A DNA stretch of 59,730 nucleotides from an uncultured Spirochaetaceae bacterium. Lineage in GTDB: Bacteria; Spirochaetota; Spirochaetia; Sphaerochaetales; Sphaerochaetaceae. A program made the position numbers and the translations under genes. Below the pieces are notes generated by a model. The model saw nothing but the letters and a program-made list of their open reading frames with translations. It searched no databases and had not been told where the DNA came from. The stretch spans positions 1 through 59,730 of the forward strand of contig CALXLA010000041.1 of assembly GCA_944389075.1 (NCBI GenBank), written 5' to 3'. Of the stretch, positions 1 through 59,730 are shown one piece after another (position 1 is the first letter of the stretch; every line of letters begins with the position of its first letter).

Positions 1-381
1 CTGAGGACCGACTACTCGGCATATGGCGGATGGGATATATCGCTGATCAAGCTCAATGAGGTGCTTGATGCCATATCCATGTCATATGATGATTTCCTCA
101 GTCTGGCGGATTCAGATGAGATTGAAGTGAGGCCATCTATAGGGCACATACAGAGATTCACGAGGGATGACATCACGGCAGCAATCAGGTCTGCATACAG
201 GGAGGCTGGGATATCGATATCGAAGGCTGCATATATCCTTGATGCTGATGTGAACCATGTGAGGAAAATGCTGCACAGGGATGGGCTGAGGACGATTGCG
301 TTATCGACGATATCGAGGCTCGCATATCCCCTTGGATGGGATGTGTCAGAGGTGTTCAGAAGAGTGGCAGATACGAAGTAA
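1..381 (+). CDS. Helix-turn-helix (XRE-like) protein, 5' end missing
   Basis: The reading frame is open from the first base of the window, so the true start lies outside it; the GTG at 61 is only an internal candidate. The last 70 residues look like a Cro/C1-type helix-turn-helix: an acidic linker, then ITAAIRSAYREAGISISKAA followed by a recognition-helix-like stretch (DADVNHVRKML) and a final ISRLAYPLGWDVSEVF segment. This is the arrangement of small DNA-binding antitoxins or phage-type repressors. No partner toxin is visible because the upstream DNA is not in the window, and the DNA downstream is decayed. Function beyond DNA binding is unknown. Confidence 0.55.
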   Translation: MRTDYSAYGGWDISLIKLNEVLDAISMSYDDFLSLADSDEIEVRPSIGHIQRFTRDDITAAIRSAYREAGISISKAAYILDADVNHVRKMLHRDGLRTIALSTISRLAYPLGWDVSEVFRRVADTK

Positions 382-412
382 CACTTCTATATCCTTTATA
401 TGTAACACTTCT
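378..412. repeat. 11-base direct repeat after the HTH gene
   Basis: GTAACACTTCT occurs at 378-388 and again at 402-412, a 24-base period. The first copy overlaps the stop codon of the HTH gene. It could be a small tandem duplication or a paired binding site. Nothing else here decides between these. Confidence 0.4.
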
Positions 413-458
413 TATTTTAAGAATATGGAGATAGTCAGATATGGGTAGATAATGCATT

Positions 459-656
459 TTATAGCCGGCATAGCACATCATCCGTCTCACTCCTGCTTGC
501 AGGATTAAGCTGTAACTGTCTGACATCTTCTGCTATTTCCATGCAGACATATTCATATGGTTGAAGCGATAGATAATCTGCTATATTTTGCTCTAGAACA
601 TGTGTCTGTCCTATGTTTTTGAGTGATATCCAAACATCAGAACCCGCATGCTCTTT
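459..656 (-). other. Coding-like remnant in a 507-base gap
   Basis: The gap 382-888 holds no convincing intact gene. On the minus strand a 65-codon stretch between a TGA at 657-659 and a TAA at 459-461 reads like real protein (for example QNIADYLSLQPYEYV and CMEIAEDVRQLQ) but has no suitable start or ribosome-binding site. The more upstream minus-strand sequence (660-850) is broken in all frames. The plus-strand frame 623-847 has no ribosome-binding site and low-complexity content, and I do not accept it as a gene. Best reading: the 3' remnant of a lost gene of unknown family. Confidence 0.3.
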
Positions 657-888
657 TCAATCTACTTTCATTCAATTATCTGATGGACACTGGCTTGGAC
701 TCCCATATATTTGATCAGGGAAATGATACAAAATTGATTTCAGTAAAAATATATCTTTCTGCCATATACAGAAAAATCGTCTCGATATTCAGCGAAAATC
801 CACTCCATCAACGTCAGATTGGCACCACAGCACCATATACCCCTTGATTCGATAACGAAAAACCAAATAATTTAAAAAGGGGAATTAC

Positions 889-2058
889 ATGGATATATTT
901 TCAAAATGCAAATCATACACGCTTGCCAAGGAATGCCGTGAGAAGGGAATCTATCCCTACTTTCATGCTCTTGAGTCAAAGCAGGACACAGTAGTAATCA
1001 TGGAAGGAGCTCGACGCATAATGCTCGGCTCAAACAATTACCTCGGGCTGACGATAAACCAGGATGTAATCGATGCAGCTGCCGATGCTGTCAGGAATCT
1101 CGGAACAGGATGCTCAGGCTCCAGGTTCCTGAATGGTACGCTCAAGATGCATCTCGAGCTTGAAGCAGAGCTGTCATCTTTCTTGCACAAAGAAGGCTGC
1201 GTGACTTTCTCTACAGGCTTTCAGTCAAATCTCGGAATCATCAGCTCACTTGTCGGCCTAGGCGATTACGTCCTTTGTGACAGAGAAAATCATGCAAGCA
1301 TATATGACGGATGCCGTCTTTCCATGGGCAAGATGCTCCGTTACCGTCACAGCGACATGGCAGACCTCGAGAAGAAGCTGAAGTCAATCCCGGAAAAAGC
1401 CGGAATCCTCATAGTGACAGATGGTGTCTTCTCAATGAGCGGTGATATCGCGAAGCTTCCTGAGATCTGCGATCTTGCCGAGAAGTATGGTGCGAGAGTC
1501 ATGGTTGATGACGCACACGGTCTTGGTGTCATCGGAGAAGGCGGCAGAGGAACAGCAAGCCACTTCGGACTTGAGGACAAGGTCGATGTGATAATGGGAA
1601 CTTTCTCAAAGTCGCTTGCAAGCCTTGGAGGATACATGGCGGCATCTGAAGTCGTGTGCGAGTATGTAAGGCACAATTCAAGACCATTCATCTTCTCAGC
1701 ATCCATGACTCCGGCGACATGTGCCGCAGCCCTCGCTGCGCTGAGACATCTTGAGGCTCATCCTGAACTGCCAAAGCAGCTTATGGCAATTACTGAATAT
1801 GCGAGGAAAGGCTTCATAAGCAGAGGAATTCCGATAAAGGAAACTGATGCTCCTATAATTCCAATATACACAAACAGCATGGAGAACACTCTGATAAAGG
1901 CAAAGCAGCTCTATGATCACGGGGTATTCGTGAATTCTGTACTGCCTCCTGCTGTGGCTCCTAATGAGTGTATGCTTAGGACAAGCTATATGGCTACGCT
2001 AACAAAAGAGCTTATAGATGAGGCCCTGGATATCTTCGTTGAGGTTTTCGCAAACTGA
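889..2058 (+). CDS. Alpha-oxoamine synthase, serine palmitoyltransferase-like
   Basis: PLP-dependent enzyme of the AONS/KBL/SPT family, which condenses an amino acid with an acyl-CoA. At 389 residues it is full length. The PLP lysine is K241 in GTFSKSLASLGG; VDDAHGLG (about 206-213) supplies the Asp that contacts the PLP ring, and H135 in ENHAS is the stacking histidine. The segment GTGCSGSRFLNGT (72-84) is the form I associate with Bacteroidetes-type serine palmitoyltransferases rather than 2-amino-3-ketobutyrate ligase (KBL). An AAAAAGGGGA ribosome-binding site precedes the ATG. The gene stands alone, with no biotin or threonine-degradation neighbours, and ends in its own terminator, which fits sphingolipid or related lipid synthesis. 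AONS or KBL activity cannot be excluded from sequence alone. Confidence 0.75.
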   Translation: MDIFSKCKSYTLAKECREKGIYPYFHALESKQDTVVIMEGARRIMLGSNNYLGLTINQDVIDAAADAVRNLGTGCSGSRFLNGTLKMHLELEAELSSFLHKEGCVTFSTGFQSNLGIISSLVGLGDYVLCDRENHASIYDGCRLSMGKMLRYRHSDMADLEKKLKSIPEKAGILIVTDGVFSMSGDIAKLPEICDLAEKYGARVMVDDAHGLGVIGEGGRGTASHFGLEDKVDVIMGTFSKSLASLGGYMAASEVVCEYVRHNSRPFIFSASMTPATCAAALAALRHLEAHPELPKQLMAITEYARKGFISRGIPIKETDAPIIPIYTNSMENTLIKAKQLYDHGVFVNSVLPPAVAPNECMLRTSYMATLTKELIDEALDIFVEVFAN

Positions 2059-2089
2059 TTGGTGCAAGACATTTCATTCACAGGATTAC

Positions 2090-2110
2090 GCCCTTCACAA
2101 TCTGAAGGGC
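2090..2110 (+). terminator. Hairpin terminator after the oxoamine synthase
   Basis: GCCCTTCA pairs with TGAAGGGC around a five-base loop, followed by TTTCATT. It lies 31 bases past the stop codon and separates this gene from the convergent priA end. Confidence 0.7.
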
Positions 2111-2241
2111 TTTCATTACATCAATGAGAAAGCCTTCACTGAACACTTAAAGTCTGCAAGGAATGGAGATGGAGGATTTCCCGATAACAAGCGGACAGGC
2201 TCAGCATTTCACTTGCAGAAACAAAATCCGCAAAGCACAGC

Positions 2242-4203
2242 TCACATCAGAGAAACAGGATCCGTATCGATCTCCATATACATTGAGGATGGAACCGAAA
2301 AGCGTGAGATGACAAGTGAGGCGAAGTACAGAAGGCGTGCGATATTCCCTGAACGCAGAAGCACATGATAGCGGTAATACAGGGCTTTCCTCTCTATGGG
2401 GCATGGAGTGGCAGAGAATATCTCAAGATCCTCGTCATCTCCGGCAATCGATACCGCTATATTCTCAAGCTCCTCGGCCTTTTCCCTGACCATATCCTCG
2501 TTCTTCCCTCTTATCGTGATATCAATCAGACGCGAGAAAGGAGGGAACAGTGTCTCCTTCCTGAGCTTCATCTCCTTCCGGTAGAATCCCTCAAGATCAT
2601 TATCGGCAGCGGCGGATACTGCAGGAGAGAAAGGCTGTGTCGTCTGTATTATGACAAGACCATCGTCACGATAACGCCCTGCCCTGCCTGCAACTTGATG
2701 CAGGAGATCGAATGTGCGTTCTGAAGCCCTGAAATCAGGAATCATCAAGGAAGAATCTGCATTGAGGACTCCCACAAGCGATACAAGGGGAAAATTCAGC
2801 CCCTTGGCAATCATCTGCGTCCCGAGAAGTATATCTATATCGCCATTTCTGAATGCCTGCAGGATCCGGTGCATCTCATCCTTCGATGAGCTGACGGCAT
2901 CCGCATCGAGACGCGCTATCCGGGCAGAAGGGAAAAGAGCCCTGGCCTCCTCCTCAATGTTCTCTGTCCCGAAGCCACGAGGCACAAGATCATAGGACCC
3001 GCATTCCGGACATACCCTGACAGCAGGCATATTATATCCGCATGTATGGCAATACAGCCTGTTGTCCTTCTTATGATAAGTCATGGAGACAGAACAGTTC
3101 GGACAGGTTATCACATGACCGCAAACAGAGCATGAGTAGCCATATGTGTAACCTCTCCTGTTCAGGAAGAGAAGCACTGTCTTCTTCTCTTCCAGTGTCC
3201 TCCTTATCTCCTTCTCAAGCTCTGCTGTTATGTTTCTCTTTGAGCCAAGGGTATTGACGACTCTTATCTTAGGGTATTTCCCGTTTCCCACTCTCTCCGG
3301 AAGATCTATTCTGTGGATCTGATGCTCCATCATCATCTTCCAGGCCTCCATCGAAGGAGTCGCAGAACCCATTATGAACTCAGCGCCAAGCTCGGAAGCT
3401 CTGTACTGAGCGACCTGACGCGCATGATAGCGCGGTGCATTATCGGCTTTGTATGATGTCTCATGCTCCTCATCCAGAATGATCAGCTTAAGATTCCTGA
3501 ATGGGGCGAACACACTGCTTCTTGCGCCGATCACGAGATCGACATCCCCTTTCGCGGCCTCATTCCATGCCTTGAGGCGCTGCGATGGAGTGAGATTCGA
3601 ATGAATGATGGCGACACGTCCGCCAAATCGCTCATAGACCTCATCGGAAAGCTGCTCAGTAAGCGTTATCTCCGGAACCATGTAAAGGACCTGCCCACCT
3701 TGGCTTATCACATCCTCCGCACGCCTCAGATAAACCTCGCTTTTGCCTGAACCAGTTATCCCGAAGAGATAATATACCCTGCTGCTTCCCTCCCTTATCT
3801 CCCTGAGTGCATTCTCCTGGGATGAGGAAAGATGCTCTATCGCCCTGAATGATGCAGGCTCAAAGAAAGGGTCCATCTCGCTTTCCCTCTTCCCTGAAGG
3901 AATCATGGCGGAAAGACAGATGCCTGTCGCGGTAAAATACATCTTATGCATCCACTTCGCGATCCTAAGCTGCTCTGGCGTGAAAACAGGCTCCTTATCG
4001 ACTATGCGATCAATGCTCCTGATCTCATATCCACCTTCAGGCTTCTGATCAGATACAAGGATCACATAACCTGTCATCTTCCGCTTGCCAAAGGGAACTA
4101 TGACACGCTTGCCGAAGGCAATGGCTGACGCCTGGGCATCTGGAACAGAATATGTCCAGGATTCCCCGACGGGTACCGCAAGAAGAACTTCAGCGTACAG
4201 CAT
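2242..4203 (-). CDS. priA: Primosomal protein N' (replication restart helicase PriA)
   Basis: 3'-to-5' superfamily-2 helicase that recognises stalled forks and reloads the replisome. Seen in order: an N-terminal fork-binding region, Walker A GITGSGKS (about 148-155), DEEH box (LDEEHETSY), a zinc-binding region with paired cysteines (CSVCGH, CPNC, CHTCG, CPECG), then GTQMIAKGLNFP and the HQVAGRAGR motif VI. At about 653 residues it is somewhat shorter than the E. coli protein but complete. I chose the ATG at 4203, ten bases after GGGGAG; an in-frame TTG at 4212 sits too close to that site. The start overlaps the end of the upstream UDG-like gene, so the two are probably co-transcribed as the last genes of the cdaA-truA cluster. 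Confidence 0.95.
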   Translation of the reverse strand: MLYAEVLLAVPVGESWTYSVPDAQASAIAFGKRVIVPFGKRKMTGYVILVSDQKPEGGYEIRSIDRIVDKEPVFTPEQLRIAKWMHKMYFTATGICLSAMIPSGKRESEMDPFFEPASFRAIEHLSSSQENALREIREGSSRVYYLFGITGSGKSEVYLRRAEDVISQGGQVLYMVPEITLTEQLSDEVYERFGGRVAIIHSNLTPSQRLKAWNEAAKGDVDLVIGARSSVFAPFRNLKLIILDEEHETSYKADNAPRYHARQVAQYRASELGAEFIMGSATPSMEAWKMMMEHQIHRIDLPERVGNGKYPKIRVVNTLGSKRNITAELEKEIRRTLEEKKTVLLFLNRRGYTYGYSCSVCGHVITCPNCSVSMTYHKKDNRLYCHTCGYNMPAVRVCPECGSYDLVPRGFGTENIEEEARALFPSARIARLDADAVSSSKDEMHRILQAFRNGDIDILLGTQMIAKGLNFPLVSLVGVLNADSSLMIPDFRASERTFDLLHQVAGRAGRYRDDGLVIIQTTQPFSPAVSAAADNDLEGFYRKEMKLRKETLFPPFSRLIDITIRGKNEDMVREKAEELENIAVSIAGDDEDLEIFSATPCPIERKALYYRYHVLLRSGNIARLLYFASLVISRFSVPSSMYMEIDTDPVSLM

Positions 4204-4858
4204 CAAGGCCAAGCTCCCCTCTTATGAAGACAAGATTATCCCATATGCTCTTCCTCAGATTCCTGTCCTCGCTGTACTCAGCCGGAGAATATGTGACATA
4301 GAGGGGAATATGATTGACAGTGAACCTTCTCTGGAGATATGCACTGTCGCCGCCTCTGTCTCCCAGCATGTATCTGGCACCATTCATGCCCATGAGCACG
4401 ATAGCGCCCGGCGCAATATCCACAAGTTCCTTTCTTATATATGGCTTACAGCAATCCGCGGACTCTCTGCTCCACTCTCCCGGACACTTCATCAGAGTCG
4501 TAAGCGCCCATTCGCCTTCACGGAGCTTAAGGCTGTCTCGCCAGAACGCGCTGAAAACAGAAATGGACTGCGGGCTGAATATCATATCGCCTTCAGGACT
4601 TTCCGTGATGAAAAGGACCTTAGGTGCTTTCTTGACAACAGGATGAGCAAAGGTGTTCCTGTCAAAACAGAGCTTGCACAGATGGCATGCAGCTACTGTG
4701 CGATAGAAATCATCTTCCTTTCTCTCCACATCAGCTTCTGGCTGGGAAAGCGTGTATTCTTCCGGACTTATAACCTCAGCAAGAGGATCGGAGACGACAA
4801 CACGCTCTGCATCATCTATAAGCTGCATAAGGTAACCACGTTCAGCACTGCCCTGCAT
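4190..4858 (-). CDS. Uracil-DNA glycosylase superfamily protein (family 4-like)
   Basis: Family-4 UDGs are Fe-S enzymes that excise uracil from DNA. Four cysteines match their spacing style: CHLCKLC near the N-terminus, KCPGEW, and CCKPYIRKEL followed by PGAIVLMGMNGA. The usual catalytic GE(A)PG loop appears as ITESPEGD, and the usual HPS loop as TYSPAEY, so both active-site motifs are altered. The ATG at 4858 follows GAGGA by five bases and overlaps the end of truA, so translational coupling is likely; a longer form from 4894 has no comparable site. It may be a divergent UDG or a non-catalytic Fe-S relative. Confidence 0.65.
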   Translation of the reverse strand: MQGSAERGYLMQLIDDAERVVVSDPLAEVISPEEYTLSQPEADVERKEDDFYRTVAACHLCKLCFDRNTFAHPVVKKAPKVLFITESPEGDMIFSPQSISVFSAFWRDSLKLREGEWALTTLMKCPGEWSRESADCCKPYIRKELVDIAPGAIVLMGMNGARYMLGDRGGDSAYLQRRFTVNHIPLYVTYSPAEYSEDRNLRKSIWDNLVFIRGELGLDAVR

Positions 4859-5690
4859 ATCTATCCTCGAACCATCTGTATTTTTCCTCATCATAGCTCA
4901 CATCGGCAAGATAGAGTCCATCTGATGGTGCTGTCTTCAAAGCCAGGGTCCTGTCCTTCGCATCAAGCCTGGAGACAAATGATACGGCGTCCTCGCCTTT
5001 CAGGGCCGCCTCAAGCATCGTACCTGTCATGCTTCTTACCTGATGATAGAGGAAAGCATTTCCCGCGACTCTGTACCTGAGCACATCAAAGCCATACAGA
5101 TCTTTCATGATATCCCAGGAAGAGAGATAGATGTCACGGAACTTCGATTCAGAAATATCCTTGCTGGATGCGAATGTCGTGAAGTCATGGGTTCCCTCGA
5201 TTGCCGATGCATAGCTGTTGAGCACGTCGATATCAGGGAATCTCTTCACCTGCGTGATATGCCTGCTGTCAAAGGGAAGCATATCCTTCTCTTCCTTTAT
5301 AAGATACCAGTATTCCCTTGACTGCGTCGAAAAGCGCGCATGAAAACCTTCAGGAGCCTCTCCGGAATAAAGCACGCGTATCGATCTGGGAAGCCTGGTA
5401 TTGAATATCATGCGGTACTTCTCAGGACTGATCGAAAGAGGCGTATCGAAATGGCAGCCCTGCCGGAGCGCATGGACCCCGCTGTCGGTACGTCCAGACC
5501 CATATACCTGGATATCCTCTTCTGCAAGAGATGAGATCACCTCGGAAAGCCTGTCCTGGACCGCACATCCATCTCCCTGACTCTGCCATCCATGGAAATC
5601 AGAGCCATCATAGGATACAAACATCATTATGCGTTTCCAGCCATCCGCTGGCCCAGCCCACTCCTGAGGCCTTTTCCAGTCAGATCTCAT
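4842..5690 (-). CDS. truA: tRNA pseudouridine(38-40) synthase TruA
   Basis: Converts uridines 38-40 of the tRNA anticodon arm to pseudouridine. The catalytic aspartate is D69 in SGRTDSGVHA, and the N-terminal SYDGSDFHGWQ strand is the family signature. FLYHQVRSMTGTML near the C-terminus is the conserved RNA-binding/active-site strand. The ATG at 5690, six bases after GGTGG, is preferred over a TTG at 5696. It overlaps acpS by 11 bases, so it belongs to the same transcript. Length is normal. Confidence 0.95.
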   Translation of the reverse strand: MRSDWKRPQEWAGPADGWKRIMMFVSYDGSDFHGWQSQGDGCAVQDRLSEVISSLAEEDIQVYGSGRTDSGVHALRQGCHFDTPLSISPEKYRMIFNTRLPRSIRVLYSGEAPEGFHARFSTQSREYWYLIKEEKDMLPFDSRHITQVKRFPDIDVLNSYASAIEGTHDFTTFASSKDISESKFRDIYLSSWDIMKDLYGFDVLRYRVAGNAFLYHQVRSMTGTMLEAALKGEDAVSFVSRLDAKDRTLALKTAPSDGLYLADVSYDEEKYRWFEDRYAGQC

Positions 5691-6024
5691 CGGCAACCAC
5701 CATAGCTACGGCATACTCCTTCTCATGGGAAATGGAGAGATGGAATGACAGTCCCTCTGCAGCAGAAGCCGCTTTTCCCGACAAGCTGAAATAAGGACGT
5801 CCGAGCTCATCGCTCCTGACTGTTATGTCCCTCATCGAAAAGCCCCTGATTCCTGTACCGATAGCTTTTGAAAATGCTTCCTTGGCAGCAAAGCGGGATG
5901 CCGCATACTCCGGAGTGATTATCTCCATGAGCTCATCATCTGAAAGAAAGCGCTCATAAAAGCGCTTCTCCCGCCCCTCCATTCGCCTGCATTCTACGAT
6001 ATCTACGCCGATGCCGCGGATCAT
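5680..6024 (-). CDS. acpS: Holo-[acyl-carrier-protein] synthase
   Basis: Transfers 4'-phosphopantetheine from CoA to the serine of acyl carrier protein. At 114 residues it has the size of the small trimeric AcpS type. The signatures are GIGVDIVECRRME at the N-terminus (Mg-binding Asp) and RFAAKEAFSKAIGTGI in the middle (Mg/CoA-binding Glu-Ala-x-x-Lys region), with LSISHEKEYAVA near the end. It overlaps the YbbR gene by four bases and truA by 11. Linkage to the cdaA-ybbR pair is a common arrangement in spirochaetes and firmicutes. Confidence 0.95.
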   Translation of the reverse strand: MIRGIGVDIVECRRMEGREKRFYERFLSDDELMEIITPEYAASRFAAKEAFSKAIGTGIRGFSMRDITVRSDELGRPYFSLSGKAASAAEGLSFHLSISHEKEYAVAMVVADEI

Positions 6025-6419
6025 ACAGGATTCTCGAAAAGGATCCTCACCGTCGAAGGAGATGCTGAGATATCAAGGCCATCCGATGTGAAGATATCAT
6101 GATCGTACTCAAGCATGACAGGAACTCTTGCGATACCTGGCTCGTCGATTAATGAGAAGTCCGCATATGCCTTTATCTCATCAGGATTGACGAGATAGAT
6201 AATCGAATCAGGTCCTGTGATAGCTACTTCCACGGTATCCGGGACAAGCGATGCAGGCTCAAGCCCTTCAGGAAGCGCAACCTCAAGCGGAAGTATCACG
6301 ACTCTGTCATTGATATTGAAAATCCTTACGGAAAGAACGATGAACATCGCGAGAAGCAGCGACAGAATCTTCGGTATCCAGTTTGAGAGAATAGATGAAA
6401 GCACTTTATTCTGCTTCAT
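6021..6419 (-). CDS. YbbR-domain protein, CdaR-like partner of the cyclase
   Basis: A short (132-residue) envelope protein with one N-terminal transmembrane helix (about 13-31, WIPKILSLLLAMFIVLSV) followed by extracytoplasmic beta-rich YbbR sequence: LPLEVALPEGLEP, VEVAITGPDSIIY, AYADFSLIDEPG and a final VRILFEN. Classical CdaR proteins carry three or four YbbR domains; this one holds about one. It overlaps the cyclase gene by 14 bases, and in other bacteria CdaR binds and regulates CdaA. That role is inferred here from gene order. Confidence 0.8.
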   Translation of the reverse strand: MKQNKVLSSILSNWIPKILSLLLAMFIVLSVRIFNINDRVVILPLEVALPEGLEPASLVPDTVEVAITGPDSIIYLVNPDEIKAYADFSLIDEPGIARVPVMLEYDHDIFTSDGLDISASPSTVRILFENPV

Positions 6420-7224
6420 TCTGTCCCTCCTTTGCCGCTATTTCAGGAAGTACGTCCTTATAGCTGAAGAGCGACAGCAATGTCCTCTTTATCGTTGCAT
6501 TCGAGAGGTTGTAGTAGATGTTCGCATTATATGCCAGCGAAATGGCACCAGTCTCCTCAGATACGACAAGCACGATGGCATCGGATTCCTCGGCAAGGCC
6601 AAGAGCCGCCCTGTGCCTTGTTCCGAACGTAGCTTTGATACCTTTCTGTTCAGAAAGCGGAAGATAGCATGCAGCGAATGCTATGCGTCCTCCGGATATC
6701 ACGGCAGCTCCATCATGAAGCGGGGTATCATGGTCGAATATCGTAAGGAGGAGCGTGGATGAAAGATCCGCATTCAGCTTGGTTCCGGAATCGAGTATCG
6801 ACTGTATGTCAGTGTGACGTGGGAAGACTATCAGCGCTCCTCTCTTTTTCTCGACAAGTATATTGCAGGCATTCAGAATCGAATCGATCTGATCGCTTGT
6901 CGTCTGCCCGCCTATGCGGAAGAGCCTGGTCTTCTTCATGAACGAATTCGAGAATGCGCGCCGCAGCTCAGGATGATAGAAGACGCACAGGAGCATCAGG
7001 AACGGGGTAATGAATATCTTGATGAGATAGGTGATGACACTGAGCGAAAAGACTGTAGAAAGGAGATAGACAAGCGCGACAGCGAAGAGAATCAATATGA
7101 TCTCAGTCGCTTTCGTATCTGCAATAGCAAGATATATCCTGTAGAGCACGAAGCTCAGCAGTCCTATCTCGACAATGATGCGTATGATTTCCGCAATATC
7201 AAGTCCTTCGGGAATCGCGAACAA
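6406..7224 (-). CDS. cdaA: Diadenylate cyclase (DisA_N domain), CdaA type
   Basis: Makes cyclic di-AMP from two ATP. Three N-terminal transmembrane helices fall within residues 12-82, followed by the cyclase domain with DGA at 171-173 (LHDGAAV) and RHR at 203-205 (GTRHRAALG), the two catalytic signatures. It is the first gene of the cdaA-ybbR-acpS-truA-udg-priA run. The start is a TTG ten bases after AAGGAGG. Length (272) is typical. It indicates that this organism uses c-di-AMP; no phosphodiesterase is in the window. Confidence 0.93.
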   Translation of the reverse strand: MFAIPEGLDIAEIIRIIVEIGLLSFVLYRIYLAIADTKATEIILILFAVALVYLLSTVFSLSVITYLIKIFITPFLMLLCVFYHPELRRAFSNSFMKKTRLFRIGGQTTSDQIDSILNACNILVEKKRGALIVFPRHTDIQSILDSGTKLNADLSSTLLLTIFDHDTPLHDGAAVISGGRIAFAACYLPLSEQKGIKATFGTRHRAALGLAEESDAIVLVVSEETGAISLAYNANIYYNLSNATIKRTLLSLFSYKDVLPEIAAKEGQNEAE

Positions 7225-7277
7225 CGGACCAGTTCCTCCTTCTATAAATCGTACTTGTTTTCATGGCATTTGTCATC

Positions 7278-9434
7278 TCAGGATTTTTCCAGCTTCGCAA
7301 AAGCCTCAATGAATTTCGCAGTGCTCTTGCCGAACCTGACAGTAATGACACGCCGTCCTTCGCCTTTGTCATCAATCTCGATGACCTTGCCACGGCCGAA
7401 CTCAGGATTTGTGACATCATCTCCGACGGAGAATGTGCCATACTCATTCCTTGGCTTGACTTTCTGGACCTTCGGTTTCTCGAAGGATATCCCGGAAGCC
7501 CATGAAGGTGTATTCACTATCGAGGAATATGGCTTTTGGGAAACAGAGGAACGGAGATCTGCCGCAATCATGTCCTGCGGAATCTCCCTCAGGAACCTCG
7601 ACGGCCTCTGCATCTCAGTCCTTCCCCACAGCATTCTCCTGTCAGCATACGATAGATAAAGATACTTCCGTGCTCTTGTCATGGCCACATAGAGGATGCG
7701 GCGCTCTTCCTCGGCTTCCCTGTCCTCACCATTGCGCCCGGGGATTATCCCATCCTCAAGTCCCGCGATGAACACTCTGTCGAACTCAAGACCCTTCGTA
7801 TTGTGCATCGTTATGAGGGTCACGCCTTTCGCATCTGCCGGATCGTTGTCTCCTATCATCGTAGCATCAAGTGTTATCTTCTCAAGGAATGATGCAAGAT
7901 CCTCACGCCCGTTGCCGGCTTCCTGAAGACTGGAGACAAGAGTGCCGAGGTTATCGAGCTTAGTCATCCTGACAGCCTTATCGGACTCACTCTGATAAAG
8001 TCCATACAGCCCGGTATCATCTAGCGCTTTCCTAAGCACTTCACCGAGATTGCCATCCATATCGAGGGACTTGTCGGCGGCATCCCATGCAGAAAGGAAC
8101 AATGAAGCCCCTGCAGCAGCCGCTCCCGATGCAGTGGAAACGAAAAGCCTGAGCCCTTCCTTTATATCATCGGAAAGGGAAAGGATCCTGGAGATCTTCT
8201 GCTCGCCGAGTCCTCTTGCTGGCTTGTTGACGATGCGGCGGAAGCTTATCTCGTCCCTGTGATTGAGAAGAAGATACAGGAAAGCAAGAGAATCCTTTAT
8301 CTCTTCACGCTCATAGAATCTCAATGCGCCTATGAGCTTGAACGGAATCCTTCTCTCTGTCAGTATCTGCTCGAATATAAGGGACTGGGCATTAGTCCTG
8401 TAGAGTATCGCGGTATTATCGTAATCGCCTATCTCACCGATGATCGATGCGATGCGTACACCTTCTGCCCTTGCATCAGGATTCCTGAGGAGCTGAGGTT
8501 TCGGTCCTGTCTTATCATCTGCCGATATAAGACTCTTCGGATGTCTTTCGGTGTTATGCGCGATAAGTGCGGCAGCTGGAGATAGAATCTGCTGGGTGGA
8601 TCTGTAGTTCTTCTCGAGCTTGATTTCACGGACATTCTCAAACGATGAAGAGAACGTGAGGATGTTCTCGATGGCGGCTCCCCTGAATGAGTAGATCGAC
8701 TGATCATCATCGCCGACAGCGACAATCTGTGTATCAGGGCCTGCAAGCTGGCGGAGAAGCCTGAACTGCATGGTATTGGAATCCTGATACTCATCGACGA
8801 GAATCATCCTGAATCTGCTGTTGTACCTAGTCCTGACCTCCTCATCGTCACGCAGGAGCTCATAAGGCTTGAGTATCAGATCAGCGAAATCGACATTGCC
8901 TGTCTTTCTGAGCGCATTCTGGTACTTCAGGTAAAGCTGAGGGAGATCATATGAGCCATCTCCTGCTCTGGCAGCTTCCCTGTCCTCAGGCATCACCCCG
9001 CGGTCCTTGAGATTGGAAATCTCCTTCATCGCCTGCCTGAGCTCGCGCTTCTCAATTGCGGCCACAGTCGACAGAAGCGACACGGAATCAGCATCGTCAT
9101 AGATACAGAAATCCCTCGGGAGCCCCGCTCTCTCATAATTGCGGCGGAGCATATATGCGCCGAATGAGTGGAAAGTCCTCATCTCAAGACCCGAAAGATC
9201 CTCATCAGGCAGATACTGCGCGACTCTCTCCCTCATCTCATTAGCAGCCCTGTTCGTGAAAGTGACCGCAAGAATCTGATAAGGCTTGTATATGCCTTCT
9301 GAGATAGCATATGCGATTTTGGCTGTTATTGTCCTTGTCTTGCCAGAGCCTGCACAGGCAAGAAGCAGAAGGTTGTGGTCGAAATCAAGGACAGCTTCCT
9401 TCTGCTCATCATTGAGCATCGAGAGATCAATCAA
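7278..9434 (-). CDS. pcrA: UvrD/PcrA-family DNA helicase
   Basis: Superfamily-1A 3'-to-5' helicase for repair and for clearing RecA or RNA polymerase. Walker A ACAGSGKT is at 26-33; VDEYQDSN is motif II, GDDDQSIYSFRGA motif III, and MTRARKYLYLSYA motif VI. The last 50 residues (VGDDVTNPEFGRGKVIEI) form the Tudor-like domain that binds RNA polymerase in PcrA/UvrD. The start is a TTG with GGAG seven bases upstream, overlapping the rimO stop as TTGA, so it is translationally coupled to rimO. UvrD and PcrA cannot be told apart by sequence here. Confidence 0.93.
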   Translation of the reverse strand: MIDLSMLNDEQKEAVLDFDHNLLLLACAGSGKTRTITAKIAYAISEGIYKPYQILAVTFTNRAANEMRERVAQYLPDEDLSGLEMRTFHSFGAYMLRRNYERAGLPRDFCIYDDADSVSLLSTVAAIEKRELRQAMKEISNLKDRGVMPEDREAARAGDGSYDLPQLYLKYQNALRKTGNVDFADLILKPYELLRDDEEVRTRYNSRFRMILVDEYQDSNTMQFRLLRQLAGPDTQIVAVGDDDQSIYSFRGAAIENILTFSSSFENVREIKLEKNYRSTQQILSPAAALIAHNTERHPKSLISADDKTGPKPQLLRNPDARAEGVRIASIIGEIGDYDNTAILYRTNAQSLIFEQILTERRIPFKLIGALRFYEREEIKDSLAFLYLLLNHRDEISFRRIVNKPARGLGEQKISRILSLSDDIKEGLRLFVSTASGAAAAGASLFLSAWDAADKSLDMDGNLGEVLRKALDDTGLYGLYQSESDKAVRMTKLDNLGTLVSSLQEAGNGREDLASFLEKITLDATMIGDNDPADAKGVTLITMHNTKGLEFDRVFIAGLEDGIIPGRNGEDREAEEERRILYVAMTRARKYLYLSYADRRMLWGRTEMQRPSRFLREIPQDMIAADLRSSVSQKPYSSIVNTPSWASGISFEKPKVQKVKPRNEYGTFSVGDDVTNPEFGRGKVIEIDDKGEGRRVITVRFGKSTAKFIEAFAKLEKS

Positions 9435-10741
9435 AGCTTCACTCCTTCGAGATCAACGCCTCTCACATTGGTGATGCCGACCTTTACCACATCACCGCTC
9501 TTCATATCCCTTCCCATGACGACAGTAAGACCATCGACATCAGGAGCCTGCGAATAGATCCTGCAGATCGCGAGATCCTCATCTGCGATCTTCTCTTCGA
9601 CAAGGGCATCGAATGTCTTGCCCACAAAACGCTTCAGCCTTGACGCGGTGATTTCCTCCTGTATGGCTTCTATCTCCTTCTTCCACACAGCGGCCTGCTT
9701 CTGGGCCTTGTCATGCTCCTTCTGTCCTCTCATATCGTAAGCTGGCGTGTTCTCTTCCCTTGAATACAGGAACGAACCCATCCAGTCGAACTCCGCTTCC
9801 TTGACGAACAGCCTGAGCTCTTCGAAAGCCTTCTCATCTTCGCCTGGATACCCGAGCATCAGCGTTGTCCTTATCACGGCATCAGGGAGAGCCTCACGTA
9901 TCCTCCTTATGAGTTCAAGATAGATTTTCCTGCTTCCTGTGCGCTTCATCGACTTGAGCACTCCTGGATCAGCATGCTGGAACGGGATATCGAAATAAGG
10001 AAGAATCTTCGGACTTCTGGCTACAAGATCAATCAGGCCTTCAGGGAAAGTATCGGGATGGATGTACAGAAGACGCAGCACGAAATCACCATCGAGGGAA
10101 GAGAGACGCTCAAGCAGGCTGACGAACATCTGCTTCCCATATATATCGAGACCATAGGCACCAAGGTCCTGCGCAATCAGATTGATCTCATACACGCCTG
10201 ATGCGATAAGACGCTCAGCTTCCGCAATGACCTTCTCCATCGGCCTTGAGCGGAGAGGCCCCCTTATAAGCGGTATGGCACAATATGAGCAGCAGTGATT
10301 GCAGCCTTCGGAAATCTTCAGATAGGCACTTCCCGGATAGCCAAGAAGCTCCTTCCTGTCATCCCGCTCCCTGTCAGGATCAGGATACTCGGGAATACAT
10401 ACCCTCTTCTCAAGGCCGGCGAGTACAGATGGGAAAAGAGAGAGGTCATGGTTGCCGAAGATGGCATCAGCCTCATCAAGTTCCATCTCGTTTCCGTATC
10501 TCTGGGCAAGACACCCCGCAAGTATGATCTTCGCATCAGGATTGGCCTCCTTCAGCGAGAAGAATGTCGAGATGGATTCCTCCTTCGCGCTATCTATGAA
10601 GCCGCATGTGTTCACGACAATGACATCGGCATCCTCAGCGCTCTCAGCTTTTGAATATCCATTTTCCTCTGCATAGGTCAGCAGTATTTCCGAATCAACC
10701 TGATTCTTGGCACAGCCAAGGCTTTCAATATAGATCTTCAC
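9431..10741 (-). CDS. rimO: Ribosomal protein S12 methylthiotransferase RimO
   Basis: Radical-SAM enzyme that adds a methylthio group to the conserved aspartate of ribosomal protein S12. The N-terminal MTTase domain starts KIYIESLGCAKNQVD and carries three cluster cysteines (C10, the one in NTCGF, the one in AGCLA). The radical SAM motif CX3CX2C is in SEGCNHCCSYCAIP, and a TRAM domain ends the protein. RimO rather than MiaB is indicated by ESLGCAKNQVDSE and the length of 436. The GTG start has no strong ribosome-binding site. It is the first gene of a two-gene unit with pcrA and is divergent from the DUF2786 gene. Confidence 0.92.
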   Translation of the reverse strand: MKIYIESLGCAKNQVDSEILLTYAEENGYSKAESAEDADVIVVNTCGFIDSAKEESISTFFSLKEANPDAKIILAGCLAQRYGNEMELDEADAIFGNHDLSLFPSVLAGLEKRVCIPEYPDPDRERDDRKELLGYPGSAYLKISEGCNHCCSYCAIPLIRGPLRSRPMEKVIAEAERLIASGVYEINLIAQDLGAYGLDIYGKQMFVSLLERLSSLDGDFVLRLLYIHPDTFPEGLIDLVARSPKILPYFDIPFQHADPGVLKSMKRTGSRKIYLELIRRIREALPDAVIRTTLMLGYPGEDEKAFEELRLFVKEAEFDWMGSFLYSREENTPAYDMRGQKEHDKAQKQAAVWKKEIEAIQEEITASRLKRFVGKTFDALVEEKIADEDLAICRIYSQAPDVDGLTVVMGRDMKSGDVVKVGITNVRGVDLEGVKL

Positions 10742-10772
10742 GTTACAACTCTAACTCAAAACAAGCCGGAAA

Positions 10773-10787
10773 TGCTATCATCACTGC
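10773..10787 (+). promoter_or_regulatory. Extended -10 promoter abutting a start codon
   Basis: TGCTATCAT (TG-n plus TATCAT at 10776-10781) ends six bases before the ATG at 10788. There is no Shine-Dalgarno sequence. Transcription would begin at or next to the ATG, giving a leaderless mRNA. Confidence 0.55.
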
Positions 10788-11798
10788 ATGATTGTGATAC
10801 AAGCGCAGAGCAAGGCGCTCAACAGGCTGGCCGAAGAGCTTACTGCAATAATGGAAGCCAGGGAAGATGAGCTCATAGCAAAAGGAATGATCGGTTCCCG
10901 CTCAGGCATAAGGATAATCGTCTCCCCGCCTCTTACGGAGGATAGACTCGGCTTCTACGACTCTTCCGGGAACACGATAGTGATCAGCGAGGAATGCTGC
11001 AGCTCTGCCTATGATGCAAAAAACGTTCTCCTTCATGAGCTCGCACATGCCCTGGATTTCCGCATCAACGGTTTCATAAGCGGACACTCTCCAAAATTCA
11101 GGGAATACTGCAGACTTCTTGGAGTAGATGGGGATTTCAGCAAAAGCAAAGCCAGGCTATCGATAAGGAAGGACAGAAGCCGCCGCGATAAGATCCAGAA
11201 GCTTATGGCCCTGTCCTCATCACCATTTGAGAATGAGGCCTCAGAAGCCATCAGAAAGGCCCAGAGCCTGATGCTCGAATGCAGGAGCGCAGAAGCTGAA
11301 GGACCTGTCATATATACTGCAGACCTATTCTCCGCATACAGACTTCCAAGCTACTCAGCACATCTCCTCTCATACCTCTCTGAGGCCACAGGAGTATATG
11401 GGCTCAGATGGCAGGACAATGACGGGCTGAGGACAATCAGGATCCATGGAGCGCTGGCAGAGACTGAGCTTGCCGTATATATCTATACATATCTGATGAC
11501 CTCCTCGGAGACTGCGATACGGAAGCTAAGGAAACAAGGCACGCAGGTAAGCAGGACATCATTCATGCTCGGAGCGATCAGAAGCCTTTCATCGAAGCTC
11601 AGCAGCACGGAAGGCAAGTCCCTTGCGCTCATCAATGCGGAGAACGAGCATCTCGCGATAGAGATCCTGTATCCTGAAGCAGTCATAAGGAAAAGGAAAG
11701 AGAAATCATATTACGACAGGGAATCCTACGGCCTCGGGAACGCCTTCGGTTCAAAGCTTGCTGTTCCTCGTTCCGAAAAGAAGCTTCTGGAGAGGTGA
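10788..11798 (+). CDS. SprT-like metallopeptidase fused to DUF2786
   Basis: A 336-residue protein of unknown role. The first third holds a zinc-peptidase motif HELAH at 83-87, in LLHELAHALDFR, with a possible further ligand H100 in SGHSPKFREYCR; this is the layout of SprT-like or ImmA-like peptidases. A DUF2786 helix pair follows (about 133-163: KIQKLMALSSSPFENEASEA and then RKAQSLML). The C-terminal half (about 180-300) probably matches the domain that usually follows DUF2786. It ends in a basic, unstructured tail. It is divergent from rimO and 40 bases upstream of aroA. DUF2786 proteins are common in phages and mobile elements; here a housekeeping setting is seen. Confidence 0.65.
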   Translation: MIVIQAQSKALNRLAEELTAIMEAREDELIAKGMIGSRSGIRIIVSPPLTEDRLGFYDSSGNTIVISEECCSSAYDAKNVLLHELAHALDFRINGFISGHSPKFREYCRLLGVDGDFSKSKARLSIRKDRSRRDKIQKLMALSSSPFENEASEAIRKAQSLMLECRSAEAEGPVIYTADLFSAYRLPSYSAHLLSYLSEATGVYGLRWQDNDGLRTIRIHGALAETELAVYIYTYLMTSSETAIRKLRKQGTQVSRTSFMLGAIRSLSSKLSSTEGKSLALINAENEHLAIEILYPEAVIRKRKEKSYYDRESYGLGNAFGSKLAVPRSEKKLLER

Positions 11799-11826
11799 AG
11801 CCCTTAATTTCCGATAGCAAAAAAAC

Positions 11827-11838
11827 TATAATCTTGCC
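11827..11838 (+). promoter_or_regulatory. -10 box six bases before aroA
   Basis: A perfect TATAAT at 11827-11832 is followed by CTTGCC and then the aroA ATG. A weak TTAATT sits about 17 bases upstream. No ribosome-binding site is present, so a leaderless transcript is predicted. Confidence 0.55.
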
Positions 11839-13086
11839 ATGATCACACTCAGTCCAGCAAAGCCTGCGGGGACGATAGCAATCCCTGCATCGAAAAGCCA
11901 GACAATCAGGGCATTCCTGATTGCATATTTCGCCCATGATATCTCAAAGATATCGAATCCGCTTATCTCAGAGGATACGAAGTCCTGCATCAATGCGATA
12001 TCAAACGCTGGCGCGAAGGTCATGTTCTCCGATGATATGTCCTCAGCCATCGTGGATTCCAGGAATATCGTATTGCCTGACAATCTGACCATAGATGCCG
12101 GAAACAGCGGCACGACAACCTACCTTCTCCTTCCGATGGCGGCTTCCTTAGGCATTCCAGTCACAATCACAGGCGATGAGCAGCTTCTGTCACGCCCTAT
12201 AAAGCCTCTTGCTGATGCACTGAGAAGCCTTGGATGCGATATTGATTCAGATAAGCTTCCTGTGACTGTGAAAGGACCGATCAAAGGTGGCAGGGCCTCA
12301 ATCGAATGCAGGACAAGCCAGTATCTATCAGGTCTCCTTCTCGGGGCACCTCTTGCTGAAGAAAACACCGGGATAACCTGTACCCTGCTTTATGAGAAGC
12401 CATATGTATCGCTGACGCTCGGATGGCTCAGAGAGCAAGGCGTGGACTTCACGATAGCAGATGACTACATGAGAGCGGAAGTCAGGGGCGGTCAGCGCTA
12501 TCATGGTTTCGAAAGCTATATAAACGGAGACTACTCATCCGCATCATTCTTCTTCTGCATGGCAGCCATGGCCGGAACCGAGATAACTGTAAAAGGACTT
12601 GATCCGGAAGATCCTCAGGGCGATAAGGCTATTCTTGACATACTCCATGAGATGGGAGCTGAGATAAGCTGGAATGGCAATGAAGTGACAGTAAAGGGCC
12701 CTGAGCATCTGAAAGCCGGAACATTCGATCTCAATGCAATTCCTGATACCCTTCCTATACTTGCGGTAACCGCCGCAATGGCTGAAGGTACCACAAGACT
12801 TGGCAATGTCCCGCAGGCCAGGATAAAGGAGACTGACAGGATCTCATGCATGAGGGAGAATCTGGCATTGCTCGGGGTCAATGCGGAAGAAGAGGAAGAT
12901 GCGCTGATTATCCATGGAAACGGCTATGTGAAAGGAGGCTCTGTCAAAGGTTTCTCCGACCACCGGATCGTGATGGCTCTCGCATCGCTTTCCGCAGGCG
13001 CTTCCGGTGATATCATAATAGATGATGAGAGCGCGGCATCGATAACGTTCCCATCGTTCTTCAGACTGCTTTCTTCTTTGAGGTGA
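11839..13086 (+). CDS. aroA: 3-phosphoshikimate 1-carboxyvinyltransferase (EPSP synthase)
   Basis: Sixth step of the shikimate pathway: joins shikimate-3-phosphate and phosphoenolpyruvate. The N-terminal PAGTIAIPASKSQTIR contains the PEP/S3P-binding lysine, IDAGNSGTTTYLL is the family signature, RIKETDRISCM the active-site loop, and GFSDHRIVMALA the C-terminal signature. At 415 residues it is complete. No other shikimate gene is adjacent; the next gene begins two bases after the stop codon and is a redox protein. Confidence 0.95.
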   Translation: MITLSPAKPAGTIAIPASKSQTIRAFLIAYFAHDISKISNPLISEDTKSCINAISNAGAKVMFSDDMSSAIVDSRNIVLPDNLTIDAGNSGTTTYLLLPMAASLGIPVTITGDEQLLSRPIKPLADALRSLGCDIDSDKLPVTVKGPIKGGRASIECRTSQYLSGLLLGAPLAEENTGITCTLLYEKPYVSLTLGWLREQGVDFTIADDYMRAEVRGGQRYHGFESYINGDYSSASFFFCMAAMAGTEITVKGLDPEDPQGDKAILDILHEMGAEISWNGNEVTVKGPEHLKAGTFDLNAIPDTLPILAVTAAMAEGTTRLGNVPQARIKETDRISCMRENLALLGVNAEEEEDALIIHGNGYVKGGSVKGFSDHRIVMALASLSAGASGDIIIDDESAASITFPSFFRLLSSLR

Positions 13087-13088
13087 AT

Positions 13089-13850
13089 ATGGGGAAAATC
13101 ATCGCAGTATACACAGCAACAGGAAATTCGCTGTATGCGGCAAGGAAAATCGAGGGGTACAGGCCGATACTCATAGAGAAGATACTCTCAGGTGAAGAGA
13201 CGATACCAGATGACACGGAATCACTTGGCTTTGCCTTCCCTGTCTATTGCTGGGGAGTACCTTACCCGATGAGGCGATTCATAAGGGAGTATATGGCAGG
13301 AAGGGACAACAGCAGGCTCAAATACGTATTCGCGATAGCGACTTCCGCATCGACTCCTCTCAGTACTCTTGCTGATATGGAAAGGGAGCTTGCTGATATC
13401 GGGATAGCACTCGCATACTCGGCTTCCGTGAGAATGCCGGATGCCTATCTTCCTCTGCAGAAGAAGGCAGTCACCGAGGAGAAGACCAGAACTATAATCG
13501 GAAAAGCGGACGAAGATCTCGCGGCAATATCATCAGCTATAGCAGATGAGTCAGTATCCATTCCGACGAGGGGCCCGCTCTACCATGTGATGCGCAGGAT
13601 CTCCCCATATGCGATAAAGCCGGAGAAGACGAAGCTCCGGGCATCAGACAGATGCATAGGCTGTTCGCTGTGCGAAAGGATCTGTCCTATGGGGAATATA
13701 TCAATAAAGGACGGGAAGGCTGTATTCGGCGATGAATGCATATCATGCTTCGCGTGCTATCACAGATGCCCGGAGTCAGCTATTGAATATCCTGGCGCAA
13801 TTGGACAGTATCATGGGATAGTCCCTACTGAGGACCTGATTAGGAGGTAA
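13089..13850 (+). CDS. EFR1-type flavodoxin/4Fe-4S ferredoxin protein
   Basis: The N-terminal half is flavodoxin-like, with the FMN-phosphate loop YTATGNSLYAARKI at about 7-20 and AFPVYCWGVPYPM. The C-terminal half carries two 4Fe-4S clusters, CIGCSLCERICP and CISCFACYHRCP. Proteins of this family (often named EFR1) are thought to move electrons between flavins and Fe-S partners; substrates are unknown. The ATG at 13089 is two bases after the aroA stop, with GAGGTG across that stop codon. The next gene starts two bases after the stop. Confidence 0.85.
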   Translation: MGKIIAVYTATGNSLYAARKIEGYRPILIEKILSGEETIPDDTESLGFAFPVYCWGVPYPMRRFIREYMAGRDNSRLKYVFAIATSASTPLSTLADMERELADIGIALAYSASVRMPDAYLPLQKKAVTEEKTRTIIGKADEDLAAISSAIADESVSIPTRGPLYHVMRRISPYAIKPEKTKLRASDRCIGCSLCERICPMGNISIKDGKAVFGDECISCFACYHRCPESAIEYPGAIGQYHGIVPTEDLIRR

Positions 13851-13852
13851 TT

Positions 13853-15076
13853 ATGTATTTTGATACAGCAGCGGAAAGGCGCGGCACAAATAGCGTCAAA
13901 TGGGATAAGTCTTCCATAATGTCGATCTGTTCGAATCCGGATGCAGAGCCATTCTGGGTTGCGGACATGGATTTCCTTCCTGAGGAACATGCAAAGGCCG
14001 CAGGGCTCAGAATCGCGGAGAAAGGCGTCTATGGCTATCCTGTCTTCAGAACACTTGAGGAATCGGCATCCCACTGGCTGAAGGTACGCCATGACTGGGA
14101 AGTCCCTGCTGAGGATATCTCCTACTCCATGGGATTGCTGCATGGCGTATCTACATCAATCTCTCTCTTTACAGCTGAAGATGCCCGTATTCTCGTCCCT
14201 TCTCCGATGTACAGGCCATTCAGGGAAATCACGGAGAACCTGGGGCGGACGCTTGTGGAGCATAATCTCAGCTATGACAGCAACACGCACACTTTCTCAA
14301 TCGATAGGAAGAGGTTCAGGGAAGATGCGTCAACATCAGATGCGATCCTCTTCTGTTCTCCTCAGAATCCATCTGGAATAGTATTTCCCGAAGAGGAGCT
14401 TGAGTTCATTCTGAGGACTGCGAAGGAATTCTCGATTCCGGTGATCTCAGACGAAATACACTCGGATCTGACGCATGCTTCCGCAAAGCACGTCCCTATG
14501 GGAAAGGCAAATGAAGGCATAGGAGCCGATGTAATCACGCTCTTCGCACCTTCGAAGACATTCAATATCGCAGGAGAGCACTGCAGCTTCATAGTTTTCT
14601 CGGACAGTGCGAAGAAGGAAGCCTTCAGAAAGCATGAGCGTGCGGCGCGCCTCGATGAGCCAAGCATCATGATCGGAGAGCTCACTGAAGCTGTATACCG
14701 CAACGGCATCGATTACAACAGGGAGCTCTGTGCCTACCTTGAGGGTACTGCGGAAGAGATGGCAAAGCTTCTCGAGAAACTTGACTCCCCTCTTCATGTA
14801 GTCAGAGGGCATGCATCATTCGTCACATTCGTGGACTGCTCTGCAATCTATGAGAAGGCAAAAGCATATGTGGAATCACATGAGGATGAATTCCCGGGCG
14901 GCGAAGGCGGCGGGATACTCTCCAGATTCTTCGGCGTCAAGGCATCTGTCTGCGCAAACGATGGTACATGGTTCGGACCTGCATGGCAGGATTTCGTACG
15001 CTTCAACTATGGCACATCGAGAAAGAATGTCCTTGCCGCACTTGAAAGAATGGATAAGGCCGCAAAATCACTCTGA
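13853..15076 (+). CDS. patB: PatB/MalY-type cystathionine beta-lyase (PLP C-S lyase)
   Basis: Fold-type I PLP enzyme that cleaves C-S bonds of cystathionine or cysteine conjugates, releasing a thiol, pyruvate and ammonia. Signatures: an N-terminal RRGTNSVKWD, PFWVADMDF, then SPQNPSGIVF, VISDEIHSDL and the PLP lysine in FAPSKTFNIAG. Length 407 is normal for PatB. AGGAGG precedes the ATG. Its last nine bases overlap the convergent addA. It may work in sulfur amino-acid metabolism; in other bacteria MalY/PatB proteins can also act as regulators. Confidence 0.9.
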   Translation: MYFDTAAERRGTNSVKWDKSSIMSICSNPDAEPFWVADMDFLPEEHAKAAGLRIAEKGVYGYPVFRTLEESASHWLKVRHDWEVPAEDISYSMGLLHGVSTSISLFTAEDARILVPSPMYRPFREITENLGRTLVEHNLSYDSNTHTFSIDRKRFREDASTSDAILFCSPQNPSGIVFPEEELEFILRTAKEFSIPVISDEIHSDLTHASAKHVPMGKANEGIGADVITLFAPSKTFNIAGEHCSFIVFSDSAKKEAFRKHERAARLDEPSIMIGELTEAVYRNGIDYNRELCAYLEGTAEEMAKLLEKLDSPLHVVRGHASFVTFVDCSAIYEKAKAYVESHEDEFPGGEGGGILSRFFGVKASVCANDGTWFGPAWQDFVRFNYGTSRKNVLAALERMDKAAKSL

Positions 15077-18000
15077 CAGCACATTCCCATATTTATCCCA
15101 GATCGCACTCCTCCTCATATCCCTGAGATAGATGAGGGTGCATCTGCATTCAATGCCTTTTAGTACTGAAAGCGACTGTGCATATTTCGTGATCTGCCCG
15201 AGATGTTCTTCAGGGGACATGACCCTGTCTGTCTTGAAATCAATCACGAGTGCATGATCCCCTTCATAGACAAGAAGATCCGCAGAACCTTCAATCACCC
15301 GTCCATCATCTGGATAGTAAAATCTGACTTCGCTCTCAGTCTCCCTTCCTTCTACAAGCTCTTTATAGACATCTGATGATATGAATCTCTGCCCTATGGA
15401 ATCTGCATCGCGGCAAAGCTCTGAGTATTCGGAAGCCGAGACATCCCTTACTGCTATATATGAAGGTTTCCTTCCTTCTGCAGCAGCTTCAACGGCCTCA
15501 TGTGCCATGATCCCGAATTCCGTGAAGGACTGATGCGCTGCGATGATCCTGTCAGACGGAATAAATGAGAGCACAATTCCCTCTCTTCCGCTGTTATCGC
15601 TATCAGTCTGAAGAGATGCACGGACGCCCCTCCTCTTCTCCGTATATACTCCTCTGCTATAGACAGCCTTATCATACCATGCGGATGAACCGGAATCGGC
15701 TTCTGTCCTGGTAAGCCTTGGTGCCAATGGAATCTCGCCTGCTTTCAGACAGCTTTCAGGTATGCGATAGAAAAGGCTCTTTGCTGAATTCTGCTTCTTC
15801 ACGCCTGTTATGATGATATGTACCGATGCTCTTGTAAGCGCAACATACAGCAGTCTGTCCCGCTCTGCCTCTTCCCTGCGTATGCGGGCATCATTGAAGA
15901 GTTTTGAGAATGGATGAGCACCTGCATCATCAGGATCAAGCATCAGAAGCGGATTCTTTCCTTCTGCGAAGGCCAGCTTGTTCTTAGCGCTCTGATTCGA
16001 AGGGCCTCTTGCAGAATCAGCAAGGAAGACAACAGGAAACTGCAGGCCTTTCGACTTATGTATCGTCATGATGGACACAGCATCGGAGCCGAAGTGCTGT
16101 ATCGCAGCATTCTCAAGCTTTGAAGAGCTGCCAAGAAGAGGCCTCAGATGATCGAGGAACAGCACAAGCGGCTTCCCTTTCTTATCAAATGCGGCCGCAG
16201 CTTCCCAGAGATAGCTGAAATGGTCTTCATATACTGCGAGATCTGCACGGCTTGCAAGATATGTATGGTATCCGCTCTCATAGTAGATGCCATCAAGTAT
16301 ATGGGAAACCGGCTCTCTTCCGACCATCGCTGATACCTTCCGGTAAAGCGCAGAAAGTGAGCTGAACGCCTGAATGTCTTCAGCATCCTGAAAATCAGGG
16401 ACTGAACTGAAAGCACCTTCGAAGCTTTCATCATCCGCAAAGAGAAGAAGTCCCTTATCGGAGATTCTTGCAAAAGGAGAGCGCAGAAGCGCCATATATG
16501 CAGTTTTGTCATCAGGATATATGAGGCACTGGAGGAATGAATAGATATCGCTGGCGATGGCTTCCGTGGTTATCGAGGAGCTTTCAGGAACGACATATGG
16601 GATATTCCTCATCCTGAACACCTTCTCAAAATCCCTCTGCCCCGCTGTTGTCTGGAGAAGCACCGCTATATCGCCGAATGAAGGCCGCCTCAGTGTCTTT
16701 CCATCCTTGTCAGGCACGAGATAATCATCCCCTGACATCATCTTCTCGATCATATCAGCGATATACACAGCTTCAGATTCGCCAGGCGTTGCATAGTCAT
16801 TGTTCTTGTAAGTCTCATCTCCTTTCTTCGGAGGAGTCAAGAGGGCTGCCTCAATTCTCGGCTTTATCCCGGGAGTCGCATCCCTTGCAGCCATAGGTTC
16901 ATCATCTGCCCAGTAAGATGAGAATGGAAAACCTGTGAACTCCTCTATAAGCCTTTCCTCTGCAACAGGTTCATGATCAGCAGCGCTGAATACAGAAGGA
17001 AACACAGAAGAGAACCAGTCTATCAGGGCAGGCTCCGAACGGTAGTTGTTCCTCAATGAGAGGACATCCCCGCCTATAGCTCCTATATCCTCCTTAAGAC
17101 TTCTGAACACAGAGACATCAGCACCTCTGAAATAGTAGATCGACTGCTTGTCATCACCGACGAAGAACAGCTTGTTGCTGTCGATAGCGGAAAGCGGTGG
17201 TATCCCATCGTTTTCCATTCCATCCTTTTCCGCAAGCAGGAACAGAAGATCCTTCTGCGCGCTGTTGTTATCCTGGAACTCATCGACCATTATGAAGCGA
17301 TAGCGTCTCTTGTAATAGTTTCTGACATCCTTGTTCGTGACAAGAATCATCCTTGAAAGCACCTCTGTATCGTGGAATGAAAGCATTCCCTTGACTCTTT
17401 TCTCTTTCTGAAGTTCTCTTATGAAGCTCTCAAGCACAACCGATAAAGGCTTCGCATATGATGAGATGAGCGGCTCGATATCAATATAGGACGAAGCGGA
17501 GTCAATGGCGGAACGCAATGCCTTGACAGCATCATTCACTTCCTTGTGTGCCTTCTTCCTCAGCTGCTTCAGATCATAGCTGAATGAGACACTCCCGCTT
17601 TCCCTGTATTTCCTCACATCATCACGGATCTTATCGAAGTAAGGATTGTCGGAACAGGCAAGATTCGCATCCTCAAGCTCATTGACTGCTGTTGAAATCA
17701 TCTTATGCGCATAAGACTCCGCAATCCTCGCATAATTGAGCGCTGAGGTTATATTCTGCTCCGCAGAGAATGGAGTCACAACATCGGAGCAGGATGACGC
17801 AATCCATGTAAGCGCCGCAAGCAGATTCTGCTCGGAACAGTAGAATGCGATCTCCGAAAGCGCTTCAGCAACATTCTCATCATCCTGAATGGACAGGAAG
17901 ACCTCCTTTGCCATATCATCGGCATCATCTGACTCAAGAGAAAGGAAATCCCTGGTTATGCCGAATCTCATGCAGTCCGTGCGTGCGATCTCCCCCCAGA

Positions 18001-18328
18001 AAGAATCAAGCGTGGAAATCCTGGCATTCGGGAAATATGTCTTCAGCTCCTCATGAAGATATTCATCTTCAGCAGCAGCTTCCTCAAGAAGGCGATAGAT
18101 CCTCTCATACATCTCAGCGGCGGCCTTGCGAGTGAAAGAAAGCGTCATTATCTGGTCAGCATGCGCCTTTCTTTCCATCACAAGGCGCACGAACCTGAGT
18201 GAAAGCACAGTAGTCTTTCCAGCACCGGCACCAGCACTTACTATAGCGCTCCTATCTGTATATACAGCTGCCATCTGTTCATCAGACAGCCTGATTCCAT
18301 TTTTCTGCAGGAGATCCTCGAATGTCAT
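15068..18328 (-). CDS. addA: Helicase-nuclease subunit AddA
   Basis: Processes double-strand breaks for RecA-dependent repair. Walker A SAGAGAGKTT lies at 31-40; VDEFQDNNSAQ is helicase motif II, GDDKQSIYYFRGADV motif III, TIHKSKGLQFPVVFL motif V and YVALTRASVHIII motif VI. A C-terminal PD-(D/E)XK nuclease ends it, with GSADLLVYEG and VIDFKTDR supplying the metal-binding Asp and the D-x-K. The ATG at 18328 overlaps the addB stop as ATGA and has AAGGAGG 11 bases upstream; a longer form from 18379 lies inside addB. Length is about 1,086. Confidence 0.88.
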   Translation of the reverse strand: MTFEDLLQKNGIRLSDEQMAAVYTDRSAIVSAGAGAGKTTVLSLRFVRLVMERKAHADQIMTLSFTRKAAAEMYERIYRLLEEAAAEDEYLHEELKTYFPNARISTLDSFWGEIARTDCMRFGITRDFLSLESDDADDMAKEVFLSIQDDENVAEALSEIAFYCSEQNLLAALTWIASSCSDVVTPFSAEQNITSALNYARIAESYAHKMISTAVNELEDANLACSDNPYFDKIRDDVRKYRESGSVSFSYDLKQLRKKAHKEVNDAVKALRSAIDSASSYIDIEPLISSYAKPLSVVLESFIRELQKEKRVKGMLSFHDTEVLSRMILVTNKDVRNYYKRRYRFIMVDEFQDNNSAQKDLLFLLAEKDGMENDGIPPLSAIDSNKLFFVGDDKQSIYYFRGADVSVFRSLKEDIGAIGGDVLSLRNNYRSEPALIDWFSSVFPSVFSAADHEPVAEERLIEEFTGFPFSSYWADDEPMAARDATPGIKPRIEAALLTPPKKGDETYKNNDYATPGESEAVYIADMIEKMMSGDDYLVPDKDGKTLRRPSFGDIAVLLQTTAGQRDFEKVFRMRNIPYVVPESSSITTEAIASDIYSFLQCLIYPDDKTAYMALLRSPFARISDKGLLLFADDESFEGAFSSVPDFQDAEDIQAFSSLSALYRKVSAMVGREPVSHILDGIYYESGYHTYLASRADLAVYEDHFSYLWEAAAAFDKKGKPLVLFLDHLRPLLGSSSKLENAAIQHFGSDAVSIMTIHKSKGLQFPVVFLADSARGPSNQSAKNKLAFAEGKNPLLMLDPDDAGAHPFSKLFNDARIRREEAERDRLLYVALTRASVHIIITGVKKQNSAKSLFYRIPESCLKAGEIPLAPRLTRTEADSGSSAWYDKAVYSRGVYTEKRRGVRASLQTDSDNSGREGIVLSFIPSDRIIAAHQSFTEFGIMAHEAVEAAAEGRKPSYIAVRDVSASEYSELCRDADSIGQRFISSDVYKELVEGRETESEVRFYYPDDGRVIEGSADLLVYEGDHALVIDFKTDRVMSPEEHLGQITKYAQSLSVLKGIECRCTLIYLRDMRRSAIWDKYGNVLSE

Positions 18329-20850
18329 TGTACTGTAAACCTCCTTCTGCATATCATGCGGAAACTGCAGCTTCCGCACTTATCCTCATCAGGAAGCGCT
18401 GTCCAGCTTCCCTTTCTCATTCCTTCTGCAGCCTCATCAAGGACAGAGAGCACATAGTCATCACTCTCGCTGAGATCTATGTCCGAAATCTTCCCGTCCG
18501 TCAGCGTCACGAACGATGCACGCGCGACATGCATGGAAAGTTCTCTCTCCACAAGAAGCCTGTAGATATAGAACTGCAGGCTTTTATCGGTGATCTTGTC
18601 TTTGCTGAATGCACGCCCTTTCTTGTAGTCATAGATTACAAGTCCCTCAGGCATCGATGCTATTCTATCGGCCTTTCCATCAAGGATATATCCATGGCCT
18701 TCGATGTCGCTCCTGAATTTCCGTTCAACGCCATCCTCAAACACTTCGGCCTCATCATTCATGCGGATAGCAAGATCGATCATATTCTGCAGAAAACGCT
18801 TTCTGATGTTTATCACCATATTCTGAGAAGGACGCAGGGCAGATGCGCGCACAGAAACGATAGAACCATCATCGCCATGCCTCTTTCCATCCTGCCAGAG
18901 ATCCATCTCCTGATCGAAAATCTCTGGAATGCGTTTCTCCGGCCATCTACCGCCCTCCTTATAGAACTGCTCCATGACAGAATGAAGCCTGGTTCCTATC
19001 TCCAGATTGTCGGTCTCCTCGCTGACGAAATGCCTGTTCTCATCAAGAAGGAATCTATAGCGCATTGCATATGCGAAAGGACACTGTCTGTATTTGTCGA
19101 CCTTGGAGAAACTCAGCATCAGAGTACCCTTCTCAGGCTTCCCGTTCATCCCTCGTGCAATGTCCTCGGAATATATACGCCTCTTCAGCGATGAATGCAT
19201 GGCTTTATCGAAGCCTTCTCTCTGCAGAGGATATATACGGCCATCGGTCAAAGAGCACTCATATCTCCAGGAATCATCTACATCTATATTCCCTTTCTCC
19301 TGCTTGAGCTTCATAAGCGGAAGCACTGCCCCTTCATATGTCTCTGACGCAGCAGAAAGATAAAGGTTATCTGAGAAAGCATCATAGGCTCTCAGTATGT
19401 TCTCCGTTATGTCTTCCTCTCCTCTTTCATCCAGCTCATAGTCCGAGAAGAAAGCAGCATCCTTAACCCTTTTCGCACCATCTGACTCGTTCAGGCTGAT
19501 AATGAATCTGTAAGGGGAATATACAGCAGCATCCTGCGTGAACGGATAGACCTTTATTCCTCCAGCTTTCTTCCTGGGCACATACATGATTCCTTCAAGA
19601 TATGAGATGAACGCAGGAAACAGCGGGATGCTGAAGCCGAATCCGGCACTGCCGGCTTTACCCGCATCTGCAAGGAAATCCTGAAGCGCATTCATGGCAA
19701 AGGAGTATGTATCCTTATCGTCCTCATTGCCATTGAACTGATCCTTGATAAGCATGTGGGACATCAGGGCATGAAGGAGCGGAGTGATCCTTTCAGGCCG
19801 CGTCTCCCTCATCAGAGCATCGAGATCCTTCCTGAAAGTCCTGTAGACATCCCCTATCTCCTCGCTGTCGATGCGTGCATATCTATCATCCTTTGCTGAT
19901 GCAAAGGAGACTGAATCAGATATTGCACGTGCAATGAAAGCCCTGAGCGCATCAGGTCTGGAAAACGGAATCGCAGGATCGAGGAACAGTGCCTTGAGAG
20001 ATTCTATCGAATAGTGTGACTGATAGATATCACGGAGCATCGAGAGAAATGAACCTGCCGGATATGAGAGCGGAGATGCACCTGATACGAAATCCAGGGG
20101 GATATCATGAAGATATGCTTCCTTTTCAAGATAAGGACGCACCCGCTCCAATGCCGCCGTGACAATCACGATATCAGAAAGATCAGTTCCATTATCGATA
20201 AGTTTCCTTATCTTCAGGAACATGGCCCTGATCTCGCTCTTCTCATTGCTGAAGATATACAGTGGCGTATCCAGTAATGTTTCGCTATCTATGAAACGCA
20301 CATTGCCCGATGATGAGAGAAGCTTCAGGAGCTTCCGCTCCTTCGGAAAAGCCGATGGCATCACTATCGCATACTTCCCGAGATCGGCAGGGATGAATGG
20401 CTCTTCAAGGACCTTATCCCTGAGATTGAGCTCAGAAAGATATCTGCTGTACTCCGCCCTTACGAGCATCGCATCCGCAAGCGCATCTCTTTTTCTCACC
20501 GTGACAGACATGACCTCATCAAGCCTGCCGAGCATTGATGCTATGAATGTATGGAGCCTGCCTTTTATCTCAGGGTGATCTTCGGAAATGAAATAACGGA
20601 AAAGCCCTGAAAGATTCTCAGCAGCATAGTATGAGAAGACGATGCGCTGTGAGTCGGTTATCTCTGAGCGGCCATCGTCCGGATAAAACAGCTTCTCGAA
20701 TTTATCAAATGCGATGACAGAGTCGGCAAGCAGACCCTTCTGAAGATCCAGGACATAGCTTACTGAGAAAACGCGGGCGCTCTCCTCGGTGGGGAACACC
20801 AGTGTATAGCCATCATCAATAAGTCGGTATAACTTCTCTTTCTCGGTCAT
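18325..20850 (-). CDS. addB: Helicase-nuclease subunit AddB (Fe-S nuclease)
   Basis: Partner of AddA. The N-terminal part is a weakly conserved inactivated-helicase region. The C-terminal part is a PD-(D/E)XK nuclease with LSFSKVDKYRQCPFAYAMRY, VIYDYKKGRAF and a terminal CGSCSFRMICRRR. The cysteine in RQCPF and the three near the end fit the four-cysteine Fe-S staple of AddB-type nucleases. I place the start at the ATG 20850, because a GATAAT -10 box lies at 20858-20863; the longer start at 20865 would place that box inside the gene. It is the first gene of the addBA unit, divergent from an exported nuclease. Confidence 0.82.
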   Translation of the reverse strand: MTEKEKLYRLIDDGYTLVFPTEESARVFSVSYVLDLQKGLLADSVIAFDKFEKLFYPDDGRSEITDSQRIVFSYYAAENLSGLFRYFISEDHPEIKGRLHTFIASMLGRLDEVMSVTVRKRDALADAMLVRAEYSRYLSELNLRDKVLEEPFIPADLGKYAIVMPSAFPKERKLLKLLSSSGNVRFIDSETLLDTPLYIFSNEKSEIRAMFLKIRKLIDNGTDLSDIVIVTAALERVRPYLEKEAYLHDIPLDFVSGASPLSYPAGSFLSMLRDIYQSHYSIESLKALFLDPAIPFSRPDALRAFIARAISDSVSFASAKDDRYARIDSEEIGDVYRTFRKDLDALMRETRPERITPLLHALMSHMLIKDQFNGNEDDKDTYSFAMNALQDFLADAGKAGSAGFGFSIPLFPAFISYLEGIMYVPRKKAGGIKVYPFTQDAAVYSPYRFIISLNESDGAKRVKDAAFFSDYELDERGEEDITENILRAYDAFSDNLYLSAASETYEGAVLPLMKLKQEKGNIDVDDSWRYECSLTDGRIYPLQREGFDKAMHSSLKRRIYSEDIARGMNGKPEKGTLMLSFSKVDKYRQCPFAYAMRYRFLLDENRHFVSEETDNLEIGTRLHSVMEQFYKEGGRWPEKRIPEIFDQEMDLWQDGKRHGDDGSIVSVRASALRPSQNMVINIRKRFLQNMIDLAIRMNDEAEVFEDGVERKFRSDIEGHGYILDGKADRIASMPEGLVIYDYKKGRAFSKDKITDKSLQFYIYRLLVERELSMHVARASFVTLTDGKISDIDLSESDDYVLSVLDEAAEGMRKGSWTALPDEDKCGSCSFRMICRRRFTVQ

Positions 20851-20857
20851 GATGAGG

Positions 20858-20863
20858 ATTATC
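20858..20863 (-). promoter_or_regulatory. -10 box before addB
   Basis: On the minus strand GATAAT ends seven bases before the chosen ATG and no ribosome-binding site follows. It is one of several leaderless-type promoters in the window. Confidence 0.45.
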
Positions 20864-20913
20864 ATATCACATAGTTACGCTGGAAAGTCTTTTGCTCTAT
20901 AATCAGGACGCAT

Positions 20914-21906
20914 ATGGCAAAGAGATCTAAAAAGAAGAAACATCTTCTCAGGAAGATAATCATCACGCTGCTTGTCATGGTGATTCTGTTCATAGTGCTC
21001 TGCTTCCTCACTCCATCAGAGGCTGCGGAAGATACGGCATCCGGAACAATACAGCATCTGGAACTTCCGGCTCCTGTTGCTGGAGAGCAGATCATAGAGC
21101 ATATGGGCTATACTCTCTCATACAATGAGGAGAATGAAGTCGCATCATGGGTTGCTTATGAGCTGACAAGGAACGAGGTTCTCGGCACATCTGAGAGAGC
21201 TGATGACTTCAGGGAAGATCCTATGGTTATCACAGGTTCTGCGACTCTGTCTGATTACAGATCATCAGGCTATGACAGAGGGCATCTCGCACCAGCCGCT
21301 GATTTCAAATGGTCGGATAATGCGATGAGCGATACATTCTATATGTCCAATATGACACCGCAGGAGCCATCATTCAACAGAGGGATCTGGGCAGATCTCG
21401 AAGCTGTCGTAAGGACATTTGCCTATGATAACGGCATTGTATATGTAGTGACTGGCCCTGTGCTTACCGATGGGCCTTACGAGACAATAGGAAGCAATGA
21501 GGTATCAATCCCGAAGAACTTCTATAAGACAATACTCGATTATTCAGGAAGCGAGAGGAAAGGAATAGCATTCGTTCTTCCGAATGAAGGCTCCGACAAA
21601 TCCCTGCAGTCGTACGCAATGAGCATAGATGATGCTGAGAGGATAACAGGACTTGACTTCTATCCAAGCCTCCCCGATGAAGATGAAGAGAGGATAGAAA
21701 GCCAGTTCAGCATAGCGGACTGGTCATTCAATCAGTTCGTGCCTACAGGTGAGCTGCCTGATGAGGATGCGCTTCAGTACGCTGCGAATGACAGCAAGGC
21801 TAACGAGATAAAGAATCAGCTCATCACGCTCTTCGTAAGTCTCAAGACAACAGTGTTCGAATATCTTGGGGTTGAGGATCTTGCAAGAAGCCTCGGCCTT
21901 CTCTGA
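20914..21906 (+). CDS. Exported DNA/RNA non-specific endonuclease (NUC family)
   Basis: A beta-beta-alpha metal nuclease. A highly basic N-terminus (MAKRSKKKKHLLRK) leads into one membrane helix (about 14-32), so the catalytic part lies outside the inner membrane. The active-site motif is DRGHLAPAAD at 121-130 with H124 as general base; N155 in EPSFNRGIW is the expected metal-ligand asparagine. It is comparable to the nucA family but has an extra C-terminal helix region of about 90 residues. A TATAAT box at 20898-20903 is ten bases before the ATG. Likely roles are nutrient scavenging from nucleic acids or degrading extracellular DNA. Confidence 0.88.
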   Translation: MAKRSKKKKHLLRKIIITLLVMVILFIVLCFLTPSEAAEDTASGTIQHLELPAPVAGEQIIEHMGYTLSYNEENEVASWVAYELTRNEVLGTSERADDFREDPMVITGSATLSDYRSSGYDRGHLAPAADFKWSDNAMSDTFYMSNMTPQEPSFNRGIWADLEAVVRTFAYDNGIVYVVTGPVLTDGPYETIGSNEVSIPKNFYKTILDYSGSERKGIAFVLPNEGSDKSLQSYAMSIDDAERITGLDFYPSLPDEDEERIESQFSIADWSFNQFVPTGELPDEDALQYAANDSKANEIKNQLITLFVSLKTTVFEYLGVEDLARSLGLL

Positions 21907-22677
21907 TTACTCGGAAAGCGGTATGACAATTTCCTCAAGCACATCGATCAGTGCCTGATAATCGCCATCAAGCGCTGCGACGCTTGCCTCCAGGAAGTTG
22001 TCAGGATCCGCGCTTCCCCATCCTATTTCATAGCCAGCTGCGAGAGCAATCGAATTGAAGAACAGTCTCGATGCACGGCCATTGCCATCTGCGAAAGGAT
22101 GAAGCGCCTCTAGCTCTCCCATGTAATAGGCAAGCTCATTTATGAAATCATCGCTGTCATCGAAGTTGCGGAGATATTTAGAAGCCAGAAGCTCATCGAA
22201 AAGCCTCTTGGCCTGCGCATCGATATACTCAGGCTCGCAGTACTCCGTGTGCTTCGATGAGGAACGGCGCCTTATCTGACCAGCTGATGGATAGATATCA
22301 CCGAAGAGATGGAAGTGTATGGCCTTGAGATGATCGAATGTGAAAGGCATATCAAGAGGAGAGCGCAGAAGCTCAGCAGTCCTCAGTGAGGAAATATGCT
22401 TATCGATCCTCTTGAGCTGAGGCTTGTCCTTGATACCGAAATAATTGACAAGGCATCTTGTGCCAGGATATCTCGACTGATCATCCAGCTTTGGATCATC
22501 CGATGATGTATCAAGACCTTCTGACCTGATGTAATCCGCTACTGCCTTATCAGCAGAGAGGTCACCCTCCATGATATCAGAGAATTTCTGCTCAAGTTCT
22601 TCCGTGAATTCCTCACCATCTGCTTCTGTGGTGAATCTCATATATTCCAGACTGATTGCCAGCCTTTCGCTTTTCAT
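21907..22677 (-). CDS. Fic-domain protein (probable AMP-transferase)
   Basis: Fic enzymes usually transfer AMP from ATP to target proteins. The full active-site motif HPFADGNGR is at 193-201, with catalytic H193, and the target-binding flap is around HTEYCEP. The N-terminal 50 residues (EELEQKFSDIMEGDLSADKA) resemble the tail of a VbhA-type antitoxin helix, but I cannot find the inhibitory (S/T)xxxE(G/N) motif in them. Its stop codon directly abuts that of the convergent exported nuclease. It is divergent from a broken AlbA_2 gene across 130 bases. It could be self-regulating or part of a toxin-antitoxin-like module. Confidence 0.85.
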   Translation of the reverse strand: MKSERLAISLEYMRFTTEADGEEFTEELEQKFSDIMEGDLSADKAVADYIRSEGLDTSSDDPKLDDQSRYPGTRCLVNYFGIKDKPQLKRIDKHISSLRTAELLRSPLDMPFTFDHLKAIHFHLFGDIYPSAGQIRRRSSSKHTEYCEPEYIDAQAKRLFDELLASKYLRNFDDSDDFINELAYYMGELEALHPFADGNGRASRLFFNSIALAAGYEIGWGSADPDNFLEASVAALDGDYQALIDVLEEIVIPLSE

Positions 22678-22779
22678 AAACTAAAGATTACCTCGCACCT
22701 TTTTGTAACAATGATGATAAGCAATATATTTCCATCGGTCAATTGACAGAGCAGCCATGGGCAATGTTTGACAATACTG

Positions 22780-22785
22780 TATAAT
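22780..22785 (+). promoter_or_regulatory. -10 box upstream of the AlbA_2 gene
   Basis: TATAAT lies 22 bases before the ATG at 22808, leaving room for the AGGGAG ribosome-binding site. No good -35 at 17 bases is evident; two TTGACA matches nearby are at unsuitable distances. Confidence 0.4.
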
Positions 22786-22807
22786 AATCACAGGGAGAAA
22801 AGTATCG

Positions 22808-24227
22808 ATGCTGAGTATGCTTATCGCAGAAGTGACTGAATGTGATTTCAAGCAGTCCGTAGAAATAAGGAAACCTAAAAGCTGGCTGAAAAGCGTCAGT
22901 GCTTTTGCCAATACTGCAGGCGGAACTTTGTTCTTCGGCGTTGATGACAATCATGTGGTCACAGGACTTGAGGATCCGCAGAAAGATGCAGGATATAAGC
23001 CGGCTCATAAAAGAAAGGATCTCCCCTGTACCACGATTCATACTCACTCCGGAGATTGAAGATAGAAAGCCGATCCTGCTTCTGTCGATTCCGAAAGGAA
23101 TCCATACACCTTACTACTATAAAGCTGACGGAATAAGGGAAGCTTATATCAGAAATGGAAACGAAAGCATCGCAGCTCCGGATCATATCCTCCATGAACT
23201 CATTCTTGATGGCCTGAATGAATCTTTTGATTCCCTTGTATCAAAATACGATGCAGCAGACTTCGCTTTCTCGAAACTTCATGAAAGATTCAAAGCCTGG
23301 ACCGGTAAAAGCTTTGATGACAAGTTCCTGGCTTCCTTTGGCCTTGTAGATGAAGATACCAGGAAACTGACTAATGCCGGAGTCCTTATTGCTGACAACT
23401 GCCCATTAAGGCAATCAAGACTATTCTGCGTAAGGTGGAATGGCCTTACAAAAGCAGGTGGCCTTGTAGACGCACTCGACAGTGCTGAATTCACAGGAAG
23501 TCTTATCAAGCTCCTTGAGGATGGCATGTCATTCATCCAGCGCAACACAAAGATCATGTGGAGGAAAGCTCCAACATCGAGGATAGAGATGCCAGAGTAT
23601 GCGGAGCGCAGCTGCTTTGAGTCCCTTGTCAACGCTCTTGTCCACAGATCCTATCTGGAACTCGGAAGCGAAGTCCATATCGATATCTTCGATGACAGGA
23701 TGACCATCTATTCCCCGGGAGGAATGGCAGATGGAAGCATAATACAGAATCTGAAGCTCAGTGATGTCTCTTCAAAGAGGCGCAATCCTGTCCTTGCAGA
23801 TGTATTCTCAAGATTAGGATATATGGAACGCCAGGGAAGCGGACTTGAGAAAATCATTGAATGGTATCAGTCATGCTCAAACTACACTGATGACAAAATA
23901 CCCTCCTACTCATCAACTCCATCTCAGTTCATAGTCACTCTTCCGAATCTGAACTATGTGACAAAAACAGGTGTTTCGCCTGAAAAACAGGACTTCGAAG
24001 CTATCCTCAATACACTGTCGCTAAGCAAACCTACACGGAAAAACGTATTAGCACTTTATGAGCGATTCGGATTGTATGAGACATTCTCACGGACAGATGT
24101 TGTCAATATTTGTAGCATTACAAAATCGCCAGCAAGCTCACTGATCAGTTTTATGAATGAATCAGGTTTGATTGAGAAAACAGCAACCAGAGGGAAATAT
24201 CGATTCATCCATTCCAATTCAAAATGA
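22808..24227 (+). pseudogene. AlbA_2/HATPase protein broken by a one-base insertion
   Basis: The first 61 codons read as an AlbA_2 (divergent AAA-4) domain: ECDFKQSVEIRKPKSWLKSV and ANTAGGTLFFGVDDN. The frame then changes. Dropping one G of the GG at 22991-22992 joins QKDA to DISRLIKERISP and continues to 24227 without interruption, giving the expected RecG-like AlbA_2 plus HATPase_c_4 protein (FESLVNALVHRSYLELGSE; RQGSGLEKII) of about 470 residues with a winged-helix end. The rest of the gene is well conserved, so the break is recent, a sequencing error, or a site of slippage. Proteins of this family are thought to be transcriptional regulators. It sits beside the Fic gene. Confidence 0.8.
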
Positions 24228-24235
24228 TATAAAAC

Positions 24236-24269
24236 AGGCTTTTTAATGACTTGTACCATTAAGAAGCCT
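24236..24269 (+). terminator. Hairpin after the AlbA_2 gene
   Basis: AGGCTTTTTAATG pairs with CATTAAGAAGCCT (13 pairs, one G-U) around an eight-base loop. A T-rich stretch (TCCCTTTTCC) follows. Confidence 0.7.
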
Positions 24270-24339
24270 TCCCTTTTCCATGATTTCATACTGTACTTAA
24301 TACATATCTAGCCATTTGAATATCATCAATAAAATAGAA

Positions 24340-24364
24340 AGCCGCCTCCTTTTGAGAGACGGCT
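24340..24364 (-). terminator. Hairpin after the fibronectin-like barrel gene
   Basis: Read on the minus strand, AGCCGTCTC pairs with GAGGCGGCT (one G-U) around a seven-base loop and runs into TTTCTATTTTATT. It lies 20 bases past the stop codon. Confidence 0.75.
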
Positions 24365-24384
24365 CTGATAAACTACTAATAAGC

Positions 24385-25713
24385 TTAGATTGTGAATCCG
24401 AGGACAAGGTCTCCGGAGAAGTAGTGCGCACCAGAAGTCATATAGTAGCGGTAATGAGCTTCTGCACCGATTGAGAAGAGGTCTCCTGTGAAGAACTTGA
24501 GGCCTACGATACCAGAAGCAAACCAGTCATCTGCGATTCCATTAAATGACTTAAGTCCAAGAATATCATCGAATGGTCCCTTGTTATGACCGATTGAATA
24601 ACCTACACCACCACCGAAGTAAAAGTCCATGACATCATCGCCGATGACATCGAACATGAGCTTGAGGTCGATGGATCCGGCTGCTGCATAATTTCCGAAG
24701 TTGAAATAATCTGTTGTAGAATCAAGATTCCAGTATCCGTTATCCTGACCTGCAATGAAATCAGCTGTGATATCAGACCTGAGGCCGAATCCGAAGCTGT
24801 CAGTCGCGGAAAGGATGTTGCCGAAATCAAGACCAAGACCTACCTGTGCAATCACCGGACCATATGAATCATTGTGATAATATGAACCTGCACCGAAGCG
24901 TGGGATGAATGTGAATGCGAATCTGTCAGTCACGCCCATTGGCTCAGCTGCTGCGATAACCTCTGGCTCCTCAGTGACAGCAGGTTCTTCTGTAACTGCT
25001 GGTTCCTCAGTAGCCGGAGTCTCTTCCACAGGAGCTGGCTCTTCTGTCGCAACTGGAGCTGTGAGTGTTGCAGCATATTCCGCGATATCCTCAACCATGT
25101 ATGGGAGGTTAGCCTTTACAGTCTCCCTTGTGATTGTCTCAGGATATGTAAGCTCGACGCTGTCTCCTGTGTAGTTGTAATAGATTCCATCAACAGCGGA
25201 ACCATACTTTGCTACCTCATATGCGAAGAAGCCATCAACATCAGACTCAAGCACAATCGAAGGAAGTGCGAGTGTCGTCTTTCCATCCTCAACTGTGAAC
25301 TCAGCCGTGAAACCAAGCACCTGATAAGTAATCACATCAGGCTCTGCTGCCACAGATTCTTCTACTGCTACAGGCTCTGCAGGTTCCTCAATCACTGTCG
25401 CTGGCTCTTCCTCAAGCATTGCTTCCGCAGTTGAAGCCGCAGACTCTGACCAGTTCACGCCATCATAGGATCTCTGGACATAAAGCGTATATGACTGATA
25501 AGGATCAAGTCCTTCCGCTGTATATGAATCCGTATCGCCGGAAACTACTGTCCAGCCATCCTCTTCTTCACCATTGAGCTGATAACGATATGCGGTGACA
25601 TCCGGATCATCGAGAAGCCATTCCCATGAGACAGTCATTCCAACTGCCGAAAGACCAGACAGACCGAATACAAGAAGCACTGCTAAGGCAAGCATCAGTT
25701 TATTCCGTTTCAT
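24385..25713 (-). CDS. Surface protein: fibronectin-like head, acidic linker, C-terminal beta-barrel
   Basis: An exported 442-residue protein. A signal peptide (KRNKLMLALAVLLVFGLSG) is followed by a fibronectin-III-like domain (VSWEWLLDDPDVTAYRYQL; YTLYVQRSYDGVNWSES), a Pro/Glu/Val/Ala linker, a second globular segment, a run of TEEPAV-type repeats (about 235-255), and about 180 residues of alternating strands ending in DLVLGFTI, as in outer-membrane barrels. The ATG at 25713 follows AGGAG by seven bases. It stands alone with its own terminator. Likely an outer-membrane protein whose linker spans the periplasm, but the orientation of the head is unknown. Confidence 0.7.
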   Translation of the reverse strand: MKRNKLMLALAVLLVFGLSGLSAVGMTVSWEWLLDDPDVTAYRYQLNGEEEDGWTVVSGDTDSYTAEGLDPYQSYTLYVQRSYDGVNWSESAASTAEAMLEEEPATVIEEPAEPVAVEESVAAEPDVITYQVLGFTAEFTVEDGKTTLALPSIVLESDVDGFFAYEVAKYGSAVDGIYYNYTGDSVELTYPETITRETVKANLPYMVEDIAEYAATLTAPVATEEPAPVEETPATEEPAVTEEPAVTEEPEVIAAAEPMGVTDRFAFTFIPRFGAGSYYHNDSYGPVIAQVGLGLDFGNILSATDSFGFGLRSDITADFIAGQDNGYWNLDSTTDYFNFGNYAAAGSIDLKLMFDVIGDDVMDFYFGGGVGYSIGHNKGPFDDILGLKSFNGIADDWFASGIVGLKFFTGDLFSIGAEAHYRYYMTSGAHYFSGDLVLGFTI

Positions 25714-25811
25714 TGTGTACTCCTGAAAAAGCAATCGCTTATTGGAATTATTCTAAATATTATCTCCTGCGCAAGCAAGAAGGAATTTTGAAACAGTCTC
25801 AATAACGAAAA

Positions 25812-25831
25812 CAGCGGGGATTGCCCCGCTG
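25812..25831 (-). terminator. Hairpin after the nucleotidyltransferase
   Basis: CAGCGGGG pairs with CCCCGCTG around a four-base loop, followed on the minus strand by TTTTCGTTATT. It is a strong GC stem eight bases past the stop codon. Confidence 0.85.
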
Positions 25832-25838
25832 AATATCA

Positions 25839-26750
25839 TCATCTTTCCCAGAGCTTTTCCGGATAATATCCTGTCTCTATCTTCTTCCTCAGCTCTGCCA
25901 TTACAGTAGCCTTATCTTCAGGATATGTCATACCAAACCATTTGTCAGGTGTAGTGAAGACCTTGATGGACCCCTCGCCTCTCTGGACCATTTCGGAAGC
26001 TCCATTAGGAAGCAGGCATTCCACCTTAGGCTCTGCCGCATTTACGGAAATGAATCTCTCCCAGTAACCCATGAAGCTGTCAAAAGCCTTTGGAGTGAAT
26101 CCGAAGAAGTTCATTGATACAGGCTCATCTCCTGTAAGAGCCACATCTCCTGATGGAAGATGAGAGACTACAGAGCCATCCGGAGCATATTCGATCTTAG
26201 GATTCTCTTCCATCGATACGAGATTGCCATCTTTTATCACGCAGATTGCCCTTGTGACGGAACCTGACGGGCTCATCGTGTTCTTGCACGTGAAGCCGAC
26301 CATGGCATGTGTCGTATCGTCATTGCCAAGAGTCGAGAGATAATCACCAAGCACCTTATATGCAGTACGTCCATAGTAATCATCTGCATTGACAACAACG
26401 AAAGGAGTCTTGACTGCATCCTTAGCGCAGAGAATTGCCTGGATGGTGCCCCATGGCTTCTTTCTCTCTGCAGAGGCAATAGCCTGCTCCGGAGTCAGAA
26501 GCGAAGTACGCTCCTGGAATACATACTCAGCATCCATGTTCCGTGCAATCCTGTCGAAAAGACGCTCACGGAAATCTGCCTCTATATCGCGTCTTATAAT
26601 AAATACGACCTTGCCATAACCGTTATGGAAAGCATCATAGACACCGAAATCGAGAAGTGTCTCGCCATGCATTCCGACAGCATCGATCTGCTTGACTCCG
26701 CCATAGCGGGAGCCCATACCTGCAGCCATAACAAGAAGTGTAGGTTTCAT
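25839..26750 (-). CDS. Sugar-nucleotide type nucleotidyltransferase (NTP_transferase)
   Basis: GT-A fold nucleotidyltransferase of unknown substrate. The N-terminal nucleotide-binding loop is VMAAGMGSRYGG, close to the GxGxR signature of sugar-phosphate nucleotidylyltransferases, followed by VKQID. VVNADDYYG is the metal-binding Asp strand. The ATG at 26750 has GGAGGGG just upstream; a longer form from 26840 lacks support. At 303 residues, it is a stand-alone catalytic domain without a hexapeptide tail. It is transcribed alone. A role in activating a sugar-1-phosphate for envelope glycans is an inference. Confidence 0.75.
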   Translation of the reverse strand: MKPTLLVMAAGMGSRYGGVKQIDAVGMHGETLLDFGVYDAFHNGYGKVVFIIRRDIEADFRERLFDRIARNMDAEYVFQERTSLLTPEQAIASAERKKPWGTIQAILCAKDAVKTPFVVVNADDYYGRTAYKVLGDYLSTLGNDDTTHAMVGFTCKNTMSPSGSVTRAICVIKDGNLVSMEENPKIEYAPDGSVVSHLPSGDVALTGDEPVSMNFFGFTPKAFDSFMGYWERFISVNAAEPKVECLLPNGASEMVQRGEGSIKVFTTPDKWFGMTYPEDKATVMAELRKKIETGYYPEKLWER

Positions 26751-26859
26751 CATCCCCTCCTTCCTGTATTCTAATCCAAACTTCGGAGGAAGTGGATGCT
26801 TTATCCCAGAAAATATCCGAAATCTATGCATAAATAGCACTTACTTTCAACGATCTTGC

Positions 26860-26891
26860 CGTAATAAAATTTAACGTAAGATTTTATTACG
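26860..26891. promoter_or_regulatory. Perfect 11-base inverted repeat upstream of the ABC operon
   Basis: CGTAATAAAAT at 26860-26870 and ATTTTATTACG at 26881-26891 are exact reverse complements with a ten-base spacer. A further GTAA-type half-site follows near 26906. It lies in the 220-base AT-rich gap between divergent genes, about 80 bases before the first permease. This suggests an operator for a dimeric repressor, possibly LacI- or GntR-like. Confidence 0.5.
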
Positions 26892-26970
26892 TAATATATT
26901 TCATTATGTAACAAGAAATTAATCTCTAATGATATTGAAAAGGCCTGAAAATGAATGTAAATTAATCTGC

Positions 26971-27828
26971 ATGAAAAGAAGAGAACTGAAAGCTTTTGCA
27001 TATATAGCACCTGCACTGGTAATGGCTTTGCTGTTCTCTTACCTTCCACTGATAAGGAGTTTCATCTCATCTTTCCTGACGATATCACAATCAGGACAGA
27101 TAAGAGGATTCGCAGGATTCGGCAATTATATAAGACTATTCAGCGATGATGCATTCATAAGAAGCATAGGCCATACGATCATCTTCACGCTTCTTTTCGT
27201 ACCGCTCAACACAGTCCTCACGACAGCTGCCGCGGCTCTTACAAGACGGAAAAGGAAGATGTCGCCTGTCGCAGAGTTCATATTCCTCTCCCCTATGGCC
27301 GTATCACTTTCGGCATATGCCATTGTGTTCAGCGAGATGTTCAGAGGAAGGATATCCATAATAAACAGGATGTTCTCAACAGACATCGCATGGCTCGAAA
27401 GCCCTGGGACCGCAATGCTGGTACTGGTCATTCTCGGGGTGTTTCTGGATTTCGGTATTGATTACATACTCCTCCTGTCTGCATTCAGGTCGATAGACAA
27501 GGATGTGATTGATGCCGCACGCCTTGATGGAGCAGGTCCCATGCAATCACTGTTTCTCATAGAGCTCCCGATGATAAAACCTATGCTTTCCGCAACTGTA
27601 TTCATGGCGATAAAGGATGCTCTCCTGATATCCGCACCTGTGATGGTGCTTACGGAAGGAGGGCCGTTCCGCTCTACAGAGACAGTGATGTATTACTATT
27701 ATCTAGAGGCTTTCAGATCAGGAAACAGGGCGGTGGAATCGACAATAGCGACGCTGTCTGTATCGATATCGATAGCAGCAATGGCAGCAATATCCTTAAG
27801 GAGGCGTCATGCTCGCAAGGATTTCTAG
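26971..27828 (+). CDS. ABC sugar-importer permease (MalF/UgpA type)
   Basis: Inner-membrane subunit of a carbohydrate ABC importer. Six membrane helices are visible, beginning FAYIAPALVMALLFSYLPL. The ATPase-contact EAA loop is DAARLDGAGPMQSLFLIELP near residue 190. The ATG at 26971 gives the usual short basic N-terminus (MKRRELKAF); an in-frame ATG at 26929 is possible, and neither has a strong ribosome-binding site. It is the first gene of a four-gene unit with a second permease, a binding protein and a TIM-barrel enzyme. No ATPase gene is present. Confidence 0.87.
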   Translation: MKRRELKAFAYIAPALVMALLFSYLPLIRSFISSFLTISQSGQIRGFAGFGNYIRLFSDDAFIRSIGHTIIFTLLFVPLNTVLTTAAAALTRRKRKMSPVAEFIFLSPMAVSLSAYAIVFSEMFRGRISIINRMFSTDIAWLESPGTAMLVLVILGVFLDFGIDYILLLSAFRSIDKDVIDAARLDGAGPMQSLFLIELPMIKPMLSATVFMAIKDALLISAPVMVLTEGGPFRSTETVMYYYYLEAFRSGNRAVESTIATLSVSISIAAMAAISLRRRHARKDF

Positions 27829-28618
27829 GTTCATTCTCACGCTGCTTCTCTGCATAATCATCGCATTTCCTCTATTCTACTGCATCTCGATGTCTTTCTT
27901 CACCAACATCGACTTCACGGATGCATATGCCCATTTTCTTCCATCGCATCCTGTGCTCGATAACTTCAGGACAGCATTGCAGAACAGATACTATCCGAGA
28001 TTCATCATCAATTCCCTTCTTACATCAGCGCTGACAGCCATAGGCAGGACTCTGATAACAGTCATGGCCGCTTTCGCATTCACGCATATAAGATTCAGAT
28101 TCAGGCAGATATTGCTGATTGCATTGCTCGGAACGATGTTCATACCGCCAGATGCATTGCTCTATCCGAACTACAGGACAATAGCGGGACTCGGGCTCAT
28201 CGATACTTATGCGGCGATAATCCTCCCTTCCCTTTTCTCGGCATCTGCCCTCCTTCTGATGATAAGCAGCTTCGTATCCGCAGGACAGGAATACTATGAT
28301 GCCGCAAGAATAGATGGGGCAAAAGACTCGGTCTATATCGCGAAAATCCTTTGTCCTATGGCCGGAAGCGTTGTGTTCACACTATTTCTGCAGGCATTCA
28401 TATCATCATTCAACAGCTATCTCTGGCCACTCCTTGTCACCAACAGGAACTCAATGCGGACTGTGCAGGTAGGAATCACGATGCTGGGCTTCGCGGATGG
28501 CGGAGAGTATGGTGCACAGTTTGCGGCAATAACAATAATCGTCCTGCCATTCCTGATCATCCTTGGGCTTGGAAGGAAAAGATTATCAGAATATCTATCA
28601 GGGGAGATAAGACTATGA
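27809..28618 (+). CDS. ABC sugar-importer permease (MalG/UgpE type)
   Basis: Second membrane subunit of the importer. Six helices run from FILTLLLCIIIAFPLFYCIS to VLPFLIILGLG, with the EAA loop YDAARIDGAKDSVYIAKILC at about residue 162. AAGGAGG is five bases before the ATG, which overlaps the end of the first permease by 20 bases. Its stop overlaps the start of the binding-protein gene as ATGA, so the three are translationally coupled. Confidence 0.9.
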   Translation: MLARISRFILTLLLCIIIAFPLFYCISMSFFTNIDFTDAYAHFLPSHPVLDNFRTALQNRYYPRFIINSLLTSALTAIGRTLITVMAAFAFTHIRFRFRQILLIALLGTMFIPPDALLYPNYRTIAGLGLIDTYAAIILPSLFSASALLLMISSFVSAGQEYYDAARIDGAKDSVYIAKILCPMAGSVVFTLFLQAFISSFNSYLWPLLVTNRNSMRTVQVGITMLGFADGGEYGAQFAAITIIVLPFLIILGLGRKRLSEYLSGEIRL

Positions 28619-29916
28619 AGAAACTGCTTTCATATCTTTTGGTCGTGCTCACTGCTTTTCCGCTGATTGCCATGGGCAGCAGCGAAAGCGGAAAGGAAAT
28701 CGTGACAATCTGGCACTGCAGCTCAGGACGCGCAGGAACAGCGCTTGAGGAAATCATCGATGAATTCAATTCGACAATAGGCGAAGAGAAAGGCATTGAG
28801 ATTGAAGCCGTATATCAGGGACTTGCCAATGATGTGATCACAAAAGTGAAAGCTGCCGCATCTGCGGATATATCATCACTTCCGGATATCGCACAGCTAG
28901 ATGCGACCGCGTGCCTTGATATGATGAATGCGGATTACCTCTACACCATTGACGAGCTTGGCATAGATACCTCTGACATAATGCCTCAGGCTATGGGTGC
29001 ATTTACATCTTACAAAGGCCTTCTCGGAATGCCTTTCAGCTGTTCTTTGCTTCTTGCATACTATAACAAGACATTATTCGATTCCCTGTCGCTCAAAGCT
29101 CCCGAAACGCTGGACGAGCTTACGGCCATTGCTCCTCTGCTTGGAGAGAAGGACAGCAGTGGCAATGTCACAAGATATGCATTCGCAGGCGTCCCGACGA
29201 CATACGAGCTCGGTGCATTCATAGGTGCACAGAAAGGACTCTCATACTTTGTCGATATGGAAAACGGCCATCAGGGCACACCTACAGAAGTGCTTTTCGG
29301 AAAGGAAGGTACATTCAGGAACTTCCTGGAGCACTGGAAGGCGCTTGCTGATACAGGATATCTAAACAGCATACCATCAGGGACTACTGCGGAGTTCGCA
29401 TCAGGCCGTGCTGCCATGATACTTGCATCCTCATCCAATCTCACAAGGATACTGGCAGATGTCTCTGGACGATTCGAGGTTGGAACAGCATTCGTGCCTA
29501 AGACAGATGAGAATGCTACAGGTGGAGTCAACATCGGCGGTGAGGCTTTGTTCTGCTACAGTGATTCAGATGCAGTGAAGACAGTGATTGAATACCTCAT
29601 AAGCACGGAAGTCCAGATGAAATGGTCTCAGGCCACAGGCTATGTCGCAGTAAACACTGAAATCTACAGCAATCCTGAATACATCGCATTCCTTGAGAGC
29701 AATCCGGCCTACTCCAAAGCCATAGAGCAGGCTGAAGCATCAAATCCAAAAGTCGTCGGAATCTGGCTTCCATCAGCTTACCAGATATACTATTCATTCC
29801 AGAGCAATATAATGGAAGTAGCCGCAGGAAGCATCACTATCGATCAGGCTGTGGACAACATGGTATCGATTGTGCAGACGGCACTGGATGAATATGCAAG
29901 AGCTAATATCGACTAA
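28615..29916 (+). CDS. ABC sugar-binding protein (extracellular solute-binding family 1)
   Basis: Captures the substrate for the permease pair. A signal peptide (KKLLSYLLVVLTAFPLIA) is followed by MGSSESGKEIVTIWHCSSG; there is no lipobox cysteine, so release or anchoring by an uncleaved signal is expected. Family features include NKTLFDSLSLKAPETLDEL and a late ATGYVAVNTEIYSNPEY. The ATG at 28615 overlaps the permease stop; a longer frame upstream lies inside the permease gene. Length is 433. Substrate unknown; a glycerol-phosphate or disaccharide-like ligand fits the family. Confidence 0.87.
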   Translation: MKKLLSYLLVVLTAFPLIAMGSSESGKEIVTIWHCSSGRAGTALEEIIDEFNSTIGEEKGIEIEAVYQGLANDVITKVKAAASADISSLPDIAQLDATACLDMMNADYLYTIDELGIDTSDIMPQAMGAFTSYKGLLGMPFSCSLLLAYYNKTLFDSLSLKAPETLDELTAIAPLLGEKDSSGNVTRYAFAGVPTTYELGAFIGAQKGLSYFVDMENGHQGTPTEVLFGKEGTFRNFLEHWKALADTGYLNSIPSGTTAEFASGRAAMILASSSNLTRILADVSGRFEVGTAFVPKTDENATGGVNIGGEALFCYSDSDAVKTVIEYLISTEVQMKWSQATGYVAVNTEIYSNPEYIAFLESNPAYSKAIEQAEASNPKVVGIWLPSAYQIYYSFQSNIMEVAAGSITIDQAVDNMVSIVQTALDEYARANID

Positions 29917-30694
29917 TACGAATCTCGTATCATTCTCACGCGGAGGGGAGAAGCATACCATGCTCTCCCTCATTCCGTTATACGCTGAACATGGATACAC
30001 GGCACTGGACCTGAATTTCTGCGAAATGATGAATCCACATTCCGCAATTGATTGGGAATACATAGAAAAACTCGCGGACCTGAGAGACAAATACAAGCTG
30101 AAATACATCCAGTCCCATGCCCCATACTTCGACTACCAGCGGCTTTCGGATGATGACAGGAAGAAAGCTGACGATATGATAATCCGTGCAATGGAATACT
30201 CAAAAGCCCTTGGCATCCCTCATATCGTCATCCATCCGATAAGAGGTTCCATAAGCGGCAACATCTCCTATTTCTCATCTCTTCTGGACAGATGCGAGAT
30301 GAAAATCGGAATCGAGAACATGGAAAGCGAGGATGAGATATGGAGACCTGAGGATCTTCTTGAAATAACAGAAGCCCTAAAAGGGAATACAGGCATCGTT
30401 CTCGATACAGGACATGCGCATATGATGGGTCTGTCGATACCGGATTTTATAAAGACAACCGAAGAGAACCTGATAGGAACGCATATTGCAGACAACAACG
30501 GAAAGGAAGACCAGCACCTCCTGCCAGGATTCGGTACCATATGCTGGGAAGAAACAGTCGATACATTCCGCAAGCATTACAAAGGCTATCTCACATATGA
30601 ATGCATGAAATTCTCTGCAGGGATTCCCCATGAAGCAGCCGGAAGCATAATAGAGCTGTCACTATCTATCTCGAAATATCTTCTGGGACTCTGA
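29894..30694 (+). CDS. Sugar-phosphate isomerase/epimerase-like TIM barrel
   Basis: AP-endonuclease-2 superfamily barrel (xylose isomerase-like). Metal and active-site candidates: IVIHPIRG, IGIENMES, VLDTGHAHM, GTHIADNNGKEDQHLLPGFG and the final YLTYECMKF. The start lies in the last codons of the binding-protein gene (ATG at 29894, or 29888), which implies coupling. It is the last gene of the ABC operon and probably converts the imported sugar or sugar acid. The 3' end overlaps the convergent merR by 29 bases. Substrate not identifiable. Confidence 0.8.
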   Translation: MQELISTNTNLVSFSRGGEKHTMLSLIPLYAEHGYTALDLNFCEMMNPHSAIDWEYIEKLADLRDKYKLKYIQSHAPYFDYQRLSDDDRKKADDMIIRAMEYSKALGIPHIVIHPIRGSISGNISYFSSLLDRCEMKIGIENMESEDEIWRPEDLLEITEALKGNTGIVLDTGHAHMMGLSIPDFIKTTEENLIGTHIADNNGKEDQHLLPGFGTICWEETVDTFRKHYKGYLTYECMKFSAGIPHEAAGSIIELSLSISKYLLGL

Positions 30695-31124
30695 AGAAGA
30701 CACATCTCGACTTATAGCCACAGGATGCACAGAGCGCCCCCGGACATGCGGTGAAGCCATCCTCTGCCTTCTCAAGCTGATGCACATGCCACTCGAGCTC
30801 ATCGATATGAGCCTTCAGGACCTCAAGCTTCTTCATATCCTCTGATATCTTCTGCCTGTATTGTGAGAGAAGCTCCGCCCTGCGTTTGTTCCCGCTCTCA
30901 TCCTCTTCCCTGAGCTCTATGATCTTCCTTATCTCGGCAATCGAGAAACCAAGGCCTTTGAGCTCAAGTATTCTCTTTATATATACGACATCCTCATCGC
31001 GATACCATCTGTGACCGCCCGATGAACGGCTGACAGAAATAAGCCCTTCCTCTTCATAGTACCTTATCGTCCGCTCAGAGATACCACACCTCTGGGCAAT
31101 CTCCCCTATCCTGTACTTTGCCAT
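30666..31124 (-). CDS. MerR-family regulator with a cysteine-rich tail
   Basis: The winged helix-turn-helix is clear: YRIGEIAQRCGISERTIRYY then SGGHRWYRDEDV. A long dimerisation helix (about 75-125) leads to a C-terminus CPGALCASCGYKSRC, four cysteines spaced C-x4-C-x2-C-x5-C. Such a tail could bind a metal or Fe-S cluster as the sensory site, as in SoxR or CueR, but the spacing is not that of either. It has its own promoter with the -10 box six bases from the start. No obvious target gene is adjacent. Confidence 0.82.
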   Translation of the reverse strand: MAKYRIGEIAQRCGISERTIRYYEEEGLISVSRSSGGHRWYRDEDVVYIKRILELKGLGFSIAEIRKIIELREEDESGNKRRAELLSQYRQKISEDMKKLEVLKAHIDELEWHVHQLEKAEDGFTACPGALCASCGYKSRCVFFRVPEDISR

Positions 31125-31130
31125 CAGCTC

Positions 31131-31139
31131 ATATTACCA
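31131..31139 (-). promoter_or_regulatory. Extended -10 promoter of the merR gene
   Basis: On the minus strand TGGTAATAT ends six bases (GAGCTG) before the ATG. It combines TG-n and TAATAT and has no separate ribosome-binding site. Confidence 0.5.
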
Positions 31140-31154
31140 TCATGAAAAGGAAAA

Positions 31155-31178
31155 GGCCTAGAGCATATGCCCTAGGCC
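31155..31178 (-). terminator. Hairpin terminator after the lipoprotein gene
   Basis: GGCCTAG and CTAGGCC flank an inner GCATATGC, giving a near-perfect 24-base palindrome with one mismatched pair. On the minus strand it is followed by TTTTCCTTTTC, and it isolates the lipoprotein from merR. Confidence 0.8.
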
Positions 31179-31200
31179 ACATCATTCAATATCTGGATTA

Positions 31201-31911
31201 TTATTCTGCAGCTGACACAACTTTATAGATTGTTGTATCACCAGTCGATTGCGGTACTGTCTTATATCCATCAGCTAGGAAGTTAGTCGTGTTGTCCTCC
31301 GACTCTGCAGCATTAGCCGCAGGATCAAAATCGATGAACTCACCACCGCTGACAACAATTGATGCGGTTTCAGCTTCACGGTTTGCATCATATAGATTCA
31401 GCGTAAATGCTGTTCCCTTGGAGGAATGTTCCTGTTTAATCGAGAACTTGCCACCCTTGATTTCAGCACTGCCCTCAAAAACATATACAGCTGAGATGTT
31501 ACCTATGAACTCACCGTTCTCTATGATGAGATTGCCTCCATCAACAACATCAAATGCATAGCAATCGTTCTCGAGTGCATCAATCTTGCCATCTCCAGTC
31601 ACAGTAAGCTCTCCACCTTTCCCGACTGAAATAAGCGACCACTTGTTTACAGTTTCCGTATCCTGCCATATTTGAGAGGCATTTGAAATCGTGTGGCCAT
31701 TCAGATCCAGTGTGACTTTCCTTGTGACACTGAGCACATCCTTTGCATCAATCTTGTCAGTGAGCTCTATGGCACTGCTATCCCCAGCCAATGCAGTTAC
31801 AAGCTCATTATAATCTGAAACCTTGACAGGCTGGGTACTGTCATTACCCGCACATGATGCCATCAGCAGAACAAAAAGCAAGCCTATTGCTGAAATTCTC
31901 AGGACTTTCAT
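31201..31911 (-). CDS. Secreted lipoprotein with beta-helix-like repeats
   Basis: A 236-residue exported lipoprotein. The signal peptide KVLRISAIGLLFVLLMASC ends in a lipobox LMASC with the cysteine as lipid site. The body has short strand repeats typical of right-handed beta-helices: LDLNGHTISNASQI, GGELTVTGDGKI, GGNLIIENGEFIGN, GSAEIKGGKF and VVSGGEFIDF. The ATG at 31911 follows GGGGGA by six bases. No family function can be named. Its promoter contains a poly-G tract (see separate entry), which makes it a candidate phase-variable surface protein. Confidence 0.75.
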   Translation of the reverse strand: MKVLRISAIGLLFVLLMASCAGNDSTQPVKVSDYNELVTALAGDSSAIELTDKIDAKDVLSVTRKVTLDLNGHTISNASQIWQDTETVNKWSLISVGKGGELTVTGDGKIDALENDCYAFDVVDGGNLIIENGEFIGNISAVYVFEGSAEIKGGKFSIKQEHSSKGTAFTLNLYDANREAETASIVVSGGEFIDFDPAANAAESEDNTTNFLADGYKTVPQSTGDTTIYKVVSAAE

Positions 31912-31943
31912 GATATATCCCCCTTTAGAAATACCTACAAAGT

Positions 31944-31974
31944 ATCCTACCCCCCCCCCGTTAAACTTTGTCAA
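31944..31974 (-). promoter_or_regulatory. Promoter with a ten-G tract in its spacer
   Basis: On the minus strand a perfect TTGACA (31974-31969) is separated by 19 bases from TAGGAT (31949-31944). Ten of the spacer bases are an unbroken run of G (31959-31950). A 17-base spacer is optimal, so losing two G would strengthen the promoter and gaining bases would weaken it. This is the design of spacer-length phase variation known from Neisseria porA and of poly-G tracts before Treponema pallidum tpr genes. Confidence 0.7.
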
Positions 31975-32034
31975 TTATTTCCTTCTCAATTTGCTCTGAT
32001 TGTCAGAATTCACACATTGAAGCGTATATATAGC

Positions 32035-32718
32035 ATGAGGAATTACGCATTTGAAACAAGCTACACATCGCTTATGGAAAAGGAAACTGCAGACAAGCCG
32101 AGGGAAAGACTTGAGCGGCTTGGGATCGAGGCATTATCAGACAAGGAGCTTCTGATGCTCCTGATAGGAAGCGGAAGTGCGAAACGGAAAGTCGAGGAGC
32201 TCGCAGATGATCTTCTTTCGAATCTCGACAGCAACCCTAAGCTTTCCGCAGAGGATATAAGGAAGATCCCTGGGCTGGGGACAGCTAAGGCCTCTGCAAT
32301 AGGAGCTGCTCTTGAGCTCGGAAGACGAAGAGTCAGCAGGAAAGCACCATCCATCTCAAATCCTGCAGATATCTATAGGGAGATAAGACATTACTCATCG
32401 AGAAATCAGGAGAGCCTCGTGGTCGTGATGCTGAATGGAGCACATGAAGTTCTTGGAACATTCGTTGCAACTGTAGGGCTGCTGAACAGGACGATTGTCC
32501 ATCCCAGGGAAGTCTATGCACCTGCAATCAAAGAACGTGCGGCAGCCATAGCAATCGCACATAATCATCCATCTGGCAATGTAACCCCATCGGAAGAAGA
32601 CAAGGATGTGACAATACGCATAAAGAAAGCCGGGGATATTCTCGGGATAAAGCTTCTCGATCATCTTGTATTCACAGATGAGAAATACTACTCATTCTTA
32701 GAACATAGATTAATTTAA
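32035..32718 (+). CDS. radC: RadC-family JAMM/MPN+ protein
   Basis: A helix-hairpin-helix domain (IRKIPGLGTAKASAIGAALE) is followed by a JAMM metal site HNHPSG...SEED, in AIAHNHPSGNVTPSEED, and a conserved LDHLVFTDEKYYSFLE end. Despite the name, its role in DNA repair is unproven in the family; JAMM folds are metal peptidases or isopeptidases. I chose the ATG at 32035, preceded by TATATA; TTG at 32017 and ATG at 32074 are alternatives. It is divergent from the poly-G lipoprotein and 19 bases ahead of recQ. Confidence 0.88.
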   Translation: MRNYAFETSYTSLMEKETADKPRERLERLGIEALSDKELLMLLIGSGSAKRKVEELADDLLSNLDSNPKLSAEDIRKIPGLGTAKASAIGAALELGRRRVSRKAPSISNPADIYREIRHYSSRNQESLVVVMLNGAHEVLGTFVATVGLLNRTIVHPREVYAPAIKERAAAIAIAHNHPSGNVTPSEEDKDVTIRIKKAGDILGIKLLDHLVFTDEKYYSFLEHRLI

Positions 32719-32737
32719 CATCCTTAATAGGATTGAT

Positions 32738-34105
32738 ATGAATATAGACTATTCATTGCTCAAGAAAACATTTCATATCAGTTACCTGAGACCTTACCAG
32801 CAGCTGATCATAAGCAATATCCTGAACTGTCATGAAAGAAGACAAGAAGGGCGGTTGCTGGCAGTCCTTCCGACCGGAGGCGGAAAGAGCCTCTGCTTCA
32901 TGTATCCGATTCTCGCACTGAAGGCAAAATCAATAATCATATATCCCCTTCTTTCACTTATGAATGACCAGGAGAAACGCTTCATGGAAGCAGGTATAGA
33001 CACTGTGGTCCTGAAAGGAGGTCTTGAGAAAGAGGAAAGGAAAAGAAGAATCAGACACATCAGGAATGTGAAGAGCTGTGCTGTGATCACAAACCCTGAG
33101 ACGCTTGTTGCGATGAAAGATCGTAGCGAGCTGGATGTACTGAAAGGCTTTGATATCGCAGTAGTGGATGAAGCCCATACCGTAATCACATGGGGAGAGA
33201 CATTCAGGGAAAGCTACATGGAACTCGGGAATATGCTTGAGGAACTCTCCCCTAAGATGATTCTCGCTTTCACTGCGACAGCGGATCCTGAAATAACCAG
33301 AGGGATAATGAGAAGCCTTTTCATGAACAGGAAGACATACATAGTGCACGGGACTTCCGACAGGGAGAACATCTTCTATCATGCCATTCGCTCCCTGTCC
33401 AAGATGCAGGACATCAGGAAAATCCTCAGTAACAGGGACAATCGGCCCGCAATCATATTCATTGAATCGAGGAAAACGACAGAATCCATTGCATCCGCCC
33501 TTTCAGACAGCTTCAGCATCAGGGCATATCATGCGGGAATGGACAAGGATATGAAGAAAGAGATAGAGGACTGGTTCATGTCTTCCGACAATGCAGTTCT
33601 GGCAGCGACATCAGCCTATGGCATGGGAATGGATAAGCGCGATATACGTACAGTGATACACTACAGCCTGCCCCAATCTGTCCCTGACTTCCTCCAGGAA
33701 AGCGGAAGAGGCGGCAGGGATTGGCTCCGGACAGACAGCTATGTGCTGTACTATCATGATGAGAAATCACCGATACGCAGCATATTCACAGGTGGCAGAT
33801 GCATACGCCATGGACTGCTTGAAGCAATGGGGGAAGAAAGCGCAGAGGAATGCCTTGGCTGCTCTTCATGTATCAGAGATGAGACAAAGCCAGCAGGAGA
33901 AGAAGAGATCCTTAGATACATAAGGCATCATCCCTTTATGAGAAAAAACAGCATCGCAAAAGGACTGACATCATACTCTCCTCTTTTCAGAAAACGCAGG
34001 CTTCCGGAATGGACAGCCGATGAAATAAGGCACGCGCTTGATACACTGATTGAAGAAGGACATGTAATTGAAATATTCAATCGCCTCATACTGAACAGAT
34101 TCTGA
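32738..34105 (+). CDS. RecQ-type ATP-dependent DNA helicase
   Basis: Superfamily-2 helicase. Walker A is VLPTGGGKSLCF at about 43-54, DEAH box VVDEAHTV, motif III AFTATADPE, and motif VI QESGRGGRD. The zinc subdomain after the helicase core is present (CIRHGLLEAMGEE then CLGCSSC). At 455 residues it is shorter than E. coli RecQ: there is one small winged-helix-like end but no HRDC domain. It follows radC closely and is probably co-transcribed with it. Short RecQ proteins of this kind are common in spirochaetes and firmicutes. Confidence 0.88.
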   Translation: MNIDYSLLKKTFHISYLRPYQQLIISNILNCHERRQEGRLLAVLPTGGGKSLCFMYPILALKAKSIIIYPLLSLMNDQEKRFMEAGIDTVVLKGGLEKEERKRRIRHIRNVKSCAVITNPETLVAMKDRSELDVLKGFDIAVVDEAHTVITWGETFRESYMELGNMLEELSPKMILAFTATADPEITRGIMRSLFMNRKTYIVHGTSDRENIFYHAIRSLSKMQDIRKILSNRDNRPAIIFIESRKTTESIASALSDSFSIRAYHAGMDKDMKKEIEDWFMSSDNAVLAATSAYGMGMDKRDIRTVIHYSLPQSVPDFLQESGRGGRDWLRTDSYVLYYHDEKSPIRSIFTGGRCIRHGLLEAMGEESAEECLGCSSCIRDETKPAGEEEILRYIRHHPFMRKNSIAKGLTSYSPLFRKRRLPEWTADEIRHALDTLIEEGHVIEIFNRLILNRF

Positions 34106-34171
34106 AGGGACTACCGCATTAGATAGGACAATGATAAAATCATAGGAAATCCGGCAAAGGAGGATCAACTG

Positions 34172-35419
34172 GTGAAGGAATTACACGGACTCTACCCATC
34201 ATTGTATGGAAACGAGTATACGGAAAAGGACATGGATGAGCGCTTTGAGGCTCTTCTTGATAAGCATTCAGAGCTTTTCGGGACAAAGGATGCCGCGATT
34301 TTCTCCGCAGCTGGCAGAACGGAGATCGCAGGAAACCATACAGATCACAATCTCGGCAAGGTGATAGGCGCTTCAATCAATCTCGACACAATAGGCGCTG
34401 TCACGAAGAGAAATGACAATAAGGTGATAATCGCAAGCGAAGGCTTCCCTGTCTGCGAGGTCGACATCTCGGATCTTGATGTGAAAGAGAACGAGCGCAA
34501 CAAGACGGAATCCCTCATTAGAGGAATCGCAAAAGGTTTCGCAGATCGTGGAATCGACGTTGGAGGCTGGCAGGCAAATACGACTACAAGGGTGCTCAAG
34601 GGCTCAGGGCTCTCATCATCTGCCGCAATCGAGGTGCTTACTGCTGAGATCTTCAATAATCTCTATAATGATGACAAGCTCAGCTCAATAGAGCTTGCGA
34701 AGATGAGCAAATATGCGGAGAACGTCTACTTCGGAAAGCCTTCAGGGCTTCTGGATCAGGCATGCTGCGCACATGGTGGCGTCATAGCAATTGACTTCAA
34801 GGATAATGACAACCCGGTCGTAACCCCACTTGATGTGGACTTCAATGATTTCCCATATTCGATGATCATCACGGACTCAAGGGGAAATCATGCGGACCTC
34901 ACACCGGAATATGCCGCAATACCTCCTGAAATGAGACTGATAGCATCATATTATGGCAAGGAGAATCTCAGGGAGGTCGATCCTGAAGCATTCATCAGTG
35001 ATTTCGGCCTGCTCAGGAAAAAGATAGGCAATGACAGGGCACTTCTGAGAGCCTACCATTTCTTCTCTGAGAACAGACGTGTAGACAGGATGACTGAATG
35101 CCTCCAGAGAAATGACTTCGATGAATTCCTCCTGTATGTGGAAGACAGCGGCAACAGCTCATTCAAGTATCTGCAGAATGTCTATCCGAGTTCTTCTCCA
35201 TATGAGCAGGGACTGTCTCTCGCGCTTGCATACTCCGACGAGATCCTTCAGGGTGATGGTGCGTCGCGTGTCCATGGAGGAGGATTCGCAGGCACAATAC
35301 AGGCATATGTACCTGTCGAGATCGTCGATAAGTACATCGCAGGAATGGAGAGCGTCTTCGGCGAAGGCTGCTGCACAAGGATAGCTATCAGAAAGAGGCC
35401 TGTTTCGCGTATACTCTGA
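34172..35419 (+). CDS. galK: Galactokinase
   Basis: GHMP kinase that phosphorylates galactose at C1. The sugar-binding signature AGRTEIAGNHTDHN is at 47-60, the ATP loop GSGLSSSAAIEVL near 148, and VHGGGFAGTIQAYVP is the C-terminal motif 3. The GTG start follows AAAGGAGG, a strong site. At 415 residues it is slightly longer than E. coli GalK, with a longer N-terminal helix. No other Leloir-pathway gene is adjacent. The next gene, a MATE exporter, starts three bases after the stop. Confidence 0.93.
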   Translation: MKELHGLYPSLYGNEYTEKDMDERFEALLDKHSELFGTKDAAIFSAAGRTEIAGNHTDHNLGKVIGASINLDTIGAVTKRNDNKVIIASEGFPVCEVDISDLDVKENERNKTESLIRGIAKGFADRGIDVGGWQANTTTRVLKGSGLSSSAAIEVLTAEIFNNLYNDDKLSSIELAKMSKYAENVYFGKPSGLLDQACCAHGGVIAIDFKDNDNPVVTPLDVDFNDFPYSMIITDSRGNHADLTPEYAAIPPEMRLIASYYGKENLREVDPEAFISDFGLLRKKIGNDRALLRAYHFFSENRRVDRMTECLQRNDFDEFLLYVEDSGNSSFKYLQNVYPSSSPYEQGLSLALAYSDEILQGDGASRVHGGGFAGTIQAYVPVEIVDKYIAGMESVFGEGCCTRIAIRKRPVSRIL

Positions 35420-35422
35420 GCT

Positions 35423-36784
35423 ATGAGTGAAAGAGCAATTCAGAAAAACTCAATCACAGAAGGTGTAATCTGGAAACAGCTGCTGAAATTCTTCATTCCC
35501 ATAGTGCTGGGGACATTCTTTCAGCAGCTCTACAATACTGTCGATGCGATAATCGTCGGACAGTTCCTCGGCAAGGAGGCACTTGCAGCAGTCGGAGGCG
35601 GCACAGGAACCGTAATAGGTCTCCTCATAGGCTTCTTCACGGGCTTGTCCGCGGGTGCCACTGTTGTGATATCGCAGCACTATGGCGCAAAGGATGATGA
35701 GAAGATATCCAAGTCCATACATACGGCTTTCGCGCTTGCGATAGCTGGGGCAATCATCATCACGATAGCAGGTCTTGCCACATCGGAAAGAATCCTGATA
35801 GCCATCGGCACGCCTGATGATATCCTTCCGCTCGCAACCAGATACATAAACATCTATTTCGCCGGTTCTCTCTTCGTTGTCATCTACAACATGGCAGCGG
35901 GCGTGTTCAGGGCAATCGGAGACAGCAGGAGCCCCTTCCTGTTTCTGGTAGCAGGATGCGTGACAAATATCGTATTAGACCTATTCTTCGTCGGTGTAAT
36001 CGGAATGAATGTCGAGGGCGCTGCCTATGCGACCGTAATTTCGCAGGCAGTATCAGTGCTTCTGGCAGTGATTGTGCTGAAAAAGAAGCAGGATTCCACG
36101 AAGCTTGTATTCCGTCAAATACGATTTGATGTCCCATTACTGAAGAATATGCTCGCAATTGGTGTCCCTGCTGGTATACAGAGCGTCATGTATACGATAA
36201 GCAATCTTATCATCCAGGCCTCGATAAACAGCTTCGGAACAGATACGGCGGCAGCATGGGCGGCATACTCAAAACTCGACCAGTGCTATTGGATGGTTGT
36301 AAATGCCTTTGGCCTCGCAATCACGACATTCGTGGGACAGAACTTCGGAGCAGGCAGGATTGACCGTGCGAAGAGAGGCATAAAAGTCTGTATGGGTATG
36401 GCTTCAGGCACAACAATAGTACTTACGGCCATCTACCTTCTCTTCGGGGATTATGGTCTTCTCCTCTTCACAACGGACAGGGGTGTCATAGATATCGGCA
36501 TCGAAATCATCATGCAGATAGCTCCATGGTTCATATCATTCGTACCTATAGAGCTTCTTTCAGGTGCTATAAGAGGAGCAGGTAAATCGCTTGTTCCCAC
36601 AGTCATACTGATATTCGGAGTATGCGGTCTGAGAATCATATGGCTTCTCATCGTGCCATTCGTCATGCCGACTCTGTTCGGTGTACTCGCATCCTATCCG
36701 ATCTCCTGGGTGATCTCGGCTGTGCTGTTCATTGCATACTATCTGAAAGGCGATATTTTCATGGAGAAACGCAGAGCCGCCTGA
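35423..36784 (+). CDS. MATE-family efflux transporter
   Basis: A 12-helix Na+ or H+ antiporter-type exporter. Typical features: GVIWKQLLKFFIPIVLGTFF at the start, LYNTVDAIIVGQFLGKEALAAVGG in helix 1-2, GVFRAIGDSRSPF before helix 5 and a repeat GAIRGAGKSLVPT in the second half. Helix count and length (453) fit. The start is three bases past the galK stop without its own strong ribosome-binding site, so coupling is likely. The 3' end overlaps the convergent YolD-like gene by 26 bases. Substrate unknown. Confidence 0.9.
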   Translation: MSERAIQKNSITEGVIWKQLLKFFIPIVLGTFFQQLYNTVDAIIVGQFLGKEALAAVGGGTGTVIGLLIGFFTGLSAGATVVISQHYGAKDDEKISKSIHTAFALAIAGAIIITIAGLATSERILIAIGTPDDILPLATRYINIYFAGSLFVVIYNMAAGVFRAIGDSRSPFLFLVAGCVTNIVLDLFFVGVIGMNVEGAAYATVISQAVSVLLAVIVLKKKQDSTKLVFRQIRFDVPLLKNMLAIGVPAGIQSVMYTISNLIIQASINSFGTDTAAAWAAYSKLDQCYWMVVNAFGLAITTFVGQNFGAGRIDRAKRGIKVCMGMASGTTIVLTAIYLLFGDYGLLLFTTDRGVIDIGIEIIMQIAPWFISFVPIELLSGAIRGAGKSLVPTVILIFGVCGLRIIWLLIVPFVMPTLFGVLASYPISWVISAVLFIAYYLKGDIFMEKRRAA

Positions 36785-37163
36785 TCGATATCACATCATC
36801 GACAGGAATGCGGAGGCCATCAGAAAGCACGATCTGGCGTTTCTCCCAATCAAGCTTCGCGACCTTAGAACACACAGACAGCAAGGCACCTCCGCTTTTT
36901 ACGGGGTCCTTGCTGAAATATTCCAGGCTGATGGCATCATCGGCGCTGAGACTGGAGAGAATCAAATCAAGGGAAGCCTTCTCATCATCTGAGAGCACAG
37001 GCTTCTCTTCTGTCATTCTTGCAGTCTCTGCAATCACATCCTCATATCCCGTCAGTGCCGCAAATGGAGAGAACTGCGCAGCTCTTTCTTCCCTTCCCAT
37101 CCTTGGATGCTTTTCCGATGTATGGTGAGGAAGGCTTATTATATCATCATATGGACCCGTCAT
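36759..37163 (-). CDS. YolD-like protein
   Basis: A small protein (134 residues) with the family opening PYDDIISLPHHTSEKHPRM and RAAQFSPFAALTGYEDVI. YolD-like genes in firmicutes usually pair with a Y-family polymerase of the UvrX/YqjW type, as here: the ATG overlaps the polymerase stop by four bases. The biochemical role is unknown; they are often DNA-damage-inducible. A weak match to the YolD fold (WYL-like strand at the end, RIPVDDVISIRRL) is visible. Confidence 0.85.
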   Translation of the reverse strand: MTGPYDDIISLPHHTSEKHPRMGREERAAQFSPFAALTGYEDVIAETARMTEEKPVLSDDEKASLDLILSSLSADDAISLEYFSKDPVKSGGALLSVCSKVAKLDWEKRQIVLSDGLRIPVDDVISIRRLCVSP

Positions 37164-38605
37164 GCCTTATGGCCTCCTATCTGGCTGTTTCTCCCCCTCT
37201 GGGTAGCACCTTCAACAAGATTCATGCCCCGGAGAAGCGCGTTCTTACCGAACTTATTCTTTATCGATACAGCTGCGGCCTGCACCTTCTTCTCCTTCTG
37301 AGGATCTTCAGAAGATGGTTCCTCGAACAAATCAGCCTGATGAGTATTCATCGCATCCTTTTCAGGAATGACATGATTTGCCGTGACATACAGCCTCCTG
37401 ACAAGCAAATCGGAAGACACTATCGACGAGAACAGGGATTCAATACTATCCCTGAAAATCCTAGACGATGATGTATAGCGTCCCAGACTGATGCTTCCAT
37501 GGCTATGCTTCGGTACGCTTCTCCCATAGAAATCAACAGAAACCTCTCCTGTGAACGAGTCGTCTTTCACATTCTCTATGTCATAGCCGATAGTGAGCAC
37601 TAGCTGATCCGACGCAAGGCCTTTGCCAACAAGATCCAGAGACAAGCTATCTGCCATCTCCTTTGCGACAACCAGGGCTTTTTCAGCACTGTATGGACAC
37701 TGCAGCACTTGTCCTGCTCCTATGCTGTTCTCCTTGGGCCTGTACCTCTTGATATCCTCGATGGTACATGGCTCCCAACCCCATGCATGGTCAATGAGAA
37801 GCTCTGCATTGACACCGAACAGCCTGTAAAGGAGATCCTCATGCTCAATAGAACATCTGGCGACATCTCCCATTGTATAGATCCTGTGGGCCTCAAGCTT
37901 TCTGCCATAGCCTCTTCCGACACGCCAGAAATCGGTGAGAGGACGATGTGTCCAGAGCTTTTCCCTGTATGACATCTCATCAAGTTCCGCGATCCTTACG
38001 CCATCCTTATCAGCCTTCATATGCTTTGCATGGATATCCATGGCGATCTTCGCAAGATAGAGATTGGTACCTATGCCGACAGTAGCGGTGATGCCAGTTT
38101 CTAAGAGAACCTCCCTTACGATGCTCATCGCGAAGTCATGCGCGCTCTGGCCTCTGGCCTTAAGATAGTCAGTCGCATCTATGAAGACCTCATCGATTGA
38201 ATACACGTGGATATCATCAGGAGAGACATGACGGAGGTATATATCATAGATTCTGGCGCTCTCCTTCATGTACATCGCCATCTGAGGCGGTGCGATTATG
38301 AAATCAATGGCAAGGGAAGGATCAGCATCAAGCTCAGAGGCAAGACATGAAGAAAGGGAAAGAGAAGAAACTCCCCTTTCCCTGTTTGCCTTCCGTATGC
38401 GCTCACGGACCTCGAAAAGCCGTGCTCTTCCAGAAAGCCTGGTATAGCGCTTGAGTGACGGAGATAACGCAAGGCAGATAGTCTTGTCAGTACGCTCAGG
38501 ATCCGCGACAGCAAGGTTCGTATCAAGAGGATCGAGATTCCTTGCCGCGCATTCAGCTGATGCGTAGAATGACTTGAGATCTATCGCGATATACGTTCTC
38601 CCCAC
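37160..38605 (-). CDS. Y-family translesion DNA polymerase (UvrX/UmuC-like)
   Basis: Lesion-bypass polymerase. Catalytic motifs: YIAIDLKSFYASAEC (first metal Asp), YSIDEVFIDATDYL (DE pair) and GIGTNLYLAKIAMD. A little-finger domain follows, and the last 70 residues are basic and probably flexible; I see no clear QLxLF-type beta-clamp peptide. The start is GTG with AGGAGAGACT upstream. It precedes the YolD-like gene in one operon. It resembles the UvrX/YqjW branch rather than DinB, judged by the AVADPERTDKTICLALSP loop and the YolD partner. Confidence 0.88.
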   Translation of the reverse strand: MGRTYIAIDLKSFYASAECAARNLDPLDTNLAVADPERTDKTICLALSPSLKRYTRLSGRARLFEVRERIRKANRERGVSSLSLSSCLASELDADPSLAIDFIIAPPQMAMYMKESARIYDIYLRHVSPDDIHVYSIDEVFIDATDYLKARGQSAHDFAMSIVREVLLETGITATVGIGTNLYLAKIAMDIHAKHMKADKDGVRIAELDEMSYREKLWTHRPLTDFWRVGRGYGRKLEAHRIYTMGDVARCSIEHEDLLYRLFGVNAELLIDHAWGWEPCTIEDIKRYRPKENSIGAGQVLQCPYSAEKALVVAKEMADSLSLDLVGKGLASDQLVLTIGYDIENVKDDSFTGEVSVDFYGRSVPKHSHGSISLGRYTSSSRIFRDSIESLFSSIVSSDLLVRRLYVTANHVIPEKDAMNTHQADLFEEPSSEDPQKEKKVQAAAVSIKNKFGKNALLRGMNLVEGATQRGRNSQIGGHKA

Positions 38606-38613
38606 AGTCTCTC

Positions 38614-39387
38614 CTATTGTCTTGAGATATCTGTACCGAAGTACTTCATCGAAAGCTCAGAGAGCCTGCCGCTCTCGGACATCTCGGTTATCGCCTCATT
38701 GATCTTCTCAAGAAGCGCTGCCGAGTTCTCGCCCTTCTTCACAGGAATCGCGACTTCATGGACGACATCATCGATGCATGCGATCTTGAAAGGCGCATCA
38801 GGATGGACTTCCATATAGTCATAGAATACGACCTCAGCATTCAGTGTTGCATCGATCCTTCCCGTGCGGAGAAGCTCGAATGTCTGATTGAGGTCATCGA
38901 CTCCAGTGACCTTTGCGCCATATGACTCAGCGACCTCCGCATAAGTGCTGGAGATTGTATTCGCAGTAGTCTTCCCTGCAAGATCATCCATACTGTCGAT
39001 AGTACTGTCAGTACGCGTGATGACCGCAGTCCTGTTATATGCATAAGGTATTGAGAAGTCATAGGCTTCCTGCCGCTCAGGAGTGACATCGACTCCGTTT
39101 GCCATGATGTCATAGCGTCCCGCATCAAGACCTGCAAGAAGCCCGTCCCATTCGCCCTCTACGAAAACTGCCTCAACCCCAAGGTATTCAGCAATCCCCT
39201 TCGCGACTTCTGTATCGTATCCGACAAGCTGTCCTGATGCATCATGATATGTCCATGGAGACCATGTGCCTTCCATAGCGACTGTGATCTGCCCTTTATC
39301 CTCAATCTGAGAGAGTCTGTCGCCGCTGTCCTTCGAGCATGATGCTATAAGCAGGACAGAAAGCAAAATCAGTGCGATTCTCTTCAA
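38614..39387 (-). CDS. Polar amino-acid ABC transporter binding lipoprotein
   Basis: Captures an amino acid outside the membrane. Signal peptide KRIALILLSVLLIASCS has a lipobox LIASC; the ligand-binding lobes are typical of SBP family 3 (ITVAMEGTWSPWTYHD, VGYDTEVAKGIAEYLG, YDIMANGVDVTPERQEAYDF). A late GRLSELSMKYFGTDI is the usual C-terminal helix. The start overlaps the permease stop by four bases. Cystine- or glutamine-type ligands are common for this branch; the exact one is unknown. Confidence 0.88.
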   Translation of the reverse strand: MKRIALILLSVLLIASCSKDSGDRLSQIEDKGQITVAMEGTWSPWTYHDASGQLVGYDTEVAKGIAEYLGVEAVFVEGEWDGLLAGLDAGRYDIMANGVDVTPERQEAYDFSIPYAYNRTAVITRTDSTIDSMDDLAGKTTANTISSTYAEVAESYGAKVTGVDDLNQTFELLRTGRIDATLNAEVVFYDYMEVHPDAPFKIACIDDVVHEVAIPVKKGENSAALLEKINEAITEMSESGRLSELSMKYFGTDISRQ

Positions 39388-40055
39388 GTTGTACCCCCAT
39401 TGCTAAGTTTCATCTCTCCTTTCCTCTGCAGCCATGTCAGGACTGTGCAGAACATGAGATAGATAAATCCGACTTCCATATACAATACTAATGGCTCATA
39501 TGTCCTGGCAACTATGCGCTGGGTGGCCATGAACATCTCCGCGACAGTTATATTCGCGGCAAGGGATGTATCCTTCACCATTGCGATCAGAGAATTCGAG
39601 AGCGACGGAAAAGCTGTTCTCAGAGCCTGAGGCATCATGATATATCTCATGACCTGCATGAACTTGAGCCCGAGGCACTTTCCTGCTTCCAGCTGACCAG
39701 CAGGAACAGATTCGAGCGCTGCCCTGATGATCTCAGCGCAGTATGCGCCTTCATTTACCGAAAAGACAATCACGGCTGCCGGAAACGGAGGCAGCACTAT
39801 GCCGACAGAAGGCAGGCCATAGAATATGACGAACAGCTGGACAAGAAGCGGCGTCCCCCTGACCACCCAGATATATAACCTGGCGATTTCCTTCAGGACA
39901 CGTATGTTCGCATACTGGACAAGCGCCGTGGCTGTGGCTATGACAAGTGCAATTGAGAATGATATCGCAGTCAGCGGGATTGTCATAGTAAGCCCGGGAA
40001 GCAGTATGTCCCAGAAGGAATCTATTATTAACTGTATAATCCTTGAATCCAACAT
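39384..40055 (-). CDS. Polar amino-acid ABC transporter permease (HisM/GlnP type)
   Basis: Inner-membrane subunit with about five helices; GLTMTIPLTAISFSIALVIA begins the core and EAGKCLGLKFMQVMRYIMMP is the EAA loop that contacts the ATPase. VVRGTPLLVQLFVIFYGLPS is the family signature. Translationally coupled to the binding protein. No ATPase gene follows or precedes, so the ATPase must be encoded elsewhere. Confidence 0.9.
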   Translation of the reverse strand: MLDSRIIQLIIDSFWDILLPGLTMTIPLTAISFSIALVIATATALVQYANIRVLKEIARLYIWVVRGTPLLVQLFVIFYGLPSVGIVLPPFPAAVIVFSVNEGAYCAEIIRAALESVPAGQLEAGKCLGLKFMQVMRYIMMPQALRTAFPSLSNSLIAMVKDTSLAANITVAEMFMATQRIVARTYEPLVLYMEVGFIYLMFCTVLTWLQRKGEMKLSNGGTT

Positions 40056-40102
40056 TTTCCTTCTGAAAAATACATGTAAAACGCTGCTTTGGAAATAGGA
40101 TG

Positions 40103-40378
40103 CTATTTCTTTTTGGAAACTTTCTCGTTCGCCCTTATCTTTCCTTTCTTAGACTGGATGATTATGCGGCCAGGCATACCTGAGTTCTTGATGTGCTTTC
40201 TTGCCGCCTCCACAGCTTCCTGCTGGGTCCTGTAGTATTTCGTGATCCGGACATTATCCTTCTCCTTCTCATACCAGCCTTTCTCAGCATCCATGAAGAT
40301 ATAGCGCATCTGAACTGTCTTTGACTTCGCATCAGCACTTCCTGCGATTTCGATGACTTCGTTCTTTTCTTCTGCCAT
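40103..40378 (-). CDS. DUF2188-like small protein
   Basis: A 91-residue basic protein. The second half matches the DUF2188 pattern: RTQQEAVEAARKHIKNSG, then PGRIIIQSKKGKIRANE. It has no signal peptide or membrane segment. DUF2188 proteins have no established function. It stands alone between divergent genes. Confidence 0.6.
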   Translation of the reverse strand: MAEEKNEVIEIAGSADAKSKTVQMRYIFMDAEKGWYEKEKDNVRITKYYRTQQEAVEAARKHIKNSGMPGRIIIQSKKGKIRANEKVSKKK

Positions 40379-40451
40379 GAATTCCTCCTTTAGATAATTT
40401 CCATCCTTTTCTTCTTATAACATGATACTGTAAAATCAAGCTGGTGGGATT

Positions 40452-41918
40452 ATGAAAAGAATATTGCTCTGTTTTTCCATATTTTTGCTGTTGCTTTCCA
40501 CATTGCCAGCGGCAAGCTGGACTCCTGATACTGTGAAAGTAGGCACCTTGAATGACCAATGGACGATGGGTGGCATCAACAGGAATGACGATGACCAGTA
40601 CTCATATGGCATAGACTTCATTGTAGCGGCCGAAGCCTGGGAATTGTCGCTCGACTTCATAGGAGTGACGAACAGGGGGTGGAAGGATGTATGGACAGAG
40701 GGAAAAAGCGATCAGAATCCCACTTCCTGGTATGAAGGCAGATACGATCTCATTGACCTGGACTTCAAGTTCAAGACATATCCTGTGGATATACCGGGGC
40801 TCAGGATATCGGTATTCCCATATGCCGGTTTCAACATGGTGGGAAACTTCGGGCTGGAATGGGTTCAGAATCTGATTCACAAAATCTCGCACATCCATGA
40901 TGTCCATATCGAATATGAACCTCAGGGAACATACCTCTTCCCTGTCCTTGGTGCGGATATCTCGATAGCATCATCATTCAATTTCGCGGATGAGAGGATG
41001 TCATCATCCTCGATAGGGATTTCTGCTGACTTCAATACAGACAATGCGATCGGATACGAGACATCGCAATACGTTGGCGGAAGCATCTTCATCGAGCGGA
41101 ACAAGGAGAAAATCATAAATCTCTCACTCGGCTATAAGTGGATACAGCAGCATACAGACTGGAAGACACATTCCCTTGCTGCCTGGTATTACAGCGGACC
41201 CACATTCTCATTCCTGCTCAATGCTGGCGCTCTTACAATCGATTACACCGCAGGGCTTGCACACAGAAGCGGCTACACGACAATCTATGTCGATATCATG
41301 TCATTCTGGGAAACACCTGTATGGAAGGAAAGCGATATAAGCGTGAGAGTCGGCTATGCGCGTCAGGCAAAGAGGAACTTCAACAACCTCCAGCTTGGAA
41401 TGGCAATCGGTGACCTTCCTCTCAACCTTGTCGTAAGCACAAGATATGTCGCAGGAAATCCACTTAATCCGGCTGATGAATTCAAAGCAGATAATCATAT
41501 AACTCCAAGGAAGAAATTCAACTGCTCGTCCTGGACAATAGGCATCGAGTATGAATCGCCATCAGACTGGAGCGATGGCTGGGTCAGCTTCTTCGTCCGT
41601 GCATCGATGGGCATCGACAACCTCATGATAACCACGCTCACCAATACAATCAGAGAAGAGCCTTTGCCAAGCATAGATGAAGCAGACATTCTCTTTATCG
41701 CAGATCTTGAAGCTGGAATTGCATTGCTTCCTGAAGGACTTCTGAAGGCCGGGATCGCGACTTATCAGCTGTTTGTTTCAGTAGGTGTCACATACTATCC
41801 TGACGGAGAGGCAGCAAGATACTATCTGGATAAATATGACAACGGCAATCGCGGCGATATGGTGGCTCTTCTGCTTCCGAGGGCAACATTCGGACTGGAG
41901 ATAGGCCTGGATCTCTGA
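40452..41918 (+). CDS. Predicted outer-membrane beta-barrel protein
   Basis: A 488-residue exported protein: signal peptide KRILLCFSIFLLLLSTLPAAS, then alternating strands throughout (YSYGIDFIVAAEAWELSLDF, SFLLNAGALTIDYTAGLAH, SVRVGYARQAKRN, LNLVVSTRYVAG) and a final RATFGLEIGLDL strand. The early GGINRNDDDQYSYGIDF faintly recalls the LpxR/DUF2219 opening; I do not rely on this. The ribosome-binding site is GGTGGG, seven bases before the ATG. It lies 47 bases ahead of carD, which has its own promoter. Confidence 0.65.
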   Translation: MKRILLCFSIFLLLLSTLPAASWTPDTVKVGTLNDQWTMGGINRNDDDQYSYGIDFIVAAEAWELSLDFIGVTNRGWKDVWTEGKSDQNPTSWYEGRYDLIDLDFKFKTYPVDIPGLRISVFPYAGFNMVGNFGLEWVQNLIHKISHIHDVHIEYEPQGTYLFPVLGADISIASSFNFADERMSSSSIGISADFNTDNAIGYETSQYVGGSIFIERNKEKIINLSLGYKWIQQHTDWKTHSLAAWYYSGPTFSFLLNAGALTIDYTAGLAHRSGYTTIYVDIMSFWETPVWKESDISVRVGYARQAKRNFNNLQLGMAIGDLPLNLVVSTRYVAGNPLNPADEFKADNHITPRKKFNCSSWTIGIEYESPSDWSDGWVSFFVRASMGIDNLMITTLTNTIREEPLPSIDEADILFIADLEAGIALLPEGLLKAGIATYQLFVSVGVTYYPDGEAARYYLDKYDNGNRGDMVALLLPRATFGLEIGLDL

Positions 41919-41931
41919 TTTTTCTTTCTCA

Positions 41932-41965
41932 TTGAGATTTCGGGCCGCAGTGTTATCATTGATTT
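41932..41965 (+). promoter_or_regulatory. Promoter of the carD-ispDF operon
   Basis: TTGAGA (41932-41937), 16 bases, then TG-T-TATCAT with the -10 hexamer at 41954-41959. The -10 ends six bases before the carD ATG and no Shine-Dalgarno sequence is present, so the message is probably leaderless. Confidence 0.6.
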
Positions 41966-42457
41966 ATGGCAGGAACAAAAGCTAAATCAGGATTCCGTGT
42001 TGGAGACAGCGTAGTATATCCACTTCAGGGTGTTGGATTTATTCGCGCGAAAGAAAGCCGGAACGCCAAGGAATACTATCGGATCCAGATCCTATCATCG
42101 GAAATGGATGTCCTCCTGCCTGTCGAGACTGCCCTGAGTCTGGGGCTTCGGCATCTGGCGACACAAGACGAGGCCAAGAAGGCCATTTCCTCCCTATCTG
42201 TACGTCGTGAGATGTCACGCATGGACTGGAAGTCGAGGCTTCTGATGAATCAGGAACTGATGAAGGAAGGCTCGCTTCTGGCTGTTGCGAGTGTCGTGAA
42301 CTCCTTGTACCACCGTTCAAAGATAAAGGAACTGCCGGTACAGGAACGCAAGCTCTACGACAATGCCCTGACACTGCTTGTCGATGAATCATCTTCTGTG
42401 CTAGGAATAAACGCGGAGGAGATGAAGAAGAAAATCTTCAGCAGACTTGAGAAATGA
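41966..42457 (+). CDS. carD: CarD/CdnL-family transcription regulator
   Basis: Binds RNA polymerase beta and stabilises open promoter complexes. The N-terminal RNA-polymerase-interaction domain is FRVGDSVVYPLQGVGFI and EYYRIQILSSEMDVLLPVE; the C-terminal half is a helical DNA-binding domain (EMSRMDWKSRLLMNQELMK). At 163 residues it is typical. It is first in the carD-ispD-ispF operon; its stop overlaps the ispD ATG. This linkage is characteristic of spirochaetes and several other phyla. Confidence 0.9.
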   Translation: MAGTKAKSGFRVGDSVVYPLQGVGFIRAKESRNAKEYYRIQILSSEMDVLLPVETALSLGLRHLATQDEAKKAISSLSVRREMSRMDWKSRLLMNQELMKEGSLLAVASVVNSLYHRSKIKELPVQERKLYDNALTLLVDESSSVLGINAEEMKKKIFSRLEK

Positions 42458-43242
42458 TTCCACCATTTGCAGCAATAATAACAGCCGCAGGAGCTTCAGC
42501 GAGATTCCTGAATGGCCGTATTGAAGACGTGAAGAAAGAATATCTTTCGATAGATGGACATACTGTGCTATATAAGGCTGCGAAGCCTTTTTTTGAAATA
42601 CCGGGGCTTTCTGCCGTAGCCGTGACATATCCTGAGGGTTCCGAGGATGAAGCCGCAGTAGCGCTTGAAGATCTCATGGATATCCAGACAGTACCTATGA
42701 TACTCGTCCCTGGTGGTGATACACGTACAGACTCAGTAAGGAAAGCACTTGAGGCTCTCAGAACACTTCCCGCTTCATTTGACTACATAGCAATACATGA
42801 TGGAGCAAGACCATTTGCCACAAAGGAACTGATAATCCGGACGCTGGCAACTGCTGCAGTGGTCGGAGGAGCAGCCCCCGCGACAAGAGTGACAGATGCG
42901 CTCAGAACATTATCTCCTGATGGCATGATTTCCTCCACAGTCGACAAGTCATCGATAATAGCGCTTCAGACACCACAGATATTCAGCGCTGATAAGCTTT
43001 TCGATGCATATGACGCATTCCATGGTTCCGCAGATGACGATGTGGAGATATTCATAAAGGCTGGATACAAAGCTGCAGCAATACAGGGCGACAGGAAGAA
43101 CAGGAAGATAACCTATGCCGATGATATTCCTGATGCAGCGAAGCAGATCGAGGAATACGCCGCGGCAAGGGAGAAAGGCAGGAAGAGCGCAGCAGCATCA
43201 AGACGCATGCGTGAGCTCATGGCAGAAGGAAATGGAAAATGA
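42454..43242 (+). CDS. ispD: 2-C-methyl-D-erythritol 4-phosphate cytidylyltransferase
   Basis: Third step of the MEP isoprenoid pathway: makes CDP-methylerythritol from CTP. Key features: AAIITAAGASARF (CTP-binding loop), VPGGDTRTDSVRKALEAL, YIAIHDGARPF and TVDKSSIIALQTPQIF. A C-terminal tail of about 30 residues is basic and low in conservation. Its ATG overlaps the carD stop, and its stop overlaps ispF, so the three are coupled. Confidence 0.92.
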   Translation: MIPPFAAIITAAGASARFLNGRIEDVKKEYLSIDGHTVLYKAAKPFFEIPGLSAVAVTYPEGSEDEAAVALEDLMDIQTVPMILVPGGDTRTDSVRKALEALRTLPASFDYIAIHDGARPFATKELIIRTLATAAVVGGAAPATRVTDALRTLSPDGMISSTVDKSSIIALQTPQIFSADKLFDAYDAFHGSADDDVEIFIKAGYKAAAIQGDRKNRKITYADDIPDAAKQIEEYAAAREKGRKSAAASRRMRELMAEGNGK

Positions 43243-43697
43243 GGATAGGCTTCGGTTCTGATATCCACAAACTCGAAGAAGGCAGGAAGCTGATGATCGG
43301 CGGCATTCTGATACCATCAGACAAAGGAGAGGCCGCACACTCTGATGGAGATGTCCTTCTTCATGCGATAATCGATGCAATTCTTGGAGCAGCGGCTGCT
43401 GGCGATATCGGGGAGCTGTTTCCTCCTGATGATAACAAATGGAAGGATGCTGATAGCACCATTCTGCTGAAACATGTCATGGATGTCCTGAAACCTGAAA
43501 TCGGGAACATCGATGCAGTGATAACTCTGGAAAGTCCAAAGCTTGGATCATGGAAAGATATAATACGCAAGAAAGTCGCATCCCTTCTCTCCATTGATGA
43601 ATCAAGAGTATCAATAAAAGCCAAGACCGCAGAGGGCCTTGGCGATATCGGATCCGGGCGTGCGATAAAAGCAGAAGCCATCATCCTCATTGGATAA
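43239..43697 (+). CDS. ispF: 2-C-methyl-D-erythritol 2,4-cyclodiphosphate synthase
   Basis: Fifth MEP-pathway step. Zinc ligands D8 and H10 are in GFGSDIHKLEEGRKL, with H42 in the DVLLHAIIDAILGAA segment; IKAKTAEGLGDIG is the C-terminal signature. Length 152 is normal. It ends the operon, with a hairpin terminator five bases after the stop. ispE is not here. Confidence 0.93.
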   Translation: MRIGFGSDIHKLEEGRKLMIGGILIPSDKGEAAHSDGDVLLHAIIDAILGAAAAGDIGELFPPDDNKWKDADSTILLKHVMDVLKPEIGNIDAVITLESPKLGSWKDIIRKKVASLLSIDESRVSIKAKTAEGLGDIGSGRAIKAEAIILIG

Positions 43698-43701
43698 CAG
43701 A

Positions 43702-43720
43702 GCCTGCCATGACGGCAGGC
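43702..43720. terminator. Hairpin between ispF and the convergent ATPase
   Basis: GCCTGCC pairs with GGCAGGC around ATGAC, followed by TTCATTC. It overlaps no gene and could serve both convergent units, though the minus-strand tail is weaker. Confidence 0.75.
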
Positions 43721-43725
43721 TTCAT

Positions 43726-44433
43726 TCACTTGGAGATAAGCATTGTCCGAGGATCGAGGTTGACCTTCATCGGCTTCGGCACATTGGCATGATGCGCTCT
43801 CACGACAGTCATTATAACCTTGTCGATCTTCTCATCGTATTTCAGTGCAACAAGGACATCAATAAGATCATAGTATTTGACGAGTGTGTTCGGAACACCA
43901 TATTCATCATATACGACATCCGGACGCACAGGAGATACTGAGAACCAGACCTCCAGATTCATCTTCTTTGCGAATTCCCTGATCTTCACGATATCATCCT
44001 CATCTGCTGCTGTGAGCTTATAGCCATCGAAGAGAATGCAGTCAGCCTTGAATGAGCCCTGGCTGATCAGAGATTCGAGAGAAGCAAGAACCTTGTCCAC
44101 AGGAACATTCTCCTGAGAGAAGTTCATGACGACTCTGTTTGCGAGAATAGAATTATATACAAGCGTTGCGTCATCAAGGGACTGCAGTTCCGCGATTTCC
44201 CTGAAGACTTCCTTATACCAGTTTATAACATGCTCGACATTCCCTGAGAAAGAGACATGTATTACGCTTTCACCTTTGAAGAGCTTGTCAGTCGCCAGAT
44301 GAACAAGACAAGCTGTCTTGCCAACGCCATGGCGAGATACGATGACACCGAGATTGCCACGCCCGAGACCGCCATTGATTGCTTCTTCAAAGATGCGGAG
44401 CGGGCTTACGCTGTTGAGTTCCTTGATATCCAT
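43726..44433 (-). CDS. RecA/KaiC-fold P-loop ATPase of unknown role
   Basis: A 235-residue cytoplasmic protein. Walker A-like SRHGVGKTACLVHLATDK sits near residue 35, Walker B-like strand ADCILFDGYKL near 135, and a later LVKYYDLIDVLVALKYDE strand is typical of RecA-fold proteins of the RAD55/KaiC group. No DNA-binding or second domain is visible. The ATG at 44433 follows GGAGG by five bases; an in-frame extension to 44568 lacks a ribosome-binding site and includes the fusA terminator. Transcribed on its own downstream of fusA; function unknown. Confidence 0.7.
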   Translation of the reverse strand: MDIKELNSVSPLRIFEEAINGGLGRGNLGVIVSRHGVGKTACLVHLATDKLFKGESVIHVSFSGNVEHVINWYKEVFREIAELQSLDDATLVYNSILANRVVMNFSQENVPVDKVLASLESLISQGSFKADCILFDGYKLTAADEDDIVKIREFAKKMNLEVWFSVSPVRPDVVYDEYGVPNTLVKYYDLIDVLVALKYDEKIDKVIMTVVRAHHANVPKPMKVNLDPRTMLISK

Positions 44434-44531
44434 TTGCACCTCCAATTGCTTTACATAATTGTAACATGGCAGGAGATGCAAAATACAATCTTTTTGTGCA
44501 AAAAGATCAAATCGATACAGGCAAAGAAAAT

Positions 44532-44559
44532 GAGGCCACCCCGCAATTGGAATGACCTC
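44532..44559 (-). terminator. Hairpin after fusA
   Basis: On the minus strand GAGGTCA pairs with TGGCCTC (one G-U) around a 14-base loop that can itself pair, followed by ATTTTCTTT. It begins 21 bases past the fusA stop. Confidence 0.65.
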
Positions 44560-44579
44560 TATTCCCAAAGAACTGAGCC

Positions 44580-46694
44580 TTATTTTCCGGCTTCCTTCTT
44601 CTTTTTCTCCTGATACTCCTTCTTGAGCTCATCGGAAACAGACTGAGGAACACGGCCATACTTCTCGACTTCCATCGTGAACTCTGCCTTGCCCTGAGTA
44701 AGCGAGCGGAGAACTGTCGAATAGCCGAACATCTCCGAAAGCGGAACCTCTGCGATAACAGTACACTGGTTGTTATCCTCAGTTGAGGAGACGATCATAC
44801 CTCTTCTCTGGTTGATTGAGCCGAAGATGTTGCCCTGGAATTCAGAAGGACCTTCGACCTCAACCTTCATGATAGGCTCGAGGATAACCGGCTTTGCCTT
44901 CTCGAAAGCTTCCCTGAATGCACCGATGGCAGCAGTCTGGAATGCCATATCAGAAGAGTCAACAGGATGCCACTGTCCATCGTTTACGACAACACGAACG
45001 CCGATTACAGGGAATCCTACCTGAGTACCTTTCTTCATAGCTGACTGGAAGCCCTTGTCGCAGGATGGGATGTATTCTGTAGGAATAGCACCACCCTTGA
45101 CCTCATCGACGAACTCATAGTCCTTCGGCGGCTCATTAGGATCTGTCTGCACGATTGGCTCCATATAGCCGGCAACACGTGCATACTGACCAGAACCACC
45201 TGTCTGCTTCTTGTGAGTATAGTTGAACTCAGCTCTCTGGCTGATAGCTTCCCTGTAGGCAACTTCTGGCTTACCTACCTTGACCTCAGCCTTGTACTCT
45301 CTCTTCATTCTTTCGATATAGACATCGAGATGGAGCTCTCCCATTCCCTTGATGATTGTCTGGTTGGACTCTGGGTCTACATATGTCTGGAATGTAGGAT
45401 CTTCCTTTGTGAAGCGGTTGAGAGCCTTTGCCATGTTATCGGCTGCCTTCTTGTCGACCGGCTCGATAGCAAGGGAGATAACAGGGTTCGGAACGAACAT
45501 GGAAGTCATCGAGTAGTTCAGGGATGGATCACAGAATGTATCTCCGGATGCGCAGTCGATACCGAAGAGAGCGGCAATCTCGCCACACCCTGCCTCAGAG
45601 ATATCCTCCATAGCGGATGCATGCATCTTTACAAGACGACCGACATTGAACTTCTTCTTTGTCCTCGTATTGAGAAGAGTATCACCCTTCTTGATCTTGC
45701 CCTGATAGATTCTGATGTATGTGAGCTGTCCGAACTGGCCATCTTCCAGCTTGAATGCGAGGATGACAGGCTTCGCGTCCTCGTCTGACTTGAGGATGAC
45801 CTCAGCCTCGTTGTTGTCAAGGTCAAGTGCCTTGTTCTCGACTTCTGTCGGATTCGGCAGATAGCTGATTACAGCATCGAGAAGCGGCTGGATACCCTTG
45901 TTCTTATAAGCAGAACCCATGAATACCGGGCAGAGCTCAAGGCTGATCGTTCCACGTCTTACAGCATCGCGGATGAGTTCTGGAGTGACTCTGTCCTCAA
46001 GCATAGCTTCCATAAGCTCATCAGAGCACATGGAGACAGTGTCAAGCATTTCTTCCCTCTTCTCCTGAGCTTCAGCAAGAAGGGATGCCGGAATCTCCTC
46101 GACTCTCTCCTGAAGTCCATCAGCTCCCTGATCGAAGTAGATAGCCTTCATCTCTACAAGGTCAACAACGCCTTCAAGCTTGTCTTCGAGTCCGATAGGG
46201 ATCTGCATGAGCACAGCATTGAGGCCAAGCTTCTCAACAAGCTGGTTCTTTACCTTATATGGGTTAGCTCCTGTTCTGTCGCACTTGTTGACGAATGCGA
46301 TGCGGGGAACATGATATCTCTTCATCTGGCGGTCAACAGTGATTGACTGTGACTGAACACCACCTACAGAACAGAGAACAAGGATAGCGCCATCGAGAAC
46401 ACGGAGAGATCTCTCGACTTCGATTGTGAAGTCAACGTGTCCCGGAGTATCGATGATATTGATTTCGTGACCCTTCCACTCTACATTAGTAGCAGCAGAA
46501 GCAATCGTGATTCCTCTTTCCCTCTCGAGCTCCATGGAGTCCATGGTTGCTCCGACGCCGTCTTTTCCGCGTACTTCATGGATAGCATGAATCTTGTTGC
46601 AGAAGTAGAGGATGCGTTCAGAAAGAGTTGTCTTTCCTGAATCGATATGAGCGCTGATTCCGATGTTTCTCATACCCAGAAGGTCGTGTGCCAT
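44580..46694 (-). CDS. fusA: Elongation factor G, spirochaete/mitochondrial EF-G1-like
   Basis: GTPase that translocates tRNA and mRNA on the ribosome. G1 is AHIDSGKTT at 15-23, then G3 DTPGHVD and G4 NKCD. The sequence [20 protein letters not shown] and [20 protein letters not shown] follow the mitochondrial EF-G1 pattern and the EF-G copy named spdEFG1 in spirochaetes and planctomycetes. Length 704 is complete. The start lies nine bases after a GAGGT site. A second copy specialised for recycling (spdEFG2) would be expected elsewhere in the genome. Confidence 0.93.
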
Positions 46695-46868
46695 GTGCTA
46701 TATACCTCGTTATAAGTAAAATTCTTTATCTTATATGGCGGCAGGAAAAGCCACCAGATTGGCATGATATTGAAATTCATTGCTTTATGCAATACTGTTC
46801 CATTTTCTTCTGTCATCAAATATTGAGCCTGTCAAATACATAAGTTTATGGCGGGATGGCCCAAAAGA

Positions 46869-46883
46869 TGGTAACATTCGGCT
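46869..46883 (+). promoter_or_regulatory. Extended -10 promoter before the HIT gene
   Basis: TGGTAACAT (TG-n plus TAACAT at 46872-46877) ends six bases before the ATG at 46884, with no ribosome-binding site. The 189-base gap between fusA and this gene shows no other convincing feature. Confidence 0.45.
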
Positions 46884-47285
46884 ATGGCAACTGTATTCGA
46901 AATGATCATAAATGGGGAGATCCCATCGGAAAAGCTCTACGAAGATGACGAGTGCATCGCAATACTCGATATAAACCCTGTCGCAAAAGGGCATGCTCTT
47001 GTAATCTCAAGGAAACCTTATAAGACATTCACGGAAGTGCCTCTTGAGACTCTGTCCCACATGATGGACATAGCCAGGAGAATCGATGAGAAGCAGCGCG
47101 AAGTACTGAAAGCGGAAGGCACGAACATAATGATAAACAATTCTCCAGCATCAGGCCAGGAAGTCCCCCATCTGCACATCCATGTGATTCCGAGGATCTC
47201 TGGCGATGGAAAGACTCCTGTACTGAAGAAGACATCTTACGATGATGGGGAAATCTCCATCTATGGGGAAAAGCTCAGGATATGA
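46884..47285 (+). CDS. HIT-family nucleotide hydrolase/transferase
   Basis: A histidine-triad protein acting on nucleoside phosphoramidates or dinucleoside polyphosphates. The triad is HLHIHVIPR, near residue 95; CIAILDINPVAKGHALVI is the conserved first half. At 133 residues it is a typical HINT/HIT protein. Its stop overlaps the next gene, a lipoprotein, by four bases. Confidence 0.92.
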   Translation: MATVFEMIINGEIPSEKLYEDDECIAILDINPVAKGHALVISRKPYKTFTEVPLETLSHMMDIARRIDEKQREVLKAEGTNIMINNSPASGQEVPHLHIHVIPRISGDGKTPVLKKTSYDDGEISIYGEKLRI

Positions 47286-48340
47286 GAAAGCTTCTGCTTG
47301 CGATAATAGTGATTGCCATTTCCGCAGGCTGTGCGACATTCACAGCAGAAGAAGGGTATTCAATGATGGCGCTCCCTGAGGAAGAGCCTCTCAAGGAGAC
47401 AAAGCTCAGCATGCTGGGCGATACAGGGGATATTACCATTACCACCACAGACGAAGAGGAGACGAAGACTGAGGAATCAGCCCCGCAGCAAGAACAAGAA
47501 AGCCTGCCGCCTGTGAAACATGATGATGGAAAGGAGAATCTCTACCCTGCTGCTCTTTCACTGATTAAATATCCGCATATCTATACGCCAGCAGATACTT
47601 ATGCGGTGAAGGAAGATGCTGTCGCCTCCGCTTCCATGGTAGTCATCCCTCTCGGCTATGAGAAATCAAAAGAGGATGATTTCATCAGGATGATGAATGC
47701 AATTTCAGACCTGTCGCCTGATTTCATTGCCATCACGGGTTCCCTTGAGAATCAGGTGATGGGAGCAAAGGCATCAGGATGGGATGCCGTGACGCTCAGA
47801 GGCGGCACATTGCTGTTCAGACCTGAGATAATAGGCGCAGATGAGAATAAGGCCGCGTTCCAGATTACGAATGACAGAAGCCTTGAAATCACGATCCTGT
47901 CGATGGAAGACAAGATGCCATCCTCTTCTGCAGATGCGGAAGCCTGGCTTGACGGAATAGACAGCGCAAGCGGAGATGCCGTGAAGAACAGCCTTGGACC
48001 TGTGGAAGGAACTGGAGCTCCTGCCGTATACATCCTGTCGTCTTCAGAGCCATCATCTGCCGACTGGCTTGAGCTCAGCCCTTATCGCTACAGATACGAA
48101 AGGAATTTCGGCATATCTGACAGCCTGAGGGAAGCAGGATGGAAGGATGCTTACTCCGCAACGCACTTCTCAGCGGAGACAGATGGAGGAATAACACGCC
48201 ACAGAGGCGATATGTATGAGCGCCTTGACTTCATCTATACAAAGGGTCTTCTTCCAGAAGAAACGGTCTCTTTCGCAGTCGAGGGCCTTACCGATATAAC
48301 CGGTAGCAGCGCGCTATTTGCCGATATCATCATTCCCTGA
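47282..48340 (+). CDS. Lipoprotein with an endonuclease/phosphatase-like C-terminal part
   Basis: Signal peptide RKLLLAIIVIAISAGC with lipobox SAGC marks a lipoprotein. A 60-residue acidic, Thr/Glu-rich linker follows. The folded part (about 110-352) has strand order and a late MYERLDFIYTKGLLPEE that resemble the exonuclease-endonuclease-phosphatase (EEP) fold, but the usual catalytic residues (N-terminal Asn/Glu, and SDH near the end) are not evident; GSSALFADIII stands where SDH would be. Probably a non-catalytic EEP relative. ATGA overlap couples it to the HIT gene. Confidence 0.6.
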   Translation: MRKLLLAIIVIAISAGCATFTAEEGYSMMALPEEEPLKETKLSMLGDTGDITITTTDEEETKTEESAPQQEQESLPPVKHDDGKENLYPAALSLIKYPHIYTPADTYAVKEDAVASASMVVIPLGYEKSKEDDFIRMMNAISDLSPDFIAITGSLENQVMGAKASGWDAVTLRGGTLLFRPEIIGADENKAAFQITNDRSLEITILSMEDKMPSSSADAEAWLDGIDSASGDAVKNSLGPVEGTGAPAVYILSSSEPSSADWLELSPYRYRYERNFGISDSLREAGWKDAYSATHFSAETDGGITRHRGDMYERLDFIYTKGLLPEETVSFAVEGLTDITGSSALFADIIIP

Positions 48341-48366
48341 TTATCTTGATGGTAAGGAGAATAATC

Positions 48367-48672
48367 ATGATTGAGATAAATAAAGACAATTTCGAGAACG
48401 AAGTACTGAAATCGGATAAGCCGGTCCTGCTTGATTTCTGGGCATCCTGGTGCGGACCATGCAGAATGCAGTCAAGGATTCTCGAAGAATCCCAGGAAGC
48501 TCTCAGCGGCGCGAAGATCTGCAAGTGCAATGTCGATGAGAATCCTGACCTCGCATCGCAGTTCGGTGTACAGTCGATCCCGACACTCATCGTTTTCAAG
48601 GATGGACAGCCATCCGACAGAGCAGTAGGAGTAAGGAATGCAGCAGAGCTGAAGAGAATGCTCGGCTTATAA
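48367..48672 (+). CDS. trxA: Thioredoxin
   Basis: Small protein-disulfide reductase. The active site is WCGPC with cysteines C29 and C32, in LLDFWASWCGPCRM; the cis-proline loop is SIPTLIVFKDG. AAGGAG is seven bases before the ATG at 48367; a longer frame from 48346 is not needed. At 101 residues it is full length. It may be co-transcribed with the HIT/lipoprotein pair and ends at a strong terminator. Confidence 0.93.
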   Translation: MIEINKDNFENEVLKSDKPVLLDFWASWCGPCRMQSRILEESQEALSGAKICKCNVDENPDLASQFGVQSIPTLIVFKDGQPSDRAVGVRNAAELKRMLGL

Positions 48673-48679
48673 CAGAGAG

Positions 48680-48702
48680 AAGGGGCACACGCAATGCCCC
48701 TT
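48680..48702. terminator. Bidirectional hairpin after thioredoxin
   Basis: AAGGGGC pairs with GCCCCTT around a nine-base loop, followed by CATTTTTC. It also ends the convergent membrane-protein gene. Confidence 0.85.
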
Positions 48703-48708
48703 CATTTT

Positions 48709-50490
48709 TCACATAGCCTCTATCTGTGATAAGATCTGACTACGTTCAATCTCAATATCCTCGACAATCGAAATCCTGTACTCTTCCCTGTTCAGCGATT
48801 CATCAAGCTTTATGGTAGCCCAGCTTACGACTTCACCGGCAATGAAGCCACCAAGAATGCCAACAGCTGTGCCTAAAGGACCTGCAATCGTACCAATCGC
48901 ACCTCCTATCTTGGCACCGCCAAGCTTATTCAGTATCGGTTTTGAAGCTGCCTTGACGGCAAGTTTGCCTGCGGCTGAGCGTATGGAACGGGATGCGATC
49001 CTTCCGATGATTATGCCGGAAGCAGTTCCTGCACCAACTCCGATAGCAGCATTGACGGAAGGAGAGAATATGGTACTGGGTAGATTGGCCTGAACAAGAT
49101 CCTCAAGAGAGACCGAAGAAGCAACGATATACTCCTCATTTCTCTTCTCGATGATTTTGTTCTCATCAAGAATATGTCCGACAGCCTGCCTGAAAAGCTC
49201 ATCATTCTCCGCAATCACAGTCTCCATTCTTTCTGCTATGTCATGAGAAGGCACAATCAGCTCTGCCATCTTCTCTTCCATGAGATCGCCTATGGCCTCC
49301 TCGATATTGCGGTCAACTATTCCCTTTATCATATTCCAGAGCTGTGAGTACTGGCCTCCGATACTGTAATACCAGTCAAGATATGCATCGACATTCACTA
49401 TCATCTCATCGAAGTATTCATTGGCGATCTCTTCAAGTTCTGCCTTGGTCTTCGCTGTGAAATATATTTTCTCATCATCTATCAGGATCCTTGTACCTTC
49501 CCTATATAGAACCCCATCAATCTCATCCACAGCCACCTGAGTGATTTCAATAGCGGCGGCGGACTTCTCTCTCACGGCAGAAGCTACGGAGGAATCGACA
49601 AGCATCGAACCTGATGCTATGAACGCGGCAAGGAAGATCGCACATGCTGCAGGAATGAGTGCAGGATGAATTCCCTTCTTTCCGTTTTCTTCTGAAACAG
49701 GTTCTATGATGATATCCAGCTTATCTCTTCCAAGGAAGAAGAACCTGAAAGCACTCATCAGAGCGATGACCAGCACACCTCCCTGGCACATAATCACGAA
49801 AAGCGCGAGGAACGAATCATTTGTCATGACAGAAGCAGTCCGCGTATTGAGGACGATATCAGAAATGCTATAGAAAGCGTTGATCACAGCTGCTATCACC
49901 GAGACAAATCCAGAATAATCCAGTGCGCTTATATCAGAGATGTAGCAATTGCCGATCCTGCTGAATGCAAACGTAAGCAGCGGATAAACCAAAACGGCAG
50001 AAACTCCCGCGATCCACCTGCTCTTTGAATTGGCATCAGCATCAGCCGCTTTTTTCTTGTATATCCTGAGCTTCTTCAATACGGCATACTCATAAGCGGA
50101 AGAAGCCGCGACAGCAAGGACCGCAGTGCTTATGAAAGCAAGGTACTCAGCGGATGAGAAAAGATATACAGCAACAGGAAGCATCACAGAGAAGGCCGCA
50201 CACACCACAATATCGACAAGATATGGAAAAGTCCTCCTCGCCAACAAGCCATAGAACGGCGATGTCTCATTCAGTGTCATGAGCTTCTTCCTCTTTCCCA
50301 CAGCTGTACCATAAAGCACGGAACCTGTAAGCGAAACAGTAAAAGCAATCACAGACAGGATATAGAAGAACATTCCCTTCCCTATAAGGAAAGGAAGATG
50401 GAATACAATCAGAGACAGCAGCAATCCCTTCACATAGCCCAATAGGCGGCTATCTGTTCCTGCCAGCACCACAGCAGTGTTATCAGACAT
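48709..50490 (-). CDS. Large multi-pass membrane protein with a glycine-zipper C-terminus
   Basis: A 593-residue protein I do not recognise. The first 245 residues have about seven membrane helices (LLLSLIVFHLPFLIG, FFYILSVIAFTVSLTGSVLY and others). A further helix near 280-300 leads into an extracytoplasmic helical region, then a glycine-rich tail (INAAIGVGAGTASGIIIG; then KLGGAKIGGAIGTIAGPL) of the glycine-zipper kind, possibly another membrane insertion. The ATG at 50490 follows GGGGAGAG. The upstream neighbour is a dead transposon fragment, and no partner gene exists. It could be a sensor or effector; no function should be assigned. Confidence 0.6.
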   Translation of the reverse strand: MSDNTAVVLAGTDSRLLGYVKGLLLSLIVFHLPFLIGKGMFFYILSVIAFTVSLTGSVLYGTAVGKRKKLMTLNETSPFYGLLARRTFPYLVDIVVCAAFSVMLPVAVYLFSSAEYLAFISTAVLAVAASSAYEYAVLKKLRIYKKKAADADANSKSRWIAGVSAVLVYPLLTFAFSRIGNCYISDISALDYSGFVSVIAAVINAFYSISDIVLNTRTASVMTNDSFLALFVIMCQGGVLVIALMSAFRFFFLGRDKLDIIIEPVSEENGKKGIHPALIPAACAIFLAAFIASGSMLVDSSVASAVREKSAAAIEITQVAVDEIDGVLYREGTRILIDDEKIYFTAKTKAELEEIANEYFDEMIVNVDAYLDWYYSIGGQYSQLWNMIKGIVDRNIEEAIGDLMEEKMAELIVPSHDIAERMETVIAENDELFRQAVGHILDENKIIEKRNEEYIVASSVSLEDLVQANLPSTIFSPSVNAAIGVGAGTASGIIIGRIASRSIRSAAGKLAVKAASKPILNKLGGAKIGGAIGTIAGPLGTAVGILGGFIAGEVVSWATIKLDESLNREEYRISIVEDIEIERSQILSQIEAM

Positions 50491-50525
50491 ATCTCTCCCC
50501 TCTCCGGCTATTCTATAGTGACAAG

Positions 50526-50757
50526 ACCATACAGGCAAGCCAGAGGCTCTTATACTCAAGCTGTCTCACGATTTCAGAGAATGACACATCCTGCATTGCT
50601 TCGATAGCTTATCATTCTCCATCATCCCGGAAATATTCAGATCCTTGATGGCAATCAGAACCGCTTGTCTGCCGCAGACGATTCCTTTTTGTCATCCAGT
50701 TGATTCTGTTCCTTCTGATGCCTGCGATCTTCTCATGTAGAGAGGCTATCTCCTTCT
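50526..50757 (-). pseudogene. Remnant of an IS605-type tnpB (OrfB) gene
   Basis: Three minus-strand frames together spell a TnpB core: KEIASLHEKIAGIRRNR in the first, AVLIAIKDLNISGMMENDK (the RuvC-like strand that normally reads IEDLNVKGM) in the second, and AMQDVSFSEIVRQLEYK in the third. Two frame changes separate them. The usual catalytic glutamate of this strand is lysine here. It stops before the zinc-ribbon end of the family. Clearly inactive. Confidence 0.7.
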
Positions 50758-51026
50758 ATACGCCGTGCCATCCGAGCAGACGGCAGCTTATCAAGGCGGA
50801 GGTCGAACGTTGAAGGGCTATTACTCTGGCGTTTATCATCAATGCATCTAATGAGGGTTTCTTAAAAGTACCAGAACGGATGTCGATGAATCATGTACTC
50901 TGCTCTGGCACGGAAAATCAAAAGCAGTCAAGGAAAGCACTGTCTCCAAAGAACAGAAGCCAGGATACAAAAAACAGACCACCGCATCTTGTGTTTGACT
51001 ATATTCATTCCCCTGATATCCTGAGA
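50758..51026. other. Decayed sequence without a gene
   Basis: Between the tnpB fragment and the rubredoxin gene both strands are interrupted. One plus-strand frame (from about 50813) reads RAITLAFIINASNEGF and continues to the next gene without a start codon; it may be another transposase scrap. I see no promoter that is convincing, although the next gene must have one here. Confidence 0.35.
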
Positions 51027-51043
51027 AAAAAGGAGAGAGGATT

Positions 51044-51673
51044 ATGAAGTATATCTGTCAGATATGCGGATATGTCTATGATGAGGAAACTGAAGGAGTT
51101 CCGTTCGGAGAACTCCCTGATAACTGGACATGCCCGATGTGCAAAGCACCAAAGAATATGTTCCTCCCGGAAGATGCAGAAGAAGAAGAAAGGAAGAAAC
51201 CAGATATGGAAATCCCGGAACTCCAGGATATGGAAAGGCTGCCTCCAGGGGTTCTTGCGGCACTTTTCTCTAATCTGGCAAAAGGAGCCGAGAAACAGTA
51301 CCAGAGCCATCAGGAAAAGCTTTTCAGGGAAATTGCGGCATATTATGAAGCAGCGGTTCCGGAAATCCCCGATGCGGATATCAGTCTGCTGATGAAGATA
51401 GCTGAGAGGAACATTTCACTGTATGGTGAAGCAATGGAGACAGCCAGGAGAGATGGAGACAGAGGTGCAATGCGTGCTCTGACCTGGGGCGGAAAGATTC
51501 AGAAGATAATCACAAGCATCCTCAGTCAGTATGAGAAAGAAGGTGAGAGTGCCCTTGAGAATGTGGATATCTGGGTATGTACAATCTGCGGATTCATCTA
51601 TACAGGAGAAAATCCTCCGGCAATCTGCCCTGTCTGCAAGGTTCCCAGCTGGAAGTTCAGCAAGGTAGTATAA
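51044..51673 (+). CDS. Rubredoxin-helical-rubredoxin redox protein
   Basis: Three parts in 209 residues. An N-terminal rubredoxin ([14 protein letters not shown] and [11 protein letters not shown]) with four cysteine iron ligands; a central helical region (about 60-170) the size of a ferritin-like bundle; and a C-terminal short rubredoxin loop ([14 protein letters not shown] and [11 protein letters not shown]). The central helices contain glutamates and one histidine but not the E-x-x-H pairs of rubrerythrin, so a di-iron site is doubtful. GGAGAGAGG precedes the ATG. It is ten bases ahead of a ferredoxin gene and probably an oxidative-stress electron carrier. Confidence 0.7.
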
Positions 51674-51683
51674 GGAAGGTATC

Positions 51684-52304
51684 ATGAAAAGAATAGCAAT
51701 AAGGAATCTGAGGCTCTGCACGAAGGACTGTCTCTGTCTCTATGTCTGTCCCACGGGAGCTTCCGATACGGAAGACAGCATCATAGACACATCGAAGTGC
51801 ATAGGCTGCGGAAGCTGCAGCGATGCCTGCCCGAGTGGTGCCATAAGCCTCGTTCCTGCAGAATATCCCGCACAGCAGAGAAAGTCAGAAAAAGTCATGG
51901 ATGTGATGGAAAAACTCGCAGCATCTAAGGCCAGTGAGGAGAAGATTGCCTCAATGCTCTCTGCAGACGAATCAGCCCCGAACCTTAAGCGCCTTCTGAA
52001 GGCTTTAAAGCAGTCCGCACGTCTGTCAGCAGAAGACATAATGAGGGAAGGAGGATATATGCTCCCGCAAAGCGGCAATTCACTCAGTCTCCTGAGCAGG
52101 CTTGCTGACGAGCCATCACAAGGTTTCCCCAAAGAAGCGGCAAAAGAACTTCTGTCATCAATCAGATGCAATGATGGTGGCTATGAACCTCCCTCTGCAA
52201 TGTACAAGTGCGAAAGGTGCTTCACTGAATTCGAGAGCTCTTCCGGTGATAAGGCTGTCTGCCCGATGTGCGGCGCAGAAGGAAATCACCTGAAGCCAAT
52301 ATGA
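51684..52304 (+). CDS. 4Fe-4S ferredoxin domain protein with C-terminal zinc ribbon
   Basis: The N-terminus holds two cysteine clusters: CTKDCLCLYVCP and the regular CIGCGSCSDACP, so one or two Fe-S clusters. A helical middle (about 60-160) has no recognised domain. The end has a CERCFTEFE and CPMCGAEG pair, a rubredoxin-like zinc ribbon. AGGAAGG precedes the ATG and the gap to the rubredoxin gene is ten bases. A similar ferredoxin protein (KDCLCLYVCPTGA opening) occurs in clostridia. With its neighbour it looks like a dedicated electron-transfer pair. Confidence 0.75.
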   Translation: MKRIAIRNLRLCTKDCLCLYVCPTGASDTEDSIIDTSKCIGCGSCSDACPSGAISLVPAEYPAQQRKSEKVMDVMEKLAASKASEEKIASMLSADESAPNLKRLLKALKQSARLSAEDIMREGGYMLPQSGNSLSLLSRLADEPSQGFPKEAAKELLSSIRCNDGGYEPPSAMYKCERCFTEFESSSGDKAVCPMCGAEGNHLKPI

Positions 52305-52311
52305 CGAGAAA

Positions 52312-52335
52312 GGCCCAGAGCGCTAACCCTGGGCC
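52312..52335. terminator. Hairpin between ferredoxin and aldolase genes
   Basis: GGCCCAG pairs with CTGGGCC around a ten-base loop in the 48-base gap between convergent genes. T-runs are weak on both sides. Confidence 0.7.
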
Positions 52336-52352
52336 AGTAACCGTTAGGGAGA

Positions 52353-53141
52353 TTACTTATCTTTCCTTACCTCTTCGACTTCATTGGCGACAAGCTCCTT
52401 GAGAGCCTTCTGGAAGTGCCACATGTCGTTTCCGAGAATAATCATGTTATATCCATCGGCAATCGCTTCGCGGATATTCTCCTTTGTAGGAGGTACTACA
52501 GGACCAAGAACGCCTATGCCCTTCGCCTTTGCCTTCTCGACAAGAACCTTGAAAGCCTTCTTGACATCCTCGCCCATCGTATAGCCGATCTTCAGCCCCT
52601 TCGATACTGCATAATCGATAGGTCCGAAGTTGACAGCATCAATGCCAGGAACATCAAGGATCTCATCGATATTGTCAGTGAACTCGTAATCCTCATCCAT
52701 AGGAATCACGAGAGTATCCCTGTTCTGCTGCTCAATATACTTGTTCCAGTCGAAATCCTTGTATCCGAATCCGGCTGCGCGAACATTCGTCTCCCCGCCT
52801 CTTCTTCCAAGAGGATAGAACTTCGCGCCCTCGACAGCATGCCTTGCCATTTCCGCAGTCTTGCAGTGAGGAATCACAACTCCATCAGCTCCCCATTCGA
52901 GAACCTTCCTGATGGCGACCTCATCATCATCAGCCATCCTGACAAGCACTGCGATATCATGAAGCTTCGCAGCCATGATCTGTTTCTCGAAATCCTCTCC
53001 GAGCATCCAGTCGGTATGCTCGAGATCGAGATAGATGAAGTCCAGTCCGGACATCGCAATGTTCTCTATCACGCAGGTAGAGCCTGTGAAGCAGGCCATT
53101 CCGAATACAGGCCCCTTCTTCATTTTCTCCTTCAAAGTCAT
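52353..53141 (-). CDS. HpcH/HpaI-family aldolase
   Basis: Class II aldolase family that splits 2-keto-3-deoxy acids or 4-hydroxy-2-oxo-diacids to pyruvate plus an aldehyde. Features: DFIYLDLEHTDWML (substrate-binding His/Asp), WGADGVVIPHCKTAEMA, PLGRRGGETNVRA, and the metal-binding region PMDEDYEFTDNIDEI with GIDAVNFGPIDYAVS. The ATG at 53141 has AGGAGG seven bases upstream; the ATG at 53147 is too close to it. Last gene of the TRAP operon, so its substrate is probably the imported acid or its keto-deoxy product. Confidence 0.85.
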   Translation of the reverse strand: MTLKEKMKKGPVFGMACFTGSTCVIENIAMSGLDFIYLDLEHTDWMLGEDFEKQIMAAKLHDIAVLVRMADDDEVAIRKVLEWGADGVVIPHCKTAEMARHAVEGAKFYPLGRRGGETNVRAAGFGYKDFDWNKYIEQQNRDTLVIPMDEDYEFTDNIDEILDVPGIDAVNFGPIDYAVSKGLKIGYTMGEDVKKAFKVLVEKAKAKGIGVLGPVVPPTKENIREAIADGYNMIILGNDMWHFQKALKELVANEVEEVRKDK

Positions 53142-53152
53142 TTTCATTCCTC

Positions 53153-54442
53153 CTAAATACTGTAGCCGAAGAGAAGCGGCAGTCCCGTGGTAAGGGGTTC
53201 CCAGAGGCTGATTGCGACGAGAACAACGACATTACAGCAAAGATACGGAGCCGCACCCTTGAAAATCTCGATGATAGGCATCTTCATGATCCTGTTGCAT
53301 ACATTGAGGCACATACCTACAGGCGGTGTGCAGAGACCGATTGCAAGACCTGTTATGAGCATTGCACCGAACTGAAGCGACGAGAAGCCATAGCTTTCCA
53401 TTACAGGAAGCATGATAGGTGTCAGAAGCAGGATCGCAGGGCTGACATCAATGAAGCAGCCGATAAGAAGGATCATTATGTCGAACACGATTGCGATTGC
53501 CCAGCGAGGCATATTCAGGGATGTGAAGAATGCACCTACCTGATCTGGGACACCTTCCATCGTCAGGATCCATGTGAAAATCGTCGTGAAACCGATGATG
53601 ATCATTACGGAAGCTGAAGATACGAATGTGTTCTTCACTGATTCCCATACATCCTTCCAGGTAAGCTCGCGATAGATAAAGAATCCAACGATCAGCGCAT
53701 AAAACACTGCAGCGCCTGCACTCTCAGATGCCGTACAGATACCGGTTGATACCACAAGTATGATGAAGAGCGGCATCAGAATAGCCGGAATTCCTCCGAG
53801 GATATCATGCCAGAACTGCTTCGCATCGAACTTCTGCCTCTCAGGATGCCAGTGATTCTTCACGCTCATGAATACAACGAACGCAAGCTGGCATACACCT
53901 ACAAGAATGCCGGGAAGGGCACCTGCGAGGAAGAGAGCTCCGACAGATGCGCCTGAGATCATTGAATAGACGATCATAGGCGTCGAAGGAGGGATGATCA
54001 TTCCCATCGTAGAAGATGCGACTGTTATACCTGCAGCGACCTTCCTCGGATAGCCATCAGCTTCCATTGCAGGTATGATGATGCTTCCAAGAGCCGATGT
54101 ATCAGCAACAGATGAGCCGGAGATACCACCGAAGATCATCGAATCGACGATGTTCACCTCTCCAAGTCCTCCATGGATCGGGCGGAGGATCTGGGTACAG
54201 AAGCTGATGATCCTCTTCGTGAGACCACCGCTGCTCATTATATCGCCAGCAAGCATGAACAATGGCATTGCGATCATGAGGTCGCTGTAGCAGCCATTCC
54301 ATACTCTCTGCGGAAGCATCTGGAGAAGAAGAGGGTTCGACAGCAGATATGTGATGCAAGCTGCTCCGATAGCAAAAGCAAGTGGTACTCCGATGATGAC
54401 AAAGAAAATCAACAGCACCAGTAGAATAACCATTGTAATCAT
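53153..54442 (-). CDS. TRAP transporter large permease (DctM)
   Basis: The Na+-driven translocation subunit, about 12 helices over 429 residues. FFVIIGVPLAFAIGAACITY opens it; FGGISGSSVADTSALGSIII and ASSTMGMIIPPSTPMIVYSM are family signatures. GGAGGAGAGA precedes the ATG, which overlaps the DctQ stop by four bases. It precedes the aldolase by 11 bases. Confidence 0.93.
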   Translation of the reverse strand: MITMVILLVLLIFFVIIGVPLAFAIGAACITYLLSNPLLLQMLPQRVWNGCYSDLMIAMPLFMLAGDIMSSGGLTKRIISFCTQILRPIHGGLGEVNIVDSMIFGGISGSSVADTSALGSIIIPAMEADGYPRKVAAGITVASSTMGMIIPPSTPMIVYSMISGASVGALFLAGALPGILVGVCQLAFVVFMSVKNHWHPERQKFDAKQFWHDILGGIPAILMPLFIILVVSTGICTASESAGAAVFYALIVGFFIYRELTWKDVWESVKNTFVSSASVMIIIGFTTIFTWILTMEGVPDQVGAFFTSLNMPRWAIAIVFDIMILLIGCFIDVSPAILLLTPIMLPVMESYGFSSLQFGAMLITGLAIGLCTPPVGMCLNVCNRIMKMPIIEIFKGAAPYLCCNVVVLVAISLWEPLTTGLPLLFGYSI

Positions 54443-54978
54443 CTGGTCTCTCCTCCCTTCTCGTCCCGGCTCTTGTCATAGTAGACAGGTGCGAATTCAG
54501 AAATATCAGCGGTAATGAAGCCGACGATCTTTATGATCGTGCATATTCCGCAGATGACTCCGGAAACAGGCATTATGCCATACATATATTTCATAGGGAT
54601 TCCCATACCCTGGCTTATCTGCTTTCCAGCCGCGGCAACATACTTGAATCCGAAGTATGTGAACACCGCAACAACGATGAAGACAATCAGATAATCCACG
54701 ACAGCGACCCAGCGCTTTACAGATGGCTTGATCCTGTCATAGACGATATCGATGATTACATGGTCATTCCTCAGAAGACAAAGCCCCATCCCCCAGAATG
54801 TCGTGAATGCGAAAAGCGTCGTGATGAACTCAGCCAGCTCTTTCCAGCTATGGGCGAAGAAATATCTTGCAATAACGGTAAATGCAACAAGGGCTGCGAG
54901 AAGAGCCATTGCAATCGCACCTATTGCAAAATAGATGTCATATAATCTTCTGCCCGCATTCTTCAATGTGTCGTTCAT
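54439..54978 (-). CDS. TRAP transporter small permease (DctQ)
   Basis: Four-helix partner of DctM: IYFAIGAIAMALLAALVAFT, WKELAEFITTLFAFTTFWGM, VVDYLIVFIVVAVFTYFGF and the final IMPVSGVICGICTIIKIVG. 179 residues, normal. AAGGAG is six bases before the ATG. Translationally coupled to DctM. Confidence 0.9.
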   Translation of the reverse strand: MNDTLKNAGRRLYDIYFAIGAIAMALLAALVAFTVIARYFFAHSWKELAEFITTLFAFTTFWGMGLCLLRNDHVIIDIVYDRIKPSVKRWVAVVDYLIVFIVVAVFTYFGFKYVAAAGKQISQGMGIPMKYMYGIMPVSGVICGICTIIKIVGFITADISEFAPVYYDKSRDEKGGETR

Positions 54979-54998
54979 TGATTACTCCTTAAGAAAAA

Positions 54999-55027
54999 AT
55001 ACTCCTGGATCAGTGCTCCAGGAGTAT
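54999..55027 (-). terminator. Terminator between dctP and dctQ
   Basis: Read on the minus strand, ATACTCCTGGA pairs perfectly with TCCAGGAGTAT (11 pairs, seven-base loop) and runs into TTTTTTCTT. Partial termination here would make the binding protein more abundant than the permease, as is usual in TRAP operons. Confidence 0.85.
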
Positions 55028-55043
55028 CCTGCAGACGTCAGAA

Positions 55044-56087
55044 TCAGTTGTTAGCCACGATTTCCTGAAGCTCAGCAAGCTCTTCAGCTGTAAGAATTCC
55101 GGAATCGATGCACTGCTGATAGACAACCTGTACAGCGTCCTTGAATGCCTGAAGCTCATCCTCTGTAGGAACATAGATCTCACCACCAGCATCTACTACT
55201 GCCTGTCTTGCGGAAGCCTGAAGCTCATCAACGAGCTGATCATTGTATGTACCCATCTCGGCTGCGCACTCTCTGATGATTGTCTGGAATTCCTCAGGAA
55301 GGCTGTTCCACCATGCAGCATTGACGTAGAACGGATCCGGATGGAACTGATAGTTGACTTCTGTGAAGTAATTCTGGACTTCATAGAACTTCATGCTGGA
55401 AATATTTGTCCAAGGGTTCTCCTGACCATCAGCAACACCGGTTCTGAGAGCCATATAGAGATCTGAATACGGAACAGGAGTTGTTGTAGCGCCAAGGGCG
55501 ATGAATGTCCTGTCAATCGTCTCCATTCCAGCTGTTCTCATCTTGAGGCCCTGAAGATCAGAAGGCTTTGTGATAGGATGCCTGTTGTTTGAGAACTGTC
55601 TGAAACCACCTGCATCACAGAGATTGATGATGACAGTACCTGTCTCTGCTTCAGCTTCTGCACAGACTTTTGCGGCAAGATCGCTATGAAGAAGCGCTGT
55701 GACCTCCTCTCTTGTCTGGGCAAGGAATGGAAGCGTGAACATAAGAAGACGCGGAGTGAAGTCGAACTGGCCTCCTCTCATTCCCTGCAGTGTTCCGATG
55801 ACAACCTGCTCAAGCATTTCCTTCTCAGTACCGAGCTGGCCATTTCCGAATACCTGTACGGTGACATGTCCATTTGTCCTGGCCTCTACATCCTCGACGA
55901 ACTTCTCAAGGGAAATGGACCTTGGGTTGTCCGCAGGCTGTGAATGCCCGATCATCATCACATAATTGCCAAGCCCGGCGAACTCATCGTCTTCGCTTGA
56001 TGCAGTTGCCGCTGTCTCGCTGCTGCCACCAGCGAATACGGAAACTGCAAGGAGAAGTACGAGCAGAACAGACAGTACTTTCTTCAT
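55044..56087 (-). CDS. TRAP transporter solute-binding protein (DctP)
   Basis: Periplasmic receptor for an organic or sugar acid. Signal peptide KKVLSVLLVLLLAVSVFA, then GGSSETAATASSEDDE; as in the sugar ABC binding protein, no lipobox cysteine is present. Family motifs: FGNGQLGTEKEMLEQV, SDLQGLKMRTAGME (the conserved arginine that binds a carboxylate) and LRTGVADGQENPWTNI. AAGGAGGG precedes the ATG. It is the first gene of dctPQM-aldolase, divergent from the gntR gene across 283 bases that hold three matching palindromes. Confidence 0.93.
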   Translation of the reverse strand: MKKVLSVLLVLLLAVSVFAGGSSETAATASSEDDEFAGLGNYVMMIGHSQPADNPRSISLEKFVEDVEARTNGHVTVQVFGNGQLGTEKEMLEQVVIGTLQGMRGGQFDFTPRLLMFTLPFLAQTREEVTALLHSDLAAKVCAEAEAETGTVIINLCDAGGFRQFSNNRHPITKPSDLQGLKMRTAGMETIDRTFIALGATTTPVPYSDLYMALRTGVADGQENPWTNISSMKFYEVQNYFTEVNYQFHPDPFYVNAAWWNSLPEEFQTIIRECAAEMGTYNDQLVDELQASARQAVVDAGGEIYVPTEDELQAFKDAVQVVYQQCIDSGILTAEELAELQEIVANN

Positions 56088-56130
56088 GAAATCCCTCCTT
56101 AGTAACCCCCAAAAGGACTAAAAACAAGTA

Positions 56131-56140
56131 TGTATACAAA
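56131..56140 (-). promoter_or_regulatory. Operator site 1 (TRAP side)
   Basis: TGTATACA at 56131-56138, read on the minus strand as TTTGTATACA, lies 44 bases before the dctP start. It matches sites 2 and 3. Confidence 0.6.
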
Positions 56141-56196
56141 TCCAATTACTTATATTTAAAGTAATTGAATTCAAAAATCCAAAATCTCAGATTCAA

Positions 56197-56207
56197 CTTG
56201 TATACAT
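56197..56207 (+). promoter_or_regulatory. Operator site 2 (middle)
   Basis: CTTGTATACAT with palindromic core TGTATACA at 56199-56206. It sits between the two divergent promoters. Confidence 0.6.
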
Positions 56208-56348
56208 CTTAATTAAGAAGTTATCATGGTTTTTCATATCGCGCAACTTTTTTCTTCACAAAATCTCTATATTTTCATTTTCTTTTTATCGGAGAACAAA
56301 TTGCTTGAAATACCAGGAGAGGTGGAAGTATCATAAATACGATAACAG

Positions 56349-56359
56349 CTTGTATACAG
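56349..56359 (+). promoter_or_regulatory. Operator site 3 (just before gntR)
   Basis: CTTGTATACAG, core TGTATACA at 56351-56358, partly overlapping the AGGGGAG ribosome-binding site of the regulator. Binding here would give autorepression. Confidence 0.6.
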
Positions 56360-56370
56360 GGGAGAGAACC

Positions 56371-57063
56371 TTGAAACCACAACTCAGCATTGACCAGATG
56401 TATCAGACCATAGAGCAGGAAATCGTGAACCTGAGGATCAAGCCCAATGAGATATTGAGCGAGAACTCGCTTGCGCAGAGATTCGAGGTATCAAGAACTC
56501 CTGTTCGTAGCATATTGCAGAGACTGCAGGAAAATGGCTTCGTGCGCATCATCCCCGGGAAAGGCACATTTGTAGAACCAATAGACATAGAGATAGCGAC
56601 TCAGATGATTTACCTCAGGACTTCTGTAGAGACGATGGTTCTCCGGGATTTCATAAGAACGGCAACCCCTACCGATGTTGAGAGCGTGCGATATGCGCTG
56701 GTAAAGCTTGAGGAAGCAGCGAATGGTGCCGGCAACCTCGATACCTTCGACATAAACTTCTTCCTCAAAGAGGATATGGATATGCACCGCATATGGTTCA
56801 GCACAATGAAGAAGCTTTACATATGGGACATGCTGATGAAGCCGCATCCTGATTATTCAAGATTCATACGCCTCGATATCGTGGGAGCAAAGAATGTCCC
56901 GGATGTGATTACAGAACACCGCATGATAATGGATCTTATAGACAACAGGTCCACAGACGGCATTGAGGAGCTCATCTCAAGACATCTCTATGGCGGAATA
57001 AGAAGACTTGGAAGCAAGCTCTTCTCAGATGAGTACAGGTCTTACTTCCAATCAGCCTTCTGA
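56371..57063 (+). CDS. GntR-family (FCD) transcription regulator
   Basis: A winged helix-turn-helix (IKPNEILSENSLAQRFEVSR, then TPVRSILQRLQENGFVRIIP) followed by an all-helical FCD sensor domain with metal/ligand residues D-x-x-x-H (DMDMHRIWF), E-H (VITEHRMIMD) and H (SRHLYGG). I prefer the TTG at 56371, six bases after GGAG: it begins just before the HTH as usual and leaves operator site 3 outside the gene; an upstream TTG at 56305 is the alternative. Divergent from the TRAP operon, which it most likely controls in response to the transported acid or a catabolite. Confidence 0.85.
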   Translation: MKPQLSIDQMYQTIEQEIVNLRIKPNEILSENSLAQRFEVSRTPVRSILQRLQENGFVRIIPGKGTFVEPIDIEIATQMIYLRTSVETMVLRDFIRTATPTDVESVRYALVKLEEAANGAGNLDTFDINFFLKEDMDMHRIWFSTMKKLYIWDMLMKPHPDYSRFIRLDIVGAKNVPDVITEHRMIMDLIDNRSTDGIEELISRHLYGGIRRLGSKLFSDEYRSYFQSAF

Positions 57064-58395
57064 TCAGCGGAGTTTCTTCCTTATCTGCATGAAATATATT
57101 GCCACAGCGGTCAAAGAAGAGAGCACCGCCGCCGCAGGCATCACATACCACAGGCCTTCAAGACCTGAATTGCCAAGCAGTAACATCAGCAACAGCGGGA
57201 AGACAAGCGCACTGCAGATAGAGAGGATTGTCGCTTCCCTATTTATGCCTATAGCGGAAAGGAATGACTGGCATGAATAGCTGATCCATCTGACGATGTA
57301 TATCAGTCCCATTATGCCGATCGCATGAATCGCAAGCCGGAGCATATCATCGTCGCTCTCAAGGAAAAGCGAGAAGATCTCGCCGGGGAATATCTCAAGG
57401 AGAAGAGTACAGGCGATACACATGAGCGCAAGTGCCGACATGCATAACAAGGCTATCTTCCTCACCCTGTCCTTTCTTCCGGCTCCCCAGTTGTATCCGA
57501 TTGCAGGCTGCAGGGAATCGAACACGCCATACATTCCCGGCACTATGATCCCATCTATATTCATGAATACTCCATAGATAGATACGGCCACCTCTCCTCC
57601 AAGCCCGAGAAGCAGCATATTCATGAATACCGATGTAAGGCGCCCAGATGTATTGTTGAGGAAACTCGGCAGTCCCTGCAGGAATACAGACTTCAGTATC
57701 GATGTCCAGTCATGTACTCTGACAAAATGCAGTGCCATCCGACCCCTTATGAATGGAACCATGCATATGATGCAGGCCACCGACATTCCAAGACTCGTTC
57801 CCAGTGCCGCATATCCTATTCCCAGATCAAGCACATACAGGAAGATGAACTCAAGGAAAAGGCAAAGAAGCGCCATCGCTATATTCATGGCCATCGAGAA
57901 GCGCACACGCCCGCAGATCCTGAGATAGTTATCAAATACGAATACAAGGCATGTAAGCGGGATGAAGATGGTATAGACCCCAAGATAGATGATTGCTTCA
58001 CGTGCCAGGGCATCATCCGCGCCCATCAGGCGGAACAGGAACGGGCTGGAAACCGTTATCGCCACTGCTGCAAGCGTACTCAGCACCGAGGCCGCGACAA
58101 CAGCTGCGGAGAAGATCCTGTTGGCTTCCTCCTTTTTGCCCTCCCCAAGCTTTATCGCGATATCAATCGAAGAACCGACTGAAATCATATCAGCAACAGC
58201 ATACGCAATCAGAAGCAGAGGCATTGCAAGGTTGCCTCCTGCGAAGGCTGTCTGCCCTACGAATCGTCCGACAAGCAGCATCTCGGCGGAAAAATAGATG
58301 TTTGATGCAATCATCCCGACTGCTCCAGGAACCGCCGCTTTCCAGAAAAGGCTGAAAGGCGGTGTCCCGATGAAGAATTCCCTTTCAGATTTCAT
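57064..58395 (-). CDS. MATE-family efflux transporter
   Basis: A 443-residue exporter with about 12 helices. FFIGTPPFSLFWKAAVPGAV opens it; FSAEMLLVGRFVGQTAFAGGNLA and YNWGAGRKDRVRKIALL are family features. The ATG at 58395 lacks a ribosome-binding site; a TTG at 58410 is possible. It is divergent from a MerR/GyrI-like regulator over a palindromic operator, the layout of bmr-bmrR, so inducible multidrug export is a reasonable inference. The stop codon directly abuts that of the convergent gntR. Confidence 0.88.
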   Translation of the reverse strand: MKSEREFFIGTPPFSLFWKAAVPGAVGMIASNIYFSAEMLLVGRFVGQTAFAGGNLAMPLLLIAYAVADMISVGSSIDIAIKLGEGKKEEANRIFSAAVVAASVLSTLAAVAITVSSPFLFRLMGADDALAREAIIYLGVYTIFIPLTCLVFVFDNYLRICGRVRFSMAMNIAMALLCLFLEFIFLYVLDLGIGYAALGTSLGMSVACIICMVPFIRGRMALHFVRVHDWTSILKSVFLQGLPSFLNNTSGRLTSVFMNMLLLGLGGEVAVSIYGVFMNIDGIIVPGMYGVFDSLQPAIGYNWGAGRKDRVRKIALLCMSALALMCIACTLLLEIFPGEIFSLFLESDDDMLRLAIHAIGIMGLIYIVRWISYSCQSFLSAIGINREATILSICSALVFPLLLMLLLGNSGLEGLWYVMPAAAVLSSLTAVAIYFMQIRKKLR

Positions 58396-58411
58396 GATAT
58401 TGATATTCAAA

Positions 58412-58433
58412 ACTATTGAGTTAACTCCATAGT
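58412..58433. promoter_or_regulatory. MerR-type palindromic operator
   Basis: A 22-base palindrome: ACTATTGAGTT meets AACTCCATAGT, matching in 20 of 22 positions. On the minus strand TTGACT, the likely -35 of the MATE gene, overlaps its edge. It lies between the two divergent start codons, as in MerR-regulated promoters. Confidence 0.65.
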
Positions 58434-58445
58434 CAAGGGTATTGT
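58416..58445 (+). promoter_or_regulatory. Promoter of the merR/gyrI-like gene
   Basis: TTGAGT (58416-58421), 18 bases, TATTGT (58440-58445), which ends seven bases before the ATG at 58453. The -35 lies inside the operator palindrome, so the regulator would also control itself. Confidence 0.5.
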
Positions 58446-58452
58446 AAAAACA

Positions 58453-59268
58453 ATGAAAATCGATGAATCAATATACTATACACCTCATCAGATGGCTTCG
58501 TTCTTCTCCATAAGCAGGGATACTCTCCTCTTCTATGACAGGATCGGACTCTTCACGCCAGCAATGCGCAAAAACAATGGCTATCGCCTGTACTCCGCAT
58601 CACAGGTCAATGAGCTCGATACCATCCTGACGCTGAAAGATCTCGGTATCCCGCTTGCTGCGATAAAGGAAGCTGTCGCAAGCATAAACACCCCATCATT
58701 CCTCTCTCTTCTCGAGAATGAGGAGGCAAGCATCATAGGCAAAATACGCGAATGCAATGCACGGCTTGGTATCGTCAAGGCAATAAAATCTTCGATAAAC
58801 GAAGCCTCCAAGTCTGAAAAAGAAAAGCTATATAAAACCCGTCTTAAGAAAACGCCTTATATCGAGATGCCTATCAGGAAAATCGGGAAGACAGAGACAA
58901 GCGATACAGCATGGCAGGAAGCATACAGCAGACTGATAGCGAAAGCCGGATGCCGCACAATGATAACAACAGGCAGCATCGTGACAATGGAAGATGCGAG
59001 GAACACACTTGGAAGCATATGCAGGAAGGTATATGCAACAGTCCCGGGACCTGCGGAAACATACATACCTGCTGGAGAATATGCATATATGTTCTTCAAA
59101 GGTGCCCTTTCATCTCTGAATGAGTTCTATGCAAGCTTCCTCAAAGCCATAGATGATGAAGGCCTCAGCACTACAGGGGATATCTATGAAGAACTCACGA
59201 TATCCTCGATAGTCACCAGAGATGAGAAGGAACATGTGACAAAGCTTTTCGTGAGGATATCAGAATAA
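58453..59268 (+). CDS. MerR regulator with GyrI-like effector domain
   Basis: A MerR DNA-binding domain (YTPHQMASFFSISRDTLLFY; NNGYRLYSASQVNELDTI), a coiled linker helix, and a C-terminal domain (about 135-271) resembling the GyrI-like drug-binding fold of BmrR and BltR (YIPAGEYAYMFFKGAL; DIYEELTISSIV). Length 271 agrees. No ribosome-binding site precedes the ATG. Divergent from the MATE exporter, it probably activates that gene upon binding hydrophobic or cationic drugs. Confidence 0.87.
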   Translation: MKIDESIYYTPHQMASFFSISRDTLLFYDRIGLFTPAMRKNNGYRLYSASQVNELDTILTLKDLGIPLAAIKEAVASINTPSFLSLLENEEASIIGKIRECNARLGIVKAIKSSINEASKSEKEKLYKTRLKKTPYIEMPIRKIGKTETSDTAWQEAYSRLIAKAGCRTMITTGSIVTMEDARNTLGSICRKVYATVPGPAETYIPAGEYAYMFFKGALSSLNEFYASFLKAIDDEGLSTTGDIYEELTISSIVTRDEKEHVTKLFVRISE

Positions 59269-59343
59269 ACAAGAGATGGAGGCTTTTACGATAGTTTCTT
59301 GAAAAACCTCATTCCTTCTATCAAGATGGATTATACATAAAAT

Positions 59344-59373
59344 AAGGAGCGGCTCCTTGGAATACCGCTCCTT
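59344..59373 (+). terminator. Hairpin after the merR gene
   Basis: AAGGAGCGG pairs with CCGCTCCTT (nine pairs, 12-base loop) and is followed by GCTTCTTT. It lies 75 bases past the merR stop and 22 bases before the convergent edge gene. Confidence 0.8.
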
Positions 59374-59395
59374 GCTTCTTTGGAAATAAGCATGT

Positions 59396-59730
59396 TTATG
59401 TGTTTAAACATGATTGATGATACAATCGGGCGAAACTTTCGAAGTGGTAGTTAAAATCAGCAAAGGTGGCTGAATTTCGGACTGCTTTATATTCAGCTAT
59501 GAAGAACTCGCTATTCAGCGCCTTTGCCTTCGCTACGATTCTCTCGATATTCTGCATGACGCAGTCGGTATAATATTTCTCTCCACACGGGATACATTCC
59601 AGACAAGGGACATTCTTAGTATTCCATGTAAACTTGAAACTGTTCACTCTGCCTGATGGTTTGAGATCATTATACGAAGCCTATCTTTCTCCTCGCAGGC
59701 CAAGGACAATCACGCCATTGTCCGCTGTTG
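59396..59730 (-). CDS. Unrecognised cysteine-containing protein, interrupted and running off the window
   Basis: An 83-residue frame from a GTG at 59647 has a cysteine cluster (CLECIPCGEKYYTDC) and reads like real protein, but its frame continues upstream without a start: ASYNDLKPSGRVNSFKF, then a TAG at 59681-59683, then VIVLGLRGER to the window edge. This suggests a longer gene cut by a nonsense codon, or a start near 59647 after an unrelated frame. No family is recognised; the cysteines could form a zinc site. Confidence 0.4.

Follow-up and report, generated by a model that had tools for sequence, protein, structure and literature searches.

We analysed a 59.7-kb stretch of DNA from an uncultured spirochaete (the window), in which a sigma-70-type promoter on the minus strand (31944 to 31974) carries a run of ten G residues between its -35 and -10 hexamers. 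The preliminary description had placed TTGACA and TAGGAT around a 19-base spacer containing ten Gs, and direct reading of the sequence bore this out. The minus-strand order is TTGACA, AAGTTTAAC, GGGGGGGGGG, TAGGAT, the Shine-Dalgarno sequence AAAGGGGG and an ATG at 31911. The features of the locus are as follows.

31969 to 31974, minus strand: -35 hexamer TTGACA, matching the -35 consensus at 6/6 positions
31960 to 31968, minus strand: 9-base non-G part of the spacer, AAGTTTAAC, ending at its 3′ side in the conserved (A/T)AC
31950 to 31959, minus strand: G10 tract within the spacer, the predicted slippage site; total spacer length, 19
31944 to 31949, minus strand: -10 hexamer TAGGAT, immediately next to the tract; 4/6 matches to TATAAT; genus form, T A G N C/A T
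31919 to 31926, minus strand: Shine-Dalgarno sequence AAAGGGGG, 7 bases 5′ of the ATG
31201 to 31911, minus strand: lipoprotein gene, 236 amino acids, lipobox Cys at residue 20; product predicted to be a beta-rich solenoid, right-handed beta-helix-like
32017 to 32718, plus strand: radC-family gene, oriented divergently from that for the lipoprotein

The preliminary description had noticed no other run of ten in the window, and in fact no other run of G or C there exceeds 6; the next longest, at 17992, has 6 bases. Under a first-order Markov model, 0.02 G/C runs of ≥10 are expected in the window, and runs of ≥6 are depleted (2 observed versus 9 expected).

The window lipoprotein and its surroundings

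The downstream product had been described as bearing a lipobox, and it does: it begins MKVLRISAIGLLFVLLMASC, a signal peptide with lipobox, followed by AGND. The sole Pfam match, to PF20585 (Pectate_lyase_5, an adhesive domain), reached 16.7 bits (E value of 0.0085), below the curated cutoff of 24.3. AlphaFold2 modeling of four relatives gave a beta-rich solenoid with a beta-helix-like fold (pLDDT of 80, pTM of 0.79). A Foldseek search with the predicted fold returned no match at an E value of ≤0.001; the plausible weak matches were right-handed beta-helices, namely, PL6 alginate lyases and an SRRP adhesin. From these predictions, we infer that the product may be a small beta-helix surface lipoprotein with a glycan-binding or adhesive role. 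Next to its gene lie the radC gene, in divergent orientation, and a gene for a MerR regulator. In G061, a genome of the same genus, the gene orthologous to that of the window carries C9 rather than G in its likely spacer (TTGCTA-19-TACAAT; tract at L037:4952-4960).

Poly-G promoters in the same genome, the genus and a second genus

Pattern searches of the 2.23-Mb genome that contains the window (60 contigs) found 18 runs of ≥8 G, 9 of which lie in promoter spacers directly before lipoprotein genes. The genome thus has at least nine G-tract lipoprotein promoters: eight with a perfect TTGACA (L043, L045, L046, L047, L048, L049, L050 and L051, the last being the window locus) and L041, where TTGATT-17-TAGAAT precedes a lipoprotein gene. 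Across this set, the signal peptides are similar (e.g., MKKLLVIALSAMMLFAFTAC) and the mature parts are unlike. A tenth module of the same class of lipoprotein promoter (G000:C36:10553-10583, in L048) keeps a spacer of 19 with an interrupted tract, G6TG3, and is possibly a locked copy. Ordinary TTGACA-TATAAT pairs gave 2 matches in this genome, too few to calibrate spacing.

Other G8 to G11 tracts of the genome (L040, L044, L052, L054, L055, L042 and L039) lie in or beside other genes, which encode an HsdS subunit of a type I restriction system, a type III restriction helicase, glycosyltransferases, a DUF362 protein and a secreted-protein open reading frame (ORF). The reading frame of the type III restriction helicase is broken at its tract, and the signal-peptide ORF terminates at its own. 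HsdS subunits, type III restriction helicases and glycosyltransferases are gene types that are phase variable elsewhere, and these tracts probably mark a set of coding contingency genes. MutS is present in the genome, so a raised slippage rate cannot be argued from its loss.

Across the genus, we searched 48 genomes, one per species, with the pattern TTGACA-N5-13-G7+-TANNNT and with the reversed pattern as a control. The motif occurs at 198 sites in 33 of the 48 genomes, and sister species carry up to 12 such promoters each; the reversed control matched nowhere in the 48 genomes, and a chance origin was rejected on that ground. The equivalent with a C tract is rare (6 sites). The sites lie on different contigs rather than clustering at one locus. 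Viral carriage was also considered and rejected, as the 12 IMG/VR contigs that match have mostly non-lipoprotein genes downstream.

We retrieved 127 distinct sites, own loci included, for detailed analysis; 121 of them have a downstream gene. A lipobox was found in 115 of these 121 genes, while the same test applied to 50 genes of the window gave 3 regex matches, 2 of them credible lipoproteins. The distance from the -10 hexamer to the ATG is mostly 28 to 38 bases. The modal spacer length is 19 (65 of 127 sites), followed by 18 (28 sites), 20 (13 sites), 17 (9 sites) and 16 (8 sites), and tracts range from 7 to 11 G, with 9 at 77 sites and 8 and 10 at 23 sites each. Immediately before the tract stands (A/T)AC, with the A and C at 100% in the 70 sites that have a 10-base pre-tract part. 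Sites of the main lipoprotein class tend to have fewer Gs where the pre-tract part is longer (rho of -0.33, P value of 0.0009), a negative correlation for which C-to-G changes at the tract edge account in part.

The products are diverse. When grouped by sequence, 120 of them fell into 39 groups, and close orthologues in different species were few, a pattern indicating rapid turnover of the putatively switched lipoproteins. The domains found include BspA-type leucine-rich repeats and a beta-helix; most products have none. In a subgroup of 17 with mature N termini like CTQYRFIPFP, spacers are shorter on average (P value of 0.001). Members such as L110, L127, L129, L131, L133, L168, L187 and L191 share the mature N terminus C-x-x-Y-x-(F/I/V)-(I/V/W)-P-x-P, their spacers likewise tending to be shorter.

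A class-wide pattern search matched 42 of 297 genomes, with no match to the reversed control. Outside the genus of the window, a genus belonging to another family (f24/g69) carries as many as 11 sites, mostly before lipoprotein genes in the loci that were read, and its spacers are mostly 14 to 16 bases long (n = 30: 15 in 12, 16 in 9 and 14 in 5). Its loci L235 to L249 are parallel poly-G lipoprotein promoters with these short spacers and signal peptides such as MRKFAKISAVLAAMVLALAFVGC.

Tract length differences and alternative readings

Tract length is unequal, by 1 to 2 G, in 7 of the 10 promoter pairs that diverge by less than 12% over ~100 bp; these comparisons are between loci or species. 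Two loci of one genome (L120 and L122) have identical 101-bp flanks and carry G9 and G10, respectively, and three loci of a different genome (L117, L116 and L114) share the core from promoter to signal peptide, have unrelated upstream DNA and carry G8, G9 and G8. One locus has G10 in one species and G9 in a related one, and an orthologous promoter in the second family (L252 and L253) has G13 with a spacer of 17 versus G9 with a spacer of 13. Any single difference of this kind is possibly an assembly error in a homopolymer. Loci L114, L116 and L117, and likewise L126 and L128, also stand out for near-identical blocks of promoter plus signal peptide beside unrelated upstream flanks, several of them near contig ends; such repetition suggests that the block has been duplicated or recombined.

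The preliminary description had proposed the locus as a candidate promoter switched by slippage. Both parts of that reading, promoter and phase variation, gain strong comparative support from the 8 further lipoprotein promoters of the same genome and the ~200 congeneric sites that the reversed pattern fails to match, as well as from tract lengths that vary among otherwise near-identical promoters upstream of genes that nearly all encode a lipobox. The idea was right but too modest, as the single case appears from these comparisons to be one member of a genome-wide set. We put at about 0.86 the probability that the window promoter is phase variable and belongs to a dispersed, genus-wide set in which each lipoprotein gene has its own poly-G slippage promoter.

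Two observations weigh against this reading: the modal spacer of 19 differs from the usual optimum, and the G6TG3 copy retains the module although its slippage tract is interrupted. If promoters with G-rich spacers simply work at 19, the tract could be a fixed element with a structural role in a dedicated promoter class (e.g., one whose regulator or sigma factor prefers a G-rich, A-form-like spacer) in which length is no switch. The strong conservation of (A/T)AC(C)-G9-TAG around that modal length, the preference for G over C on the non-template strand (198 versus 6 sites) and the interrupted copy, still at a spacer of 19, are consistent with such an element. However, its tracts would not be expected to span 7 to 11 or to differ by 1 to 2 among near-identical promoters, and mixed sequence would be expected instead, since no sequence is less stable than a pure homopolymer. 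In the other family, the modal spacer of the related architecture is 15, and in the genome of the window, classic coding contingency genes also contain tracts. We therefore regard a fixed element as unlikely.

We also weighed a role for the block from promoter to signal peptide as, mainly, a recombination site at which mature domains are exchanged in a cassette type of antigenic variation, with the tract incidental. The unrelated upstream DNA that adjoins near-identical blocks at L114, L116 and L117, the several contigs that terminate in or near the block and the 39 sequence groups among 120 products all point that way. Exchange alone leaves unexplained why the homopolymer, its spacer position and the -10 hexamer persist at most sites though the flanks have diverged, and why a short-spacer version exists in another family; we give it little credence as the main explanation, although recombination at the block may act besides slippage rather than in its place. 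Least credible of all is a coding tract, in which a longer frame from the TTG at 31974 would switch translation on and off. That frame is open through to the ATG in the window (a 257-amino-acid ORF from 31974), with AAGGA upstream of the TTG, but the signal peptide begins at the ATG, which has its own Shine-Dalgarno sequence. Among the 121 sites, the TTG is in frame at 39, the one third expected by chance, and the frame is open at 16, and a coding tract was rejected.

Proposed mechanism and comparison with known systems

Under the slippage reading, slipped-strand mispairing in the G tract at replication would add or remove single Gs, and the distance between -35 and -10 would shift by 1 bp at a time around the sigma-70 optimum of about 17. 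Transcription of the downstream lipoprotein gene would then rise or fall, reversibly and at random. With such promoters scattered through the genome (at least 9 here and as many as 12 in a sister species), each before a different, fast-evolving lipoprotein gene, a clonal population could present many combinations of surface proteins. Slippage within the population, its effect on transcription and surface display of the products are predictions of this model, as is the weak or off state that we would assign to the 19-base spacer at the window locus. The promoter anatomy, the comparison among genomes and the mechanism reported for porA and TP0126 together support promoter strength set by slippage here.

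The modal spacers of the two genera, 19 in that of the window and 15 in g69, fall on either side of 17, the TP0126 optimum (PMC7864442). Both majority states would thus be off-optimum and hence presumably mostly off, although the geometry of poly-G DNA could place the optimum elsewhere. Tentatively, and at somewhat less than even odds, the set may form a stochastic genus-wide regulon: a portable block of promoter and signal peptide, with a slippage spacer, placed on ever-changing lipoprotein bodies. With the majority state off the 17-bp optimum (19 here and ~15 in the other genus), each lipoprotein would be off in most cells and clones would carry sparse random combinations.

In the open-access literature, we found no paper linking Sphaerochaeta with phase variation, and searches there on related terms likewise turned up no description of a comparable spirochaete lipoprotein system. 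Most of what is known of poly-G promoter switching in spirochaetes comes from Treponema pallidum. To this, the present loci would add a large lipoprotein repertoire, dispersed over the genomes of uncultured spirochaetes, and a second version of it in another family. Such diversity of the surface within a population would be hidden in assembled genomes, and the motif provides a sequence signature for locating such repertoires. The natural series of spacers (16 to 20) also offers a handle on the effect of a G-rich spacer on promoter strength.

In Neisseria meningitidis porA, a poly-G tract lies between -35 and -10 and its length sets their spacing (PMC7864442). In T. pallidum, TP0126 likewise has poly-G between -35 and -10, with transcription best at 17; the tprL tract ranges from 7 to 11 in vivo, and the effect of tract length has been measured for both genes (PMC7864442). 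The present promoters share with porA the G homopolymer in the spacer and, putatively, a surface protein as the product; porA is one gene, whereas here there are up to ~12 loci per genome, the products are lipoproteins and the modal spacer is 19. They share with the TP0126 and tpr promoters a spirochaete host and promoter poly-G, but the shared block from promoter to signal peptide and the modal spacer of 19 are undescribed for those genes (PMC7864442). The products also differ, being putative outer-membrane proteins there and lipoproteins here.

The Vlp system of Mycoplasma hyorhinis comprises several lipoprotein genes with a homopolymer in each promoter region and produces combinatorial surface variation; its tracts are poly-A, its genes form one clustered locus and its products also vary in the size of internal repeats. 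Like Vlp, the present system gives each of several lipoprotein genes a promoter tract of its own (9 in this genome and up to 12 in relatives); unlike Vlp, the tracts are poly-G and the genes are dispersed over the genome. With a homopolymer between the -35 and -10 elements of a sigma-70-type promoter, as in porA and TP0126, these loci are best explained by a mechanism of the porA/TP0126 type with a Vlp-like organization.
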